Under the pieces are notes generated by a model. It did not search any database, was not told the origin of the DNA, and worked only from the letters and a program-made list of their open reading frames with translations. 64,000 nucleotides of DNA from Aequorivita iocasae (GTDB lineage: Bacteria; Bacteroidota; Bacteroidia; Flavobacteriales; Flavobacteriaceae), in assembly GCF_016757735.1 (NCBI RefSeq), contig NZ_CP068439.1, positions 2,108,001 through 2,172,000 on the forward strand, in the 5' to 3' direction. The position numbers were made by a program, and so were the translations under genes. Below are positions 1 through 64,000 of this stretch, one piece after another. How positions within the stretch are numbered: the stretch's first letter is position 1; each line of letters begins with the position of its first letter.

Positions 1-130
1 CTTCAGGTTTTGGGGGCATAGCAAATGACTTGCCGCCAAACAGGTCGGTGGCACAATGAACTTTCCAGCTCCGCTTGTGAATGTCGATGCCAATGTATAA
101 CTTTGGTTGGGCAGTGGGTTCTAATTTCAT
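1..130 (-). CDS. IS110-family transposase, N-terminal 43 codons (cut by window edge)
   Basis: The minus strand from an ATG at 130 reads MKLEPTAQPK, then YIGIDIHKRSW and KVHCATDLFGGKSFAMPPKP before the window ends. The GIDIHK motif near residue 14, with its first acidic residue in a short beta strand, is the usual start of the RuvC-like DEDD domain of IS110/IS1111/IS902 transposases. These enzymes move circular intermediates without making terminal inverted repeats in the classic way. Only the start is visible, so whether the element is intact cannot be judged. It transcribes leftward, away from the hairpin-rich junction at about 200-370. Family assignment is by motif recognition and is fairly secure; subgroup (IS110 or IS1111) is not decidable here. 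Confidence 0.8.
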   Translation of the reverse strand, partial: MKLEPTAQPKLYIGIDIHKRSWKVHCATDLFGGKSFAMPPKPE

Positions 131-374
131 ATCTTATTGTTTTGGTGAACTTTAAAGATACGAGACTCGCTGCTTTTTCATAGATGCTATAGTTCATTGC
201 TTGCGACTTTGCCTACGGCCAGTTCGCACTTCGTGCTCGTGTCCTCTCGGAAAGTCCTCACAAATTTGCTATCTTCGGTTTGTGGCGGAAAATCCTCCCC
301 GGTATTGCTTCGCCAGTTCGCACTGCATGCTCGTGTCACACAACAAAACCATAGTCCAAACGTTGCCCACAATT
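131..374. other. Transposase flank and hairpin-rich cassette-like junction
   Basis: This gene-free stretch divides in two. About 131-195 is AT-rich and probably holds the transposase promoter (TATCTTTA on the minus strand) and the end of the insertion sequence. About 200-370 is GC-richer and full of small inverted repeats: GCAC/GTGC around 224-234, CACAAA/TTTGTG at about 260-287, and a near-duplicate block CCAGTTCGCACT at about 220 and 312. It ends in CAACAAAACC...AAACGTTG (341-365), which recurs at 2045. This could be an attC-like recombination site, the non-coding RNA end of the IS110 element, or both side by side. Folding and comparison with relatives would separate these. Confidence 0.45.
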
Positions 375-1490
375 ATGGAAAAAATCAGAACACCAATATT
401 ATTCCTTGCATTTTTGACAATTACTTTTAGTGGAATTGCACAAGAAGTTACATTTTTCAACGCAGACGGATTCTTTTCAATCGGGACACAATCGAACCGA
501 ACCGCTTCTATAACCTTGTTCGACATAGATAAAGACGGGAATTTGGATGCCCTCGTAGCAAATGGCAGACATTGGGCAGAACAGAACTACATTTATTACA
601 ATGACGGAAAAGGAGGTTTTAAAGTGGCTCAACCCATCGGAAAATTCCTTGATGCTTCCTATGCCATAAAAAGTGCGGACTTCAACAATGATGGATTTAC
701 AGATATTGCAGTGGCCAATGACAACATTCCCAATAAAATATATTTTGGGTCATCCAATCAAAACTTTGACAACGAAAGCACCTTTGGTTCAATATCGCCT
801 TCAAGAAATCTTGAAATAACAGATATTGATAATGATGGGGACTTTGATTTAATACTATCAAACAGAAAAGCTGAAAACGAAATTTGCCTAAATGATGGAC
901 GGGGAAACTTTGAAAACACTATTACTTTTGGAAACGAATCTGACCAGACTATACAAACCAAGGTAATAGACATTAATAAAGATGGATTTTTGGACTTGGT
1001 AACAGCAGAGAGACAAAAGAAAAATAAAATTTACATAAATGACGGAAAACAGAATTTTATAAAAACCATAGCGTTTGGCAAGGAAGAAGATGAAACTCGT
1101 TCAATCGATATTGGCGATTTTGATAAAGACGGATTTTTAGATATTGTAACAGGAAATTTAGGTTCTAAAAACAGTATTTACTTTGGTGATGAAAATTTGA
1201 GTTTCAATCGAGTTTTTCATTTTAAACCAGAACGTAACACTTCATCCATTAAAATATCTGATTTAAACCAAGATGGTTATTTGGACATCATTGAGGGAAA
1301 TTCAGAAGAACGAAATTATGTTTATTTAGGACAAAAAAATGGAACGTTTACAGAGATTGGATTGCGGGAAGACTTAAAAGATGACACCTATAATATTGAG
1401 GTTGGAGATTTGAACAATGATGGTTTTCCCGATATTGTGGAATCAAACTCTGGAACTTGGAATATATATTACAGAACGCAAAAAAAATAA
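375..1490 (+). CDS. Secreted FG-GAP/VCBS repeat (beta-propeller) protein
   Basis: Start chosen at the ATG at 375 because it opens a clear signal peptide (MEKIRTPILFLAFLTITFSG, then IAQ); the open frame continues upstream to 201 but that part reads through the hairpin-rich junction. The mature part of the 371-residue protein carries seven evenly spaced calcium-binding loops of the type DxDxDGxxD (for example DIDKDGNLD, DFNNDGFTD, DIDNDGDFD, DINKDGFLD, DFDKDGFLD, DLNQDGYLD, DLNNDGFPD), about 45 residues apart. This predicts a seven-bladed FG-GAP/VCBS propeller in the periplasm or outside the cell. No T9SS sorting tail is present; it ends soon after the seventh repeat. Ligand unknown. The gene lies between two copies of a 26-bp repeat, as a cassette cargo would. 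Confidence 0.8.
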   Translation: MEKIRTPILFLAFLTITFSGIAQEVTFFNADGFFSIGTQSNRTASITLFDIDKDGNLDALVANGRHWAEQNYIYYNDGKGGFKVAQPIGKFLDASYAIKSADFNNDGFTDIAVANDNIPNKIYFGSSNQNFDNESTFGSISPSRNLEITDIDNDGDFDLILSNRKAENEICLNDGRGNFENTITFGNESDQTIQTKVIDINKDGFLDLVTAERQKKNKIYINDGKQNFIKTIAFGKEEDETRSIDIGDFDKDGFLDIVTGNLGSKNSIYFGDENLSFNRVFHFKPERNTSSIKISDLNQDGYLDIIEGNSEERNYVYLGQKNGTFTEIGLREDLKDDTYNIEVGDLNNDGFPDIVESNSGTWNIYYRTQKK

Positions 1491-1540
1491 CTGGGGGCTC
1501 CTAAAAACAAAAACCCTGCTCTCTGGTGCAACGGTATTTT

Positions 1541-1563
1541 ATTATGAACCGATACTTCATAAT
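1541..1563. other. Short perfect hairpin between two genes
   Basis: ATTATGAA and TTCATAAT form an 8-bp inverted repeat with a 7-nt loop. No T-run follows, so it does not look like an intrinsic terminator. It lies between the propeller gene and the VOC gene. Function unknown. Confidence 0.35.
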
Positions 1564-1594
1564 GATAGGCAAACAACAGATTAAAAAGTAAAAT

Positions 1595-2032
1595 ATGGCA
1601 AGCATCAATCCACACATCAACTTTAACGGCAATGCGGAAGAAGCATTCAACTTTTACAAATCTATATTTGGTGGAGAGTTCACTAAATTAGTGCGGTTTA
1701 AAGATCTGGCAAGTGCCGATTTTCCAGTTTCGGAACGTGAAGAAAATAAAATTATGCACATTGCACTACCCATAGGCAAAAGCGTTTTAATGGCTAATGA
1801 TGTACCTGAAGTTTTGGGGCGAACAAACGAAAATGAGAACAGGAGCAAAATTGTAATTAGTGCAGAAAGTAAAGAAGAAGCAGACAGACTATTCAACGGC
1901 CTTTCGGTAGGCGGACAAATTGAAATGCCAATTTCCGATAGTCCTTGGGGTACGTATTTTGGTATGTTTAGGGACAAATATGGAATTGAATGGATGGTAG
2001 ATTTTGACACAAATAACAAGGGAATTATTTAA
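1595..2032 (+). CDS. VOC-superfamily protein, PhnB/YjdN-like
   Basis: The 145-residue protein begins MASINPHINFNGNAEEAFNF, then YKSIFGGEF, the characteristic start of the PhnB/YjdN branch of the vicinal oxygen chelate (glyoxalase/bleomycin resistance) fold. The second half holds the paired motif around PWGTYFGMFRDKYGIEWMVD. Members are small cytosolic dimers; many have no known substrate and are often misnamed as 3-demethylubiquinone methyltransferases. Metal ligands are not obvious enough to predict activity. It follows the propeller gene by about 100 bp on the same strand and ends 12 bp before the second copy of the 26-bp repeat, consistent with cassette cargo. Fold confidence is high; function is unknown. 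Confidence 0.8.
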   Translation: MASINPHINFNGNAEEAFNFYKSIFGGEFTKLVRFKDLASADFPVSEREENKIMHIALPIGKSVLMANDVPEVLGRTNENENRSKIVISAESKEEADRLFNGLSVGGQIEMPISDSPWGTYFGMFRDKYGIEWMVDFDTNNKGII

Positions 2033-2044
2033 CCGAGGAAACAA

Positions 2045-2070
2045 CAACGAAACCATAGCCTAAACGTTGT
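2045..2070. repeat. Second copy of the 26-bp direct repeat (other copy 341-366)
   Basis: CAACGAAACC...AAACGTTGT here matches CAACAAAACC...AAACGTTGC at 341-366, with four differences over 26 positions. Its ends can pair, ACAACG at 2044-2049 with CGTTGT at 2065-2070. The two copies enclose the propeller and VOC genes. Confidence 0.6.
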
Positions 2071-2162
2071 AGCACATTAAAACCGTAGCGATGGGTACAA
2101 TTTGGTCTGTGCCTACTTGGTAAATCCTCATTCAAAAAGACATAATTTTCCTTGCCCCAACC

Positions 2163-2188
2163 AAAACCGCGCCCAGCGGTTTTTTTTT
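2163..2188 (+). terminator. Rho-independent terminator
   Basis: AAAACCGC (2163-2170) pairs with GCGGTTTT (2176-2183) around a 5-nt loop, followed by a run of T. It would end transcription coming through the VOC gene before the next locus. Confidence 0.7.
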
Positions 2189-2313
2189 AACCACCACTTA
2201 GTGAAAAGAAAGGAAAAACCCTGTAAAAAAAGTGCGTCATTGCGGAATACCGTAAAAAAAGTCCAATAAGGCCTTCTACATTTGGTTTATTAACCTTTAA
2301 AAATGAATGCTTT

Positions 2314-2799
2314 ATGGCAAATTTATCAGAAAACAGACTCAATGAAGTCTTAGACCCCGCAGTGCTTAGCGCTGCCATTACCGGCCTTGACGCCTTTATG
2401 GAAGGCCTGCCAGAGGGAGTACTGAATGACGACCAACGCCGACGCTACACCGGTATGGACGTGGACAACCGCGTGTTTGTAGAAACTGTGCTGGATGTTA
2501 TGGCCGGTAGTGGCGCCAGCGTGCTGCCCGCCAGCTTCCAGTTGGCCACCCTACAGGTAGACTACCAGTTGTTTGAGCAGGTAAAGGCAGTTCTTGCCCG
2601 CGTGGCGCAGGTGCAGCGCAAGCTGGAAGACCTCCTGCGCATCTCTGCCCACGAGGCCTTCACCTATGCCTTGGCGGTTTATGCCATTTATGAAACCATG
2701 AGCAAGGCAGGCAGTGAGGATGCCCGTGCGGGTTTTGAACTGATGCGTGAGCGTTTTGCCGGGCAGGGCGGTGGCAGACCTGCTGAAGAGGAGCTTTAA
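2314..2799 (+). CDS. GC-rich hypothetical protein, mostly helical
   Basis: I do not recognise this 161-residue protein. It begins MANLSENRLNEVL and has no signal peptide or membrane segment. The composition predicts a mostly alpha-helical soluble protein, with a possible coiled stretch around VKAVLARVAQVQRKLEDLL (residues about 90-108) and a Gly/Pro-rich, acidic C-terminus. Base composition is clearly richer in GC than the flanking AT-rich DNA, and it uses codons such as GCC, CGC and CTG heavily. This suggests recent acquisition or a different mutational history. It is closed by its own terminator, and the next gene is a small HTH protein preceded by a phased repeat array; the two may be a functional pair, which is an inference from position only. 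Confidence 0.75.
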   Translation: MANLSENRLNEVLDPAVLSAAITGLDAFMEGLPEGVLNDDQRRRYTGMDVDNRVFVETVLDVMAGSGASVLPASFQLATLQVDYQLFEQVKAVLARVAQVQRKLEDLLRISAHEAFTYALAVYAIYETMSKAGSEDARAGFELMRERFAGQGGGRPAEEEL

Positions 2800-2819
2800 G
2801 CCAACTTCTAAATGAAAGA

Positions 2820-2847
2820 ACGGAAGGGCAGCCTTCCGTTTTTTTAG
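2820..2847 (+). terminator. Rho-independent terminator after the GC-rich gene
   Basis: ACGGAAGG (2820-2827), a 4-nt loop, CCTTCCGT (2832-2839) and a run of T. It isolates the orphan gene from the repeat array downstream. Confidence 0.8.
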
Positions 2848-2865
2848 TGTCTGTTTTCAAACCCA

Positions 2866-3093
2866 AAATGTATTATAATGATACAGATTAGTACTATAAT
2901 AATACTGAAAAAATAATAATATGATATGGAATAGTACCAAAATGATACAAAACAGTACTTTAACAATACAGGAAAGGACTAAAATGTTACTAAAAAGATG
3001 CTAATTTGATGCAAAGTGGTATTAAAATGATACAGGAAAGCCAATAATATGATACAGAATAGTATCAAAACAATACTAAAAAATATTAAAATG
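2866..3093. repeat. Helically phased 21/22-bp degenerate repeat array upstream of an HTH gene
   Basis: An ATAC-like tetranucleotide (ATAC, ATAT, TTAC or ATGC) occurs at 2881, 2902, 2924, 2945, 2966, 2987, 3009, 3030, 3052 and 3073, so spacings are 21 or 22 throughout. In most units a second similar core (GTAC, GTAT and variants) lies 10 bp after the first, at 2891, 2934, 2955, 2976, 3019, 3040 and 3062. The rest of each unit is AT-rich and degenerate. The array ends at the start codon of the HTH gene. A period of about 21.3 bp is two helical turns, so all cores face one side of the DNA. Candidate roles are an operator array or intrinsically bent DNA. Confidence 0.7.
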
Positions 3094-3444
3094 AAAACCA
3101 CCAACCCACAACCGTCATTGCCACACATAGGCACAATGCTCCGAGCCCATATTAAAAAACACCGATTGTTTAGAAGTGTGCTTGCCCGTATGCTTGGCAA
3201 GCCTGATTCGGTAGTACTCAGATATGAAAAAAGAGAGAGCCTACAGTGCAGCCTGCTTTGGGAACTCTCCCTAGCCATAAAGCATAACTTTTTTGCAGAC
3301 CTCGCCGCCCAGCTGCCGCTAGACTTTACCACCAACGCCCCAGACCCTACGCTGCCCTTACAGGAGCGGATTGCTATACTGGAGGAAGAGAATAAGGTGT
3401 TGAAAACTAAGGTGGAAACGCTTATGGCGGTGGTGGGGAAGTAG
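3091..3444 (+). CDS. Small helix-turn-helix regulator with C-terminal coiled coil
   Basis: Start set at the ATG at 3091; a further in-frame ATG at 3049 would only add residues encoded by the repeat array. The 117-residue product has an HTH-like segment (IGTMLRAHIKKHRLFRSVLA through KPDSVVLRYEKRESL, residues about 12-50), then WELSLAIKHNFFADLAAQLP, a pattern typical of small Bacteroidota XRE-like regulators. The C-terminus (LQERIAILEEENKVLKTKVE) is a predicted leucine-zipper-like coiled coil for dimerisation. It is GC-richer than the flanking DNA, like the 2314 gene. Its promoter region is the phased array, so it may bind its own array; that is inference. Exact family not identified. Confidence 0.7.
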   Translation: MKTTNPQPSLPHIGTMLRAHIKKHRLFRSVLARMLGKPDSVVLRYEKRESLQCSLLWELSLAIKHNFFADLAAQLPLDFTTNAPDPTLPLQERIAILEEENKVLKTKVETLMAVVGK

Positions 3445-3538
3445 GTGGGTTTTTGTTTATATTTGGAATTAAGCAACTTCACCCAGAATATAGACTATAT
3501 TATTTTTATTCGTGAGCTAACAATTTTAATTAAAAGTA

Positions 3539-5443
3539 ATGGATAACAAAACCAAAATAAACATTAAGGATGCCTTTGATTCAATACTGAGGGCTGATTA
3601 TTTATCAATAGATAGAATTAAGGATTTAAATCAATTAAGCGATTATTATGTCGACCCTTTCAATACTATTTCTAGCATCCTTCAGAAGCAAGATAATTTT
3701 ATTTCTGGCAGGCGTGGTACAGGTAAAACAACTGCGCTATTAAAAGGATATTTTGAATGTTTGAAAACCTTGAAAAAAGGAGAGGAATCAGATTATTTTC
3801 ATTCAAATAAAATTCTCCCACTATATATTGACTTGAGCAATTGTAATGATTTATTCGAAAAAGACAATTTAGCTTTACTTGAAATTCATTTTGTACGTCA
3901 GCTTATAGACTCCTTAAAAAGGCAGATTGAATCTGTTTTGGATGAAAAGTTCTTGTTGCTTTTCAAAAAGGAAAACCCTGCACTAGATGACTTAGATATT
4001 ATTGAAAAACTTTTAGTAGAAGGAGTCACTGTATCAAAATCTAAAAATATCGCAGCTACAGATAAAAGAATCTCTGAACAAACCGATAGTTTTGCTCTGG
4101 AAGTTACACCAGAAAAAATGGGTATTTCTGCTCAAATTTCAGATAAAAATGAAACAGAAGAAATAAGAAGCTATAATCAAACTAAAGGATTAAACATTCA
4201 AGAGTTTTTAAATAAAATAAAAGACATTATAAAAAAAGCAAAAATCGATTATGTCTATCTCTTTCTTGATGAATATTCTGATCTAAATAATAAATCACAA
4301 GTTCATTTGGCTGGATTGATTAAAAGTCTATTAGGTTCAAAAACGAATTTGTTTATTAAAATTGGGGTAATAACAGATAGATTTGATTTTGGGAGTAATA
4401 TAATTGTAGGTAGAGATATTTTTCATATCCCCTTAGACTTAAATGAACATGTGGAAAGGTTAGGAGGTTTAAGTCCAGCATTAAACAAATTTGAAGAACT
4501 AATTCTTGAATTAGTAGAGAAAAGGTTTGCTGCTTTCAATGTTGGATTAAAATTCGAAGATATTCTAAAGGCTAATAAATCGGAAATCGTATCTAGAATT
4601 GCTCGAGAATCAATCGGTGTAACAAGAACTATTGGCTTAATTCTACAAAATGCATGGAAGCAAGCCGAAATAGGAACTAATCAAATTGGTTTTTCAGAAA
4701 TTAACTACGGTATTCGAGCAGCGAGAAAAACATATTTCAAACAGTATGAAGGAGCTGTTAAGAGAAAACTAATTCCAGGATTTTATAATGATATGTGGAA
4801 TGCATTAATAGGAAAAGCGATTCAAGAAAAAGACAAGCATTCAGATAGACCGGCAAGTCATTTATTGGTTGACCCTAAAAGAAATCATTACTTAAATGTG
4901 TTCAAAGAGAATTTCATGGTACATCTTTTAGAAGAAGGTAGGTCTTCTAAATATGGAGGTAATTACAATCTTTATTCAATTGATTATGATATCTGTCTAG
5001 ATCTAAATATAAAGTATGCCGAATCCAAAGACCAATATACCGGGATAAGGTTTATATATGATGATGTACTATCCGAATTTGATGGTTACTTTTCTACCGA
5101 ACAGCTAAAAAGCTATAAATGTCCTAAATGTGGTAGAATTTATCAAGAAGAGGAGGTCTCACAAGCAAAAGTTAAAAGATGTTTTGAAGATGATGAGAAG
5201 TTGGAAGAAATAGTTCATCAAGAATTTGAAGTTACTGATGGAAATTTTGCAGAAGTTGAGGTCAAAATTCTTGGTCTGATTGCAATGCTTAAAATAGAGG
5301 ATAACATGTCCGCAGTTGAAATAGCAAACTCTGTAGGTTGTAGTAGACAAAAAGTCTCAGGGTGGTGTTCAAGAGTGCTTGCTCCAAAAGGTGATGTTCT
5401 AATAGAGGTTAAAAACGGGAAAAATTATTATTATGGAGAGTAA
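3539..5443 (+). CDS. P-loop ATPase (ORC/AAA-like) with Cys cluster and C-terminal HTH
   Basis: The 634-residue protein has a Walker A motif GRRGTGKTT (residues 57-65) and a Walker B strand YVYLFLDEYSD (about 238-248), with RESIGVTRTIGLILQNAW later as a possible sensor region. CPKC at about 528-531 and a further Cys at about 548 suggest a degraded zinc ribbon. The last 60 residues (SAVEIANSVGCSRQKVSGWC) look like a winged HTH. There is no signal peptide or membrane segment. The layout resembles DNA-associated or defence-linked ATPases of the ORC1/AAA type, but I cannot name the family. It stands alone on the plus strand in an accessory patch with an unusually AT-rich coding sequence. No nuclease or partner gene adjoins it, so a defence role is only a hypothesis. 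Confidence 0.75.
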   Translation: MDNKTKINIKDAFDSILRADYLSIDRIKDLNQLSDYYVDPFNTISSILQKQDNFISGRRGTGKTTALLKGYFECLKTLKKGEESDYFHSNKILPLYIDLSNCNDLFEKDNLALLEIHFVRQLIDSLKRQIESVLDEKFLLLFKKENPALDDLDIIEKLLVEGVTVSKSKNIAATDKRISEQTDSFALEVTPEKMGISAQISDKNETEEIRSYNQTKGLNIQEFLNKIKDIIKKAKIDYVYLFLDEYSDLNNKSQVHLAGLIKSLLGSKTNLFIKIGVITDRFDFGSNIIVGRDIFHIPLDLNEHVERLGGLSPALNKFEELILELVEKRFAAFNVGLKFEDILKANKSEIVSRIARESIGVTRTIGLILQNAWKQAEIGTNQIGFSEINYGIRAARKTYFKQYEGAVKRKLIPGFYNDMWNALIGKAIQEKDKHSDRPASHLLVDPKRNHYLNVFKENFMVHLLEEGRSSKYGGNYNLYSIDYDICLDLNIKYAESKDQYTGIRFIYDDVLSEFDGYFSTEQLKSYKCPKCGRIYQEEEVSQAKVKRCFEDDEKLEEIVHQEFEVTDGNFAEVEVKILGLIAMLKIEDNMSAVEIANSVGCSRQKVSGWCSRVLAPKGDVLIEVKNGKNYYYGE

Positions 5444-5467
5444 ATATATTTCCTAGCCCAAACCCAC

Positions 5468-5492
5468 GGGTGCGCTTTTCCAAAGCGTGCCC
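5468..5492. other. Imperfect hairpin downstream of the ATPase gene
   Basis: GGGTGCGCTTT pairs with AAAGCGTGCCC apart from two central mismatches, around a 3-nt loop. There is no T-run after it, so it is a weak terminator candidate or a remnant of a repeat element. The surrounding 120 bp hold nothing else I recognise. Confidence 0.35.
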
Positions 5493-5567
5493 ATCTAAAT
5501 AAAGCATTTTCAATGGGCTCTTATAAATTTGTTCTAAGAATATATAATTAACTTTAAATAAATAATT

Positions 5568-5912
5568 ATGAAAAAACAAATACTATTAATTTTTGGGTTT
5601 TTAATAATTTTTTCCTGTGGTCCAAAAATATCAATGGCATTACATCCAGAAAGGTTAGTTTTAGGAATGTCTAAATCTGAAGTTATTAGTGCAATGGGGG
5701 AACATATTCCTATGAAAATAATTGGATCAAAATATTATGAGACTGGCAGTATAGAAGTAGGTCAATATTATGATAAAAAATTGATTGTTGGGCAAGGATG
5801 GGCCGAGGAAATATATTACTTATATTTTTTTAATAATAAATTGGTTCAATGGGGCAGACCACAGGACTGGCAAAAAGAAGCTGACCGAATTTATGAGATT
5901 AGAATTAAATGA
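5568..5912 (+). CDS. Small lipoprotein with SmpA/BamE-like fold
   Basis: The 114-residue product starts MKKQILLIFGFLIIFSCGPK, with a lipobox ending FSC-G at Cys17, so it should be a lipoprotein. The motif ERLVLGMSKSEVISAMGE (about residues 28-45) is the signature of SmpA/OmlA/BamE-like domains, which are small periplasmic or outer-membrane-associated beta-alpha folds. It is shorter than typical BamE and is not next to bam genes, so a role in outer-membrane assembly should not be assumed. AT-rich composition and position beside the ATPase put it in the accessory patch. Confidence 0.7.
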   Translation: MKKQILLIFGFLIIFSCGPKISMALHPERLVLGMSKSEVISAMGEHIPMKIIGSKYYETGSIEVGQYYDKKLIVGQGWAEEIYYLYFFNNKLVQWGRPQDWQKEADRIYEIRIK

Positions 5913-6035
5913 TTTTATTAACATTTTACCCCACGCTAGCGCCAGCGTCCCGCTCGTGCCAACATATCAAAAACCATAAATCTCTCACTACTCAATAACA
6001 ACTACTCACTACTAAATTCCCACTTCTATTTTCGC
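5913..6035. other. Intergenic DNA with a GC-rich palindrome and degenerate heptamers
   Basis: ACGCT and AGCGT at 5933-5948 form a short hairpin in a GC-rich islet that extends to about 5960. CTCACTA-type heptamers follow in degraded form at about 5985-6013, the same motif as the array at 9400-9441. No gene is seen. Confidence 0.4.
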
Positions 6036-6043
6036 TACCTTTG
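6036..6043 (+). promoter_or_regulatory. Bacteroidota -7 promoter element (TAnnTTTG) for uvrB
   Basis: TACCTTTG lies 21 bp before the uvrB ATG. A clear -33 TTG element is not visible. A 5-codon open frame (ATG at 6051, MKKNK) overlaps the uvrB start as ATGA. Confidence 0.5.
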
Positions 6044-6064
6044 TAAGGCAATGAAAAAGAACAA

Positions 6065-8062
6065 ATGAATTTTAAAATAGCTTCCGAATTCCAACCCACC
6101 GGCGATCAGCCGCAGGCCATCAAGGCATTGGTAAACGGCCTAAATGAAGACGAAAAATACCAGACCCTGTTGGGTGTAACCGGCTCGGGTAAAACCTTTA
6201 CCGTGGCCAATGTAGTGCAACAGGTACAAAAGCCCACCATTGTTTTGGCGCACAATAAAACCCTAGCGGCACAGCTGTACACGGAGTTTAAAAACCTATT
6301 CCCCGAAAACGCGGTGGAGTATTTTGTTTCCTATTACGATTATTACCAGCCCGAAGCGTTTATACCCAGCAGCGGCACCTATATAGAAAAGGATCTTTCC
6401 ATAAACGAGGAGATTGAAAAAATGCGGCTTAGCACCACCTCGTCCCTGCTTTCGGGCAGGAGGGATGTGCTGGTGGTTTCCTCGGTTTCCTGCCTGTACG
6501 GTATCGGAAATCCCGTGGAATTCCAAAAGAACGTAATTACTTTGGAAAAGGGGCAGATCATTTCCCGCACCAAATTGTTGCACCGTTTGGTACAAAGTCT
6601 TTACTCAAGAACCGAAGCGGAGTTCAACCACGGCCGTTTCCGCATAAAAGGAGATACGGTGGATGTGTACCCTGGCTATGCGGATGATGCTTTTAGAATC
6701 CACTTTTTCGGTGATGAAATTGAGGAAATTGAAGTCTTTGACCCCTTGAACAACAACATAAAAGCCAAATACGACCGACTGAATATTTACCCTGCAAATA
6801 TGTTCGTTACCTCGCCAGATGTGCTGCAGGGCGCCATTCGCCAGATTCAGGACGATTTGGTAAAACAGGTGGAATATTTTGGCGAAATAGGAAAACATCT
6901 GGAGGCAAAACGTCTGGACGAACGAACCAATTTCGATTTGGAAATGATACGCGAACTCGGCTATTGCAGTGGGATTGAAAACTATTCGCGCTACTTGGAC
7001 CAGCGACTGCCCGGCACGCGCCCGTTCTGTTTGCTGGATTACTTTCCCAGGGATTATTTAATGGTTGTGGATGAGAGCCACGTAACCATTCCGCAGGTAG
7101 GCGCCATGTACGGCGGCGACCGTTCCCGAAAGGAAAATCTTGTGGAATATGGCTTTAGATTGCCAGCTGCGATGGATAACCGTCCGCTAAAATTTGAGGA
7201 ATTTGAAGCCCTCCAAAACCAAGTAATCTACGTAAGCGCCACGCCCGCCGATTACGAACTTGAAAAAAGCGGCGGCGTGTATGTGGAACAGATTATCCGC
7301 CCCACCGGTCTGCTGGACCCACCCATTGAAGTACGCCCCAGCCTAAACCAGATTGACGATTTATTGGAGGAAATCCAATTGCGGGTAGAGAAAGACGAAC
7401 GCGTTTTGGTAACCACCCTTACCAAAAGAATGGCAGAAGAACTTACCAAATATTTAACCAGAGTACAAATCCGTACCCGCTACATCCACAGTGATGTGGA
7501 TACCTTGGAACGCGTGGAGATTATGCAGGATTTGCGTCTTGGACTCTTTGATGTTCTGGTAGGTGTAAACCTTTTGAGGGAAGGGCTGGATTTACCGGAA
7601 GTTTCCTTGGTAGCCATTCTCGATGCCGATAAGGAAGGGTTTTTGCGAAGCAACCGCTCGCTCACTCAGACCGTAGGCCGCGCCGCCCGGAACCTAAATG
7701 GAAAGGCAATTATGTATGCCGATAAAATCACTCGAAGTATGCAGGAAACCATTGACGGCACCGAATACCGCCGCCAAAAGCAGATTGCCTATAATGAAGC
7801 GCATGGCATTACGCCAACGCAGATAAAAAAATCATTTGAAAACTCATTGACGAAATCCAAGCAGGAGGCTTATACGTTTGAAAATGCCGAAACCCTCGCC
7901 GCGGAATCGGAAGTAGAATATTTGACCAAGGCACAGATAGAAAAGAAAATCCGCGACACCCGAAAAGCCATGGAAAAAGCCGCAAAGGATTTGGACTTTA
8001 TGATGGCCGCCAAGTTGCGGGATAAGATTAAGACGTTTCAGAAACAATTGGAGGAAGTTTAA
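6065..8062 (+). CDS. uvrB: Excinuclease ABC subunit B
   Basis: UvrB is the damage-verifying helicase-like subunit of nucleotide excision repair. It is loaded on DNA by UvrA and then recruits UvrC for the dual incision. The 665-residue protein has the expected length and order: Walker A GVTGSGKT (37-44), the aromatic-rich beta-hairpin [10 protein letters not shown] (about 90-99), a VVDESHV Walker B motif, [11 protein letters not shown], the helicase motifs ending in QTVGRAARN, and a C-terminal UVR motif (roughly 620-660) that contacts UvrC. The start is supported by an ATG right after a TAnnTTTG promoter and by the conserved N-terminus [17 protein letters not shown]. No truncation or odd residue seen. 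It stands as a single transcription unit. Confidence 0.98.
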
Positions 8063-8064
8063 AT

Positions 8065-8220
8065 TCAATTTTCAATGCTCAATGTTCAATGCTCAATGTT
8101 CATTTTTATTAACCTGCAACCTGCAACCTGCAACCTGAAACCCGAAACCTGAAACCTGAAACCTGAAACCTGAAACAAAAAATACAAATCCCAAATCCCA
8201 AATCCCAAATCCCAAATCCC
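8065..8220. repeat. Three successive arrays of 7-nt tandem repeats
   Basis: TCAATGY repeats at 8072-8099 (four units), AACCTGM-type repeats at 8111-8176 (nine units with small variants) and AAATCCC at 8186-8220 (five units). All have a period of exactly 7 nt but unrelated sequences. The first array begins within ten bases of the uvrB stop codon. Confidence 0.9.
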
Positions 8221-8245
8221 TAACACCCAATACCGAGAATTTATA

Positions 8246-8893
8246 ATGCCTTTAACGTCCCTCATAAAACCTATTTTGTACTTTACCATTTCTATGGTTT
8301 CAGCGCAAAATATCAATTTGGACAATAAGATTATTCCCGAGAGCATCAAAAAAGAAGTTATTGAGGCGATTTCCTTTTATCCTGAACTGTACGATACCGC
8401 AATTGAATTCAAATTCAAGGATAATATTAAAAAATCCACCATGCAGGCGCAGCCACGGTTTACAAGCTTTTTTAAGGCGAAGGAAAATCGTGAGTATGTA
8501 ATTCTGATTAGTAGAAACATACAGATAGAAGGTGAGCATTTCACCATGAAAGATATTCCCTCTGAGGTACAGATAGGTTGGCTAGGACACGAGTTGGGCC
8601 ACGTGATGGATTATCGGGAGCGTACAAATTTTGGTATGCTCATCTTCGGAATAAAATACCTTTTTTCCTCAGCGCATATCAAGGAAGTGGAGCGTGCGGC
8701 AGATACCTACGCTATTGCGCACGGCATGGGGGATTATATTTTAAAGACGAAGAATTTTATACTTGACAACGCCAATCTTTCAGAAAAATATAAGGAGCGT
8801 ATCCGCAGACTCTACATTTCTCCAGAAGAAGTAATGGAGCTCATTAATAAAAACAAAGTAGAAGAGGAGCCTGAGATTGTTGGGGAGGGATAG
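8246..8893 (+). CDS. Secreted HExxH metallopeptidase-like protein
   Basis: The 215-residue product has a likely signal peptide ending around MVSAQ and a zinc-binding motif GHELGHVMD (HELGH, about residues 114-118). EVERAADTYAI about 37 residues later can supply the third ligand, an arrangement seen in M48-like and related gluzincin families. I see no membrane segments beyond the signal, so it is probably periplasmic. It does not match a named family that I can recall. The C-terminal 22 codons and stop lie inside a 168-bp unit that is repeated three times in tandem, so its 3' end has been duplicated. Catalytic prediction is good; substrate unknown. Confidence 0.75.
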   Translation: MPLTSLIKPILYFTISMVSAQNINLDNKIIPESIKKEVIEAISFYPELYDTAIEFKFKDNIKKSTMQAQPRFTSFFKAKENREYVILISRNIQIEGEHFTMKDIPSEVQIGWLGHELGHVMDYRERTNFGMLIFGIKYLFSSAHIKEVERAADTYAIAHGMGDYILKTKNFILDNANLSEKYKERIRRLYISPEEVMELINKNKVEEEPEIVGEG

Positions 8894-9327
8894 TTGGATG
8901 GTTAGATTGTTGGATTGTTAGATTTTTGGATTGCTGGAAGACCCTTGACCCTTCGACTGAACTTTGACTATGCTTATGGCGACAAGATTTAAGAAGAAGT
9001 AATGGAGCTCATTAATAAAAACAAAGTAGAAGAGGAGCCTGAGATTGTTGGGGAGGGATAGTTGGATGGTTAGATTGTTGGATTGTTAGATTTTTGGATT
9101 GCTGGAAGACCCTTGACCCTTCGACTGAACTTTGACTATGCTTATGGCGACAAGATTTAAGAAGAAGTAATGGAGCTCATTAATAAAAACAAAGTAGAAG
9201 AGGAGCCTGAGATTGTTGGGGAGGGATAGTTGGATGGTTAGATTGTTGGATTGTTAGATTTTTGGATTGCTGGAAGACCCTTGACCCTTCGACTGAACTT
9301 TGACTATGCTTATGGCGACAAGATTTA
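8824..9327. repeat. Perfect tandem triplication of a 168-bp unit
   Basis: Units 8824-8991, 8992-9159 and 9160-9327 appear identical by eye. Each contains the last 22 codons and stop of the upstream metallopeptidase gene plus about 100 bp of non-coding DNA that itself holds degenerate GGATTGTTAGATT-like repeats and a CCCTTCGACTGAACTTTG segment. Identity implies recent slippage or unequal exchange, or an assembly artefact. Confidence 0.95.
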
Positions 9328-9343
9328 AAATTTTGTATTTTTC

Positions 9344-9441
9344 ATTACTAATTACTAATTACTAATTACTAATTACTAATTACTAATTACTAATTACTCA
9401 CTACTCACTACTCACTACTCACTACTCACTACTCACTACTC
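9344..9441. repeat. Two fused 7-nt repeat arrays running into the GH3 stop codon
   Basis: ATTACTA occurs seven times (9344-9392), then one hybrid unit ATTACTC, then ACTACTC six times (9400-9441). The stop codon of the minus-strand GH3 gene (9436-9438) lies inside the last unit. Confidence 0.9.
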
Positions 9442-10962
9442 AATTTGAGTTTTTACAAACCTTTCCCACTCAGCAAACTTTTCCTCGTCCATAACCTTTT
9501 CCATTTTTACCTGTCCGCCCTTCTTTTTGTTTTTGGCGTTCCATTCGTGGAAAATTTCAGGATTCACGGTATTCACTTTTACCCCCTTCAATGCTTTTGA
9601 ACGTGCGACTGCGTAGTTTTTATTTGCTTCCTTTAAGGCTTCATCCAGTGCGTCGGCTATTTTTGCTGCGTCGATTTCGGTTTCCGTACCCAAATACCAA
9701 TGGTGGTAAAATTCGCCCTCTATTTTGACCGCTGCTAAAGTAAATTCGGGGATTTTTATATCGAATTTCTCCTCCATTTCACGCAAGGCAACTTCCATTT
9801 TGTTCACGGATAATTGTGAACCAACCACATTTAAAAAGAATTTGGTCCGCCCCGTGATTTTTATTTCGGCCTTTTCCACATCGGTAAAAGCAATGGTATC
9901 GCCAATCAAATAGCGCCAAGCGCCCGAGACTGTACTGATTATCAAAACATAATCCACACCCGGTTCCACTTCGGCGAGGGTTAGGGCAGGGGCGTCCTGT
10001 GCAAGGGAACCATCATCGTTGATATACTCGGGTTTGAAGGGAACGAATTCAAAATAGATTCCATTGTCGGTAACCAACTTCATTGAAGTGGTATCGGGCC
10101 TATTCTGAAACGCCAAAAATCCTTCCGAAGCCAAATAGGTGTCAATCACAATAATGGGATGCGCCAATAATTGGTTAAAACTCTTCTCATACGGCTGAAA
10201 CGCAACACCGCCAGTGGTATAGACCTGCAGGTTTGGCCAGATTTCGTGAATGTTTGCCGCATCGTGGTATTCAATAACCTTCTTCATCATCAATTCCATC
10301 CACGAAGGAATGCCGCTGAGGGCACCAATGTCCCAATTTCGGGCATTTTTGGCAATGGTTTCCACCTTTTGGTCCCAGTCGTCCATTTGGGCAATTTCCT
10401 CTCCCGGTTTGTAATAGCCCCGAAACCAAAACGGAATGTTGCTGGCGCTGATACCGCTTATTTCACCCTCCAAAAACTGATCCTGTTCCTCCAGATTGGT
10501 GCTGCTGCCCAGCATCATGATTTCCTTTTCGTAAAAATCGGAAGGGATTTCAAAATTGGTCAATGCGCCCACTTGCTTGATGCCCGTGGTGCGAATGGCC
10601 TCAATCATCTCGTCGGTAACGGGAATGCGTTTTGAGGTTTTTCCGGTCGTGCCGCTGCTTCGGGCAAAGTAGGTAGGCTTTCCGGGCCAGCTAATATCTT
10701 CCATTCCTTCCTGGGTCTTGCACCACCATTCGGCCTCCATTTGGTGGTAATCAAAATAGGGAACTTTCTCGGCAAACTCTTTTTCAATATCGGTTGCTTC
10801 AAGAATTTTTGAAAAGCCGTAATATTTCCCAAAGGCGGTGTCCTTTGCCTTTTCGAGCAGATTTTTTAGGACTTCCCGCTGCGATTCCACAGGAGGTTTT
10901 TCTGAAACGATCGCTCCCCGTAGATCGATCGCGGTTTTTATTATTGAGCCGAGTATTGCCAT
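9436..10962 (-). CDS. GH3 auxin-responsive promoter family protein (adenylate-forming)
   Basis: The 508-residue protein matches the GH3 family in length and motifs. The phosphate-binding loop reads SSGTTGKTSKRIP (about residues 103-115), and YTTGGVAFQPYEKSF, a YLIGDTIAF segment and ITGRTKFFLNVVGSQLS follow in order. In plants GH3 enzymes conjugate acyl acids such as indole-3-acetate to amino acids through an acyl-adenylate. Bacterial homologues are common in Bacteroidota and their substrates are not established, so the plant role should not be transferred. Cytosolic, no signal peptide. Transcribed divergently from rluF. Its stop codon is formed within a heptamer repeat. Confidence 0.9.
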   Translation of the reverse strand: MAILGSIIKTAIDLRGAIVSEKPPVESQREVLKNLLEKAKDTAFGKYYGFSKILEATDIEKEFAEKVPYFDYHQMEAEWWCKTQEGMEDISWPGKPTYFARSSGTTGKTSKRIPVTDEMIEAIRTTGIKQVGALTNFEIPSDFYEKEIMMLGSSTNLEEQDQFLEGEISGISASNIPFWFRGYYKPGEEIAQMDDWDQKVETIAKNARNWDIGALSGIPSWMELMMKKVIEYHDAANIHEIWPNLQVYTTGGVAFQPYEKSFNQLLAHPIIVIDTYLASEGFLAFQNRPDTTSMKLVTDNGIYFEFVPFKPEYINDDGSLAQDAPALTLAEVEPGVDYVLIISTVSGAWRYLIGDTIAFTDVEKAEIKITGRTKFFLNVVGSQLSVNKMEVALREMEEKFDIKIPEFTLAAVKIEGEFYHHWYLGTETEIDAAKIADALDEALKEANKNYAVARSKALKGVKVNTVNPEIFHEWNAKNKKKGGQVKMEKVMDEEKFAEWERFVKTQIE

Positions 10963-11055
10963 TGTTGAAATTTTTGTTGAAACTACAATTTTTTAAAAAG
11001 TTGGATAGGGCGTTTAAATCAAATTTAACCTTTTCGCCATGCGCTGCAATAATGG

Positions 11056-11063
11056 TATCTTTG
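11056..11063 (+). promoter_or_regulatory. Bacteroidota -7 promoter element for rluF
   Basis: TATCTTTG 15 bp before the preferred ATG at 11078. Its position argues against the upstream in-frame ATG at 11039. No clear -33 element. Confidence 0.5.
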
Positions 11064-11077
11064 TTGAAAAATTAGAA

Positions 11078-11932
11078 ATGCACCATCCAGATTCCGTACG
11101 ATTGAACAAGGCCATAAGCGATAGCGGTTACTGCTCCCGCCGCGAGGCTGACACTTTAATTGAAAAAGGGCGCGTAACCGTGAACGGTGAAAAAAGCGGA
11201 CTTGGTGATCGCGTAATGCCCAATGATGAGGTTCGTGTGGATGGAAAACTCATCAAGGAAAATACAGCCGAAGTGTTTATAATGCTGAATAAACCTGTTG
11301 GAATTACCTGTACCACCGATACCCGCTTTGACGATAACGTAATTGATTTTGTAAACCATCCCGAACGTATTTTTCCCGTAGGAAGGTTGGACAAACCAAG
11401 TGAAGGCTTGCTGTTGCTTACCAATGAAGGTGATATTGTAAATAAAATATTACGTGCCGGGAACAAACACGAAAAGGAATATATTGTAAAGGTAGATAGG
11501 CCCGTTACAGATGAATTTATAAAACGTATGGGGTCCGGAATTCCTATTTTGGATACCGTAACCAAGCGATGTAAAGTTGAGCGGATAAGCAGGTTTGAGT
11601 TTCGGATTATTTTGGTGCAGGGCTTAAATAGACAAATTAGAAGAATGTGTGAATATTTAGGGTATGAAGTTGTGGCCTTGCAGCGAACCCGTATTATGAA
11701 TTTGGAATTGGGCAACTTGCCCCTTGGGCAATGGCGAGACCTTACCCCAGCAGAACTTAAAACCTTGAAAGATTCCGTAAAGGATAGTGATGGCCTGCCG
11801 AAGGCTTATCAAAAAGATGGTCGTGAAAAAGCGGTAGAAACAATAAAGCCCGAAAAGAAAAGGCAAGCGGAGCGGAATTTAAAAAGGGAGCAAAATAGTA
11901 CTGGAGGACGAAGAAGGAGAGGCCCCAATTAA
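11078..11932 (+). CDS. rluF: 23S rRNA pseudouridine synthase, RluF-like
   Basis: The 284-residue protein has an N-terminal S4 RNA-binding domain ([19 protein letters not shown], about 6-60), then a RsuA/RluB/RluF-type catalytic domain. The catalytic Asp is in [26 protein letters not shown] and [17 protein letters not shown] followed by RTRIMN are closest to RluF, which modifies U2604 in the peptidyl-transferase centre in E. coli. The C-terminus is a Lys/Arg-rich tail ending GGRRRRGPN, likely disordered and RNA-binding. Start at 11078 is supported by the promoter just upstream. The RluF rather than RluB call rests on remembered motifs and is reasonably secure. Confidence 0.88.
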
Positions 11933-11938
11933 TCCCAT

Positions 11939-11972
11939 AAAAAAACCGCGCACCGATTGAGTAGCACGCGGT
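11939..11972 (-). terminator. Minus-strand terminator after hsp20
   Basis: On the minus strand ACCGCG and CGCGGT flank a loop of about 16 nt and are followed by seven T. It ends hsp20 transcription just before the 3' end of the convergent rluF gene. Confidence 0.65.
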
Positions 11973-12005
11973 CATTTTCAACTAACTAACCAAATTAAAT
12001 TTCAA

Positions 12006-12440
12006 TTATGAAATCTCAACCATTTTCTTCAATGCTTTCTTTTCTTCCATCTTTGGAAGCGTAACCCTAAGGATTCCATTTTCATAATTGGCTTGAATAT
12101 CTTCCACTTTAATATTTTCAGGAAGTTTAAAAGAACGTTCAAAAGTTTGATAATTAAATTCCCTTCTTCTAAACTGGGAATCGTTGCTTTCTTCCTTTTT
12201 TTCTTCTACCTTTTTTGAAGCTATTTTTAAGGTATCTTCCTCAACCTCAATAGTAAAATCTTCCTTTTTCAAACCTGGAACGGCCAATTCGACTACAAAA
12301 TTCGGGAAATTTTCAATAATATTTACTGCTGGAATGCTAAATGTTTCATAATTATTATTAAAGACATCTAACTTGTTATCAAAAAGCAGATTATCCCATA
12401 GTCCCGGAAACCAAATATTGTTTTTATTAACTGTTTTCAT
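12006..12440 (-). CDS. Small heat-shock protein, Hsp20/alpha-crystallin family
   Basis: Start placed at the ATG at 12440 (MKTVNKNNIWFPGLWDNLLF), because the longer frame to 12557 adds residues unlike the family. The 144-residue protein has the alpha-crystallin domain from about residue 40. It contains VELAVPGLKKEDFTIEVEED, a central NYQTFERSFKLPENIKVEDI segment and the conserved NGILRVTLPK (G-x-L motif) near the C-terminus. Hsp20 proteins are ATP-independent holdases that bind unfolding proteins as large oligomers in the cytosol. The short C-terminal tail lacks a clear IxI motif, ending KKALKKMVEIS. No heat-shock operator recognised upstream. Confidence 0.92.
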   Translation of the reverse strand: MKTVNKNNIWFPGLWDNLLFDNKLDVFNNNYETFSIPAVNIIENFPNFVVELAVPGLKKEDFTIEVEEDTLKIASKKVEEKKEESNDSQFRRREFNYQTFERSFKLPENIKVEDIQANYENGILRVTLPKMEEKKALKKMVEIS

Positions 12441-12646
12441 AACTATATATTGTTTAAGTTTTGACTTATTTTTCAATTTATTAGTCAATAATAATTCCAA
12501 CACGATACAACGGACAAGTTGACTGAAAATGAGCATGTTTTGGTGACTTTTTGGCACTTCACATTTAATGCTCCAGAAGATTTAATTCATTTTTAAGATT
12601 TTTAACTAGGGGTTTCAGTACTTTTAAAAATCACTAACTACCCACT

Positions 12647-13921
12647 ATGAAAAAACTTTTTATCCGCATTTTTGATTTCTTCAATACTGTTGAAAGTAAA
12701 ATTGCTTTTTATCCCACACTCTTTGCTATTTCCGGGTTTTTTGTAGCCGTTTTAATGATCTATTTGGAGCAACACGGCATTTCCAGGGAAATTATGGATG
12801 TGTGGCCAATATTAATGGTAGAAGATGGCAATACGGCCCTCACGGTCCTTAGTGCATGTTTGGGCGGACTTATTTCGTTGATGGTTTTTAGTTTTTCAAT
12901 GGTAATGCTGCTGCTCAGCCAGGCATCAAATAATTATTCCCCGCGACTACTGCCAGGCTTAATAAGTGATAGGCGACACCAGATCATATTGGGTATTTAT
13001 CTCTCCACGATTCTTTATAATATATTTATTTTATTCTCAATTGAACCTAGTGAGGATAAATATACGCTTCCCGGTTTTTCGGTGCTTTTGGGTATTGTTT
13101 TTACCATAGTCTGCTTGGTTGCTTTTATCTATTTCATCCATAATATTTCCCAGAGCATTCAGATAAACAATATTTTGGATGTTATTTTTGAATATGCGGA
13201 AAGAAGGCTGCAAGGCTTAATTGAATCTGAAAAAGGAAAAACTAAAAAGTTTTCCAATACGGATAATTGGTATGAGTATAAAGCGGGAAGAAGCGGTTAT
13301 TTCCAGAATATATCCATAAAAAATATTTTGAAGATTTGCGATGACGAAGAAACCAAGATTTACATAACAATACCGAAGGGGCTGTTCGTGCTGAAGAATT
13401 CAATTTTTTTAAAATCTGAAAAGCAATTGGATGAAAAAGTTGTGAATTCAATCATTTCCAATATCAGCTTTGCCCGTGGCGAATTGGTTGAGGACAATTA
13501 TATTTTGGCATTTAAGCAAATTACCGAAATAGCCGTTAAGGCAATGTCACCGGGAATCAATGACCCAGGAACCGCAATTAACGCCATTGATTATTTAACC
13601 GATTTATTTGCGCTACGGATGCAAAAAAATGATAATGGAATTATTATACATAAAGAAAATGCAACCCTTAGAGTGGCAGTCGTAACCTTTAAGGAATTAA
13701 TGTATAACGTGATGGCTTCTCTGCGCACCTATTGTAAGCATGATCCGGTACTGGTTGAGAAATTGTTGTGGATGATGGTCTATCTTCAAAAACAACCTGC
13801 CGCAGAGAACAATTACCACAAGGTAATCAAGGAAGAAATGACAACGCTATTGGAGCAGGCTAAAAACTCCTTTGATTCTGAGTGGGATGTTTTAACGATT
13901 GATAAAATGATAGCTGGCTAG
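12647..13921 (+). CDS. DUF2254 family membrane protein
   Basis: The 424-residue protein has an N-terminal membrane domain with four predicted helices (around residues 20-40, 66-90, 110-135 and 143-168), then a soluble domain. The motifs LGGLISLMVFSFSMVMLLLS, NNYSPRLLPGLISD and the later MSPGINDPGTAINAIDYLTD are the DUF2254 signature. Function is not known; members are inner-membrane proteins found widely in bacteria. It is a monocistronic plus-strand gene that overlaps the stop of the convergent TerB-like gene by 4 bp, leaving no room for a terminator between them. Confidence 0.88.
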   Translation: MKKLFIRIFDFFNTVESKIAFYPTLFAISGFFVAVLMIYLEQHGISREIMDVWPILMVEDGNTALTVLSACLGGLISLMVFSFSMVMLLLSQASNNYSPRLLPGLISDRRHQIILGIYLSTILYNIFILFSIEPSEDKYTLPGFSVLLGIVFTIVCLVAFIYFIHNISQSIQINNILDVIFEYAERRLQGLIESEKGKTKKFSNTDNWYEYKAGRSGYFQNISIKNILKICDDEETKIYITIPKGLFVLKNSIFLKSEKQLDEKVVNSIISNISFARGELVEDNYILAFKQITEIAVKAMSPGINDPGTAINAIDYLTDLFALRMQKNDNGIIIHKENATLRVAVVTFKELMYNVMASLRTYCKHDPVLVEKLLWMMVYLQKQPAAENNYHKVIKEEMTTLLEQAKNSFDSEWDVLTIDKMIAG

Positions 13922-14313
13922 TTGTAATATATTTTAAAAATTTTCAGGAGTTCTTCAGCTGGCACTATATTTTCTTCATATTCATTCATTTTTTTCAAAA
14001 TCTGATCTGCAACAACGGGGCGAATGCCCATTTTTAGCCCGAAATTTTTCAATGCCACAATTTCAGATTCGTGGGCTTCATTGTCTATATTCATCATCAA
14101 GATCAATTTGTAGAAATGCGTGATACGTTCCACTTCACTGAAAACGGGTCGTGAGGGTTGAGGGTTCTCAAATAGATCGACCAATTCCCTATCCGAAATA
14201 TCCATACGTAGGGCCAACTTTTGGATAAAATCTATTTCGGAAGGTTTGATTTTTCCGTCAGCCATGACCATGTTTATTAAATCACTAAGAAGGGATTTGG
14301 GGTTGCGTTCCAT
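13918..14313 (-). CDS. TerB-like small helical protein
   Basis: Start chosen at the ATG at 14313 (MERNPKSLLSDLINMVMADG); a start at 14343 would read into the sucC terminator. The 131-residue product shows the TerB-like pattern: an N-terminal LINMVMADGKIKPSEIDFIQ segment with conserved acidic residues, followed by helices ending AEELLKIFKIYYN. TerB-like domains are helical bundles that bind metal in some tellurite-resistance proteins, but single-domain TerB-like proteins like this have no settled role. No other ter genes are nearby, so tellurite resistance should not be assumed. Likely cytosolic. Confidence 0.7.
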   Translation of the reverse strand: MERNPKSLLSDLINMVMADGKIKPSEIDFIQKLALRMDISDRELVDLFENPQPSRPVFSEVERITHFYKLILMMNIDNEAHESEIVALKNFGLKMGIRPVVADQILKKMNEYEENIVPAEELLKIFKIYYN

Positions 14314-14325
14314 ACTTTTTATTTC

Positions 14326-14357
14326 AAAAAAAAGCCCTTGCAAATGCGAAGGGCTTT
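14326..14357 (-). terminator. Terminator after sucC
   Basis: Read on the minus strand, AAAGCCCTT and AAGGGCTTT form a 9-bp stem with a 9-nt loop, then eight T. It sits between sucC and the TerB-like gene start. Confidence 0.85.
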
Positions 14358-14375
14358 TATAATTATTAATTGTAT

Positions 14376-15566
14376 TTATGAAAGAACAGCTTTTACCTTA
14401 TCGGCCGCCTCTTGAAATTCAATAGCACTCTGTACATCCAGTCCACTATCGTCAATTAGTTTTTTTGCAATGTCTGCATTGGTTCCCTGCAAACGTACAA
14501 TGATTGGAATGTTGATGGTTCCCATATTTTTATAGGCATCAATAACACCTTGCGCCACGCGGTCGCAACGTACAATTCCACCAAAAATATTTATCAAGAT
14601 TGCTTTTACGTTTGGGTCTTTCAATATTAATTTGAAAGCAGCTTCCACACGCTCTGCATCTGCAGTTCCTCCAACATCAAGAAAGTTTGCGGGTTCACCG
14701 CCAGCTTGCTTAATAAGATCCATCGTTGCCATTGCAAGTCCGGCACCATTTACCATACAGCCAACGTTTCCGTCCAGGTCAACATAGTTCAAGCCTTTTT
14801 CCTTTGCTTCAACTTCTACGGGGTTTTCCTCGCGCTTGTCGCGCATTTCCATATAATCTTTGTGGCGGAAAAGTGCGTTATCGTCAATACTTACTTTCGC
14901 ATCAACCGCGATAATTTTATCATCACTTGTTTTTAAAACTGGATTTATTTCGAAAAGCGAAGAATCAGATTCGTTGTATGCTTTGTAAAGCGCAGTAACA
15001 AATTTTGTCATTTCCTTAAAAGCCTTTCCGCTCAAACCAAGATTGAAAGCAACCCTGCGCGCCTGAAAACCCAAAAGACCCACTGCGGGATCAATTTCTT
15101 CCGTGAAAATTAAATGTGGAGTTTCCTCGGCAACGGTTTCAATGTCCATTCCACCTTCGGTAGAATACATAATCATATTTCTTCCTGTGGAACGATTTAA
15201 AAGCACGCTCATATAATACTCTTCTGGCTCACTATCGCCAGGATAGTAAACATCTTCGGCTACCAAAACTTGGTGCACTCTTTTTCCTTCTGCAGAAGTT
15301 TGCGGAGTAACAAGATCCATCCCTATGATTTTTCCAGCGATATCCTCAACTTCCTGTAGATTCTTTGCAAGTTTTACACCTCCGCCCTTACCACGGCCAC
15401 CGGCGTGAACTTGAGCCTTAATAACGTGCCAACTCGTTCCGGTTTCTTCGGTAAGTTTTTTGGCGGCGTCCACAGCCTCTTTAGGAGTGGTTGCCACGAT
15501 ACCGCGCTGTATTTCAACGCCAAAACTGTTTAAAATTTCTTTTCCCTGATATTCGTGTAAATTCAT
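14376..15566 (-). CDS. sucC: Succinate-CoA ligase (ADP-forming), beta subunit
   Basis: SucC binds nucleotide and, with SucD, converts succinyl-CoA to succinate with ATP formation in the TCA cycle. The start at 15566 (MNLHEYQGKEILNSFGV) matches the family exactly and gives 396 residues, the normal length; the longer frame to 15671 is not credible. An N-terminal ATP-grasp fold is followed by VHAGGRGKGGGVKL, LFEINPVLKTSDDKIIAVDA and the C-terminal CoA-ligase fold with GGIVRCDRVAQGV. sucD is not adjacent, which is common in Flavobacteriaceae. It is closed by a strong terminator. Confidence 0.97.
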   Translation of the reverse strand: MNLHEYQGKEILNSFGVEIQRGIVATTPKEAVDAAKKLTEETGTSWHVIKAQVHAGGRGKGGGVKLAKNLQEVEDIAGKIIGMDLVTPQTSAEGKRVHQVLVAEDVYYPGDSEPEEYYMSVLLNRSTGRNMIMYSTEGGMDIETVAEETPHLIFTEEIDPAVGLLGFQARRVAFNLGLSGKAFKEMTKFVTALYKAYNESDSSLFEINPVLKTSDDKIIAVDAKVSIDDNALFRHKDYMEMRDKREENPVEVEAKEKGLNYVDLDGNVGCMVNGAGLAMATMDLIKQAGGEPANFLDVGGTADAERVEAAFKLILKDPNVKAILINIFGGIVRCDRVAQGVIDAYKNMGTINIPIIVRLQGTNADIAKKLIDDSGLDVQSAIEFQEAADKVKAVLS

Positions 15567-15596
15567 AGTAGCGGTTTTGTACTTGTTTATGGAAGG

Positions 15597-15604
15597 CAAA
15601 AATA
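15597..15604 (-). promoter_or_regulatory. Candidate -7 promoter element for sucC
   Basis: The minus strand reads TATTTTTG 31 bp before the sucC ATG, fitting TAnnTTTG. No matching -33 element is evident. Confidence 0.4.
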
Positions 15605-15760
15605 ACAAATGTTGCAGGAATGGACTAATGTTTTTTGAAGCTTTGCATGCCAGAAATTTTGTAGATTTCACAAATCTGAAAATTTAAGTGATTATTAATG
15701 AAGTAATTCGAGTTACATCTCTATTTTTACGCCTTAATTTTTAAAATTTATTCTAAAGAA

Positions 15761-16966
15761 ATGAAAAATCAAGACCTTTTGGCAATTGCCAAAGAATTCG
15801 GAAGCCCTGTTTATGTTTATGACGCCGCTAAAATAGAAAAGCAGTATAAACGTTTGACCAGCGCTTTTGATAAGGTGGATAGTTTAAGAATAAATTATGC
15901 AGTAAAGGCACTTTCCAATATCTCCGTGTTGAAATTGCTCATTAATATGGGAAGTGGTTTGGACACCGTTTCCATACAGGAAGTAATGCTAGGCTTGGAA
16001 GCTGGGGCAAAGCCTGAGGATATAATTTACACTCCCAACGGAATTTCATTGGAAGAAATTGAAAAAGCCGCAAAACTTGGCGTGCAGATAAATATTGATA
16101 ACCTCTCCATTTTGGAGCAGTTCGGTACCAAGCATCCCAAAACTCCAGTTTGTATTCGCATAAATCCACACGTTATGGCGGGAGGGAACGCAAATATCTC
16201 TGTGGGGCACATTGATAGTAAGTTCGGGATTTCGATTCACCAAATGCCTTTGCTGAAGAGAATTGTGGAAAATACCGGAATGAACATTAATGGTATCCAT
16301 ATGCACACGGGAAGTGATATTTTGGACATCGACGTTTTTCTTTATGCTTCAGAAATACTCTTCAATGCTGCGGAAAATTTTGATAATCTGGAATTTATTG
16401 ACTTTGGAAGCGGCTTTAAAGTTCCCTATAAAGAAGGCGATATTGAAACAAATGTTGAGGAATTGGGAAAAAAACTAAGTAAAAGATTCAACGAATTTTG
16501 TAAAAAATACGGTAAAAAATTAACCTTGGCTTTTGAGCCCGGCAAGTTTTTGGTAAGCGAAGCTGGGCAGTTTTTAGTGAAAGTGAATGTTATAAAACAA
16601 ACTACTTCTACTGTGTTTGCCCAGGTGGACAGTGGATTCAATCATTTAATCCGCCCGATGCTGTATGGTTCACAGCATGAAATTTCAAACATTTCGCGAC
16701 CTCATGGCAGGGATCGTTTTTACACTGTAACGGGCTACATCTGTGAAACAGATACGTTTGCAAACAATAGAAGAATTCCCGAGGTTCACGAAGGTGATAT
16801 CCTTTCTTTCCACAACGCTGGGGCGTATTGCTTTACTATGGCGAGCAACTACAATTCGCGCTATAGACCGGCGGAAGTGCTTTGGTATAAAGGGAAGGCG
16901 CATTTAATCCGTAAAAGGGAAACATTTGAGGATATTCTGAAAAATCAAATAGCTATTGATTTGTAG
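15761..16966 (+). CDS. lysA: Diaminopimelate decarboxylase
   Basis: LysA is a PLP enzyme that makes L-lysine from meso-diaminopimelate in the last step of the pathway. The 401-residue protein shows the alanine-racemase-like barrel with the PLP lysine in YAVKALSN (K49), HMHTGSD, the glycine loop FGSGFKVPY and EPGKFLVSEAGQF. The C-terminal beta domain carries the active-site Cys in TGYICETDTF and ends with HNAGAYCFTMASNYNSR. This is a complete LysA set. It is monocistronic, divergent from sucC. Confidence 0.95.
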   Translation: MKNQDLLAIAKEFGSPVYVYDAAKIEKQYKRLTSAFDKVDSLRINYAVKALSNISVLKLLINMGSGLDTVSIQEVMLGLEAGAKPEDIIYTPNGISLEEIEKAAKLGVQINIDNLSILEQFGTKHPKTPVCIRINPHVMAGGNANISVGHIDSKFGISIHQMPLLKRIVENTGMNINGIHMHTGSDILDIDVFLYASEILFNAAENFDNLEFIDFGSGFKVPYKEGDIETNVEELGKKLSKRFNEFCKKYGKKLTLAFEPGKFLVSEAGQFLVKVNVIKQTTSTVFAQVDSGFNHLIRPMLYGSQHEISNISRPHGRDRFYTVTGYICETDTFANNRRIPEVHEGDILSFHNAGAYCFTMASNYNSRYRPAEVLWYKGKAHLIRKRETFEDILKNQIAIDL

Positions 16967-17085
16967 TGATGATTCGAATTTGTTTTTTGAATTTTAATCA
17001 AAAACGTTAATTTTTTACAGAAATTTTAAAAATTTACGTTTTTAAAATAAACAATCATAAAAAGTGTATTTGTCAATTATAATAC

Positions 17086-17093
17086 TATCTTTG
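17086..17093 (+). promoter_or_regulatory. Candidate promoter for the cold-shock gene
   Basis: TATCTTTG about 31 bp before the csp ATG. A TTTG lies at 17069-17072 but the 13-bp spacing is shorter than the usual 17-23. The 158-bp intergenic region is very AT-rich. No long structured leader is evident if this element is used. Confidence 0.45.
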
Positions 17094-17124
17094 CCACTTA
17101 TTATAAATATTTTAATTAAATACA

Positions 17125-17316
17125 ATGAACAAAGGAACAGTAAAATTCTTCAACGACACCAAAGGTTTTGGTTTTATCACTGAAGAAGGAACCAACAAAG
17201 AACATTTTGTACACATTTCAGGCCTAATCGACGAAGTTCGCGAAGGTGACGAAGTAGAATTTGATCTTCAAGAAGGCAAAAAAGGATTGAACGCGGTAAA
17301 CGTAAAAGTGATTTAA
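17125..17316 (+). CDS. Cold-shock domain protein
   Basis: The 63-residue protein is a single cold-shock domain. It starts MNKGTVKFFNDTKGFGFITE, covering the RNP1 motif KGFGFI, and has HFVHISGL as RNP2. It ends KKGLNAVNVKVI. Such proteins bind single-stranded RNA and DNA and act as RNA chaperones in cold or stationary-phase cells. Only one copy is seen here. A strong terminator follows, so it is its own transcription unit. Confidence 0.95.
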   Translation: MNKGTVKFFNDTKGFGFITEEGTNKEHFVHISGLIDEVREGDEVEFDLQEGKKGLNAVNVKVI

Positions 17317-17339
17317 TACACACAATTTTTTTAAGACAA

Positions 17340-17368
17340 AGCCTCCCATTTTGGGAGGCTTTTTTTTT
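17340..17368 (+). terminator. Strong terminator after the cold-shock gene
   Basis: AGCCTCCCA (17340-17348) and TGGGAGGCT (17352-17360) with a 3-nt loop and about nine T. Confidence 0.92.
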
Positions 17369-17474
17369 GGATTGTGTTTGGCTCAAAGATTTTTTTTATT
17401 TTTTTTGATGACATGTATATGGTTTACACGATTTTAGTATACATTTATACAACTAACTAAACCAAGTTTCAACA

Positions 17475-20400
17475 ATGAAAAGATCAACACTACTCTTGAT
17501 GGTGTTGTGCATAGTGACTATTCAGCTATCTGCACAACAGAAAAAACCACAAAAAGAAAAAGAAAACCAAAGGATAGCTGCTGAGCCGTCATCCATTTCA
17601 CTAGAAAATCTTATCAAACAGCCCAGTTCTGTATATGTTATCACAAAGCAGCATGTGAGCAGTATCAGTGGTATTCGCCACGTATATATAAGGCAAGCTA
17701 TTAACGGTTTGGAAGTTTATGGAACCGAATCCAGCGTGCACATTGACAAAAACGGAAAGGTTTTAATGGAACACAATAAGTTCTTAAAAGACGTACAAGT
17801 AACTGTTAAGAGTAGTTCGCAAGGAATTTCAGCTAGACAGGCAGTAACTTCTGTTGCAAGCCAAATGGGTTACACAATTACAAATCTTCAAGAAGTAAAA
17901 AGCATTGGAGGTAAAAATAAAGCTACTGTCTTTAATAAAGCAGGCATATCTTCAGAGGAAATTCCTGCCAAATTAATGTATTATTATCGGGAAGGTATTG
18001 GAACCTATTTGGTATGGGAGCTCTCCGTAGCCGAAAAAAATTCTTCAGATTGGTGGAATTTTCGCGTAGATGCTTCAACCGGGAAAATAATAGACAAAGA
18101 TAATTGGACAATTTCCTGTAATATTTTGGGAGATCACGAAGACCATGTCCATACTTCTGCTACGCCGTCGGCCCCATTCATTGGCCCAATGAATGAGCCA
18201 GTAGAAAATAATGCTATTGTTTCAGAAAGTTTTGCGCCTCCCGCAGCAAGTTATAGAGTGTACGCAATGCCCGTAGAAAACCCAAATTACGGAACCCGTA
18301 CATTGGTAACAAATCCGGAGAATTTAACGGCCTCACCTTTTGGCTGGCACGATACTAATGGAGATGACACCCCAGAATTTACCAACACCCGCGGAAATAA
18401 TGTGGATGCGTATGATGATGATAACGCAAATAATAATCCAGACGGTAAATATGCTTTTAGCCCTGGGGGAAATTTGATTTTTGATTTTCCGCTAAACACT
18501 ACTTATAGTGCGGGTGACCAATCCGAAAATGCCGCAATCACTAACTTGTTTTATTGGACAAACATTATACACGATGTAACGTATCAATATGGTTTTGATG
18601 AAGCTAGCGGAAATTTTCAACAGAATAATTACGGAAACGGTGGGTTGGGAAATGATCCTGTAAACGCTGAAGCCCAAGATGGATCTGGAACTTGTAATGC
18701 TAATTTTGGAACTCCTGCAGACGGATCTAGACCACGTATGCAAATGTATGTTTGTAATTCTCGGGATGGTGATTTGGATAATATGGTAATTATCCATGAA
18801 TACGGTCATGGAATTTCAAATAGGTTGAGCACATTAGGTGGAGCAGAGCAAATGGGAGAAGGTTGGAGCGATTATTATGGCTTAATGCTTACAATGGAAA
18901 GTGGGGATGCTGGACCGGATTCGCGAGGTGTTGGAACTTGGTTGATTGGCGAGGGCCCTGGCGGACCAGGGATAAGAACTTGGCCATACAGTACTGATTT
19001 TGGAGTAAACCCACATACCTACGATGATATTAAGACTGAAGTAGCGCCACACGGGGTTGGCTCCGTTTGGGCAGAAATGTTGTGGGAAATGACATGGGAG
19101 CTTATAGCTATCCATGGATTTGATACAGATTTTTATAATGGTAACGGGGGAAATAACATTTCTTTGGCGTTGGTTACCGAAGGCTTAAAATTACAACCAA
19201 GCCAACCTGGTTTTGTAGATGGCCGTGACGCTATTTTAGCTGCAGATATGGCAATGTACGGGGGGGCTAATCAGTGCGCTATTTGGGAAGCTTTTGCAAG
19301 AAGAGGTCTCGGCTATAGTGCCATTCAAGGTTCTTCGGGAAGTAAAACTGATGGGACAGAAGCTTTTGATTTACCGCCATCTTTTTCAAGTTTGGATGTT
19401 ATTGATGAAGTATGCCTTTCTGATGGAATTCAAACAGGCCTTTCAGGCGGTAATCCAACTGGGGGTGTTTATAGTGGTTCCGGGGTAACCGATGATGGCA
19501 ATGGAATGACTTTTACTTTCGATCCAAGTGTTGGTGGCCCAGGTTTGGTAACCGTAACGTATATAGTGAACGATTTCTGTACTGGAGCACCAACTACTTT
19601 AACAGACGATATCAATGTAACCAACGACCCCCCGGAAATTATATGTATGGGCTCTGGAACTATCCCAATGAACGGAACTCAAACAAGCACTCCCGGAGCG
19701 CCGATTCCTGATAATAATCCTACTGGTGTTACTGTGAATATGAATGTCACTGAAAATGTAACCATTACAGATTTGGATGTAAATCTCAATATATCCCATA
19801 CTTGGGTTGGTGACGTAATTGTTACAATAAAATCACCATCGGGAACCATGGCTACAATAATTGATAGGCCTGGAAGAACAACAAGTGGATTTGGGTGTTC
19901 CGGAGATAATATTGTTGCTGTTTTAGATGATGAAGCTGCCACTGCTGTGGAAAATGAATGTGCAGGATCAGTGCCTACAATAAACGGTTCTTTCATTCCA
20001 AACAACCCCCTGTCAGTATTTGATGGGGAAAGCACTATGGGGTTATGGGAGCTTACGGTTTCTGACGTTGTGAGCCCAGATGCTGGTACAATAAACAGTT
20101 GGGGTATAGATTACGATTATGAAGTAACTGCGCCAGTATTGGACGTTACTCTTGACGGAAGCGGAAATGCCACGGTAAATGCAGAAGATTTGCTTTTTAG
20201 TGTTAGTGTAGATTGCGGAGGTTATACAGTACTTGCTGGAAGCCCATTAGCCCCCACGGTGAGTTTTACCTGTTCTGACACAGGTTTGAATACAGTGGCT
20301 GTTGAGGTAACAAATGACAACGGTGCAACGTCAACCTGTTCTGCCTTAGTAAATGTTATTGGCGGCGGAGGCGGCGGAGGCCCCTTTACTTGCCCTGGCA

Positions 20401-23400
20401 ATATTACCCAAGACAACGATCCGGGCATTTGCGGTGCAGTTGTAACCTATACTGTTCAATCACCTTCCGGTTGTGGGGGGGCAACTCCTATAACCTTTAC
20501 ATATACAGGTGCTCCAGAAGTATTTATAGTGCCAGCCGGCGTAACCGAAATTACCGTTGAAAATTGGGGCGCCTCAGGTGCCGATGGAGATGGTTCCGGT
20601 GCGGGTATTGGTGGATTGGGAGGTTATGCCTCTGGCGTACTTTCTGTAACCCCAGGCGACGTTATTAATATTTTCGTAGGTGGCCAAGATGGTTATAATG
20701 GCGGAGGCATGGTTCCAGGTTCTACTGCAGGAAATGGCGGTGGCGCTTCAGATATACGCATTAACGGAGTTACATTAGCAGACAGGGTGCTTGTTGCTGC
20801 CGGTGGCGGTGGCGGCGGTAGTACTGGATGTGTAGCAGATTGGATGGGCGGTAATGGCGGCAATGGTGGTGCTGGCGATCCAGGAATTAAAGGAGTTGAT
20901 AGTCCAAATGGGGGCGGTGGTTTTGGAGGCAGTCTTCAAACTGGTGGAGCTCCAGGAATTGGATGTGCAGGATTTTTAGGTGGCCCAGGTGGCGATGATG
21001 GTACGGGGGGAGTTGGACAAAGCTGTTGCTGCGCAACAATACCAAATGGTGGTGGCGGTGGCGGTGGCTATAATGTTGGCGGCGGCGGCGGCGGTGGTTC
21101 TGCGGGAACAACTGGATGTTCGGGTAATGACAAAGGTGGCGGCGGCGGCGGCGGTGGCGGCCTTTCCTATATTGGAGGTGTTACTAACGGTTCTATTAAT
21201 AATGGAGTTAATTCTGGCAACGGAATGATTGTTATATCATACATTAATACTGGAACCGTCACACAAACAGCAGGTCTTGCTAGTGGTGATATCTTTCCGG
21301 TAGGAACAACTACCAATACTTTTGAGTATGACGATGGTGTAAACCCAGTACAAACCTGTTCTTTTGATGTAACTATTAATGACACCGAAGCTCCAGCGGC
21401 AGTTTGCCAAAACATCACCGTTCAGCTGGATGCTTCTGGAAATGCTTCAATAATTCCTGCCGATGTTGATGGCGGAAGTACTGATAATTGTGGAATCGCT
21501 TCCTTAAGTGTTTCTCCAAGTACTTTCACTTGCGCAAATGTAGGTGCAAACAATGTTACCTTTACTGTAACTGATGTCAATGGAAACTCAAATACCTGTA
21601 CCGCAGTAGTTACTGTGGAAGACAATGTAGCTCCAGCGGCAGTTTGCCAAAACATCACCGTTCAGTTGGATGCTTCTGGAAATGCTTCAATAACTCCTGC
21701 CGATGTTGATGGCGGAAGTACTGATAATTGTGGAATCGCTTCCTTAAGTGTTTCTCCAAGTACTTTCACTTGCGCAAATGTAGGTGCAAACAATGTTACC
21801 TTTACTGTAACTGATGTCAATGGAAACTCAAGTACCTGCACCGCAGTAGTTACTGTGGAAGACAATGTAGCTCCAGCGGCAGTTTGCCAAAACATAACCG
21901 TTCAGTTGGATGCTACTGGAAATGTTTCCATTACTGCTGGTGATGTTGATGGAGGCAGTACCGATGCCTGTGGAATTGCAAGTACTTCAATTGATATTAC
22001 AGATTTCACTTGTGCAGATATTGGTCCTAATAACGTGACCTTAACGGTAACTGATGTAAATGGAAACTCAAGCACTTGCGTAGCTGTGGTAACTGTGGAA
22101 GATGACCTCCCACCAACAATAGTTTGTCCTGAAAATATTACTGCAAATACAGATTTGGGAATGTGTAGTGCAGTTGTAAGCTTTCCAATGGCATTAGGTC
22201 AGGATAATTGTAGTGTTACTGTTTCCCAAACAGGTGGTCTTGCAAGTGGAAGTGCTTTTCCGGTAGGGGTTAATACAGTTGAGTTTACTGCAACAGACGG
22301 TAGCGGAAATACAGCAGTTTGTAGCTTTACCATTACGGTTGTTGATAATGAAGTGCCAACCATGGTTTGCCAAAACATTACAATTCAATTGGACGCGTCA
22401 GGAAATGCATCAATAACTGCAGCCGATGTTGATGGAGGATCTACTGATAATTGTGGAATTGCAAGTATATCAGTTAGCCCGAGTACTTTTGATTGTAGCG
22501 ATGTGGGCGATAACCCGGTAGTATTAACCGTTACAGACGTTAATGGAAATTCCAATACCTGTACAGCAATCGTAACTGTAGAGGATATTACTCCTCCTGT
22601 AGCAGTTTGCCAAAACATTACAGTTGAATTGGATCCCGTTACCGGAACTGTAACTATTGCTGGAACAGATATTGACGGTGGAAGTACGGATGCCTGTGGA
22701 ATAGATACTTATAATTTGGATATTGATACTTTTGATTGTTCAAACATTGGCGATAACACAGTGGTACTTACAGTAACAGATGTTAATGGAAACATTAGTA
22801 CCTGTACGGCTATCGTAACTGTTGAAGATAACACCAATCCAGAGCTTGTCTGTCAAGACTTTACGCTGGAACTTGGGGCTGATGGAACAGCTACGCTAGA
22901 TCCAAACGATGTAATAGCAAGTAATACTGATAATTGCGTAATTGCAACTGTGGCAGTAGATATTACTGAATTTAGCTGTGCCGATATTGGCACCCCTGTA
23001 ACGGTTCAGGTATTTACAAGTGATGTAAATGGAAACTTAAGCACTTGCACTGCAGTGGTTACGGTTGTGGACTTATTGGCGCCAGTACTTACTTGTCCTA
23101 CAGATCAAACGGTTGATCCGGGAGCTGGTAATTTATTTTACATTGTTCCAGATTATTTCGCAACCGGAGAAGCAACAGCAATTGACAACTGTACTGACCC
23201 CGTTACTTCAACTACACAAGATCCTGCAGCAGGCACACCTTTATCTGATGGTGTTTATACCATTACACTAACTGCGGAAGATGAATACGGAAATGTATCT
23301 ACTTGTACATTTGAGCTAACCGTTGAAAGTGTCTTGGGCGCTGGCGACAACAATGCTAATATTGGAAGTTTAGAAATGTATCCAAATCCAGCCCAGCATA

Positions 23401-23603
23401 CCGTAACGATCGGAAATCCACAAAGCCTATCTCTTGAAAAACTAAGTATTTTTGATTTAAGAGGAAGAATGGTAAAATCAATCGATCTTAGAAGTATGGG
23501 AGCCGAGAAAACAATTGATATTTCTGAAATGGCCGCCGCTACGTATCTTGTAATTATTCAAGGTGAAAACGGACAGACTACCAAAAGACTTATCAAGGAA
23601 TAA
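17475..23603 (+). CDS. Giant secreted M36 (fungalysin-type) metalloprotease with P domain, Gly-rich and HYR-like repeats and T9SS tail
   Basis: A 2042-residue secreted protein. A signal peptide (ending near LSAQQ) is followed by an FTP/PepSY-like propeptide. The M36 catalytic domain has HEYGH (H441, E442, H445) and the downstream ligand in GEGWSD (about 462). Next comes a proprotein-convertase-like P domain (about 720-885), then a Gly-rich region with many GGGG runs (about 1010-1255). Six 80-residue repeats start at about 1306, each beginning VCQNITVQLD or similar, with HYR-like modules interspersed. A T9SS type A sorting domain starts near LEMYPNPAQH and ends RLIKE. It should be exported by the type IX system and may be surface-held or released. 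The Gly-rich and repeat regions suggest a sticky or extended stalk. It stands alone with its own terminator. Confidence 0.93.
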   Translation: MKRSTLLLMVLCIVTIQLSAQQKKPQKEKENQRIAAEPSSISLENLIKQPSSVYVITKQHVSSISGIRHVYIRQAINGLEVYGTESSVHIDKNGKVLMEHNKFLKDVQVTVKSSSQGISARQAVTSVASQMGYTITNLQEVKSIGGKNKATVFNKAGISSEEIPAKLMYYYREGIGTYLVWELSVAEKNSSDWWNFRVDASTGKIIDKDNWTISCNILGDHEDHVHTSATPSAPFIGPMNEPVENNAIVSESFAPPAASYRVYAMPVENPNYGTRTLVTNPENLTASPFGWHDTNGDDTPEFTNTRGNNVDAYDDDNANNNPDGKYAFSPGGNLIFDFPLNTTYSAGDQSENAAITNLFYWTNIIHDVTYQYGFDEASGNFQQNNYGNGGLGNDPVNAEAQDGSGTCNANFGTPADGSRPRMQMYVCNSRDGDLDNMVIIHEYGHGISNRLSTLGGAEQMGEGWSDYYGLMLTMESGDAGPDSRGVGTWLIGEGPGGPGIRTWPYSTDFGVNPHTYDDIKTEVAPHGVGSVWAEMLWEMTWELIAIHGFDTDFYNGNGGNNISLALVTEGLKLQPSQPGFVDGRDAILAADMAMYGGANQCAIWEAFARRGLGYSAIQGSSGSKTDGTEAFDLPPSFSSLDVIDEVCLSDGIQTGLSGGNPTGGVYSGSGVTDDGNGMTFTFDPSVGGPGLVTVTYIVNDFCTGAPTTLTDDINVTNDPPEIICMGSGTIPMNGTQTSTPGAPIPDNNPTGVTVNMNVTENVTITDLDVNLNISHTWVGDVIVTIKSPSGTMATIIDRPGRTTSGFGCSGDNIVAVLDDEAATAVENECAGSVPTINGSFIPNNPLSVFDGESTMGLWELTVSDVVSPDAGTINSWGIDYDYEVTAPVLDVTLDGSGNATVNAEDLLFSVSVDCGGYTVLAGSPLAPTVSFTCSDTGLNTVAVEVTNDNGATSTCSALVNVIGGGGGGGPFTCPGNITQDNDPGICGAVVTYTVQSPSGCGGATPITFTYTGAPEVFIVPAGVTEITVENWGASGADGDGSGAGIGGLGGYASGVLSVTPGDVINIFVGGQDGYNGGGMVPGSTAGNGGGASDIRINGVTLADRVLVAAGGGGGGSTGCVADWMGGNGGNGGAGDPGIKGVDSPNGGGGFGGSLQTGGAPGIGCAGFLGGPGGDDGTGGVGQSCCCATIPNGGGGGGGYNVGGGGGGGSAGTTGCSGNDKGGGGGGGGGLSYIGGVTNGSINNGVNSGNGMIVISYINTGTVTQTAGLASGDIFPVGTTTNTFEYDDGVNPVQTCSFDVTINDTEAPAAVCQNITVQLDASGNASIIPADVDGGSTDNCGIASLSVSPSTFTCANVGANNVTFTVTDVNGNSNTCTAVVTVEDNVAPAAVCQNITVQLDASGNASITPADVDGGSTDNCGIASLSVSPSTFTCANVGANNVTFTVTDVNGNSSTCTAVVTVEDNVAPAAVCQNITVQLDATGNVSITAGDVDGGSTDACGIASTSIDITDFTCADIGPNNVTLTVTDVNGNSSTCVAVVTVEDDLPPTIVCPENITANTDLGMCSAVVSFPMALGQDNCSVTVSQTGGLASGSAFPVGVNTVEFTATDGSGNTAVCSFTITVVDNEVPTMVCQNITIQLDASGNASITAADVDGGSTDNCGIASISVSPSTFDCSDVGDNPVVLTVTDVNGNSNTCTAIVTVEDITPPVAVCQNITVELDPVTGTVTIAGTDIDGGSTDACGIDTYNLDIDTFDCSNIGDNTVVLTVTDVNGNISTCTAIVTVEDNTNPELVCQDFTLELGADGTATLDPNDVIASNTDNCVIATVAVDITEFSCADIGTPVTVQVFTSDVNGNLSTCTAVVTVVDLLAPVLTCPTDQTVDPGAGNLFYIVPDYFATGEATAIDNCTDPVTSTTQDPAAGTPLSDGVYTITLTAEDEYGNVSTCTFELTVESVLGAGDNNANIGSLEMYPNPAQHTVTIGNPQSLSLEKLSIFDLRGRMVKSIDLRSMGAEKTIDISEMAAATYLVIIQGENGQTTKRLIKE
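21391..22110 (+). repeat. 240-bp tandem repeats inside the M36 gene
   Basis: Copies begin at 21391, 21631 and 21871. The first two are almost identical at the DNA level; the third has diverged in its second half. More diverged copies of the 80-residue module follow at about 22351, 22591 and 22831. Near identity suggests recent duplication or gene conversion. Confidence 0.9.
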
Positions 23604-23626
23604 ACATTTGGTTTTAATTGAAAAGT

Positions 23627-23661
23627 AAACCCTTCCAAGTTTAGTTGGAAGGGTTTTTTAT
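23627..23661 (+). terminator. Terminator after the M36 protease gene
   Basis: AACCCTTCCAA pairs with TTGGAAGGGTT around a 6-nt loop, followed by a T-run. It lies between two convergent genes. Confidence 0.88.
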
Positions 23662-23686
23662 TTATTAAAAGTTGAAATTAAAAAAT

Positions 23687-24628
23687 TTATAAATTGATTA
23701 TTTCTTTCTTTGCTTTTTCAAATTCGGCAACCATATCCTTAAGTATTTGGGCTGCAGGTTTAATATCGTGAATTAAGCCAGCAATTTGTCCTATTTCCAG
23801 TTCGCCTTCTTCCATATCGCCTTCAAACATTCCGCGTTTGGCACGAGCGCGGCCCAAATGTTTTACAAGGTCTTCCTTAGAAGGGTTTGTGGTGTAAAGT
23901 TGCATTACGCTTTCAAAAAATTTGTTTTTCAGCATCCGTACGGGTGCCAACTCTTTTAAAGTAAGTTGCGTGTCGCCTTCTTTGGCATCGACCACCATTT
24001 GTTTAAATGCCCTATGGGAAGAGGCCTCTTCCGAAGCTACAAAGCGGCTACCCACTTGCACACCATCTGCGCCCAGAACCATTGCTGCGAGCATGCCTCT
24101 ACCGGTTGCTATTCCGCCAGCGCCAATCAACGGAATTTCCAACTGCTCTTTAACCATTGGAATTAATGTGAAAGTTGTGGTTTCCTCACGCCCATTATGG
24201 CCGCCAGCTTCAAAACCTTCGGCAACTACTGCATCAACACCCGCTTCCTGTGCTTTTAAAGCAAATTTTATGCTACTTACAACGTGTACAACAGTAATTC
24301 CGTGCTCTTTAAGTTTTGAAGTATAGGTTTTTGGATTTCCGGCTGAGGTGAAAACAATTTTTACACCCTCTTCAATAATGATATCGATTATTTTATCAAT
24401 ATCTGGGTAGAGCATCGGCACATTTACGCCGAAAGGTTTATCAGTCGCTTTTTTACATTTCAGAATATGCTCGCGAAGAATTTCCGGATACATAGAGCCT
24501 GCGCCCAAAAGCCCCAAGCCCCCGGTATTTGAAACAGCGGAGGCCAAACGCCATCCGCTGTTCCAAATCATTCCAGCTTGGATAATTGGGTATTCAATAT
24601 TAAAAAGTTCGGTAATACGGTTTTGCAC
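23687..24628 (-). CDS. Nitronate monooxygenase / 2-nitropropane dioxygenase family
   Basis: The 313-residue flavoenzyme starts with GTG at 24628, giving MQNRITELFNIEYPIIQAGM, the typical family start. Other signatures are GGLGLLGAGSM, GVNVPMLYP, VVAEGFEAGGHNG (containing the conserved His), PLIGAGGIATGRGMLAAMVL and LGADGVQVGSRF, the FMN-phosphate loop. Members oxidise alkyl nitronates; close relatives include FabK enoyl reductases, and the two cannot be separated with certainty by eye. The start overlaps the stop of the upstream subtilase gene by one base (TAGTG), so translation is probably coupled. Confidence 0.88.
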   Translation of the reverse strand: MQNRITELFNIEYPIIQAGMIWNSGWRLASAVSNTGGLGLLGAGSMYPEILREHILKCKKATDKPFGVNVPMLYPDIDKIIDIIIEEGVKIVFTSAGNPKTYTSKLKEHGITVVHVVSSIKFALKAQEAGVDAVVAEGFEAGGHNGREETTTFTLIPMVKEQLEIPLIGAGGIATGRGMLAAMVLGADGVQVGSRFVASEEASSHRAFKQMVVDAKEGDTQLTLKELAPVRMLKNKFFESVMQLYTTNPSKEDLVKHLGRARAKRGMFEGDMEEGELEIGQIAGLIHDIKPAAQILKDMVAEFEKAKKEIINL

Positions 24629-26262
24629 TACTGCTTAATAATTTTATAGCTTGTTGTTTTATTGTTTGAAGTGATTGAAGCTATGTACATTCCAGAGGAA
24701 AGTCCCGAAACATCTACACTGTTATTAAGTGTGGTAATTTTGGTTTGAAAAATCTTTTTGCCCAAAACATTGTAAAGGGCAAAATCTGCATTTTCGGCAT
24801 TTTTTGGAAAAGAAATGTTTATTTGCGTAGTTACTGGGTTAGGATATAGTGCAAAGTTATTTTCCTGTAATTGGTCTTCAACACTTAATAGCAATAATGC
24901 TTCCAATGCATCTCCAAAATTTGGAATTCCATAGCCCATATTATCGGTAGGGTTATTATACATTGAGGCAGATTCACGGATTGCCTGCATCACTACATCA
25001 TTCTTTAAATGTGGAACGGCTTGCCAAAGAGAAGCAACGGCACCGGCTGTTATTGGGGATGAAAAAGAAGTTCCGTTTGCATAGCTCAAATTTCCATTAG
25101 CTGTTACAATGGCGGCATCTTCACCTTGAGCCATAACGTCTGGTTTTACTCTACCATCAACCGTTGGTCCATGGGAGCTAAAGCCAGCATAGTTTCCGTT
25201 GGAATCTACCGCACCGATTGTAAAGGCACCTGGGGCATCGCCCGGCGTACCTACGTAACCAAAATTCCAAGGCTGCCCGTCATTTCCAGCTGAAGTTACT
25301 GTGATCATGCCTTTGTCAAAAGCTAGATTTGCGCCACGCGCACCAATAGTGGTTTGTCCATCAAGGTCTGCATAAGAGTGGTCGTATGCTGAGTTGTCAA
25401 AATCTTGATATCCCAGAGAAGTATTAGTTACATAAACTCCCAAACTATCAGCACGTTCTAATGCTTCTACCCAATAGGCTTCTTCGGCGGGAGATTCGTT
25501 ATTATCATCTTCGGTCACAAATAGATAGTACGATGCTCCGGGAGCAGTTCCTACAAATTGACCGTTCAAAAAGGCAGCTGCATCGCTAAATGTAGATGCA
25601 CCGTGATTTCCGGTTCCAGTGGGACTTTCTACGCGGGCGACAAAATCATAATATCCCAATAGTCTTCCTTCATTTCGTAATGTAGCATAGGCGGGGTTGG
25701 TCAACACATTGGGGTAACCATTGTCCATAAATGCTACTATTATATCTTCTCCAATATAATCGTTTTCGTGAAGATAATCCACGTTTATCATTTCAGTTTG
25801 GTTTGCCGCATTGCCATAATTGTAAATGGGGCGTTCTGCTTGTTCAAATTCAAACTTGTCTTGGGTGAATTGTTTTCCGGCTGAGGGTCTGTTCAAAGAT
25901 TTATCGGCAAATTCTATATCTTCCACAAAAGATAGATTCAAAAGTGCATTTATATTATTCTCGGTCCCGCGCACATATACGGCATTCATCCATTTAGACT
26001 TTGCCATAACTGTAATTCCCGTAGCGGCTTCTATGAGTGCCTTTTGAGCTTCATTCAGGGGTACATCGCGTTCATCAATTACAATTCCTTGTGCATTCTT
26101 TCTATCAATAGCCGCTTGGGTCATAATGGTGATAGGGTTGGCCAAAGCCACAGCAACTACTGCTGGATCCTTTGCCTCTAAAAAGACAAGGGCTTCCTCA
26201 GTTTGGGCAAAACCTAGTGTAGAAATAAGAATAACAAATAATAGGGAAAATTTTTTCATCAT
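24628..26262 (-). CDS. Secreted subtilase (S8) with T9SS type A sorting domain
   Basis: The 544-residue protein has a signal peptide (MMKKFSLLFVILISTLGFAQ) and an S8 catalytic domain. The three catalytic positions are visible: Asp in VAFMDNGYPN (DNG, where the family usually has DTG or DSG), His in GNHGASTFS, and Ser in NGTSFSSPITAGAVASL, with the oxyanion Asn in TSAGNDG. The C-terminal 75 residues, starting FALYPNPVTTQINISF and ending SYKIIKQ, are a T9SS sorting domain. The gene follows mnmA by 9 bp and precedes the nitronate monooxygenase gene with a 1-bp overlap, an odd operon mix of a tRNA enzyme, a secreted protease and a flavoenzyme. Confidence 0.92.
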   Translation of the reverse strand: MMKKFSLLFVILISTLGFAQTEEALVFLEAKDPAVVAVALANPITIMTQAAIDRKNAQGIVIDERDVPLNEAQKALIEAATGITVMAKSKWMNAVYVRGTENNINALLNLSFVEDIEFADKSLNRPSAGKQFTQDKFEFEQAERPIYNYGNAANQTEMINVDYLHENDYIGEDIIVAFMDNGYPNVLTNPAYATLRNEGRLLGYYDFVARVESPTGTGNHGASTFSDAAAFLNGQFVGTAPGASYYLFVTEDDNNESPAEEAYWVEALERADSLGVYVTNTSLGYQDFDNSAYDHSYADLDGQTTIGARGANLAFDKGMITVTSAGNDGQPWNFGYVGTPGDAPGAFTIGAVDSNGNYAGFSSHGPTVDGRVKPDVMAQGEDAAIVTANGNLSYANGTSFSSPITAGAVASLWQAVPHLKNDVVMQAIRESASMYNNPTDNMGYGIPNFGDALEALLLLSVEDQLQENNFALYPNPVTTQINISFPKNAENADFALYNVLGKKIFQTKITTLNNSVDVSGLSSGMYIASITSNNKTTSYKIIKQ

Positions 26263-26271
26263 AATATTTTT

Positions 26272-27462
26272 TTAAGAGATTACGCCGCTCCCCAATAATT
26301 CATTTCCAAAATACCAGGCAACAAATTGGCCTTCGGTTATGGCGGATTGCGGGTTTTCAAATATAACATAAAGTCCGGAAACTGTGGCGTGTATTATGGC
26401 TTTTTCCAAAGGCTGTCTATAACGGATACGCGCCATGACCTCCATTTTTTGGTTTTCGGAAAGCTTGAGGTCTTCGCGAATCCAGTGGACTTCTTCTTTT
26501 TTTACAAAAAGTCCACGACGGTAAAGCCCTGGATGCTTTTTTCCTTGTCCAGTGTAAATTACATTTTCGTTTACATCTGTAGCAATAACAAACAAAGGTT
26601 CTTTTGTTCCCCCAACGGCCAATCCTTTTCGTTGTCCATTTGTAAAATAGTGCGCTCCTTGATGCGTACCAATTTTTTTGCCATCGGACAGTGAATAGGT
26701 GTGTTTTGTCGACAGATATTCCAATTCTTCTGCTTCGGAAGTAAAATTGGGAGGTGCTAATGTGTATTCCTCAAAATCTGAAGGCACTTCTACTATAATG
26801 CCATCCTTAGGAGCCAATTTCTGTTGAAGGAATTCTGGCAGCCTCACTTTTCCGATAAAGCACAAGCCTTGGGAGTCACGTTTTTCAGCTGTAATTAAAT
26901 TTTGTTCCGAAGCTATCTTTCTCACTTCTGGTTTTAGTAATTCACCAATAGGGAAGAGTGTTTTTGAAAGCTGATCTTGTGAGAGTTGGCAGAGAAAATA
27001 CGATTGATCCTTGTTTGGATCTTTCCCTGAAAGCAATTGATAGATTTCCTTACCATCCTTCTCGATACTACCTTTGCGGCAATAGTGACCTGTAGCAACA
27101 AAATCAGCTCCAAGTCCGAGGGCAATTTTCATAAATACGTCAAATTTTATCTCACGGTTGCAAAGCACGTCTGGGTTTGGGGTACGTCCCATTTGGTACT
27201 CTCGGAACATATAGTCAACAATACGTTCTTTATATTGTTCGCTTAAGTCTACCGTTTGAAAGGGAATGCCTAATTTTTCTGCGACAAGCATTGCATCGTT
27301 GCTGTCTTCCAGCCAAGGACATTCATCAGAAATTGTTACTGAATCGTCATGCCAATTCTTCATAAATAGTCCAATAACATCATAGCCCTGTTCTTTTAAA
27401 AGATAAGCTGCAACGCTGGAATCTACGCCTCCGCTAAGACCGACAACTACTCGTTTTTTCAT
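26272..27462 (-). CDS. mnmA: tRNA-specific 2-thiouridylase
   Basis: MnmA adds sulfur to U34 of tRNAs for Lys, Glu and Gln, using a relay persulfide. The 396-residue protein starts [20 protein letters not shown] with the PP-loop SGGVDSS at 10-16. The catalytic Cys is in [14 protein letters not shown] (C101) and the second Cys is in [10 protein letters not shown] (about 200), so both thiolation cysteines are present. A C-terminal beta-barrel domain follows. It is the first gene of an apparent three-gene unit with the subtilase and nitronate monooxygenase. Confidence 0.96.
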
Positions 27463-27538
27463 AAAAATTTAAGAATGTAAAGATTATAGATTTGTGACTA
27501 TAACTGTCGGGAGATTGTTTCCAAACTTACTCCGCGTA

Positions 27539-28228
27539 CTATTTATCCTTTTTCGGGTATGTTTCCTCCAAAATCACTTCTCCGTTTTTGTAGTATTTCC
27601 AAAGGCCGTTTTTTCTATCGTCTTTGTAAAACCCTTCAATTACCACATTACCGTAGGCATCATAATATAAAGCTGGCCCCTGTAGTTGGTCTTCCTTATA
27701 AAGGAGTTTTTTTAACATTACACCCTCGGGAGAATAATAAACGTCTTCGCCTTCCTTTATGCCGTTTTTATAGTGGGTTTCCTGTGTAACTATCCCGTTG
27801 GGGTAATATGTTATCACTTTTCCTTCCAGTTTACCTTTTACATACTGCTCACGGGTCATAACATTTTTCGTGTTCTCGTGATAATAAATCCATTCGCCAA
27901 TGCGGTCTTTACCCTGCATTTCTCCTTCGCTAACGAGTTTCCCTTTTATGGTGAAGTATTTTACGTGGGCAAGACCATCCTTCCCTTTAAAACTTTTTAT
28001 GACCGTGGGTTGCCCTTTACAGTCTTCACAATAAAACTTGAACTCGCCAACCTCCTTTCCGTGTTCAAAGGTTCCTTCATAGCGAAGCTGGTTGGTGCCT
28101 TCATACATTTTTTTCCAAATGCCATGACGCTTTCCCTGGGCGTCCATTTGGTTAATTTCACTTTGTGAAAAAGCAGAATGGGAGCAGAGTATTATTCCGA
28201 AGAAGAAGATTAAAGCAGTTTTTTTCAT
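27539..28228 (-). CDS. Secreted MORN-like / YwqK-type repeat protein
   Basis: The 229-residue protein has a signal peptide (to about SAFSQ) and then repeated short motifs of the MORN-variant type, such as GKRHGIWKKMYEG, KGKLEGKVITYYPNG, KNGIKEGEDVYYSPEG and RKNGLWKYYKNGEV. These are YwqK-like beta-hairpin repeats. Bacterial proteins of this type are common in Bacteroidota and are often labelled toxin-antitoxin YwqK antitoxins; the periplasmic location predicted here makes that label doubtful. Function unknown. It is on the same strand as yidC, 75 bp downstream of it. Confidence 0.8.
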   Translation of the reverse strand: MKKTALIFFFGIILCSHSAFSQSEINQMDAQGKRHGIWKKMYEGTNQLRYEGTFEHGKEVGEFKFYCEDCKGQPTVIKSFKGKDGLAHVKYFTIKGKLVSEGEMQGKDRIGEWIYYHENTKNVMTREQYVKGKLEGKVITYYPNGIVTQETHYKNGIKEGEDVYYSPEGVMLKKLLYKEDQLQGPALYYDAYGNVVIEGFYKDDRKNGLWKYYKNGEVILEETYPKKDK

Positions 28229-28303
28229 CGTTCATTTACTTAAAAAGCAAACGTTTAAATTTAAAATCTATTTTTTAAATCGTTTTAAATCTAATTTTAA
28301 AAA

Positions 28304-30184
28304 CTAACGTTTTCCGACTTTTTTCTGTTGCTCTGCCTGTTCCATCATCTCGGCCATTTTTCGCTGAAATTTGTTTTGTTTCTTTGGCGTGGCTTTTTTC
28401 ACCTGAATTTTAGCGTGAACTTTGTCTTCATCAATAATGAAGTTTTTGATTACAAGCATAATACCAATGGTAATGAGGTTTGAAACAAAATAATACAGTG
28501 AAAGTCCACTCGCATAGTTATTGAAGAATACCAACATAAACAGGGGCGAGAGGTACATTAGGAATTTCATGTTTGGCATACCGGGCTGTTGCTGTTGCTG
28601 CATATTCTGGCCCATTGTCATCATCATATAAACAAAGATGGCGATGGATGCCAAAATAGGGAAGAGGCTCACGTGATCTCCATAAAATGGAATATGGAAC
28701 GGCAGCTCTGCAATGGTGTCATAACTTGAAAGGTCATCTGCCCAAAGGAAACTTTTCTGCCTTAAATCAAAAGCCGATGGGAAAAACGTAAACAGCGCAT
28801 AAAATACCGGAATTTGCAGCAAAGCTGGCAAGCAACCCTTTAGCGGACTGGCTCCAGCAGAGTTTTGCAGCTTCATGGTTTCCTGTTGTATTTTTAAGCT
28901 ATTGCCTTTGTATTTTTCTTTTATTTCGTCAAGTTCTGGTTTCAACACCTTCATCTTTGCCTGTGCCAAATACTGTTTGTACTGCACTGGGGAAAGCAAA
29001 AGTTTTATAAGAATTGTCAAAACAATAATTGCGATTCCCGCAGGAAGGAAATCGCTCAAAAAGCCGAATAACGGTATGATAATATATTTGTTTATCACAC
29101 CAAAAATACCCCAACCCAGAGGCATGGCTTCATCCAGATTCCTGCCGTATTTTTTAAAAATCTGATAGTCCGATGGGCCGTAGTACATATTCATGTCATA
29201 AGACAAGGCACCATTTTTTGGCTCCAAAAGCATTTTTGCACCGTATTGTTTTGTAAATGTGGTATCTACTTCTTCATCTTTTACCAAATCAACCGAGGTC
29301 AATTTCACTTCTTTAAACGGAGTGTCGGTAAGTAGCATGGAGCTAAAGAAGTGTTGGCGGAAGTTCATCCAAGTAACGTCCTTCTCCAATTCATCATCTT
29401 CGCCTGAAGGAGAAAGTTTTGAATGCTTTTCATCATCGTATTCATACGTTAAGCGCGAATAGCGGTTTTCGTACGAAATACTTTTGGCGTGACGATACCC
29501 CTTCAACTGCCAATCCAAATACATAGGCTGCGAAGTGTTGATAATACCATCCAGTCCTTGGCTATTGATGCTGAAGTCCATCATATATTCGCCCGGGTGC
29601 AAGGTGTAGCGGTATTCAATAAAACCATTTTCTGAAGTTTTGAGCTTCATGGAAAGCACTTGGTCTTCTCCATTTTTGCTCAATGTAGGTTCAAAATAGA
29701 GCTCTTGTGAGTTTAAGGTTCTATTTTCAGATGCAAACTGAAGATTTAAGGAAGCTGTTCCATCTTTTATCAAATAAACAGGAACTGAATCATATTTGGT
29801 AAATTTCTTAAGAAGGGCTTCGGTTATGTATCCACCTTTATTGCTCACTTCCAAATAAAGCACATCATTTTCCAAAACGGTTGTACCTTCAGTGGCAGAA
29901 GGAAGTGTTTCTGAATATGCAAAGGAGCCCAGTTTGTTTTTTAATTGCTCAAAAGCCAGCGAGTCGCCTTTCACAGTCATAGAGTCTGTTGTAGCTTGTG
30001 CTAGGGTAACTTCCTCTGTGGTTTTTGATGCTTGAGCTTCTTTTTTGGCAGCGGCTTCGGTTTTGGCTTTTTCTGCCTGAATTTCTTCCTCGGTGGGTTT
30101 GTTTATATAAAGCATCCAGATTAGGATTCCACCGATTAATAAAAAGCCTATGAGTGAGTTAAGGTCGAATTTTTTTTGTTCCAT
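28304..30184 (-). CDS. yidC: Membrane protein insertase YidC
   Basis: YidC inserts and folds inner-membrane proteins with or without SecYEG. The 626-residue length and layout fit the Gram-negative type: an N-terminal helix (IGFLLIGGILIWMLYI), a long low-complexity linker, a periplasmic beta domain (about 80-330), then the five-helix core with QYLAQAKMKVLKPELDEIK and ASPLKGCLPALLQIPVFYAL. The C-terminal tail is basic (ATPKKQNKFQRKMAE), as needed for ribosome contact. It lies just downstream of pyrG on the same strand (99-bp gap). Confidence 0.97.
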   Translation of the reverse strand: MEQKKFDLNSLIGFLLIGGILIWMLYINKPTEEEIQAEKAKTEAAAKKEAQASKTTEEVTLAQATTDSMTVKGDSLAFEQLKNKLGSFAYSETLPSATEGTTVLENDVLYLEVSNKGGYITEALLKKFTKYDSVPVYLIKDGTASLNLQFASENRTLNSQELYFEPTLSKNGEDQVLSMKLKTSENGFIEYRYTLHPGEYMMDFSINSQGLDGIINTSQPMYLDWQLKGYRHAKSISYENRYSRLTYEYDDEKHSKLSPSGEDDELEKDVTWMNFRQHFFSSMLLTDTPFKEVKLTSVDLVKDEEVDTTFTKQYGAKMLLEPKNGALSYDMNMYYGPSDYQIFKKYGRNLDEAMPLGWGIFGVINKYIIIPLFGFLSDFLPAGIAIIVLTILIKLLLSPVQYKQYLAQAKMKVLKPELDEIKEKYKGNSLKIQQETMKLQNSAGASPLKGCLPALLQIPVFYALFTFFPSAFDLRQKSFLWADDLSSYDTIAELPFHIPFYGDHVSLFPILASIAIFVYMMMTMGQNMQQQQQPGMPNMKFLMYLSPLFMLVFFNNYASGLSLYYFVSNLITIGIMLVIKNFIIDEDKVHAKIQVKKATPKKQNKFQRKMAEMMEQAEQQKKVGKR

Positions 30185-30283
30185 CTTTTATTTCTTCTTT
30201 TGAAATCAATCAAAAGCATATTAACGTTAATGCTCTTTGGCAGGGCAATAATCCCGCCTTTTCTTTTATTGCGTCAAATTGTC

Positions 30284-31948
<1,665 letters not shown>

Positions 31949-32001
31949 TTATTATGGAAAGGAAAGGGATAAAGTTTAAAATGTGGCACCTCCAAATCAA
32001 A

Positions 32002-32655
32002 CTATTGAGCTGGCTGTTTTTGACCAATTAGTAGTGTATTGGTTCCGTTTATTTTTTTATAAACTTTAAGCTCAAAATCGCTCCCAAAATTTGAGATAAT
32101 TTTTTCAGCGGTTCCCGACTCGTTTTTCAAGTTTACCCCGATATTAAAAATTAACCAACCACTTTTACAGAGTAATTTTGAAATATTCTTACAAAATTCT
32201 GTTCCATAAAAGATGTGAGGTACCTTGGTGTCTATAAAGAGGTCTATAATTATCAATTGAAATTTTTCCCTACAGGTTTTTACATAATGAAACGCATCGT
32301 CTTCTTTAATCTGGAGGTTTTTGGAAGCAGATATTCCAAATTCTTCTTTTGCAAGTCTTATAATTTCGGGATCAATTTCAACAGCAGTTATATTTTTGTG
32401 GTAATCAAATGTTTCACGAAGCGAATGAATGATACTTCCGCCGCCCATTCCCAAAAGTAAAATATTTTCTACTGTATTTAAATCAATTTTGGTCAGTCCA
32501 ATTTCCAATATTTTTTGAAGCGAACCGTAGGAGTAATTTGCGTTTTCGGTATCCAAAACCTTTTTACCGTTCACGTAAGTAATTTCCAAAGTTCCATTAA
32601 TTGTTGAAGAAAAGCGCCGTGTAGTGGGCCAAATGTAGCTGAAAAGCTTCTTCAT
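32002..32655 (-). CDS. Spermidine-synthase-like SAM-dependent methyltransferase fold protein
   Basis: The 217-residue protein has a Rossmann SAM/decarboxy-SAM binding site NILLLGMGGGSIIHSL (about 64-79), an acidic ribose ligand in ITAVEIDPEIIRLA, and LIIIDLFID as the next strand. The order fits spermidine-synthase-like proteins. The N-terminal part is shorter than in real spermidine synthases and key putrescine-binding residues are not obvious, so polyamine synthesis is uncertain. Its ATG overlaps the stop of the DUF3820 gene by 4 bp (ATGA), so it is translated as the last gene of an overlapping three-gene unit. Confidence 0.72.
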   Translation of the reverse strand: MKKLFSYIWPTTRRFSSTINGTLEITYVNGKKVLDTENANYSYGSLQKILEIGLTKIDLNTVENILLLGMGGGSIIHSLRETFDYHKNITAVEIDPEIIRLAKEEFGISASKNLQIKEDDAFHYVKTCREKFQLIIIDLFIDTKVPHIFYGTEFCKNISKLLCKSGWLIFNIGVNLKNESGTAEKIISNFGSDFELKVYKKINGTNTLLIGQKQPAQ

Positions 32656-32879
32656 TTTTTTATCAATTTTTGCACCAATCCTTCCAAACCGTTCAATTTC
32701 AGTTCATACATTTCGGCCATCATTCTGCCAAGTTTTCCCTCGGGGAAACCTTTTTGTTTAAACCATACAAAGTAATATTCGGGAATATTTGCAAGGTAAT
32801 AGCCTTCGTACTTGCCGAAGGGCATTTTGTAGTTTGCCAATTCCACCAAGTGGTTGGGGTCGGGCTTATTTCCAAGCAT
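32652..32879 (-). CDS. DUF3820 family small protein
   Basis: The 75-residue product contains YKMPFGKYEGYYLANIPEYY and WFKQKGFPEGKLG, the defining pattern of DUF3820 (described in databases as a putative quorum-sensing-regulated virulence factor, a label with little support in flavobacteria). Small, soluble and cytosolic. Its start overlaps the preceding DUF922 gene by 14 bp and its stop overlaps the next gene by 4 bp, which implies coupled translation. Confidence 0.85.
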   Translation of the reverse strand: MLGNKPDPNHLVELANYKMPFGKYEGYYLANIPEYYFVWFKQKGFPEGKLGRMMAEMYELKLNGLEGLVQKLIKK

Positions 32880-33396
32880 CGTATGCAGCTAATTGTTGGG
32901 CAATATATTTTTGCCAGAAAATTTCTTTCTCTTCATTGCGGGAATGATCGCTCTCAGCATCAAATTTGTTTTGCATTGCGCGTCTTTTTTGCTCTACCTG
33001 TTTGTAAATACCTTCTATTTCTGACTTTATTCTTTTAGTGAATTTTTTTCCTTGAAGGTTTTTACGGAGTATGCGGGCGTGCAGTTCCGAAATGTCAAAA
33101 TGGGCCTGTTCGTGTCTTAAAATATGGGCGTTCACTCTTTGGGGCATGTACCACGAACCTTCTGGGCTAAAAAAACTATCCACGGAATATTCCACATTTA
33201 TATCCCCGTTTTGTATGGAATATGAGTATTGAAAACTGATACCAGTATTGGTGCTGGCTACAAAACTTGCGCTCGGAATTGGCTTTCCGCGGAAGTCATT
33301 CCAACTGAGTTTTTGGTTTTCATTCCACAAGATTTTTTCGGTATTAAGCTGTGGAACAAAAAGAAAGAAAAATATGAAGATTATGAGTAGTTTCAT
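32866..33396 (-). CDS. DUF922-family secreted protein with HExxH motif
   Basis: The 176-residue protein has a signal-peptide-like N-terminus (KLLIIFIFFFLFVPQLNT), then WNENQKLSWNDFRGKPIPSA, a segment typical of DUF922 proteins. HILRHEQAHFDISEL contains HEQAH, an HExxH zinc motif, so it may be a periplasmic metallopeptidase. The C-terminus is highly charged. It is the first gene of the overlapping three-gene unit. Confidence 0.8.
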   Translation of the reverse strand: MKLLIIFIFFFLFVPQLNTEKILWNENQKLSWNDFRGKPIPSASFVASTNTGISFQYSYSIQNGDINVEYSVDSFFSPEGSWYMPQRVNAHILRHEQAHFDISELHARILRKNLQGKKFTKRIKSEIEGIYKQVEQKRRAMQNKFDAESDHSRNEEKEIFWQKYIAQQLAAYDAWK

Positions 33397-33468
33397 AATT
33401 TATGGAATATCAAAAACAATATCTAAAATTCATTGGGCATTGCAGTTGAACTGGCAATTGCTATTACT

Positions 33469-33873
33469 TCATCCCCAATTAAAGGAAATTATTTTTTCAA
33501 TATCTGGATGAAGGCTATAAAGCACCGGGCAGGTTCTAGCGGTATTCTCCAATATTTTTCGTGCTTTTTCCTCTATGCCCGTAGGAAAATCCAGAACAAT
33601 TTCAATTTTCGAAATGCGCCGTGGTTCTGCAGCCATTGTTTTGGTAACCATCGCGGTAGTGCCGTCAATGCTCACTTCCATATCGCGCGCCTTGATACCC
33701 ATAACCGTAAGCATGCAGTTGGCAAGCCCAGTGGCTACGGTATCTGTGGGTGAAAAAGCTTCGCCTTTTCCGTTATTGTCCGTTGGGGCATCCGTGATGA
33801 ACTTGTCACCCGATTTTAGATGCTCATTTTCGGTGCGAAGATTTCCGAGATAGGTTACTTTGGCGGTGCTCAT
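33469..33873 (-). CDS. OsmC-family peroxide-reductase-like protein
   Basis: The 134-residue protein has the two redox cysteines expected for OsmC/Ohr enzymes: C53 in GLANCMLTVM and C115 in ARTCPVLYSL. These reduce organic hydroperoxides through a thiol cycle in the cytosol. Its closeness to bacillithiol genes in the same window is suggestive only. The start overlaps the stop of the LysM lipoprotein gene by 4 bp (ATGA), the end of an apparent guaA operon. Confidence 0.92.
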   Translation of the reverse strand: MSTAKVTYLGNLRTENEHLKSGDKFITDAPTDNNGKGEAFSPTDTVATGLANCMLTVMGIKARDMEVSIDGTTAMVTKTMAAEPRRISKIEIVLDFPTGIEEKARKILENTARTCPVLYSLHPDIEKIISFNWG

Positions 33874-35804
33874 TCTACAACATCAAATTTAAGTTCGTCG
33901 TTATATTTTAAAATATAGGCAGCTTCGTTGCAGTAGCCTTCGGTTTTCGATTTTTCATATCGAAATTTATTTTCAATATAAACCGTTTCGCTTTCGGGCA
34001 GTATGGCATCGTAAATATCTTTTTCCGAAGCCAATCGCAGCAATACATCATAGGTTACGTCAAAGCCCCGAATGGCATATCTGTTGGGAAGTACGCCGTA
34101 TTTGTTTTTGTAACTTATTAAGAAAGGGATGCGGTCTTCGGGGTTAATATTTTTGTTTACGGATGGGAAAGTGAAGTTCAGCTTTGCCAATCGCATACTG
34201 GAAACCTCGTGCCATTCATATGCATCATTTTTGTTCAAAGTGAATAAGCGCATTTTATAATTATTGGGCATTGCGGAAAGTACATTTACGGCACTACTTA
34301 CCAATATGGGGTTTTCAGATTCTAGAATTACCCAATTTTCCATCCCCTCAGAAGCTACCGCTGTTATGTCACTTGCTTGAATGTATCCGCTGCCTCTGGG
34401 CGATACCGTTTTTGCTGTTGGAATAGCAGTTTGAATCATTTCTTTTTGCTTCACTCTTTTGCTATCTGAAATAATAATGATATTTTTCCCTGCACTGTTT
34501 TCTTTTAGATAGCGAATCATTGTTTTTTGAAGCACGGCATCGGTGGGAAGCGTCTGAAAAAGATTGTCGTTCATTGCCATTTCCCTGTTGCTCAATGGTG
34601 AAAAAACCGGAATTTTTTCACCTTTGAGCATAGCTGAAGCCTTTTCCACATTTTTTTGAAGAAGCGGGCCAATTACGGCATCTACATTTTTGAACTCATT
34701 TCTTGAAATAATGGAAGCTACTTTGCTGTCGCTTTTTTCGGTATCATACACGTTTAATGTTACCGAAATGCCGTTATCTTTTGCAAACTCTGCTGCCAGC
34801 AAAGCACCACTATAAAAATCCAAAGCCACCCGAAGGGTTGGATCCTTTTTTAATAAATCTTGGTCATTGCTGGTAGAGTCATTAACATTTCGCATTAAAC
34901 GGAAAGGGAGCATCAATGCTACCGTTTTCATTTTTTTGTTTTCAATTCTTTTTTCTAGATCGATGACCGAAATATCAGCTTGTGAAATTGCGGTTTCGTC
35001 TTTTGGCAATTTAAGAATCATGCCATCTTTCAAACCATCTTTTGCATATGGGTTAAGCGCTATTATTTCTTCTTCGGAAAGCCCAAATTTTACTTTTAGC
35101 CTATAATAGCCTTCTTTTGGTTTTACTTCGTAATACTGAAAATTTTCTTCGTCAATTTCAGCATTTTCGATTACTGCTTTATCTGGAACGACTAGGGTTG
35201 TGCCCACTTTTAAGCTTTCGCCTAAATCTGGATTTAAATCTTCCAGTTCGGCAATGGAAATTCCAAATTTTCTGGCGATCCCGAATTTAGTTTCCTTCGC
35301 CTTAACGGTATATTGTTGGGTGCCGGGTAAAGTGTTTCCAATATTTGTATTAGTATTCCCAGTATTATTGGAAGCGGCGGGAATCAACAATCGCTCACCT
35401 TTTCTGAGGCCACGGGAATACAATTCCTTATTTAATTTTTTTATATCGTCAACACTTACGTTGTAGAGTTGCGCAATGCCATAGAGTGTTTCCTTTTTTT
35501 TTACTTTATGGTCGCGGTAATTGTTGTTGTTTGTTCCCGAACTTATTACACTGCTGGAGGGAATGATGAGCACACTGTTAACCTTTAATTCATTTCTGGA
35601 ATCGGGGTTGAGATTATAAATAGTTTCTTCGGATATATTATACTTTTTTGCAATGCTATAAACGGTCTCGCCCTTTTGCACAGCGTGGCTTTTGTATTGT
35701 TGCTGGGCCGCAGAACCACAACTTACCATAAAAAGTACGGTTACCGAAACGTATATTAAACACTTCAACATAGAGATAATCAATTTTTTAGATTTGCCAA
35801 ACAT
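33870..35804 (-). CDS. Lipoprotein with four LysM domains and a periplasmic-binding (PBP1) domain
   Basis: The 644-residue protein has a lipoprotein signal (VSVTVLFMVSCGSAAQ). Four LysM-type modules follow: HAVQKGETVYSIAKKYN, HKVKKKETLYGIAQLYN, YTVKAKETKFGIARKFG and a degenerate YEVKPKEGYYRLKVKFG. They span roughly residues 35-265. The rest, from KTVALMLPFRL, is a type 1 periplasmic-binding fold like those of LpoA and amino-acid receptors, with NVDAVIGPLLQKNVEKAS. A peptidoglycan-bound sensor or regulator of wall synthesis is a reasonable guess. It follows guaA by 18 bp and overlaps osmC. Confidence 0.88.
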   Translation of the reverse strand: MFGKSKKLIISMLKCLIYVSVTVLFMVSCGSAAQQQYKSHAVQKGETVYSIAKKYNISEETIYNLNPDSRNELKVNSVLIIPSSSVISSGTNNNNYRDHKVKKKETLYGIAQLYNVSVDDIKKLNKELYSRGLRKGERLLIPAASNNTGNTNTNIGNTLPGTQQYTVKAKETKFGIARKFGISIAELEDLNPDLGESLKVGTTLVVPDKAVIENAEIDEENFQYYEVKPKEGYYRLKVKFGLSEEEIIALNPYAKDGLKDGMILKLPKDETAISQADISVIDLEKRIENKKMKTVALMLPFRLMRNVNDSTSNDQDLLKKDPTLRVALDFYSGALLAAEFAKDNGISVTLNVYDTEKSDSKVASIISRNEFKNVDAVIGPLLQKNVEKASAMLKGEKIPVFSPLSNREMAMNDNLFQTLPTDAVLQKTMIRYLKENSAGKNIIIISDSKRVKQKEMIQTAIPTAKTVSPRGSGYIQASDITAVASEGMENWVILESENPILVSSAVNVLSAMPNNYKMRLFTLNKNDAYEWHEVSSMRLAKLNFTFPSVNKNINPEDRIPFLISYKNKYGVLPNRYAIRGFDVTYDVLLRLASEKDIYDAILPESETVYIENKFRYEKSKTEGYCNEAAYILKYNDELKFDVVE

Positions 35805-35822
35805 AGTCTCGATTTCATTTTG

Positions 35823-37352
35823 TTATTCCCACTCGATGGTCGCGGGCGGTTTTGAGCTAATGTCATAGACTACTCTATTAACGCCTTTCACGCGGTTTAT
35901 TATATGATTGCTCACTTCCTGTAAAAATTCATACGGAAGGTTTACCCAATCTGCGGTCATTCCATCGGTGGATTCTACGGCACGTAAAGCAACTACTTTT
36001 TCATAGGTTCTTTCGTCACCCATAACGCCCACACTGTTTACAGGAAGCAAAATTGCTCCGGCCTGCCAAACCTTATCATAAAGGTCCCACTTCTTTAATC
36101 CATTTATAAATATTGCGTCAACCTCTTGTAAGATACGAACTTTTTCTGCGGTAATATCTCCCAAAATTCTGATTGCAAGTCCGGGTCCCGGGAAAGGATG
36201 CCTGCCCAATAATTCGGGGTCAATGCCCATTTCCTTTCCAACGCGTCGCACTTCATCTTTAAAGAGCATTCTTAAAGGTTCCACGATTTTCAGTTTCATA
36301 AAATCAGGCAATCCGCCTACGTTGTGATGACTTTTTATGGTAACCGAAGGGCCGTTTACTGAAACGCTTTCAATAACATCTGGATAAATTGTTCCCTGTG
36401 CCAGCCAGTCAACGCCTGTTAATTTGTGTGCTTCATCATCAAAAACCTCGATGAATGCGTTGCCGATGGCTTTTCGTTTTCTTTCGGGATCGCTCTCATT
36501 TCGCAAAGCTTCCAAAAAGCGTTCCGAAGCGTCAACACCTTTTACGTTCAGCCCCATATCTTTGTATTGGTGGAGCACGTTTTCAAATTCGTCTTTACGA
36601 AGCAGACCATTATTCACAAAAATGCAAAAGAGGTTTTTACCGATGGCTTTGTTCAGTAGAATTGCAGCAACCGTAGAATCTACGCCGCCACTTAAACCAA
36701 GTACAACCTTTCCGTCGCCAATCTGCTCTTTTAAAGTTTCGACCGTAGTTTCCACAAAGGCAGCGGGAGTCCAGCTTTGTTCAACGCCAGCTATATTCAC
36801 CAAAAAGTTCTCAAGCAATTGTTTGCCGTGGGTGGTATGATATACCTCGGGATGGAATTGGATTGCGTAGGTTTCCTCGCCTTCAATTCTATATGCGGCA
36901 TTCAATACATCTGTTGTGCTCGCCAAACGCACTCCGTTCTCAGGAAGTTGCGCAATGGTGTCGCTATGGCTCATCCACACGTTTGTGTTTTCGGGAATAT
37001 CCTTAAAGAAATCCTCGCCAGATTTTATCATAGAAAGCTTCGCTCTTCCGTATTCGCGAATGTTTGAAGGTTCCACACTTCCGCCGTTGAAATGTGCCAA
37101 ATACTGAGCGCCGTAACAGACCGCCAAAAGCGGTTTGTGACCGCGAATCTGTGAAAGATCCGGGTGAGGCGCATCTTCCGCGCGAACGGAAAACGGACTG
37201 CCCGAAAGGATTACGGCCTTAAACGGGTCAAGACTTTCGGGGATGTGATGGTAAGGGTGAATTTCGCAGTAAATGTTCAGTTCCCGCACGCGTCTCGCGA
37301 TAAGTTGGGTGTACTGCGAACCAAAATCTAAAATGAGGACGTTGTTTTGCAT
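35823..37352 (-). CDS. guaA: GMP synthase (glutamine-hydrolysing)
   Basis: GuaA converts XMP to GMP. The ATG at 37352 gives 509 residues starting [20 protein letters not shown]; the frame extends two codons to a TTG. The amidotransferase domain has the nucleophile in [13 protein letters not shown] and the His/Glu pair in [11 protein letters not shown]. The ATP-pyrophosphatase domain has the PP-loop [14 protein letters not shown], followed by the dimerisation domain ending [11 protein letters not shown]. Complete and normal in length. First gene of a unit with the LysM lipoprotein and osmC. Confidence 0.97.
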
Positions 37353-37424
37353 AGGCAAAAATACTTTAAATATATAAGTTGGTTAAATGGTTGTCGGGAA
37401 TTTTTTATGATATTTATTTTGTCG

Positions 37425-37444
37425 GGTCGAGCGCAGTCGAGACC
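37425..37444. repeat. Small GC-rich palindrome in the guaA-bshC gap
   Basis: GGTCGAGCGCAGTCGAGACC folds with TCGA/TCGA and GGTC/GACC pairs. Segments of this type (GTCGAGCGCAGTCGAGA) are common intergenic repeats in flavobacterial genomes as I recall. The remaining gap is AT-rich. Confidence 0.45.
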
Positions 37445-37505
37445 TAATTATTAAAAGGAAATTGATATTTTTTGATGCCGAGCGAACGGACATTTAAAAG
37501 TTTTT

Positions 37506-39101
37506 TCATAATTCCAAAATAGTAAAATTTGCATCTAACGGCTCCAGGTTTTCTTTCAATAGATCCAGCAAGCTTTCGCCATATTCCAAGTAAAACTCAG
37601 AGAAATTAAGCTGCCGTTCCTGCAAACTTTGGTTTGGGAACAGTTGGTTTTGAATATTTTTTAATCGATCAAGTTCATCAGAAAGTTTTCTTTTTTGCGC
37701 TTTAAGCAATCGTTTTTCAAGATTGTCCAAGCCGTTTAATTGCTTCTTTTCCTGTGCGCCAACTGCTCCCAAAAAAGAAGCATCAGTCTGTTTTGCAAGT
37801 TCATATAAATCCTTAAATTGTTTTTTGAGAAATTCTTTTTGTTGTGAAAAGTCGATTTCTATTTTTGAAATTTCCCGAGTATGTTTCGATATTAGTTCGT
37901 GTTGCGGAAGAAATAAATCATCAATTTCTACATTCAGTTTTTGCAATTTTTCAGAAAGCATTTTAGGAACCAAAAGCACAGAATTCCGAAGTAAAAGAAT
38001 AGGGAAAGGAACTTCCACTTTGTTAAAATAATCCTTCAGCTGAAACCAATACGCCAATTCCCCGCCGCCGCCAATGTAACAGAGATTCGGTAAAATAACT
38101 TCCTGGTACAATGGGCGCAACAATGCATTTGGAGAAAAACGCTCTGGGTTTTCGTGCAGTTCCTTTAGGATTTCTTCTTTGGAAAAGGAGATGTCTGTTT
38201 CATTTACATAAAAGCGGCTGTTTTTTTCGATGATGCGTTCGCGAAGTTTTTCCTTTAAATAAAACATATTTATTTCACGAGGATGCACTTGTTCCGAAAA
38301 GCCCAAAGCGGTCAATTTTTCTGTCGTTTCGGAAACTTTTTTAAAGCTGAGGTTTTCGGTCAGTTCCTTTTCGGCATAGGGAATAAAACATTTTTTCAGC
38401 GCTGCATCGTTGCCGTCAACAATCACCAAACCGTGATGGTAAAACAGCGTGTTAGCCAAAAAATGCGTGGCATCAGCCAAATTATCGTGTTTTGTATATG
38501 CATCGGAGAAATAGGAAATCAACTTTTTGGCATTTTCGCTTTCTCCGAACTCCTTTTTCAATTGGTGCTTCACTTCCTTCAATCCTTCGGTGGAAAGTTC
38601 ACCAACCGCGCCGGAAGCATCTCTGTCCCATTTCACCTTTTTTCCGAAAAGATTGAAGTAATTTATTTCCTCAAAATCGTTGTCTTCCGTCGCCATCCAA
38701 TAAACAGGGACAAAATGGTTGTTGGGGTATGTTTTGTTGAGTTTTTCAGCAAGGTTTATGGTAGAAAATATTTTATAAAGAAAATATAAAGGCCCTGTGA
38801 AAAGATTGAGTTGATGTCCCGTGATTATTGTAAACGTATTGTGCTCCCGTAATAAATCTATATTGCTCAAGGTAGATTGCGAAATAGAATTATCGCCATA
38901 CTGAAGCATGATCCGTTTCGAAAGCAAATGCCTTTTTTCATCGGTAAAATTTTTCTGTTTTTCTACAAGCTGATGCTTAAAATTCTCCAAGTTTGGAAAA
39001 CGGTTGTAAAAAGGATTTAGGCCTTCATCTTCAGCGAGATAATCGCAGATCAATTTTGAAAAATAACCTGTGTCTTTGTACGGAATGGAGTGGGTTGGCA
39101 T
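37506..39101 (-). CDS. bshC: Putative cysteine ligase BshC (bacillithiol synthesis)
   Basis: BshC joins cysteine to glucosaminyl-malate, the last step of bacillithiol synthesis. The 531-residue protein (ATG at 39101; the frame runs on to a TTG at 39122) carries ITGHQLNLFTGPLYFLYKI, FVPVYWMATEDNDFEEI and a long C-terminal coiled-coil (KKQLNGLDNLEKRLLKAQ), all typical. bshA and bshB are not in this window. It implies that the organism uses bacillithiol, and the YfiT-like gene at 54717 agrees. Confidence 0.93.
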   Translation of the reverse strand: MPTHSIPYKDTGYFSKLICDYLAEDEGLNPFYNRFPNLENFKHQLVEKQKNFTDEKRHLLSKRIMLQYGDNSISQSTLSNIDLLREHNTFTIITGHQLNLFTGPLYFLYKIFSTINLAEKLNKTYPNNHFVPVYWMATEDNDFEEINYFNLFGKKVKWDRDASGAVGELSTEGLKEVKHQLKKEFGESENAKKLISYFSDAYTKHDNLADATHFLANTLFYHHGLVIVDGNDAALKKCFIPYAEKELTENLSFKKVSETTEKLTALGFSEQVHPREINMFYLKEKLRERIIEKNSRFYVNETDISFSKEEILKELHENPERFSPNALLRPLYQEVILPNLCYIGGGGELAYWFQLKDYFNKVEVPFPILLLRNSVLLVPKMLSEKLQKLNVEIDDLFLPQHELISKHTREISKIEIDFSQQKEFLKKQFKDLYELAKQTDASFLGAVGAQEKKQLNGLDNLEKRLLKAQKRKLSDELDRLKNIQNQLFPNQSLQERQLNFSEFYLEYGESLLDLLKENLEPLDANFTILEL

Positions 39102-39252
39102 AGGATTTCTGAAAAAATTCAAACAAAAATAACCGTTTTAAATTGAGTGTAGGTCTAAAGATACGTTAATATGGTTTTCAAGTTCCAAATTTCAAGCACC
39201 ACATACCAAAATGTGCCCATTGGAATTTGGAATTTCGTTTTTGGAATTTACC

Positions 39253-39260
39253 TATCTTTG
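39253..39260 (+). promoter_or_regulatory. Promoter (-33 TTTG, -7 TATCTTTG) for the M14 peptidase gene
   Basis: TATCTTTG at 39253 with TTTG at 39226, spaced 23 bp, just before the ATG at 39283. This is the best matching promoter in the window and shows that the frame upstream of 39283 is not translated. Confidence 0.55.
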
Positions 39261-39282
39261 GCCCTCAATTAAAATACATCAA

Positions 39283-41745
39283 ATGGTTCGCAAGTTAGCT
39301 TTTCTTCTATATTTAACGCCTGTTTTCATTTTTGCCCAACTGCAATCCCCTTCCGAGTTTTTGGGGTATGAAATTGGCACCCAATTCTCCCGTCACGCCG
39401 ATGTTGTTTCCTATTTTGAACACGTAGCGGCAAACAGCGAAATGGTGAAATATGCTGACTACGGAAAAACCAACGAACGCAGAAGATTGACTTATGCGGT
39501 GATTTCTTCCGAAGAAAACCTTGCAAATCTTGAACAAATACGCACCGATAATTTAAAAAATATTGGCATTCTTTCCGGGAGTGCGACTCCCGATAAAGCA
39601 ATTGTTTGGCTAAGTTATAACGTTCACGGCAACGAAGCCAGTAGCAGCGAAGCCGCGATGAATACAGCATATAAACTTATTACTGAACATGCAGATTGGC
39701 TTAAAAATGTTGTGGTAATTATGGATCCGGGTGTAAATCCTGACGGTCGTGATCGCTATGTAAACTGGTACAATCAAGTGAAAGCTTCACCTTATAATTC
39801 ATCCCGGGATGCAATAGAGCACAATGAGCCTTGGCCCGGCGGCCGGCCAAACCATTATCTTTTTGATCTTAACCGAGATTGGATGTGGGCAAGCCAAGTG
39901 GAAACCCAGCAACGCTTAAAAATTTACAATCAATGGATGCCGCAGGTACATGTTGATTTTCATGAGCAGTTTATTAATAACCCGTATTATTTTGCACCTG
40001 GAGCAGAGCCTTATCACGAAATAATAACCGATTGGCAACGAGAATTTCAAAATATAATAGGGAAAAACAACGCGAAATATTTTGATGAAAACGGCTGGCT
40101 TTTCTTTACCCGCGAGAGTTTTGATTTGCTATATCCCAGTTATGGCGATACCTACCCATTATATATGGGTGCCATCGGGATGACCTATGAACAGGCCGGC
40201 CACGGAATGGCAGGCTTGGGAATTATAAACGACGAAGATGTTGAGCTTACTCTTGTTGATCGCGTGGCGCATCATACCACGACTGGACTTTCAACCATTG
40301 AAGTTGCTTCACACAATGCTGCTTCCCTTAATTCTGAATTTAAGAAATTCTTCAAAAACGATAATTTAAAGTACAAAAGTTTTGTATTGAAAGGCAATCC
40401 CGATAATTTACAAGCGCTAGCGGCATTATTGGACAAACACGAAATTAAATATGGCTATGCCACTGGAGGTATCGTAAAAGGTTTTAATTATAACGAAAAT
40501 AAAAATGGTGCCATGAATGCCCAGGGCGCATTGGTTGTGAGCACCAATCAACCAAAAGGCAAAATGGTTCAGGTGCTTTTTGAGCCCAATGCTGCCTTAT
40601 CAACGCCCATTACTTATGATATTACTGCTTGGAGCTTGCCGTATGCCTATGGTTTGGAAACTGTAGCAAGTACCAGTTTAGTTCCTGCCAATGCATCGGC
40701 TCCAGCCAATAAGGTTTCAAATATAACTATGCCATCAGCAGCGGGATATATCGCTAAGTGGAAAAGTTTACAGGATGCGGAATTTTTGTCTGCATTGTTG
40801 AAGGAAGGTATAAAAGTGCGCTTCTCAGAAAATGAACTTGGTTTTGGGGGTAATACTTTTGGTCGCGGTAGTTTGATTATTACACGTAGCGATAATAAAT
40901 CCAATGTAGATTTTGAAAAAACGCTTATTGAAATTGCGAATGAAATGGGACGGCAGTTGTATGCTTCGCCCACGAGTTTCGCAGACAACTTGACCGACTT
41001 CGGTTCACAATATGTGCATTTAATAAAAAATAAGAAAATAGCAATGTTGCAGGGGGAAGGCACTTCATCATTAAGTTACGGCGCACTTTGGCACTTTTTT
41101 GAAACACAATTAAAATACCCCGTAACCTCAATAAATACAGATGATATAGAAAACATTCAATGGGCAGATTATGATGTGCTGATATTACCGGATGGGTATT
41201 ACAAGTCTATTTTAAACGAAGCGTCTTTTAAAGCCGTGGAGGAGTGGATAAGCAACGGTGGGAAAATTATTGCAATTGCCAATGCCGTTAGCATTTTTGA
41301 AGGCAAGGATGGTTTTGATTTGAAGAAAAATAATTCTGAAAAACCTAAAACGGAAACCGATTCCATTGGCAATATGATACCTTACGCCCAACGCGAACTG
41401 GAAAGCACAAAAGAATTCATAACGGGAAGTATCTATAAAGTGAAATTGGACAATACCCATCCTTTGGCATTTGGCTATGGAGATACTTATTACAGTTTAA
41501 AACTCGGCAGCGATTCCTATAAATTTTTAAATGAAGGTTTCAATGTAGGCTATATAAAAGACCCAGAAAGCGTTTCAGGTTTTTCTGGGGAAACAGCAAA
41601 GGCTAAATTAAAAAACTCAATAGTTTTTGCGGAAGCGAAAAAGGGCAGGGGCAGCGTAGTTTATATGGTTGATGATGTTAGTTTCCGCTCCTTTTGGCAG
41701 AATGGGAAACTTTTTTTGGCGAATGCGGTGTTTTTTATCAATTAA
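39283..41745 (+). CDS. Secreted M14 zinc carboxypeptidase-family protein
   Basis: The 820-residue protein (start MVRKLAFLLYLTPVFIFAQ, a signal peptide) has the M14 zinc motif NVHGNEASSSE (HxxE), an FDLNRDW segment with arginine for substrate binding, and a zinc His in VHVDFHEQ. The catalytic Glu region is probably MTYEQAGHGMAG. A long C-terminal part (about 400-820) resembles a glutamine-amidotransferase-like or ThuA-like domain (DYDVLILPDGYYKSILNEAS). No T9SS tail. Probably periplasmic. The substrate could be peptides or peptidoglycan; not decidable. Its stop is 4 bp from that of the convergent DUF6503 gene. Confidence 0.88.
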   Translation: MVRKLAFLLYLTPVFIFAQLQSPSEFLGYEIGTQFSRHADVVSYFEHVAANSEMVKYADYGKTNERRRLTYAVISSEENLANLEQIRTDNLKNIGILSGSATPDKAIVWLSYNVHGNEASSSEAAMNTAYKLITEHADWLKNVVVIMDPGVNPDGRDRYVNWYNQVKASPYNSSRDAIEHNEPWPGGRPNHYLFDLNRDWMWASQVETQQRLKIYNQWMPQVHVDFHEQFINNPYYFAPGAEPYHEIITDWQREFQNIIGKNNAKYFDENGWLFFTRESFDLLYPSYGDTYPLYMGAIGMTYEQAGHGMAGLGIINDEDVELTLVDRVAHHTTTGLSTIEVASHNAASLNSEFKKFFKNDNLKYKSFVLKGNPDNLQALAALLDKHEIKYGYATGGIVKGFNYNENKNGAMNAQGALVVSTNQPKGKMVQVLFEPNAALSTPITYDITAWSLPYAYGLETVASTSLVPANASAPANKVSNITMPSAAGYIAKWKSLQDAEFLSALLKEGIKVRFSENELGFGGNTFGRGSLIITRSDNKSNVDFEKTLIEIANEMGRQLYASPTSFADNLTDFGSQYVHLIKNKKIAMLQGEGTSSLSYGALWHFFETQLKYPVTSINTDDIENIQWADYDVLILPDGYYKSILNEASFKAVEEWISNGGKIIAIANAVSIFEGKDGFDLKKNNSEKPKTETDSIGNMIPYAQRELESTKEFITGSIYKVKLDNTHPLAFGYGDTYYSLKLGSDSYKFLNEGFNVGYIKDPESVSGFSGETAKAKLKNSIVFAEAKKGRGSVVYMVDDVSFRSFWQNGKLFLANAVFFIN

Positions 41746-41749
41746 AAAA

Positions 41750-42502
41750 CTACTTGTTCTCTAAAATTTCCACAGAAATATTTTTTGTTTTAATCTCGGA
41801 GAGTAGCTCTAGTTTACCATCCAAATAAAGAGAGTCCATGGTTTTTAAATCGACTGTCTTCCAAGGCTCCAATTTGTAGTTTTCGTAATCAACAAACCGT
41901 ATTCCGTTTATCATTCTTGGATTGTAGGCTTTGCGGAAACGGATGCCGCCTTCGCCTGTGTAGAATTTATAGGCGAAATAATCTACAGTGAAATTCTGCT
42001 GGTTTATCCAATACATATAAACATCTTCGTGGTCTGTTCCGCCGCTATCTTCTTCAAAAGTTACCTGTATTTCATAATATTTTTCACCCTCTATTTCAGC
42101 GTTGCCTACCAGTTCCTTTTTAACTGCGGAGTCGTTTAGGCCATAGGGCAACTGTACAAAATAATGTACGGAATTTACCGAGTTTGCATATTTGGTAGCC
42201 GTAGAGTCGGGAACAATAATCTTATTGGCATTCACATAGCGTTCAAAACCCGTGTTGGTAAGCACATCCAAGGTCTCGCCAAGGGAATCTGTAATGGTAC
42301 GGGTAAATTCATATTGGCCATTGTGGCGTTTGCTACTGTATTTGGTATTTCGGAAGGTGAAGTTTATCATGGCTGCTCCATAATTTTCGCCTCCGGCATT
42401 CGCAATTGCTTTGTCTACGATTTGCTGAGCGGTACGTTTTTTCTCTTCTGGCTTGCAGGAGCTAAAAATTATCAGAGAACAGATTATTAATAGATATTTC
42501 AT
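41750..42502 (-). CDS. DUF6503-family lipoprotein
   Basis: The 250-residue protein has a lipobox (LIIFSSCKPEEKK, Cys16). The mature part, with KAIANAGGENYGAAMINFTF, VHYFVQLPYGLND and EKYYEIQVTFEEDSGGTDHE, matches the DUF6503 family as I recall, common in Bacteroidota and predicted to fold like outer-membrane lipoprotein carriers (LolA-like). Function unknown. Confidence 0.75.
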   Translation of the reverse strand: MKYLLIICSLIIFSSCKPEEKKRTAQQIVDKAIANAGGENYGAAMINFTFRNTKYSSKRHNGQYEFTRTITDSLGETLDVLTNTGFERYVNANKIIVPDSTATKYANSVNSVHYFVQLPYGLNDSAVKKELVGNAEIEGEKYYEIQVTFEEDSGGTDHEDVYMYWINQQNFTVDYFAYKFYTGEGGIRFRKAYNPRMINGIRFVDYENYKLEPWKTVDLKTMDSLYLDGKLELLSEIKTKNISVEILENK

Positions 42503-42561
42503 AGAATTTATTTTTTAAAGATACGAATCTATATACGAGGCTCAAAATAGATAATTTTATA

Positions 42562-43167
42562 TTAGACAATCGTTCTAAAAGTAAGATTGACCCTCGGCGA
42601 TTGTATTTTTTTTGTAGGTGGCAAGCGGTGCAGCCAGTGGGTTTGTGTAGCACCTTTCATAATCAATAGGCTACCATGTTGTAGGTTTAGGGAAACGGTT
42701 TCTTTGGTTTCCTTATGTTTAAAGGCAAACTTGCGCTCTGCCCCAAAACTTACCGAGGCTATGGCGCCATTTTTTTTCAGGTCTTTTTCGGCATCGCTGT
42801 GCCATGACATGCCTTCCTCGCCAGAGTGGTAAAGGTTTAATAGGCAACTGTTAAAAGTTTCGCCACTTTTTGTTTCTATTTTCTTTTTTAGTTGCAGGAG
42901 TTCGGGTGTCCACAAATGCGCTTTTTTTGTCACTTTTGAATAGGTATATTCAAACTCTTTTTCACCGTACCATGCTACTTTTCTTTTGGTGATAATTTTT
43001 TTTCCAAAGATGATGGCTTCGTCATTTTTCCAGGCAATGCTATTCAGAAGTATGTTGTAATAATGATTGGCTTCTTTTTCAGAAAATACCCTTCCGAAGT
43101 AATTTACAATACCATCCCTAGGCAACAGGTTATGCTCGGTATCCATTTCAAAGTTGAACAATTCCAT
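42562..43167 (-). CDS. AlkB-like 2-oxoglutarate/Fe(II) dioxygenase
   Basis: Start taken at the ATG at 43167 (MELFNFEMDTEHNLLPRDG); the earlier in-frame start at 43212 adds a hydrophobic extension of unlikely use. The 201-residue protein has the iron ligands HSD in EGMSWHSDAE and the distal His in THWLHRLPPTKK, with RVNLTFRTI binding 2-oxoglutarate. Length and motifs resemble ALKBH2/3-type AlkB proteins that reverse N-alkyl damage on DNA. Substrate preference cannot be read here. Confidence 0.9.
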   Translation of the reverse strand: MELFNFEMDTEHNLLPRDGIVNYFGRVFSEKEANHYYNILLNSIAWKNDEAIIFGKKIITKRKVAWYGEKEFEYTYSKVTKKAHLWTPELLQLKKKIETKSGETFNSCLLNLYHSGEEGMSWHSDAEKDLKKNGAIASVSFGAERKFAFKHKETKETVSLNLQHGSLLIMKGATQTHWLHRLPPTKKIQSPRVNLTFRTIV

Positions 43168-43207
43168 AATGGAACAAATAACAAACAACAAATTCCAACT
43201 TCCAAAT

Positions 43208-43230
43208 AACAATTAACAATTAACAATTAA
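43208..43230. repeat. AACAATT heptamer repeats upstream of alkB-like and lemA
   Basis: Three full AACAATT units (43208-43228) and a partial one, period 7 nt. It sits in the divergent region between the alkB-like gene and lemA. Confidence 0.75.
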
Positions 43231-43311
43231 CAAATAGCGTATAACCCCTAACTTTATAGTATCTTAGATGTTTCATTTTTAAGTAATAAGCAATTTTAAA
43301 AAACCGCTATT

Positions 43312-43872
43312 ATGAATATTATTTTACTTGTTATTGGTATTCTTGCTGTCGTGGCTATCCTACTTGTTATAGTCTATAACCGTTTTGTAAAAAATAGAAA
43401 TATGGTAAAAGACGCTTGGAGCAATATAGATGTTGCCCTAAAACGCCGCTATGATTTGATCCCGAATCTAGTGGAAACTGTCAAGGGATACGCAGCACAC
43501 GAAAAATCAACCTTAGAAAGCGTAATTGAAGCCAGAAATGCCGCGATGGCAGTGCCTTCAAACGATATAAATGCACAGATAAAGGCTGAAAACCAACTGC
43601 AGCAAAGTCTGCGCAGTATATTTGCCTTGGGGGAAGCATATCCAGATTTAAAAGCAAATATTAACTTTTTGGACCTGCAGCAAAAGCTTAACGAAATAGA
43701 AGAGAACCTAGAGCGCAGCCGAAGATATTATAATGGTACCGTACGGGAGAACAATACTTATGGAGAGAGTCTGCCGGGGGTAGTGTTTGCCGGAATGCTC
43801 AACTACCAGCATTTTGATTATTTTGAAACCGATGAGGCCAGCCGTGAAAATGTGAAGGTGAGTTTTGGGTAG
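43312..43872 (+). CDS. lemA: LemA family protein
   Basis: The 186-residue protein has an N-terminal membrane helix (IILLVIGILAVVAILLVIVY), then the helical LemA core: YNRFVKNRNMVKDAWSNIDV, ALKRRYDLIPNLVETVKGYA and LEENLERSRRYYNG. A normal LemA of full length. LemA proteins are membrane-anchored with the soluble part likely outside the cytoplasm; their role is unclear. The gene is followed after 26 bp by a DUF2207 gene, the usual partner. Confidence 0.95.
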   Translation: MNIILLVIGILAVVAILLVIVYNRFVKNRNMVKDAWSNIDVALKRRYDLIPNLVETVKGYAAHEKSTLESVIEARNAAMAVPSNDINAQIKAENQLQQSLRSIFALGEAYPDLKANINFLDLQQKLNEIEENLERSRRYYNGTVRENNTYGESLPGVVFAGMLNYQHFDYFETDEASRENVKVSFG

Positions 43873-43898
43873 CGTGATGGATTGTTATATTATTTGAA

Positions 43899-45638
43899 AT
43901 GAATAGCATTGTGGCAATAAACACCAAGATTAATAATCTGTTGTTGGATAAAAAACTATTCCTGCTTTTTTTTGGGATGCTATTTTTTCTGAAAACATCA
44001 GCGCAGGATTTTATTGTCAACAAATGCGTGGTTGATATTTATATCAGCGAGGAAGGCTATTTTGATGTCATGGAAAATTATGACATTACTTTCACGGCCC
44101 ACAAGCACGGTATCTTCAGAACCATCCGCACCAATTATGATTTATTTACCGAAGATAGCATTCAGGAAAAGCGTAAAATAAAGATTAGAAATATTGAAGT
44201 GCCCAATCATAAGTATGAAGCTGATTTCGATTTTGTACAGAAAATTAGTGACAACCTTCAAATAAAAATTGGCGATAAGAATAAAACCATTATTGGTCCG
44301 CAGCATTACGAAATAAAGTACAGGGTTTACAACGCTTTTCTGTTTGGTGATTCGCAGATTCGGTTTTACTGGAACATAAAATCTGACATGTGGCAAACCG
44401 TTTTTGAGAAGATAGATTTTAACATCCATCCACCGGAGAATGTTGATGTAGGTTTGGACAATATTTTTATCTATACAGATTTTGGTGGTGAAACAAATGA
44501 AAGCACGGAGTATGATATTAATTACGAAAATGGAGTTTTTAAGGCAAAGAGCCTTCCGCGTTTTAAATCATATTTAGGTCAAAATGTAACGGTACTGCTC
44601 AATCTTCCTTTGGGTTCTGTAGAGGAAATCAAACCTTGGTGGCCTTTCTGGACAAATTATGGCTGGACTTTGATACTCGCCGTATTGTTAGTGCTGTTTT
44701 ATTGGGTATGGAATAAATATGGCAAAGATGATAGGGTAGTGGCAACTACCAGTTACTTTCCGCCCAGCGGCATAGATCCCGCAATGGCTGGTTTTTTAAT
44801 TGACGATACCGAAGATACACAAGACCTTATTGCCTTGATCCCATATTGGGGTTCGCGAGGAATTATCACTATGGAGCAAATACCAAAAAAGGGCTGGTTT
44901 GGTAAGGACGACACCAAATTAACCAAACTTAAACCCTTGCCCGACGGTGCGCCCGATTATGAACGGAAAATTTTTGACGGGCTTTTTGGCAGCTCAACAG
45001 TTTCCTCGAAACAGGAAGTGTTGATAAGTAGTCTAAAAGATTCATTTTATACGAAAATGGCAAGTGCCAAAACACTTCTGAAAGCCAAAGCTCAAATATA
45101 TTATGAGGCCGAAGCAAAGAAAATGCAGACCCGAACTATAATTGCCACATTGCTTCTTGGGGTTTTTCTATTTGGCTTTTTCTTACTTATATGGGGGCTT
45201 TTTGCCGCTTTGGCAGTAATTCCAGTTACTGTATTTCTTTTATTTATGACAGTCCATTTAGTAAAGAAAAATACAAAAGGCAATAAAATGCTTTCCGAGT
45301 TAAAAGGTTTCAAAAGCTTTATAAAGATTGCTGAGGAAAACAAGTTAAAAATGCTATTGCGAGACAGTCCGTCTTATTTTGAGACCACTATGGGGTATGC
45401 CCTTGCTTTTGGACTATTCAATCAATGGACTAAAAAGTTTGAGGCACTGGATCTGCAACCGCCCAGTTGGTACACTTCATCAACCGGCGCCATTACGATG
45501 CACAATTTTTCACAATCATTTTCAGATTCCATTTCTACGGCTAAGGCTACCATGGTAAGTTCTCCATCCAGCAGTAGTTCTGGTGGTGGCGGTTCATCGG
45601 GCGGCGGTTTTGGCGGTGGCGGTGGCGGGAGCTGGTAG
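43899..45638 (+). CDS. DUF2207 domain membrane protein
   Basis: The 579-residue protein has a hydrophobic N-terminal stretch (KKLFLLFFGMLFFLKTSAQ), a DUF2207 beta domain with EGYFDVMENYDITFTAHKHG (about 50-220), and a first transmembrane helix around residue 255 (WTLILAVLLVLFYWVW). A hairpin of two more helices lies around 415-460. A Ser/Gly-rich tail ends SGGGFGGGGGGSW. This Gly-rich tail is typical of DUF2207 proteins paired with LemA. The gene makes an operon with lemA and is thought to act at the envelope, but function is unknown. Confidence 0.93.
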   Translation: MNSIVAINTKINNLLLDKKLFLLFFGMLFFLKTSAQDFIVNKCVVDIYISEEGYFDVMENYDITFTAHKHGIFRTIRTNYDLFTEDSIQEKRKIKIRNIEVPNHKYEADFDFVQKISDNLQIKIGDKNKTIIGPQHYEIKYRVYNAFLFGDSQIRFYWNIKSDMWQTVFEKIDFNIHPPENVDVGLDNIFIYTDFGGETNESTEYDINYENGVFKAKSLPRFKSYLGQNVTVLLNLPLGSVEEIKPWWPFWTNYGWTLILAVLLVLFYWVWNKYGKDDRVVATTSYFPPSGIDPAMAGFLIDDTEDTQDLIALIPYWGSRGIITMEQIPKKGWFGKDDTKLTKLKPLPDGAPDYERKIFDGLFGSSTVSSKQEVLISSLKDSFYTKMASAKTLLKAKAQIYYEAEAKKMQTRTIIATLLLGVFLFGFFLLIWGLFAALAVIPVTVFLLFMTVHLVKKNTKGNKMLSELKGFKSFIKIAEENKLKMLLRDSPSYFETTMGYALAFGLFNQWTKKFEALDLQPPSWYTSSTGAITMHNFSQSFSDSISTAKATMVSSPSSSSSGGGGSSGGGFGGGGGGSW

Positions 45639-45751
45639 TAAAATCGTTATATTTTTTCCCTCACCCAAAGCTCGCGTTCCCTCATTTCTCGTTTTGTAGT
45701 ATTGTAATGTGCGGTAGTTTTACTTCAAGTTTAACACTAAAACCACATATT

Positions 45752-47620
45752 ATGAAAACACTCTTCACATTGTTTACAGTAGTATTACTGAGCCTTCAGC
45801 TACACGCACAGATAGTTACCATCAGCGGTACAGTAACCGATGATACAAGTCTTGTTTTGCCTGGAGCAAATGTTATTATCAAAGGAACTTCCACAGGAAC
45901 ACAAACGGATTTTAATGGCAAGTACAGTATTTCAGCACAAATAGGGCAGAAATTGGTTTTCTCCTATGTAGGATTTGAAACCGAAGAAGTTAAGATAAAA
46001 AAAGCTGGAGAAATTAATGTAACATTAAAGCCGAGTGCTGCCTTGGATGAGGTTGTAGTTACAGCGTACGGAGGAAGAAGAGAGAAAAAATCCTTGGGGT
46101 ATGCCGTTGTTCCCATTCATTCAGCAAATCAAGCTCTTCAAGGTAAAGCCTCGGGTGTGCGGATCAGGGGTTCGGCTTCTTTATATGGCTCAAGAAGCTA
46201 CGAAAACAACAACCGCGTTGCGGAAAACGAATCCTACGGCCGCATTGAGGAAAATATTTTTAAAAGCGTAGTTACGGCACCACTATCTACCTTTTCAATA
46301 GATGTTGACAAAGCAGGTTACAGCAACATCCGCCGAATGTTGAACAATGGGCAGAAAATACCGGAAGATGCCGTAAAGATTGAGGAAATGGTAAATTACT
46401 TCGCCTATGACTATCCGCAGCCCACAGGCAAAAATCCGTTTTCAATTACTGCAGATATGGTAAACTCACCGTGGAACCAAGATGCCAAGTTGGTGCGGAT
46501 TGGTTTAAAAGGAAAAGATATTTCCCTAGAAAATGTTCCGCCTTCAAACTTGGTGTTTTTATTAGATGTTTCTGGTTCTATGAATGATACCAACAAACTG
46601 CCATTGCTGAAAGCTGCTTTAAATGTTTTGGTAGATAAATTACGTGAAAAAGACAAAGTTTCAATCGTAGTCTACGCAGGTGCTGCAGGATTGGTATTGC
46701 CGCCCACTTCGGGAGCAGAAAAACAATTAATTCGAAATGCCATTGAACATCTTAGCGCCGGTGGCTCAACAGCGGGTGGCGCAGGAATTGAATTGGCTTA
46801 CAAAGTTGCAACTGAAAACTTCAGCAAAAAAGGAAACAATCGGGTCATTCTAGCCACGGATGGCGACTTTAACGTTGGTGCTTCCAGCGATCGCTCCATG
46901 GAGAACCTAATTGAGGAAAAACGTAAAAGCGGTGTATTCCTTACTTGCTTAGGTTTTGGAATGGGTAATTACAAAGACAGCAAACTTGAAACTCTAGCCG
47001 ATAAAGGCAACGGAAACCATGCTTATATAGACAGCATGCAGGAAGCGCAAAAAGTGTTGGGCACGGAATTCTTCGGAACTCTTTATACCATTGCAAAAGA
47101 TGTAAAAATTCAAGTAGAGTTTAATCCCTCAAAAGTTCAGGCATATAGATTGATTGGATATGAAAACCGTTTACTGAACGATGAAGATTTTAAGGACGAC
47201 ACCAAAGACGCAGGTGAATTGGGCAGCGGACACACCGTTACCGCGCTGTATGAAATAATTCCCGTGGGTGTAAAAAGCAAATACTTGAAGGCTATTGATA
47301 ATTTGAAATACACAAAACAAACCAATCTAAATTATAGAGATGAAATGCTTACGGTAAAATTCCGCTATAAGGAACCCAATGGTGACGTAAGTAAATTGAT
47401 TGAGAAAACAGTGAAAGACGAAAACATTTCCATAGATAATGCTTCAGATGACTTAAAGTTTTCAGCTGCGGTAGCCCTTTTCGGAATGCAGCTGCGCAAA
47501 TCTGAATTTATAAATACTAAAAAAAGAGAAGATGTAATTGTATTGGCAGAGGCTGGTAAGGGAACCGATGCCGACGGATACCGAGCAGAGTTCATAAGGT
47601 TGGTAAAGAGCAGCAAATAA
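45752..47620 (+). CDS. vWA (YfbK-like) protein with a SusC-type N-terminal head
   Basis: The 622-residue protein (start MKTLFTLFTVVLLSLQLHAQ, a signal peptide) begins with a carboxypeptidase-D-like domain, SGTVTDDTSLVLPGANVIIK. LDEVVVTAYGGRREKKSLGY and LQGKASGVRIRGSASLYG, the opening of a SusC plug domain, follow. It then switches at about residue 165 to a YfbK-type segment (TFSIDVDKAGYSNIRRMLN) and a von Willebrand A domain with MIDAS DVSGSMNDTNK (about 275), ending in a DUF3520-like C-terminus. No outer-membrane barrel is left. Hybrid proteins of this sort are common in Bacteroidota. Function unknown, likely periplasmic or surface. Confidence 0.9.
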   Translation: MKTLFTLFTVVLLSLQLHAQIVTISGTVTDDTSLVLPGANVIIKGTSTGTQTDFNGKYSISAQIGQKLVFSYVGFETEEVKIKKAGEINVTLKPSAALDEVVVTAYGGRREKKSLGYAVVPIHSANQALQGKASGVRIRGSASLYGSRSYENNNRVAENESYGRIEENIFKSVVTAPLSTFSIDVDKAGYSNIRRMLNNGQKIPEDAVKIEEMVNYFAYDYPQPTGKNPFSITADMVNSPWNQDAKLVRIGLKGKDISLENVPPSNLVFLLDVSGSMNDTNKLPLLKAALNVLVDKLREKDKVSIVVYAGAAGLVLPPTSGAEKQLIRNAIEHLSAGGSTAGGAGIELAYKVATENFSKKGNNRVILATDGDFNVGASSDRSMENLIEEKRKSGVFLTCLGFGMGNYKDSKLETLADKGNGNHAYIDSMQEAQKVLGTEFFGTLYTIAKDVKIQVEFNPSKVQAYRLIGYENRLLNDEDFKDDTKDAGELGSGHTVTALYEIIPVGVKSKYLKAIDNLKYTKQTNLNYRDEMLTVKFRYKEPNGDVSKLIEKTVKDENISIDNASDDLKFSAAVALFGMQLRKSEFINTKKREDVIVLAEAGKGTDADGYRAEFIRLVKSSK

Positions 47621-47661
47621 AACTTAGCTATGAATTTGTGATGTGGTTTGGTTTTTTGATC

Positions 47662-47690
47662 GAAAGGGCGCAAAAGCGCTCTTTCTTTAT
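47662..47690 (+). terminator. Weak terminator after the vWA gene
   Basis: GAAAGGGCGC and GCGCTCTTTC pair with a G-T wobble around AAAA, then TTTATT. The stem is good but the T-run is poor. Confidence 0.55.
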
Positions 47691-50116
47691 TAATAATTCA
47701 CATAAACCCAACCTATAAAAGCTTCGGGATATTTGGGGTCGTTCAGCACCAAGACGTAATAATAAGTGCCCACGGGAACGGTACTTCCCGTAAACAGCAG
47801 TCCTTTTGTAGCCACACCATCCCAAAAGCCATCAACGTTATGGGCAGTGTGTATCAGGTTACCCTCGCGAGAGTAAATGTTAAGTTCAAAGTTTTCGTAA
47901 ATGTTCAGCAGATTGCTTATTTCAAAAGTATCGTTTATACCATCACCGTTGGGTGAGAAACCTTGTGGAATAAAAGGAGCACAGTTTTGTGTAGTCAATA
48001 AAAAGGAAGCTGTGGTAAAGCAGATTTCGTTTTCGAGCCGTACATAGATTGATTGTGGATCAGTGCCGTTTTGATATTGTGTTGGATTGCTAATGGGATT
48101 AGTATTCTCCAAAGCATTTTCCATAGTTGTAAAATACAATATTACATCATCGTTCCCCGTGCTTATCAAATCGTCCTGTTGTGTTAAGTCAAAAATTGCC
48201 GTATCAAAACCTGTGTCGCATTCCAATAGATTGGGCAAGTTGGGAATGGGAGGGATGCTTTCAAAGGAAATAGTTTGCTTAAAACTGTTATTGTCCTCCC
48301 GAAATTCTTCAACCGCGCCGTTGCCATTTCCATCATCGTCCACAACAGCTATGATTGTAAAAGTATTTGGTAAACTGTCTGGCAAAAGAAGTTCTACCTC
48401 GCCATTTTCACTACTACCAATTGGAAGACTTTGCTGTGTTTGCGAAAGTCCCAACAAAAGTCCGTTCGTATAAAACGCTATGGAAGTATTGGCAGGCAGC
48501 GGTGCCGTGGCTTCCAAATTATAAACCGTAAAAGGAAGCAATAATTCTCTATCGCGACAGGCAGAAATTTCAGGAAGTTCAATCGTGGCATCGGGCAAAG
48601 GGCACGGAACAACCTCTACAGCAAAACTATCAACTAGAAAACAATCTGGATTTGAAACTCGAATATAAATGGTCTCTGGGTTTTCGGTATTCTGAAAGTT
48701 TTCAGGATTTGCAATTGGGTTTTCATTGTTTTGCGCATCTGCCTCAGAAAGATGAAAACTCAATTCATAAACGGGGTCAATCTGGGAAGTTGATTCGGTT
48801 AAATCAAAAAATTCTTCGCCAATAACATCACAAGTTTCCAGATTGCGAAGTCCCGTAATTATTGGATTTAGCAATAAATGGATTGATGTTTCGTCTTCGT
48901 TGTTTTCTTCATTTATTTCATCGACTATTCCGCTGCCGTTTCCGGTATCATCCACGATAGCTTTAAGAATAAAATCTGATTCAATATTGCTGGGAACCGT
49001 AAATGTTACGGTTCCACTTTCCTGTCCGTCAATGGGTATCACTCCCACAGTAGCACTTTGAGCTACTAAGGTTTCATCTGCATAAAAAGCAATGGGTGTT
49101 CCGGCAGGTAATATATCGGTACTGTTGAAGTTATAAACGGTATAATCTATGGTCAGCTCCCGATTGCCACATTCCGTACCGCCAATTATATTATCAATTG
49201 AAATAGTAGCATCCGGCAGTTGGGTATTTAATACGGTAATAATGTTGTTCACCATCACAAAATCCTGTCCGCTGGTAAGTTGGATAGTAGCTGAGGTATC
49301 GCCCGGGCTTATATAATTAGAAATAGGATACACATCAATATCCATATTGTAAAGTACATCACTGCCCGTAAAACTGTTGGTGCCATTAAAGGCATTGTCG
49401 GGAGGATTTAGCGGCAGATTGCTAAGAATATTCCCATTGATGCGAAGGGTTTCGTTTACAGCAAGTCCACGGTCGCCTTCCCAAGCCAGGAAGCCTATTT
49501 TGGCACCTTCGGTATCCAAAACCATCAAATTACTCAAGGTTATTTCCAAAGTTTGGTCAACGCGCGATACACTTTGCAAACCATCAAATATATTTACTTG
49601 ATTGTTGGGAAGGGTCACATCCTCATAAACCACGGTCACCGCCCAACCCCCGAAGTTGGTGCCCGAGCCTGGTGGACTGCAATATGCAGGAATTACAAGC
49701 GTAAGGTCTAAATCGGAAAGTGTATAGTTGCCATTTCCGGTGGTTTGAATTTGCTCGGTAACATCTGCAAATGCTGAAAAATAAATATAATCCTGTCCGC
49801 CGCTGTTATAACTTTCATTAAAGGTGCGTTCTGCAGTTATCGGAACTTGGTTGAAGGTTACGTTGAAATCCCCAGGACCAGACCCTGCCCAATATAAATA
49901 GGCAGCAACTACCTCTTGATTGGATTGTAATTGAAAGTTGGCACTGCTGCTGGTAAGAATGAAGCATTGTCCGCCTTGACCATTTTCTTCAACATTTAAT
50001 GTATTGCCAAATGCTGTGTAGTCATATTGACCATTGAATTGCCTAAAGAGCGAAATATCCTGAGAAAAAACTCCAGTGAAGATAAATAAACAGAATATGG
50101 AAAAAATGTACTTCAA
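47690..50116 (-). CDS. Secreted protein with T9SS type B (CHU_C) sorting domain
   Basis: The 808-residue protein has a signal peptide (to about GVFSQ). The N-terminal half has a DUF3344/adhesin-like beta domain with GGWAVTVVYEDVTLPNNQVN, then two CARDB-like Ig domains (DEINEENNEDETS and FREDNNSFKQTIS), and the C-terminal gliding-motility-associated sorting domain (FIPQGFSPNGDGINDTFEIS to YVNY) of type B. Exported by T9SS and usually surface-attached. The CARDB repeats suggest an adhesive or scaffold role. It is alone on the minus strand, and its stop lies beside the terminator of the convergent vWA gene. Confidence 0.9.
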   Translation of the reverse strand: MKYIFSIFCLFIFTGVFSQDISLFRQFNGQYDYTAFGNTLNVEENGQGGQCFILTSSSANFQLQSNQEVVAAYLYWAGSGPGDFNVTFNQVPITAERTFNESYNSGGQDYIYFSAFADVTEQIQTTGNGNYTLSDLDLTLVIPAYCSPPGSGTNFGGWAVTVVYEDVTLPNNQVNIFDGLQSVSRVDQTLEITLSNLMVLDTEGAKIGFLAWEGDRGLAVNETLRINGNILSNLPLNPPDNAFNGTNSFTGSDVLYNMDIDVYPISNYISPGDTSATIQLTSGQDFVMVNNIITVLNTQLPDATISIDNIIGGTECGNRELTIDYTVYNFNSTDILPAGTPIAFYADETLVAQSATVGVIPIDGQESGTVTFTVPSNIESDFILKAIVDDTGNGSGIVDEINEENNEDETSIHLLLNPIITGLRNLETCDVIGEEFFDLTESTSQIDPVYELSFHLSEADAQNNENPIANPENFQNTENPETIYIRVSNPDCFLVDSFAVEVVPCPLPDATIELPEISACRDRELLLPFTVYNLEATAPLPANTSIAFYTNGLLLGLSQTQQSLPIGSSENGEVELLLPDSLPNTFTIIAVVDDDGNGNGAVEEFREDNNSFKQTISFESIPPIPNLPNLLECDTGFDTAIFDLTQQDDLISTGNDDVILYFTTMENALENTNPISNPTQYQNGTDPQSIYVRLENEICFTTASFLLTTQNCAPFIPQGFSPNGDGINDTFEISNLLNIYENFELNIYSREGNLIHTAHNVDGFWDGVATKGLLFTGSTVPVGTYYYVLVLNDPKYPEAFIGWVYVNY

Positions 50117-50188
50117 AAAAGAGTTTTGTTGATTGCCTGTTAAATATAGGAAAAAATGAAGTTATAGCTCCATAAACATATCAACTCA

Positions 50189-51025
50189 CTAAAGATCTCT
50201 TTTTTTTAGAATGGCGTAGGACCAATAAATAAAAAGGGAGGTCCAAATAAGAACAATCAACACATTGAGCCAAGTAACCTGATAGTCTTTTGTGAAATTT
50301 TCACCCAATTGATTTGCAGCAGACTGAATTGCGCCCAAACGGCTAAGTGGTTCTTTTATAAGGTTTGCCATTGCATTCAAAGGGAAGAATTGCGCAACAT
50401 TATCAGCAATTTCCGTGTCTTTGAAAAATTGCCATTTCATCAAGCCATAGCCCAACCATTCCACAATTTGCCATATAATCAAAAAACCTAATGCAAAGGC
50501 AGAACGTTTCACCAAAACCCCAAGAAAAAGACAGAAAGAGAAGAAGGCGACAAGTTTTATGAAATAAGCGCCTATGTATTCCATATCGCTAAAAATGATT
50601 CCTATTTCATTGTAATCTGAAAAGAAAAGTCCCAAAATCAATGAGACACCAAAAATAAAAACCGTTGATATCACTGCAAAAAGCAAGACGGTCAAAAACT
50701 TTGAAAGTACAAATTCCTTTTTGCTAAGGCCGTCAATAAGGTTTTGTTTTAAAGTTCTATAACTGTACTCATTGCTCATCATGGAAACAATCACTATGGC
50801 CAAAAACAATTTCAAAATTGCTGCCACATAGGTATTGAAATGCCAGATATACGGAAAGTTGAAAATTCCCTGATCGGCAACCCGAAAGTGAAAATCACCA
50901 AAGTTAAACTCAATGGACGCAATTAGGGCGATAAAAGTGATTAGTACAAAATAAATTATGGAAATAACCTTTGCCGAACGGTTATAGCGCAGTTTTTGAA
51001 GTTCTATATTTAATAATCGTAGCAT
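50189..51025 (-). CDS. ABC transporter permease (ABC-2 type)
   Basis: The 278-residue protein has six predicted membrane helices (around 20-40, 70-95, 110-135, 145-170, 175-195 and 250-270) and starts MLRLLNIELQKLRYNRSAKV, typical of ABC-2 permeases in exporters. It follows the ATPase gene by 5 bp. Substrate unknown; this class commonly handles bacteriocin-like peptides or lipids, or antibiotic resistance. Confidence 0.88.
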   Translation of the reverse strand: MLRLLNIELQKLRYNRSAKVISIIYFVLITFIALIASIEFNFGDFHFRVADQGIFNFPYIWHFNTYVAAILKLFLAIVIVSMMSNEYSYRTLKQNLIDGLSKKEFVLSKFLTVLLFAVISTVFIFGVSLILGLFFSDYNEIGIIFSDMEYIGAYFIKLVAFFSFCLFLGVLVKRSAFALGFLIIWQIVEWLGYGLMKWQFFKDTEIADNVAQFFPLNAMANLIKEPLSRLGAIQSAANQLGENFTKDYQVTWLNVLIVLIWTSLFIYWSYAILKKRDL

Positions 51026-51030
51026 TGCGG

Positions 51031-51927
51031 TTAGTTTTGTTTGGTAAGTTCAAGGAATTGTTCTTCAAGACTTTCCTTGCGTTTCACAAGGTGGCTAAGC
51101 GTGATGCCTTTTTCAAAAAGAAGTCTGTTCACTTCCGAAGCATCCATCGGGGCGTTGAGGTAAGCGATTAAATAATCGCCTTCGCGCTTTACGATGCCAA
51201 AGGCAGCGTTTCCTTCCAAAGCATTTTCAAGCGCTTCCATATTGTTGCTCTGCATCGTTAAAAAACCGTGACTGGCGTTCATCCCATCCACACTGCCAGA
51301 ATAAAGACTCACACCTTTCCGAAGAATGACCACGTGTGTGCACACTTTTTCAACCTCGTCGAGTAAATGCGAAGCCAGCAAAATGGTTGTTCCTTGGGAG
51401 GCAATTATTTTTATTATTTCGCGGATTTGATGGATTCCCTGCGGGTCTAATCCGTTTGTTGGCTCATCGAGTATTAATATTTCAGGGTCGTTTAGCAGTG
51501 CCGAAGCGATTGCCAAGCGTTGTTTCATCCCTAAGGAAAAAGTACTGAACTTGCTGTCCTTTCTGTCCAAAAGTCCTACAAGCTCTAGTTTTTCAGAAAT
51601 CTTTTCTTCCGAAACTTCCTTTATTTTACACACCAGTTGCAGGTTTTGCACGGCGGTCATATACGGGTAAAAGTTGGGGCGTTCAATGATGGCGCCTACT
51701 TTCTTTAAAGCGTTGTGTGTATCTATGTTGCCATCAAACCATTTAAAGTCGCCAGTAGTTTTGTTTACCACATTAAGCACGATGCCCAGTGTGGTACTTT
51801 TACCGCTACCGTTTGGGCCGAGGATACCGTAAACATTGCCTTTTTCAATTGAAAAGGAAAGATTATCCACGGCAGTTAGGGAGCCAAATTTCTTGGTTAG
51901 ATTATTTATGGTGAGAATGTTTTCCAC
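51031..51927 (-). CDS. ABC transporter ATP-binding protein
   Basis: The 298-residue protein shows Walker A GPNGSGKST (38-46), a signature loop FSLGMKQRLAIAS (variant LGMKQ), Walker B ILILDEPTNGLDP and the H-loop in LLASHLLDEVEK. The C-terminal 60 residues resemble CcmA/DrrA-like exporters. It pairs with the downstream permease in a two-gene exporter operon. Substrate unknown. Confidence 0.93.
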   Translation of the reverse strand: MENILTINNLTKKFGSLTAVDNLSFSIEKGNVYGILGPNGSGKSTTLGIVLNVVNKTTGDFKWFDGNIDTHNALKKVGAIIERPNFYPYMTAVQNLQLVCKIKEVSEEKISEKLELVGLLDRKDSKFSTFSLGMKQRLAIASALLNDPEILILDEPTNGLDPQGIHQIREIIKIIASQGTTILLASHLLDEVEKVCTHVVILRKGVSLYSGSVDGMNASHGFLTMQSNNMEALENALEGNAAFGIVKREGDYLIAYLNAPMDASEVNRLLFEKGITLSHLVKRKESLEEQFLELTKQN

Positions 51928-51988
51928 AGGATTGTTTTTGGATGGTTGTTGATTGTATGACGAATGGGTTAGGGTTTTGTTACATTTT

Positions 51989-52044
51989 AGCGAAAAGCGA
52001 AAAGCGAAAAGCGAAAAGCGAAAAGCGAAGAGCGAAGAGCGACG
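51989..52044. repeat. AGCGAAA heptamer array upstream of the ABC operon
   Basis: Eight units of 7 nt: five AGCGAAA, two AGCGAAG and one AGCGACG. It sits between the ABC operon start and the second accessory patch. Confidence 0.88.
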
Positions 52045-52137
52045 AGGGATGTGGAAATTATTTAAGATGAAAAAGTCATGTCTTATTTGCTTCTTAAGTT
52101 GTTTTTTAACTTAGTTCTTTGTTAGCGGTTCATTGTT

Positions 52138-52530
52138 TTATACGGTTGGTACATGTTCAATTGTAACTTCATTTTCAACTTTGTCAAAATAAACACAGGT
52201 CATTTTTTCAAGATTTACTATCCATTTCTCAATTCCTGTTTCAGCGCTATGTTTACAAAATGTAAAATAGTCTGTTTCTCCTTTTTGGTGGATTTTCAAA
52301 TATTCTTCAAATTTTTGCTTATCAGTATAATCTGCTATATCCAATTCTTCATATTTCGGTTTAGATTTCGTCCGAAAATTGTTCTTTCCAAAATATTCAG
52401 TATGGCTGTCCGACACCCAAGTTTCAAATGCCGTTACTCCGATTTGCTTGATTTCCTCAATATACTTTGGAAATTCCGCCCCTGATTTGATTTTACTGTG
52501 GGCTAATTCAATTTGTTCTACTGTAAACAT
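52138..52530 (-). CDS. DUF1398-family protein (cassette-like context)
   Basis: The ATG at 52530 gives 130 residues starting MFTVEQIELAHSKIKSGAEF, the expected start for DUF1398 proteins (E. coli YbcV-like). WVSDSHTEYFGKNNFR and YLKIHQKGETDYFTFCKHSA are the other clear motifs. A TTG at 52587 could extend it by 19 residues into the boundary element. Function unknown. It is flanked by GTTAGCGGTT at 52121 and CCGCCAACG at 52581, as a cassette would be. AT-rich. Confidence 0.8.
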   Translation of the reverse strand: MFTVEQIELAHSKIKSGAEFPKYIEEIKQIGVTAFETWVSDSHTEYFGKNNFRTKSKPKYEELDIADYTDKQKFEEYLKIHQKGETDYFTFCKHSAETGIEKWIVNLEKMTCVYFDKVENEVTIEHVPTV

Positions 52531-52580
52531 TATTTCCTTTTCTTTAATGTTATTCTTTTCCGTTTCGTTGATTTCAATGA

Positions 52581-52712
52581 CCGCCAACGCTCAGGCTAAG
52601 AAACGTAGGGCTTTCGAAGCGATTAGCTGTCCACCGAAACCAAAGTTTGTTTAATGAACGAACCTTTCTGAAAGCCTTGTCCGCTCTATGTCTTCTTAGC
52701 TATTGTTGGCAG
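52581..52712. repeat. Long imperfect inverted repeat, attC-like
   Basis: GCCAAC at 52583-52588 and GTTGGC at 52705-52710 are the ends of a ~130-bp imperfect palindrome. The left arm (GCTAAGAA, GGCTTTC, CCAAAGTTTG) recurs in order in the reverse complement of the right arm. The last codons of the downstream-strand gene at 52696 lie inside the right end. Core bases GTTRGCRGT differ from the canonical integron core GTTRRRY. Confidence 0.75.
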
Positions 52713-53189
52713 TATGTGCTTTTATTTCTTTTTTATTATTTGTTTTCAAAGACTGTCCAAACAGAAAACTTAGTCCTATCAAAATTGGAAGTGCTAGCCA
52801 AGCCGTAAACACTAATTCAATTCCATTTTGTCCGTCCGATACATAGCAAAGAGTTTCTCGACTCGTGAAGAATAGTGCTAAACTGGCTTGAATGAAAGTG
52901 TATTCAATTAGATTAAAGAAAGTCAGTCGAGTTGTTAAATTCTCAAGTTTCTTTTCTGTTAAAGTTGGTAAATGTCGATAGAAGATAATGGGTAGTGCTA
53001 GTCCACCAATAATTGTAATTGACCAAGAACTGTCCAAGCATTATGGCAATCAAGTCCAAAAGAAGAAAGTAGCATTTGAAAACCAAGAAGCCCAATCGCA
53101 GTAAAACCCGGTATAAAAAATCCAACTGCTGAAAAAATCAGAGTCGGCTTTAATAAGTTAGGTTTTCTATGTTTCAATTCTGCCTGCAT
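52696..53189 (-). pseudogene. Small four-helix membrane protein, frameshifted
   Basis: Two overlapping minus-strand frames together give one plausible protein. The first starts MQAELKHRKPNLLKPT at 53189 and has one or two helices, then reads into a stop at 52998. The second frame covers 53037-52696, with SITIIGGLALPIIFYRHL, NLIEYTFIQASLALFF and AWLALPILIGLSFLFG. A single-base indel at about 53000-53040 would join them into about 150 residues with four membrane helices. Either a true pseudogene, a sequencing error, or two real overlapping genes. The gene fits between attC-like elements at both ends. Family not recognised. Confidence 0.65.
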
Positions 53190-53213
53190 TTTTTCTAGGT
53201 CATTTTTGCATTA

Positions 53214-53272
53214 CTGCCAACTTGTTCATATCCCCAACTCTATTGGGTTTATACCGCTAATATAGTTGGCTA
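53214..53272. repeat. Second attC-like element with GCCAAC/GTTGGC cores
   Basis: TGCCAACT (from 53215) and AGTTGGCT (to 53271) bracket about 43 bp with inner pairs CCCAA/TTGGG and others. It lies just upstream of the frameshifted membrane gene and carries the same core as the 52581 element. Confidence 0.65.
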
Positions 53273-53433
53273 TACCCAAGTTCTAGTATTTTTATGTGGT
53301 GTATTTCCCAAATATACAAATTTACCCTTTCCAAACCCTTCAATATACGTTCAGCAACCATATAATTCCTAAACCCCGCTAGATACCATTCAATCCTTCC
53401 CGTTTGGGTCTTGAAACCATGTGTTAGGGTTCA

Positions 53434-53637
53434 GAACCCTTCCGTATAGGTACACCAACCCTAACGGATGTGTGTAGAACCCTAACGGATACGTCCCACA
53501 ATCCTAACGGATACGTCCGACACCCTAACGTATGTATATAGAACCCTAACGGATACGTCCCACAACCCTAACGGATGTATGTAGAACCCTAACGGATACG
53601 TCCCACAACCCTAGCGCATGTATGTAGAACCCTAATC
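53434..53637. repeat. 21/22-bp tandem repeat array before the PPIase gene
   Basis: Eight units of 21 or 22 bp start with ACCCTAACGGAT or a close variant (from 53458), each followed by either ACGTCCCACA or GTATGTAGA-type ends, alternating in part. A degraded unit precedes at about 53434 and a partial one follows. Lengths run 21, 22, 21, 21, 22, 21, 22, 21. No unique spacers, so it is not a CRISPR. The rest of 53273-53434 shows nothing I recognise. Confidence 0.88.
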
Positions 53638-53685
53638 GCTCATTCCTCATCGCTAGTCGCTAGTAATTCTTTCTTCCTATTTCCT

Positions 53686-53693
53686 TACCTTTG
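53686..53693 (+). promoter_or_regulatory. Bacteroidota -7 promoter element for the PPIase gene
   Basis: TACCTTTG 24 bp before the ATG at 53718. No clear -33 element; the repeat array ends about 50 bp upstream. Confidence 0.5.
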
Positions 53694-53717
53694 CGTTTCA
53701 ATTTAAAAAAACAAAAA

Positions 53718-54650
53718 ATGCAAGACGGTATTTACGCAAAAATAACCACCGAAAAAGGAGAAATCCTGATAAAACTAACGCACGACAAAACTCCGGGAAC
53801 GGTTGGAAACTTTGTGGCTTTGGCTGAAGGTAATTTGGAAAATTCAGCAAAACCACAGGGAACACCCTATTATGATGGGTTAAAATTTCACCGTGTAATC
53901 CCAGATTTTATGATTCAGGGCGGCGATCCAAAGGGAACAGGCTCTGGCGGACCGGGTTATGATTTTGAGGATGAGTTCCATCAAGACCTTCGCCACGATA
54001 CCCCGGGGGTGCTTTCCATGGCAAATGCTGGGCCAGCGAGCAACGGTAGTCAATTTTTTATAACGCACGTTGCAACGCCTTGGTTGGACAACAAACACAC
54101 GATTTTTGGAAATGTAGTGGAAGGGCAGGACGTTGTTGATAGTGTTGCGCAAGGCGATACTATGCAAAAGGTTGAAATAATCCGCGTAGGCGAAGAAGCC
54201 AAAAACTGGAATGCTGTTGAGGCTTTTAGAAGTTTTACTGGTGAAAGGGAGCAGCGAATTGCAAAAATGAAAGAGGCTCAGGAAGCCGAACTGAAAAAAA
54301 TTTCAGAAGGTTTTGATAGAACCGATAGCGGACTTCTTTACAAAATAATTCAAAAAGGAAACGGGAAAAAAGCCGAAAAGGGAAAAACAGTTTCTGTGCA
54401 TTACAAAGGTGCATTAACTGACGGAACTGAATTTGACTCGTCATACAAAAGAAAACAACCGATCGATTTTCAACTGGGCGTTGGCCAAGTAATCGCTGGT
54501 TGGGATGAAGGCATCCAATTATTGCAAGTGGGCGATAAGGCCCGTTTTGTAATTCCTTCACATTTAGGTTACGGTGAACGCGGAGCTGGCGGGGTTATTC
54601 CTCCAAACGCATCCTTGATTTTTGATGTGGAATTGATGGACGTAAAGTAG
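53718..54650 (+). CDS. Dual-domain peptidyl-prolyl isomerase: cyclophilin fused to FKBP
   Basis: The 310-residue protein starts [20 protein letters not shown]. Residues about 1-165 are a cyclophilin domain with [31 protein letters not shown] and [11 protein letters not shown] charged helical linker ([20 protein letters not shown]) leads to an FKBP domain (about 215-310) with [30 protein letters not shown] and an end [17 protein letters not shown]. Two unrelated isomerase folds in one chain are known as dual-family immunophilins (CFBP type). No signal peptide, so it is probably cytosolic. Confidence 0.95.
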
Positions 54651-54716
54651 TGATTCGGGATTCGAGATTTGTTAATTAGAATCTCGAATCCCAAATTAAC
54701 GAATTCCGAAAGCTAA

Positions 54717-55253
54717 ATGGATTTAGAGAAACTGAAATACCCAATAGGCACGTTTGATTGCCCTTCAAACATCACTTCAGAAAAGCTGGAAGCTTGGATT
54801 TCTATTTTGGAACATTTCCCCAATAGATTAAATAATTTGGTAAGCAACCTTTCCGAAGTGCAATTGAACACACCCTACAGGCCAGAAGGCTGGACGGTAC
54901 GCCAAACAATCCATCACGTTTATGATAGCCACCACAATGCCTATACACGTTTTAAATGGGCGTTGACTGAAGCTACCCCGATAATTAAAGCCTATGATGA
55001 AAAAGCTTGGGCAGAAACAGCTGATGCCAAAAACGCGCCCATAGATTTATCTTTAGTGGCAATAAGCGCTTTGCATGCCAAATGGACATATTTATTAAAA
55101 GGACTCTCCATAGATAATTTTCAGAGAGAAATAATTCATCCAGAGCGCAATCGCACTATGTCTTTGGCTTATATGACAGGTATGTATGCATGGCACAGCA
55201 ACCACCATTATGCACACATAGAAAATTTGCTAAAAAGGGAAGGGTGGAAGTGA
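54717..55253 (+). CDS. YfiT/DinB-like metal-dependent protein, likely bacillithiol transferase
   Basis: The 178-residue protein has the DinB/YfiT four-helix fold with metal-binding histidines in TIHHVYDSHHNAYTRFKW (H66/H67 and H72/H73) and WHSNHHYAHIENLL (about 159-172). YfiT-like enzymes (BstA) in bacillithiol users transfer the thiol to electrophiles or antibiotics. bshC in the same window fits this use. It follows the PPIase gene by 66 bp on the same strand. Confidence 0.87.
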   Translation: MDLEKLKYPIGTFDCPSNITSEKLEAWISILEHFPNRLNNLVSNLSEVQLNTPYRPEGWTVRQTIHHVYDSHHNAYTRFKWALTEATPIIKAYDEKAWAETADAKNAPIDLSLVAISALHAKWTYLLKGLSIDNFQREIIHPERNRTMSLAYMTGMYAWHSNHHYAHIENLLKREGWK

Positions 55254-55301
55254 ACAATTATCAGTTAACAATAAACAATTAATAATTTCACGGTTAAACA
55301 G

Positions 55302-55868
55302 TTAACCAATTTCTTCCTTCCACTTAATATTACACCCAATACTCGGTTTTTGATCCTTTCGCTGCGGATTGTTATTAAGTATGTTATCAAGTGCTTCCCG
55401 CAGGTCGCGACCGTTTACGGGAATGCCGTTTCCAGGGCGGGAATTATCTAATTGACCCCGATAAACAAGTTTCAATTCATCATCAAATAAATAAAAATCT
55501 GGGGTGCAAGCGGCATCATAAGCCTTTGCAATTTCTTGGGTCTCATCAAATAAATAAGGAAAAGGATAATTTTGTTTTCGTGCCGTTCGCCACATTTCAG
55601 CTGGAGAATCTTCAGGATATTTTATAACATCATTGCTGTTAATGGCCACAAATCCAAATCCTGTAACGCGATAATCATTACAGACCCGAACCAACTCTTC
55701 ATTTACGTGTTTCACAAATGGGCAGTGGTTACAGATAAACATAACCACAGTACCTTTTTCGCCGCGAACGTCTTTTAGTGAGACAGGTTTGTTGGTTATC
55801 GCGTCAATTAATGTAAAATCGGGTGCTTTGGTTCCCAAAGAAAGCATTTTAGATTCTGTTCTGGCCAT
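55302..55868 (-). CDS. Thioredoxin-like redoxin (AhpC/TSA family)
   Basis: The 188-residue protein has the thioredoxin fold with an active-site-like motif VVMFICNHCPFVKHVNEELV (CxxC, CNHC) after GTKAPDFTLIDAITNKPVSL. FPYLFDETQEIAKAYDAACT gives a cis-Pro region with a further Cys (AACTPDFYLF). It resembles thioredoxin-family peroxide reductases often found alone in Bacteroidota. An ATG at 55895 could add nine residues. Cytosolic; partner unknown. Confidence 0.88.
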   Translation of the reverse strand: MARTESKMLSLGTKAPDFTLIDAITNKPVSLKDVRGEKGTVVMFICNHCPFVKHVNEELVRVCNDYRVTGFGFVAINSNDVIKYPEDSPAEMWRTARKQNYPFPYLFDETQEIAKAYDAACTPDFYLFDDELKLVYRGQLDNSRPGNGIPVNGRDLREALDNILNNNPQRKDQKPSIGCNIKWKEEIG

Positions 55869-56035
55869 TTTATTCTTTTCTAAATTAGTTGACAAATTGG
55901 GGTTTAAAGTTACGATTTTTGAATGGTTATTGAGTTGGTGGTTTAAAGCCTTCTAAACTTTTTCTATTAAAGAATTTATAAAACTTTGCCGTTGCAAAAT
56001 ATCTCCATTAACTTTAAAAACTAAACCAATCTATT

Positions 56036-56347
56036 ATGAAAAACTCATATTCATCATTATCCGTAGCAATCGAAGATTTACAAAATCACGGTTTTACAGA
56101 AGACTTCAACCTTGTAGGCGAAGGCATTGAATCTAAAAGTCTTAAAAAGAAATGGAAAGCAGGGGAATTGGACGTTGTGAAGTTTTACCGTTTTGAGGGA
56201 ATGACCAATCCGGGCGACAACACTATTCTTTATTTAATAGAAACCCACGACGGTCAGAAAGGCTTGCTGGTTGATGTTTACGGTGCCGACCAAGGTGAGA
56301 TTTCTCCTGAAATGATTAAAAAACTTTCCATTCACCATGACGAATGA
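56036..56347 (+). CDS. Small hypothetical protein (conserved in flavobacteria)
   Basis: The 103-residue product starts MKNSYSSLSVAIEDLQNHGF and has DVVKFYRFEGMTNPGDNTIL and VDVYGADQGEISPEMIKKLS. I recognise it as a family often labelled phosphoribosylpyrophosphate synthetase in databases; it lacks every motif of that enzyme, so the name should not be used. No signal or membrane segment. It overlaps the csaA start by 11 bp, so the two are translated as a pair. Confidence 0.7.
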   Translation: MKNSYSSLSVAIEDLQNHGFTEDFNLVGEGIESKSLKKKWKAGELDVVKFYRFEGMTNPGDNTILYLIETHDGQKGLLVDVYGADQGEISPEMIKKLSIHHDE

Positions 56348-56675
56348 TTTAACCTGGGCCGATTTTGAGAAAGTCGAAATGCGCGTGGGGACCATAATTG
56401 AAGCCAACGATTTTCCCGAAGCGAGAAATCCTTCCTATCAACTTTTAGTAGATTTTGGAAATGAAATTGGGCAGCGGAAAACTTCTGCGCAAATAACTTC
56501 ACTTTATTCCAAAGAGGAATTGATTGGCAAGCAAGTAGTTGCCGTAGTTAATTTTCCGAAGAAACAGATAGCCAATTTTATGAGCGAATGTCTGGTTTTG
56601 GGTGCTGTAGAAGGAAAAAATGTCACCTTACTACGGCCCGATATGAAGGTTGAAAACGGTTTACGAATTTTATAG
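56337..56675 (+). CDS. csaA: CsaA-like tRNA-binding (OB-fold) protein
   Basis: The 112-residue protein has the EMAP/CsaA tRNA-binding OB fold: ADFEKVEMRVGTIIEANDFP, PSYQLLVDFGNEIGQRKTSA, QVVAVVNFPKKQIANFMSEC and LVLGAVEGKNVTLLRPD. CsaA acts as a chaperone-like dimer in B. subtilis, linked to protein export; its role here is inferred from family. Overlaps the preceding gene. Confidence 0.9.
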   Translation: MTNDLTWADFEKVEMRVGTIIEANDFPEARNPSYQLLVDFGNEIGQRKTSAQITSLYSKEELIGKQVVAVVNFPKKQIANFMSECLVLGAVEGKNVTLLRPDMKVENGLRIL

Positions 56676-56720
56676 CTAAAGTTTTTTTGTGATATCTTCG
56701 CTGAATCAATCCACTCAATA

Positions 56721-57230
56721 ATGAATAAATATTTACTTTTTCTATTACTTCCATTAGTCTTCATTGCATGTAGAGAAAATCCTGAAAGAAAAAACGCAAA
56801 CACAGCAGCCGCCGAAGAAAATTTTGAAATGATAGAACAAATGCAATGGCTTTTAGGAACTTGGGTGAACCAGAATGGAGAAGAATATTCCCAAGAAACG
56901 TGGTCTGCAGAAAATGACAGTACTTTTACTGCCTATAGTTTTGTTGAGGTAAATAAAAAGAAGGTTGTTTTTGCTGAAACTATGGCACTTGAGCAAAAAG
57001 GAGAAAACTTATTGTTGACAGTAGCAGTCGCAAATCAAAACGATAAAAAACCAGTTACATTTAAAATGATTTCTTTAGAAAATGGACAAGTCATTTTTGA
57101 AAATAAAAACAACGATTTTCCGCAACGCATAGTCTATACAAATTCTGCAAAAGATTCACTCCACGCTTGGATCGAAGGGACTGAAAATGGTGAGCCAAAA
57201 AAGATTGATTTCTCCTTTTCAAGACAATAA
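56721..57230 (+). CDS. DUF6265-like lipoprotein
   Basis: The 169-residue protein has a lipobox (LLPLVFIACRENPE, Cys17). The mature part contains MQWLLGTWVNQNGEEYSQET, ENGQVIFENKNNDFPQRIVY and KKIDFSFSRQ, a beta-rich DUF6265 pattern as I recall it. Function unknown. Its stop is 4 bp from that of the convergent CDF transporter gene. Confidence 0.75.
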   Translation: MNKYLLFLLLPLVFIACRENPERKNANTAAAEENFEMIEQMQWLLGTWVNQNGEEYSQETWSAENDSTFTAYSFVEVNKKKVVFAETMALEQKGENLLLTVAVANQNDKKPVTFKMISLENGQVIFENKNNDFPQRIVYTNSAKDSLHAWIEGTENGEPKKIDFSFSRQ

Positions 57231-57234
57231 AAGC

Positions 57235-58197
57235 TCAGGATTGCTTTTCTGAATAGTCCTTTATTTCTTTTACAGGCATAAGGGTTACATCATAAATTTT
57301 CCAATGAAATTCTTGGAGTTTTTTTAATCCTTCTTCAATAGACTGGGAAAGGTCTATTCTCGGTTCTGCTATAACCTGCACATCTCCAAAATATACCTGT
57401 CCTTCTTCCCGAAACCGTGCTTTTGCATCTATAACCCATTCCCAAGATTTTACAAAGCGCTCTGTTTTTTCCACCAGTTCATCGGGTTTTTCGTCTTTAA
57501 TGTGCACTGGTTTTCTATCCATTAAATCCTGAACGGCATCCTTTAAATTTGTATACCCATCCTTTAAAACTGAAAATGAAATAAACAGCGCCGCACTGGC
57601 ATCTGCCCACCACCAACCCATACCAAGCCCCAAAATTCCAGCCATGGCCGCAAAACCAGTCATATAATCGGCCTTTTGCGCATTGGCATCGGTATAGAGA
57701 ATTTTATTGTGAAGTTTTTTTGCGAGGGGCAATTTCTTATAGCCCAAATACATCGCTGGCAGCGAGCTATATATTAGTACAGCAATCATTATCCAGCCCA
57801 TCCAAATTTGTTTTCCAAATAAAACAATAGTGCCAATAGTAGGATGTTCCGCTTTTATAAGGGTTATAGTGGAATCAACCAAAAGAAAAACTCCCATTCC
57901 AAAAAGGGCAATACTACCCGTTAAAAACGCAATGCTGAACACGCGGTGAAAGCCATACTGAAACTTTTGGGTGGGTTTTCTATTATAAATGCGCGAAGCT
58001 ATCAAAAAGGAAATTGCAGGAATTATACTAAGGGCATCTTCCAGCCAAGCTGTTTTCATTGCCTGAGAAGAACCCATAACCAGATACATAAGTATAACTA
58101 CGGTTGAAAGATATACTATAGTAATCCATTCCAATTTTTTTGCTTTTTTCAGCTTTTCCTTTAAATCTTCGGGAAGTTCAAAAGCTTCATTTCTCAT
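57235..58197 (-). CDS. Cation diffusion facilitator (CDF) family transporter
   Basis: The 320-residue protein has six predicted helices and the CDF pattern of paired acidic residues in helices 2 and 5 (TAWLEDALSIIPAISF; ADYMTGFAAMAGILGLG, with GWWWADASAALFISFS after it) and a cytosolic C-terminal domain. CDF proteins usually export Zn, Fe or Mn in exchange for protons. Its start overlaps the stop of the substrate-binding-like lipoprotein gene by 4 bp. Confidence 0.85.
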   Translation of the reverse strand: MRNEAFELPEDLKEKLKKAKKLEWITIVYLSTVVILMYLVMGSSQAMKTAWLEDALSIIPAISFLIASRIYNRKPTQKFQYGFHRVFSIAFLTGSIALFGMGVFLLVDSTITLIKAEHPTIGTIVLFGKQIWMGWIMIAVLIYSSLPAMYLGYKKLPLAKKLHNKILYTDANAQKADYMTGFAAMAGILGLGMGWWWADASAALFISFSVLKDGYTNLKDAVQDLMDRKPVHIKDEKPDELVEKTERFVKSWEWVIDAKARFREEGQVYFGDVQVIAEPRIDLSQSIEEGLKKLQEFHWKIYDVTLMPVKEIKDYSEKQS

Positions 58198-58616
58198 TGT
58201 TTTTTGTTTTTGGTGATGAATTTTTCTAGATGAAAAAGTAAGCGGTTTTCGCCTCGTGGAATAAAGAGAACGTGCTTATCATCATAGGGCTTGGTCATTC
58301 CCACTTTCTTTTTCCAATTTGAGTCTTTTTCAAAACCGCCAAGTACAATGTCCAATTGATAATTTTCGAGTTTTTTTACTAACTCCGTTTCATTGTCGAC
58401 AATAAATTGGGTCTGCATTCCTTCTTTTTTAGCAAAATTCTCTACAAAGTTTTTTTCAAATGAAGTTGTGATGGAATCAGTATTGGGAACAATCCCAACA
58501 CGCAAGGAAGATTTTTTTGCGTTTTTATAAGAATTGTTTGGGTCTTTTGGGAAATTGCAAGCGCTACAAAAAAATACGAATAGCAGTAACATCCCCAAAT
58601 GTGTGAATTTCCGCAT
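58194..58616 (-). CDS. Short lipoprotein with a substrate-binding-protein lobe
   Basis: The 140-residue product has a lipobox (LLFVFFCSACNFPK; Cys at about 20) and then one lobe of a type 3 solute-binding fold: SLRVGIVPNTDSITTSFEKN, ELVKKLENYQLDIVLGGFEK and GMTKPYDDKHVLFIP. Normal SBP_bac_3 proteins are about 250 residues with two lobes, so this is half-size. It could be a truncated relic or a dedicated partner of the CDF transporter with which it overlaps. Confidence 0.65.
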   Translation of the reverse strand: MRKFTHLGMLLLFVFFCSACNFPKDPNNSYKNAKKSSLRVGIVPNTDSITTSFEKNFVENFAKKEGMQTQFIVDNETELVKKLENYQLDIVLGGFEKDSNWKKKVGMTKPYDDKHVLFIPRGENRLLFHLEKFITKNKKQ

Positions 58617-58718
58617 ACTATTTTCTTATAAATTTATAAAGAACCTTAAAAAAGGAATTATAAATTTTTGCTAAAATTCAGAAATCAACTTTTTCTTTAA
58701 GGGATTGTAAGGTAAAAA

Positions 58719-60335
58719 CTATGCGTCAGCATCCAAAGTATCCGTCACTACATAATAACGGGGATCTTCAATAGAGTCTTCAATTATGGTTTCAAACTCA
58801 GGGTTCCATTTTAAGAGAAGTGCTTTGCAGTCTGGGCTAAGATGAGTAAGCTTTACCTGCTTTCCGCTGTCCAAATATTTATTGGCAATATTCCGCACGG
58901 CTTCCACACCGGAATGGTCTGAAATCTTGGACTCAATAAAATCGATTTCTATAGCATCAGGATCATTAGAAACATCAAATTTAGTGTTGAAAGCTGATGT
59001 TGAACCAAAAAATAACGGGCCCCATATTTCGTAGACTTTTGTCCCGTCTTCCTTAATTCTTTTTCGGGCGCGAATCATTGTGGCGCTTTTCCAAGCAAAA
59101 ACAAGCGCACTCATAATTACACCTACAAATACAGCTATTGCCAAATCTTGCCAAACAGTGACCGCCGAAACGGTTATTAAAACAATGGCATCGGAAAGCG
59201 GAATTTTATTCAAAATTCTAAAACTGCTCCACGCAAAGGTGCCGATAACCACCATAAACATTACACCCACCAAAGCTGCGATAGGGATTTGTTCAATCAA
59301 TGGTGCGCCAAATAATACAAAACAAAGCAATGCAACAGCAGCTACCGTTCCTGAAAGTCTACCACGGCCACCCGAACTCACATTAATGATAGATTGCCCA
59401 ATCATTGCACAACCACCCATGCCTCCAAAAAACCCATTTAAAATATTTGCGCCACCTTGGGCCACGCACTCGCGATTACCGCTTCCGCGGGTTTCGGTCA
59501 TTTCATCAATTAAATTAAGGGTCATCAACGATTCAATTAATCCAACTGCAGCCAATAAAAATGCTGTGGAAATTATTAAATCCCAATGGCCATTTAGGGT
59601 GTCTAAAAACCCAAAAATCTGGGTTTGGAAAACCGGCAATGAGCCCTTCAAGCCAGTCCCGCCACCGTCACGTATAAATGAACCCACAGTACTCACATCA
59701 AGGTTTCCGAAGATAGTTATACACGCTACTACAATGATTGCTATTAAAGCTGCAGGAAGTTTTTTAGTGAGTTTCGGCAGACCGAACATAATAGCCATTG
59801 TTAAACCAACCAAAGCCAACATTACCCATAAATCTGGCCCGGTGAGCCATTGCGGGACCGTACCACGGCTTTCCTTAAAAAGACCTAATTGTGAAAGAAA
59901 AATCACGATTGCCAAACCGTTTACAAATCCCATCATTACCGGATGTGGTATAAGCCGAACAAACTTTCCAAGTTTAAAAACGCCTGCCAAAATCTGGATT
60001 GCGCCTACAAAAAGAAGTGTTATAAAAAGCCATTGCAGTCCAAGATATTGTACGGGCTCGGTTAATGTTAATCCAACTTCATTACCTTTTTGAATTAAAT
60101 GAACCATTACCACTGCCATAGCTCCCGTTGCACCGGAAATCATTCCCGGACGCCCGCCAAAGAGGGCGGTTACGAGCCCCATAATAAAAGCGCCGTAAAG
60201 ACCCACTAATGGGTCAACACCTGCAACAAAGGCAAAGGCAACGGCTTCTGGTACTAACGCCAAGGCAACGGTAAGCCCTGAAAGTATGTCGTTTTTGGGA
60301 TTTTGGGTAAAGGACAAAAGGTATTTTGCAAGCAT
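58719..60335 (-). CDS. SulP-family anion transporter with STAS domain
   Basis: The 538-residue protein has about 11-12 membrane helices in residues 20-420, starting LSGLTVALALVPEAVAFAFV and including GGRPGMISGATGAMAVVMV and GGMGGCAMIGQSIINVSSGG. A C-terminal STAS domain (about 440-525) follows. SulP proteins carry sulfate, bicarbonate or other anions; the substrate cannot be read from sequence. The combined layout is standard for bacterial SulP. Confidence 0.93.
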   Translation of the reverse strand: MLAKYLLSFTQNPKNDILSGLTVALALVPEAVAFAFVAGVDPLVGLYGAFIMGLVTALFGGRPGMISGATGAMAVVMVHLIQKGNEVGLTLTEPVQYLGLQWLFITLLFVGAIQILAGVFKLGKFVRLIPHPVMMGFVNGLAIVIFLSQLGLFKESRGTVPQWLTGPDLWVMLALVGLTMAIMFGLPKLTKKLPAALIAIIVVACITIFGNLDVSTVGSFIRDGGGTGLKGSLPVFQTQIFGFLDTLNGHWDLIISTAFLLAAVGLIESLMTLNLIDEMTETRGSGNRECVAQGGANILNGFFGGMGGCAMIGQSIINVSSGGRGRLSGTVAAVALLCFVLFGAPLIEQIPIAALVGVMFMVVIGTFAWSSFRILNKIPLSDAIVLITVSAVTVWQDLAIAVFVGVIMSALVFAWKSATMIRARKRIKEDGTKVYEIWGPLFFGSTSAFNTKFDVSNDPDAIEIDFIESKISDHSGVEAVRNIANKYLDSGKQVKLTHLSPDCKALLLKWNPEFETIIEDSIEDPRYYVVTDTLDADA

Positions 60336-60410
60336 TTCGTTTTTTTAAGGCGGCAAATATAGGGCTTTCTATTTTAGGGATAAAAATCAAGAAATCTAGT
60401 CAATAGAGTC

Positions 60411-62012
60411 CTACTGATTTTTTTGAGCCTTCACTTCCTTAAAAATTTTCCAAGACCGAAACTTCAAAATTGCAGTAGCGCACAGCAATCCCGAAAGCAT
60501 TGCGCCTGCCACGCCAACTAGTGTGATGTCCTGACCTGTTAGAAACAAACCTTTTATTTTTGTTTTCGGACGTAAAAAAGGAAGTGCAAAACGTTCCGGC
60601 GAATGGGCAAGGCCATAAATCTCGCCACTTTTATAATTTGTGAAATTTTCTGTTGATAGAGGAGTTGAGACTTCGGAAGCTACAACGGTTCCTTCTATTT
60701 GCGGAAAAAACCTGTAGAGAACTTTTAGCATCTCTTTTTCAAAATTCTTTTTTAGTTGAAGATATTCATCGCCACGTTTCATCCAATTCGAATCTTTATA
60801 TTCTTCAAACCAATCCATATTTCCTACTGAAATAGCTTGAATGGTTGCAGTATTGGGGTTTTTGGTTTCCCAATTTGGGTCCTTTGCTGAAGGGAAAGAG
60901 ATATAGGCAAAATTTTCAGGAGCATTTTTCAATGTAGCTTCTTCAAAAATGGCATCAATGCCGTCGTGTTTGTAATACCACAGATTGTGCTTCGGAAGGT
61001 TTAAAGTTTCACTTGATTGATTTAAACCCAAATACAAACAAATATGGGCACTGGCAGGCTGCACATTTTTTAAGCTGAAATTGCAAACTTTTCGGTCTTC
61101 TTCCGTAAGCAGATGGTGGAAAGTATTGTTTACGCCAACGTTGCTTATTACACTTTTGCACGAAATAAATTTTTCTCCAAGCTGTATTCCTTTCACCTTA
61201 AGGTTTTCGGTAACGATTTTGGTGACATCGGCATTTATAAAAATTTTTCCTCCGTGTGCAGTAAAGACCTCTAGCGTTTTTTCACAAATTTGGTCCGCGC
61301 CGCCAATAGGGTAGTAGCCACCTTCCAAAAAATGCCCAATGACCATAGCGTGTGCGGCAAAACTGCTTTTTTTTGGCGACAGGCCGTAATTGCCACACTG
61401 CGCACAAAGAACCGCTATCAACCGTTGGTTATTGGTGAGTTCATTTAAAACCTCCCAAGTGGTTTTTTGTGAAAATTTTGAATATCTTTTTCTGAAGATC
61501 CAACCAGCGGATTTACTGAACCACGGCTCAAAGATTTTTTCAAAGAAGAAGGCGCTGCCACGTTTGTTGGTTTTTTCAATGAGTTTAAGGTAACTGTGGA
61601 TTGTTTTTTCTTCTTCGGGAAAATAGCTGATGAGTTGTTTTCTGAAATTTTCCTTCCCCGCCTTAAAGAGATATTCTGTGCCTTCAATCTCTGCTATATC
61701 ATATACTTCACCCATAGGTTCCCACTCCAATTTTCCATCCGTTAAAAAGTCAAAAAAACCGCGCAAGGAAGCATCTTCGGCCATGTTGCCCACGTAATGT
61801 ACGCCTACGTCCCATTGAAATCCATCCTTGCGCTTAAAGCTGTGTGTGAAACCGCCGGGTACGTAATGCCGCTCAAAGATTGCAACTTTTTTACCGGCTT
61901 TTACGAGCCAGGTCGCAACGGTGAGGCCGCCCATTCCACTGCCAATTACAATATGGTCTAGCCCCGAAAAATCCAGATTTGGCTTGTAGGGTCGGTATAG
62001 TTTGTTTACCAT
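60411..62012 (-). CDS. FAD-dependent oxidoreductase, RetSat/CrtISO-like
   Basis: The 533-residue protein has the FAD-binding motif HIVIGSGMGGLTVATWLVKA (residues about 20-39) and the phytoene desaturase-like VGVHYVGNM and GGADQICEKTLEVFTAHGGK segments. The C-terminus ends in GLFLTGQDITLVGVAGAMLS. Its pattern is closest to all-trans-retinol 13,14-reductase and carotenoid isomerase relatives. No carotenoid genes are adjacent. Substrate cannot be predicted. Confidence 0.83.
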   Translation of the reverse strand: MVNKLYRPYKPNLDFSGLDHIVIGSGMGGLTVATWLVKAGKKVAIFERHYVPGGFTHSFKRKDGFQWDVGVHYVGNMAEDASLRGFFDFLTDGKLEWEPMGEVYDIAEIEGTEYLFKAGKENFRKQLISYFPEEEKTIHSYLKLIEKTNKRGSAFFFEKIFEPWFSKSAGWIFRKRYSKFSQKTTWEVLNELTNNQRLIAVLCAQCGNYGLSPKKSSFAAHAMVIGHFLEGGYYPIGGADQICEKTLEVFTAHGGKIFINADVTKIVTENLKVKGIQLGEKFISCKSVISNVGVNNTFHHLLTEEDRKVCNFSLKNVQPASAHICLYLGLNQSSETLNLPKHNLWYYKHDGIDAIFEEATLKNAPENFAYISFPSAKDPNWETKNPNTATIQAISVGNMDWFEEYKDSNWMKRGDEYLQLKKNFEKEMLKVLYRFFPQIEGTVVASEVSTPLSTENFTNYKSGEIYGLAHSPERFALPFLRPKTKIKGLFLTGQDITLVGVAGAMLSGLLCATAILKFRSWKIFKEVKAQKNQ

Positions 62013-62074
62013 AAAAGTTGTTGGGAAAAAGTTTTATTCCTGAAAAATAAGCAAAGTATTTGAGCTTCTGAAAT

Positions 62075-62109
62075 AAAAAACCGGCAGCGGTTTTTGACCG
62101 TGCCGGTTT
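62075..62109 (-). terminator. Terminator after the PUR-domain gene
   Basis: Read on the minus strand, ACCGGCA and TGCCGGT form the outer stem and CGGT/ACCG an inner stem, followed by six T. Confidence 0.85.
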
Positions 62110-62130
62110 ATATTTTTTAAAACTTGAAAA

Positions 62131-62526
62131 TTATATGTCGTCAAATTCAATATCGGTGAAAGTGCTGGTATCAGTTTGTCCATTTTCTTTGGGTGGGGCT
62201 GCAGCCATTTCTACTTCATCGCTTTCTTTTTTATAATCTTTTTGGTGACGTTCGCTTATTACTTCCTCACCTTTTTCATCGATTACGTAGTTTATCATTT
62301 CTTCAAGGTTATCTTTAAACTCGTTGAAATCTTCTTTGTAAAGATAAATCTTGTGCTTTTTGTAATGGTAGGAACCATCGTCATTTGTGAATTTTTTGCT
62401 TTCGGTAATGGTAAGGTAAAAATCTCCTGCCTTTGTGGACCTTACGTCAAAAAAATAGGTGCGTCTTCCGGCGCGCATTACTTTTGAAAAAATCTCTTCT
62501 TGCTCCATCGTATAGTGGTCACTCAT
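62131..62526 (-). CDS. PUR-domain (DUF3276) DNA/RNA-binding protein
   Basis: The 131-residue protein has the PUR-alpha-like repeat RAGRRTYFFDVRSTKAGDFY followed by LTITESKKFTNDDGSYHYKK, and a second helix FNEFKDNLEEMINYVID. The C-terminal 45 residues are acidic and likely disordered, ending TFTDIEFDDI. Bacterial PUR proteins bind single-stranded nucleic acid as dimers; their biological role is not settled. Well conserved in Bacteroidota. Confidence 0.92.
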   Translation of the reverse strand: MSDHYTMEQEEIFSKVMRAGRRTYFFDVRSTKAGDFYLTITESKKFTNDDGSYHYKKHKIYLYKEDFNEFKDNLEEMINYVIDEKGEEVISERHQKDYKKESDEVEMAAAPPKENGQTDTSTFTDIEFDDI

Positions 62527-62592
62527 AATTTCTGTTTTTTGCTAACGTTTTGCCAAAAATCCAAAAAAAATCCAAATCAGCCAAAGTAAAAT

Positions 62593-64000
62593 TTACATTT
62601 CTTTTTCCAAAAGCTGTTTTGCGTACAGTTCCTTATAATAGCCTTCGGTATTTACTAAATTATTGTGGGTGCCCTGCTGTATGATTTTTCCTTCTTCCAG
62701 CACAATAATTTTGTCGGCATTTTTGGCGGAGGAAATCCTATGGCTCACAATTATAGTAGTTTTTTCTTTTGAAATTTTATGCAGGTTTTGAAGTATTTGC
62801 TCTTCCGTTTCGGTATCTACCGCAGAGAGGCAATCGTCAAACAGAAGTATTTGTGGGTCTTTAATAATGGCACGAGCAATGGAAACACGCTGCTTTTGTC
62901 CGCCACTCAAAGTAATTCCGCGTTCGCCCAAAACCGTGTCATAGCCTTTTGTAAAACCAATTATGTTTTTGTGCACGGCGGCATTTTTTGCTGCTTCAAT
63001 AACTTCTTCTTCGGAAGCATTTTCTTTTCCAAAACGGATATTATTGCGAAGTGTGTCACTAAAAAGAAAAGCATCTTGTGGTACATAACCAATACTGTCG
63101 CGCAAATCTTCGAGGTTTAAGTTTCTTATTACTGTATCGTCTATTTTCAACATTCCTTCCTCTACGTCGTAAAGTCTTCCTATCAATTCAAGAATTGTGG
63201 ATTTTCCAGAACCTGTATTACCTACAATCGCAAGTGTTTCACCTGGTTTTACTGTAAAAGAAATATCCTTTAAAGCGGTAATTCCAGTGTCGGGGTATGT
63301 AAATGATAAATGATTGAATTCAATATTTCCTGTTATTGGAGTGCTTTCTGTAACCAAATTTTCAATGGAAGGTTCGGTTTCCAAAAATTCATTGATGCGT
63401 TTTTGTGAGGCCTCTGCCTGTTGCACCATTGACGTTACCCAACCCACAACTGCAACGGGCCAAGTGAGCATATTCACATAAATTAAAAATTCAACGATGG
63501 TTCCAAATTCCGCAATCTGGCCGTTTATATATCGAGTTCCACCGATATATATTACGAGGATATTGCTAATGCCTATTAACAATATCATTAAGGGAAAAAA
63601 CAGGGCCTGCACCTTTGCCAAATCTATGTTTTTCACTTTGCTGCCTTCTGCAAGTTCTTCAAAATTGGCGTTGGTGCGCGGTTCAATTCCGTAGGCTTTT
63701 ATTACAGCAATGCCACTAAAACTTTCCTGTGTGAATGTGGTGAGTTTTGAAAGGTATTGCTGCACAATGGTTGTGCGTTGGTTAATAAGTACACTTAGTT
63801 TATAAATGGCAAGTGAGAGTATAGGTAAGGGGGCAATAGCGTAAAGCGTTAGGATAGGAGCTTGGTAAAACATATAACTGATTACAACTATAAAAAGTGT
63901 TGCGGTTGTAATGCTGTACATAAGTGCCGGCCCAACGTACATGCGCACTTTGGAAACATCCTCGCTGATGCGGTTCATCAAATCGCCAGTACGGTTCTGT
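62593..64000 (-). CDS. ABC transporter, fused membrane and ATPase domains (5' end beyond window)
   Basis: At least 469 residues are visible and the reading frame continues through the right edge: TGDLMNRISEDVSKVRMYVG belongs to a typical exporter membrane domain, so the start lies outside. Membrane helices occur in the first 200 visible residues. The ATPase domain has Walker A GNTGSGKST, signature LSGGQKQRVSIARAI, Walker B ILLFDDCLSAVD (Asp where most have Glu at the catalytic position) and IIVSHRIS. It is a half-size type I exporter of the MsbA/LmrA kind. Substrate unknown. Confidence 0.93.
   Translation of the reverse strand, partial: QNRTGDLMNRISEDVSKVRMYVGPALMYSITTATLFIVVISYMFYQAPILTLYAIAPLPILSLAIYKLSVLINQRTTIVQQYLSKLTTFTQESFSGIAVIKAYGIEPRTNANFEELAEGSKVKNIDLAKVQALFFPLMILLIGISNILVIYIGGTRYINGQIAEFGTIVEFLIYVNMLTWPVAVVGWVTSMVQQAEASQKRINEFLETEPSIENLVTESTPITGNIEFNHLSFTYPDTGITALKDISFTVKPGETLAIVGNTGSGKSTILELIGRLYDVEEGMLKIDDTVIRNLNLEDLRDSIGYVPQDAFLFSDTLRNNIRFGKENASEEEVIEAAKNAAVHKNIIGFTKGYDTVLGERGITLSGGQKQRVSIARAIIKDPQILLFDDCLSAVDTETEEQILQNLHKISKEKTTIIVSHRISSAKNADKIIVLEEGKIIQQGTHNNLVNTEGYYKELYAKQLLEKEM

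Follow-up and report, generated by a model that had tools for sequence, protein, structure and literature searches.

The core consensus of classical attC sites is GTTRRRY/RYYYAAC, and these sites mark the strand by extrahelical bases. The described systems closest to the one treated here are the chromosomal integrons and the CALINs. In the parts of the two sources available to us Bacteroidota are listed among the integron-bearing phyla (PMC8618304), and one complete Bacteroidetes integron is named with IntegronFinder 2.0, that of Salinibacter ruber M1, where earlier there was only In0 (PMC9024848). A subgroup of integron-like tyrosine recombinases has also been described (Smyshlyaev et al., 2021; PMC8138268); the available part of that paper describes neither cassette arrays nor sites for the insertion-less members.

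The window, a stretch of 64,000 nucleotides from Aequorivita iocasae, holds a locus of a system which would work like an integron without IntI, and in which we infer recombination. Like chromosomal integrons and CALINs the system has integrase-headed arrays of codirectional, mostly single-gene cassettes and an attI-like head. The sites are imperfect palindromes with GTT/AAC ends and a predicted bottom-strand bias, the units have their edges at GTT boxes, and clusters without integrase are found elsewhere. Unlike in chromosomal integrons the presumed enzyme is a Bacteroidota recombinase which lacks the IntI-specific domain, carries an extra N-terminal domain and is encoded in the same direction as its array. 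The sites differ from attC in a variable box of 10 paired bases in place of GTTRRRY/RYYYAAC, and in conserved A.C mismatches on the top strand (G.T on the bottom) where classical sites have extrahelical bases. Thus neither of the two marks by which an IntI integron is recognized, the IntI-specific domain and the GTTRRRY core, is present. The system was met in Bacteroidota; the only loci surveyed outside the phylum, 17 in number, gave no match to R1, our covariance model of the sites.

The locus in the window

In minus-strand order the platform consists of a promoter-like stretch, site C, a membrane gene, site B, a DUF1398 gene, site A and a remnant (Table 1). The platform is flanked by genes for a peptidyl-prolyl isomerase (plus strand, from about 53718) and an ABC transporter (minus strand, 51927-51031), both identified from the ORFs by eye. 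Short CCCTAACGGATACGTCCCACAA-based repeats (53433-53662) fill part of the gap from the platform to the isomerase gene, and the congener G207 has them too; an AGCGAAA tandem repeat (51989-52044) adjoins the terminal remnant.

Table 1. Features of the platform, in positions of the window
Feature	Position	Strand	Basis
Promoter-like stretch TAAATTTG/TATATTTG	53309..53324	-	sequence; directly 5' of anchor
Site C, attI-like anchor: 59-bp palindrome with GTT at end	53214..53272	-	fold and congener recurrence
Cassette 1: small membrane-protein gene and attC-like hairpin	52588..53220	-	boxes GTTGGCAGTAA (start) and ATACTGCCAAC (end)
Site B, attC-like site of cassette 1: 138-nt imperfect palindrome	52578..52715	-	R1 57.5 bits (a training-set score, site B being among the 55 training sites); fold
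Cassette 2: DUF1398 gene (52530-52138)	52121..52587	-	boxes GTTGGCGGTCA (start) and GAACCGCTAAC (end)
Site A: terminal end box (52131-52121, GTTAGCGGTT at 52121) and conserved 3' remnant (AAC AAAGAACTAAGTTAAAAAACAACTTAAG)	52093..52131	-	congeners

The promoter-like stretch, which is of the Bacteroidota -7 type (TAnnTTTG), is kept with small changes before the anchor in nine occupied congener loci, and in L201. Site C folds with z-scores of -2.8 and -3.0 on its two strands, and 4 and 1 of 200 shuffles fold equally well. Its palindrome, at 94-96% identity, precedes differing sequences in three congeners (L193, L196, L197). The junction in site C is presumed to be G|TT at 53221/53220. The start and end boxes of cassette 1 pair by eye over 10 bases. 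Site B as single-stranded DNA gives z-scores of -2.2 and -2.4, a fold which 3 of 200 shuffles match on either strand; a 74% identical site is present at another place in the same genome. Searched against phage records site B gave nothing at E 0.01, and against plasmid records one weak match, in Persicobacter.

The boxes of cassette 2 pair at five of seven variable positions. Its gene belongs to Pfam PF07166 (E 2.5e-36) and has homologues, in which only the gene is similar, at other places in G202, G201 and G219; the similarity runs from query position 226-238 (window 52125-52137) to 631-660 (52530-52559). The remnant at site A recurs behind other cassettes in L193 and L194 and as a variant in L195, while L197 is cut by the contig end. 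The number of cores alone is within chance, as GTTRGCGGT occurs twice in the window where 0.65 is expected, and 14 of 100 shuffles reach two.

The sequence-only reading had placed three sites at 52121, 52581-52712 and 53214-53272, with two small minus-strand genes between them. The sites are there, the middle palindrome having an extent of 52578-52715, but they are not equivalent: C is an anchor, B is attC-like, and A is a terminal remnant in which a shuffle fold test found no hairpin beyond chance (z -0.27). One of the genes is the DUF1398 gene; the membrane gene is not intact and looks frame-broken, since its two overlapping ORFs (53189-52998 and 53037-52696) sit in different frames.

Arrays headed by a tyrosine recombinase

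The best match of the IntI model in the genome of A. iocasae is a protein of 378 aa (C1:2096928-2098061), about 62 kb from the platform in the window. Its gene leads directly into an array: a palindromic head, GTTGTGCGTCA, an ORF, GAACGCACAAC with a hairpin (142 nt), GTTGTAACACA, another ORF and CGTGTTACAAC. Among 48 integrase loci (L037-L084) 43 had the integrase ORF by motif and two were duplicates, which left 41 regions. These contain 339 exact inverted 10-mers between cassette start and cassette end, against a mean of 88.3 in shuffled sequence (113 at the top of 20), and 258 of the pairs are followed by A on the start side and by G (in reverse reading) on the end side. The first exact pair lies 26-150 bp past the integrase stop in 24 of the regions, and any match at all is found in 36. 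Under a strict rule 23 of the 41 regions have their first cassette no more than 200 bp past the integrase stop, judged by position only. The longest ORF of the 246 strict cassettes lies on the array strand in 230 and on the opposite strand in 11, and is absent from five. The median distances are 26.5 nt from the beginning of the start box to the ORF start, and 15 nt from the ORF stop to the far edge of the end box. The GTT of the boxes is fixed by the search rule, but the second R position of GTTRRRY is T in 130 cassettes, G in 72 and C in 44, so the classical core is disobeyed.

The strict rule was also applied to 79 of 80 independently fetched loci (L106 runs off), and gave 71 cassettes downstream of the integrase (362,351 bp; 30 of the 79 loci) against 4 (+) or 6 (-) in the 1.7 times larger amount of upstream DNA (611,789 bp). 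The genomes with such cassettes belong to, among others, Winogradskyella, Seonamhaeicola, Rufibacter, Arundinibacter, Algoriphagus, Lutibacter and Cyclobacterium. Of 23 integrase arrays only 6 have TAnnTTTG, the -7 type promoter consensus, in the 75 bp ahead of their first cassette; the motif precedes 7 of 223 internal cassettes in this way, and 253 of 5000 random windows contain it.

In a congener sequenced as one contig (G205) about 72 sites (73 matches, one site being split by a stretch border) lie in one direction with a 387-aa integrase ahead. Within C1:1587120-1657506 of this genome (L294-L297) a cassette of ~392 bp, which has no long forward-frame ORF, starts at 26 places in tandem and dispersed; in ungapped comparison with one of the copies, 16 of the 26 (this copy included) reach 95% identity or more. 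An exact end box was sought for this cassette and none was found.

Identical cassettes (100%) are found at separate array positions, with lengths of 435, 403, 306 (x3), 319 (x2), 312 (x2) and 525 bp. Near-identity is seen among three cassette copies of about 438 bp, again at separate positions (96.1-99.8%), and a cassette of 851 bp is shared by two genera at 90.8%. When 10 duplicate pairs were walked, the identity set in at the GTT or as much as some eight bases ahead of it; in seven pairs its 3' edge fell within the next GTT box, which follows the hairpin, and the walk failed in three. The end of an IS3-type element, by eye the same in two genera, lies a few bases past the GTT box of a cassette site (L002:1640-2890 in the A. 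iocasae genome, and L008 near 1480); the insertion sequence might target the site or ride it.

Covariation, pairing and strand

The covariance model R1 was built from 55 sites using the inner pairs only. The 52 training sites from other genomes had been picked by the strict start/end rule, and non-training cassettes are therefore counted separately. In R1 91.5% of the cells are paired against 70.9% in shuffled alignments, and the covariation is 0.462 against 0.111 when shuffled (0 of 500 reach it) and 0.05-0.08 when slid; 12 of 17 pairs have changed on both sides, a measure which 12 of 500 shuffles also reach. The model gave 243 matches in 20 loci of the family, all on the integrase strand and all downstream, the latter largely by construction as these stretches hold mostly downstream DNA. 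In the 80 independently fetched loci (up to 10 kb either side) there were 89 matches in 26 loci; every one shares the strand of the integrase, and 87 lie downstream of it.

A cassette's own start and own end agree at six or more of seven positions in 189 of 206 cassettes, whereas the other half of the same hairpin agrees in 7 and random starts in 6.7 of 206. For the non-training cassettes the numbers are 163 of 180 for the own end and 7 of 180 for the neighbour half. In the independent loci 48 of 58 agree and 10 disagree, with one agreement for the neighbour. In G205 the agreement is 56 of 56; 11 of the 56 junctions agree there as well, because one cassette occurs in many repeats. This pairing of own start with own end indicates that the travelling unit is the start box, the gene, the end box and the hairpin, and that neighbours are joined at GTT. 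It is the pattern that would be expected of cassettes passing through circles.

Three A.C mismatches on the top strand are conserved in the 52 aligned sites (52/52, 35/52 and 49/52), and on the bottom strand they become T.G wobbles. For 134 of 141 sites the bottom-strand hairpin is predicted to be the more stable one, with means of -20.7 kcal/mol for the bottom and -18.1 kcal/mol for the top; in a control 300 bp upstream the same is found for 39 of 141. Such a difference in stability could let the enzyme choose the bottom strand, as integrons do, with a different mark.

The recombinase and its N-terminal domain

Searched over 199 genomes of the family the IntI model gives weak matches, many of them split and omitting about positions 182-238, and none exceeds the curated cut-off (TIGR02249). 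The 378-aa integrase has the domains Phage_int_SAM_4 and Phage_integrase. Its score of 192.4 bits is below the IntI cut-off of 265 and also below the XerA equivalog cut-off of 220. XerA and the archaeal Xer proteins (NF040815; PDB 5hxy, 4a8e) are nevertheless the best-scoring family and fold for the recombinase core; they differ from it by the extra N-terminal domain and the cassette arrays found here. The nearest solved structures are XerA and IntI4, the structure used in the fold search being that of a 53% identical relative (L085). The alignment to IntI4 is in two pieces with the middle part missing, hence there is no IntI-specific domain. Six positions, R-K-H-R-H-Y, are invariant in 28 aligned integrases, and we take their roles to be catalytic. 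In a tree the Bacteroidota array integrases, all except L109, form one clade (97/92), and IntI1 and XerC stand outside it, both on long branches; the tree has 57 of 59 rows, as XerD was not extracted and a Legionella row lacked the motif, so that XerC is present and XerD absent.

Two relatives may be mentioned. On a plasmid of Chryseobacterium sp. SNU WT5 (L277, NZ_CP041688.1) an integrase of the family stands ahead of small genes, of which the leading ones are codirectional with it; a group II intron lies among these genes. In a Deltaproteobacteria MAG (L119) a related integrase is followed by a palindrome with a ATAAACAAGTT end, like the anchors of Bacteroidota; downstream of this integrase there were no strict cassettes and no R1 match.

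Residues 1 to ~70 of the integrase are predicted to form a small alpha/beta domain (mean pLDDT of the model 80.2). A profile of the domain compared with solved structures finds the HARP domain of SMARCAL1 (PDB 4o66) with E 0.00079, the next match being at 0.52. Of the 39 N-terminal segments 37 were covered by the alignment; 4 of these match Pfam HARP (PF07443; best 7.1e-6) and 33 do not, while 10 match DUF5710 (best 5.8e-5), the first member matching nothing. Foldseek with the predicted domain gave XPB as its best match (E 0.17), and VIA-align gave a maximum Z of 6.2; 4o66 was absent from the rows of both. Because the fold searches gave no clear match it is sequence comparison which carries the HARP idea, and the domain is possibly HARP-like. 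HARP domains fused to other SNF2 proteins confer annealing helicase activity (PMC4035279, in the part available to us); here, different from SMARCAL1, the domain is fused to a tyrosine recombinase. We hypothesize that it stands in for the IntI-specific domain in gripping the hairpin. By eye the domain appears doubled in the integrases of L094, L104 and L134.

The same locus in congeners

Some portion of the locus query is matched by 27 of the 28 genomes of the genus, A. iocasae counted. Twenty congener loci were fetched, and part of them were classed from the anchors only: eight are empty, with neither anchor nor cassettes (L186-L192, L204), nine have the anchor and cassette-like DNA with a different first box in each (L193-L199, L202, L203), and three hold other DNA (L185, L200, L201). 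The platform itself is thus gained or lost within the genus. With the window included, the 10 occupied loci have 10 distinct first boxes, two of them with an altered GTT, and there are two types of anchor behind the same promoter stretch. Start and end boxes match exactly in L193 (1), L194 (3) and L197 (1), and at 9 of 10 positions in L199 (1) and L203 (2); in L195, L196, L198 and L202 our script found no matched end for the first box.

R1 sites are present in all 28 genomes, 2-83 apiece. The A. iocasae integrase used as a query (E up to 1e-60) has a match in 19 of the 28: 14 have a full-length close homologue, one of them with a stop, and five have partial or distant matches only, which leaves nine without a match at this E-value. 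As all 28 genomes have sites and 14 a full-length integrase, many site clusters would be without an integrase or served by another subfamily. Copies of the integrase with internal stop codons are seen in L219 (G223), L216 (G202) and L224 (G027), and these genomes still have cassette sites. There is no integrase at the platform in the window, and we infer from this that the integrase 62 kb away would act on it in trans.

The proposed mechanism and its alternatives

The model which we consider very probable is that the locus in the window is an integron-like cassette platform. It postulates that a cassette is a circle, usually with one promoterless gene and a ~140-nt imperfect palindrome, and that the hairpin is formed by the bottom strand of this palindrome. 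The linked tyrosine recombinase would insert the circle at the attI-like anchor behind a putative promoter, with the joint at CG|TT. The circles would be the intermediates, single-stranded DNA the substrate, the anchor the point of insertion and the linked recombinase the catalyst of cassette movement. Read from the sequences are the anatomy of arrays and integrases, the covarying hairpins, the predicted strand bias and the pairing of own start with own end, and also the duplicates which diverge at GTT boxes and the differing content of one orthologous locus.

The cassettes might instead belong to ordinary IntI integrons or CALINs with divergent attC sites, a classical IntI moving them in trans. 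The overall anatomy resembles that of integrons, IntI4 is among the nearest solved structures, and by eye the integrase and IntI1 have a C-terminal SPLD stretch in common. This explanation is nonetheless unlikely in view of the 199 family genomes without an IntI above the cut-off, the low and two-piece IntI match of the array-linked recombinase and the cores which disobey GTTRRRY. A shade less probable still is that the sites are real recombination sites with another catalyst, XerC/XerD or a single-strand transposase of the IS200/IS605 type. The genome does encode XerD (over the cut-off) and an XerC-like protein, and IS200/IS605 transposition likewise uses hairpins, but it is a distinct recombinase which stands at the array heads in fixed orientation.

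A reading without any recombination, in which the palindromes would act between small genes as transcription terminators or be REP-like repeats, we hold to be scarcely credible. The palindromes do lie directly 3' of stop codons and their hairpins fold. Against this reading, the own-start/own-end pairing spans the gene, duplicates diverge at the GTT boxes, an orthologous site holds different cassettes, arrays run in one direction behind a recombinase, and no Rfam family is over its gathering score in the three sources scanned (the window, L053 and L047).

A wider form of the cassette model has in our judgment an even chance. It would make the system a phylum-wide means of gene capture in Bacteroidota, a sister of integrons or an independent solution. 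A HARP-like fork- or hairpin-binding domain would replace the IntI-specific domain, the bottom-strand sites would be marked by G.T wobbles, and a private 10-bp box would pair fully only in the circle and so favour insertion over excision.

Spread, cargo and significance

With R1 (E up to 1e-5) sites were found in 108 of 296 Bacteroidota genomes and in 62 of 140 genera; 10 candidates per genome were scored in this search and 115 in that of the genus. The sequence-only reading had taken such elements to occur in many Bacteroidota, and this agrees with the count. Its proposal of an integron-like cassette build with non-canonical cores is borne out by the pairing of own boxes, the duplicate edges at GTT boxes and the second R position, and the recombinase it expected is linked to the arrays. 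The two checks it suggested were carried out: the covariance model found sites in every genus genome and in more than a third of those of the phylum, and congeners have other cassettes, or none, at the orthologous locus. It had named absence of recurrence with different cargo, or a mere terminator or REP function, as evidence against itself; what was seen is recurrence with different cassettes. It should be noted that its word "undescribed" is to be taken within limits. We did not find a description of the system in the literature searched, which includes the available parts of PMC8138268, PMC8618304, PMC9668308 and PMC9024848; subscription journals and bioRxiv were outside the scope, and a description may be in print.

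The cargo scan comprised 100 of 227 ORFs of at least 80 aa plus three from A. iocasae. These 103 proteins gave 60 Pfam families at E 1e-5, three with two members and the rest with one. PADLOC found type IIG restriction, AbiLi, AbiGi and PD-T4-1 among others, with one member each.

Surveys of integrons seek IntI and canonical attC, while sites of the present kind are carried by many Bacteroidota genomes, with about 72 in a single array. If the mechanism holds it would account for much of the accessory gene content of a major phylum, including restriction, abortive infection and many unknown genes. The IntI-specific domain would then be dispensable for integron-like capture, and the recombinase would represent a second architecture for folded single-stranded DNA.
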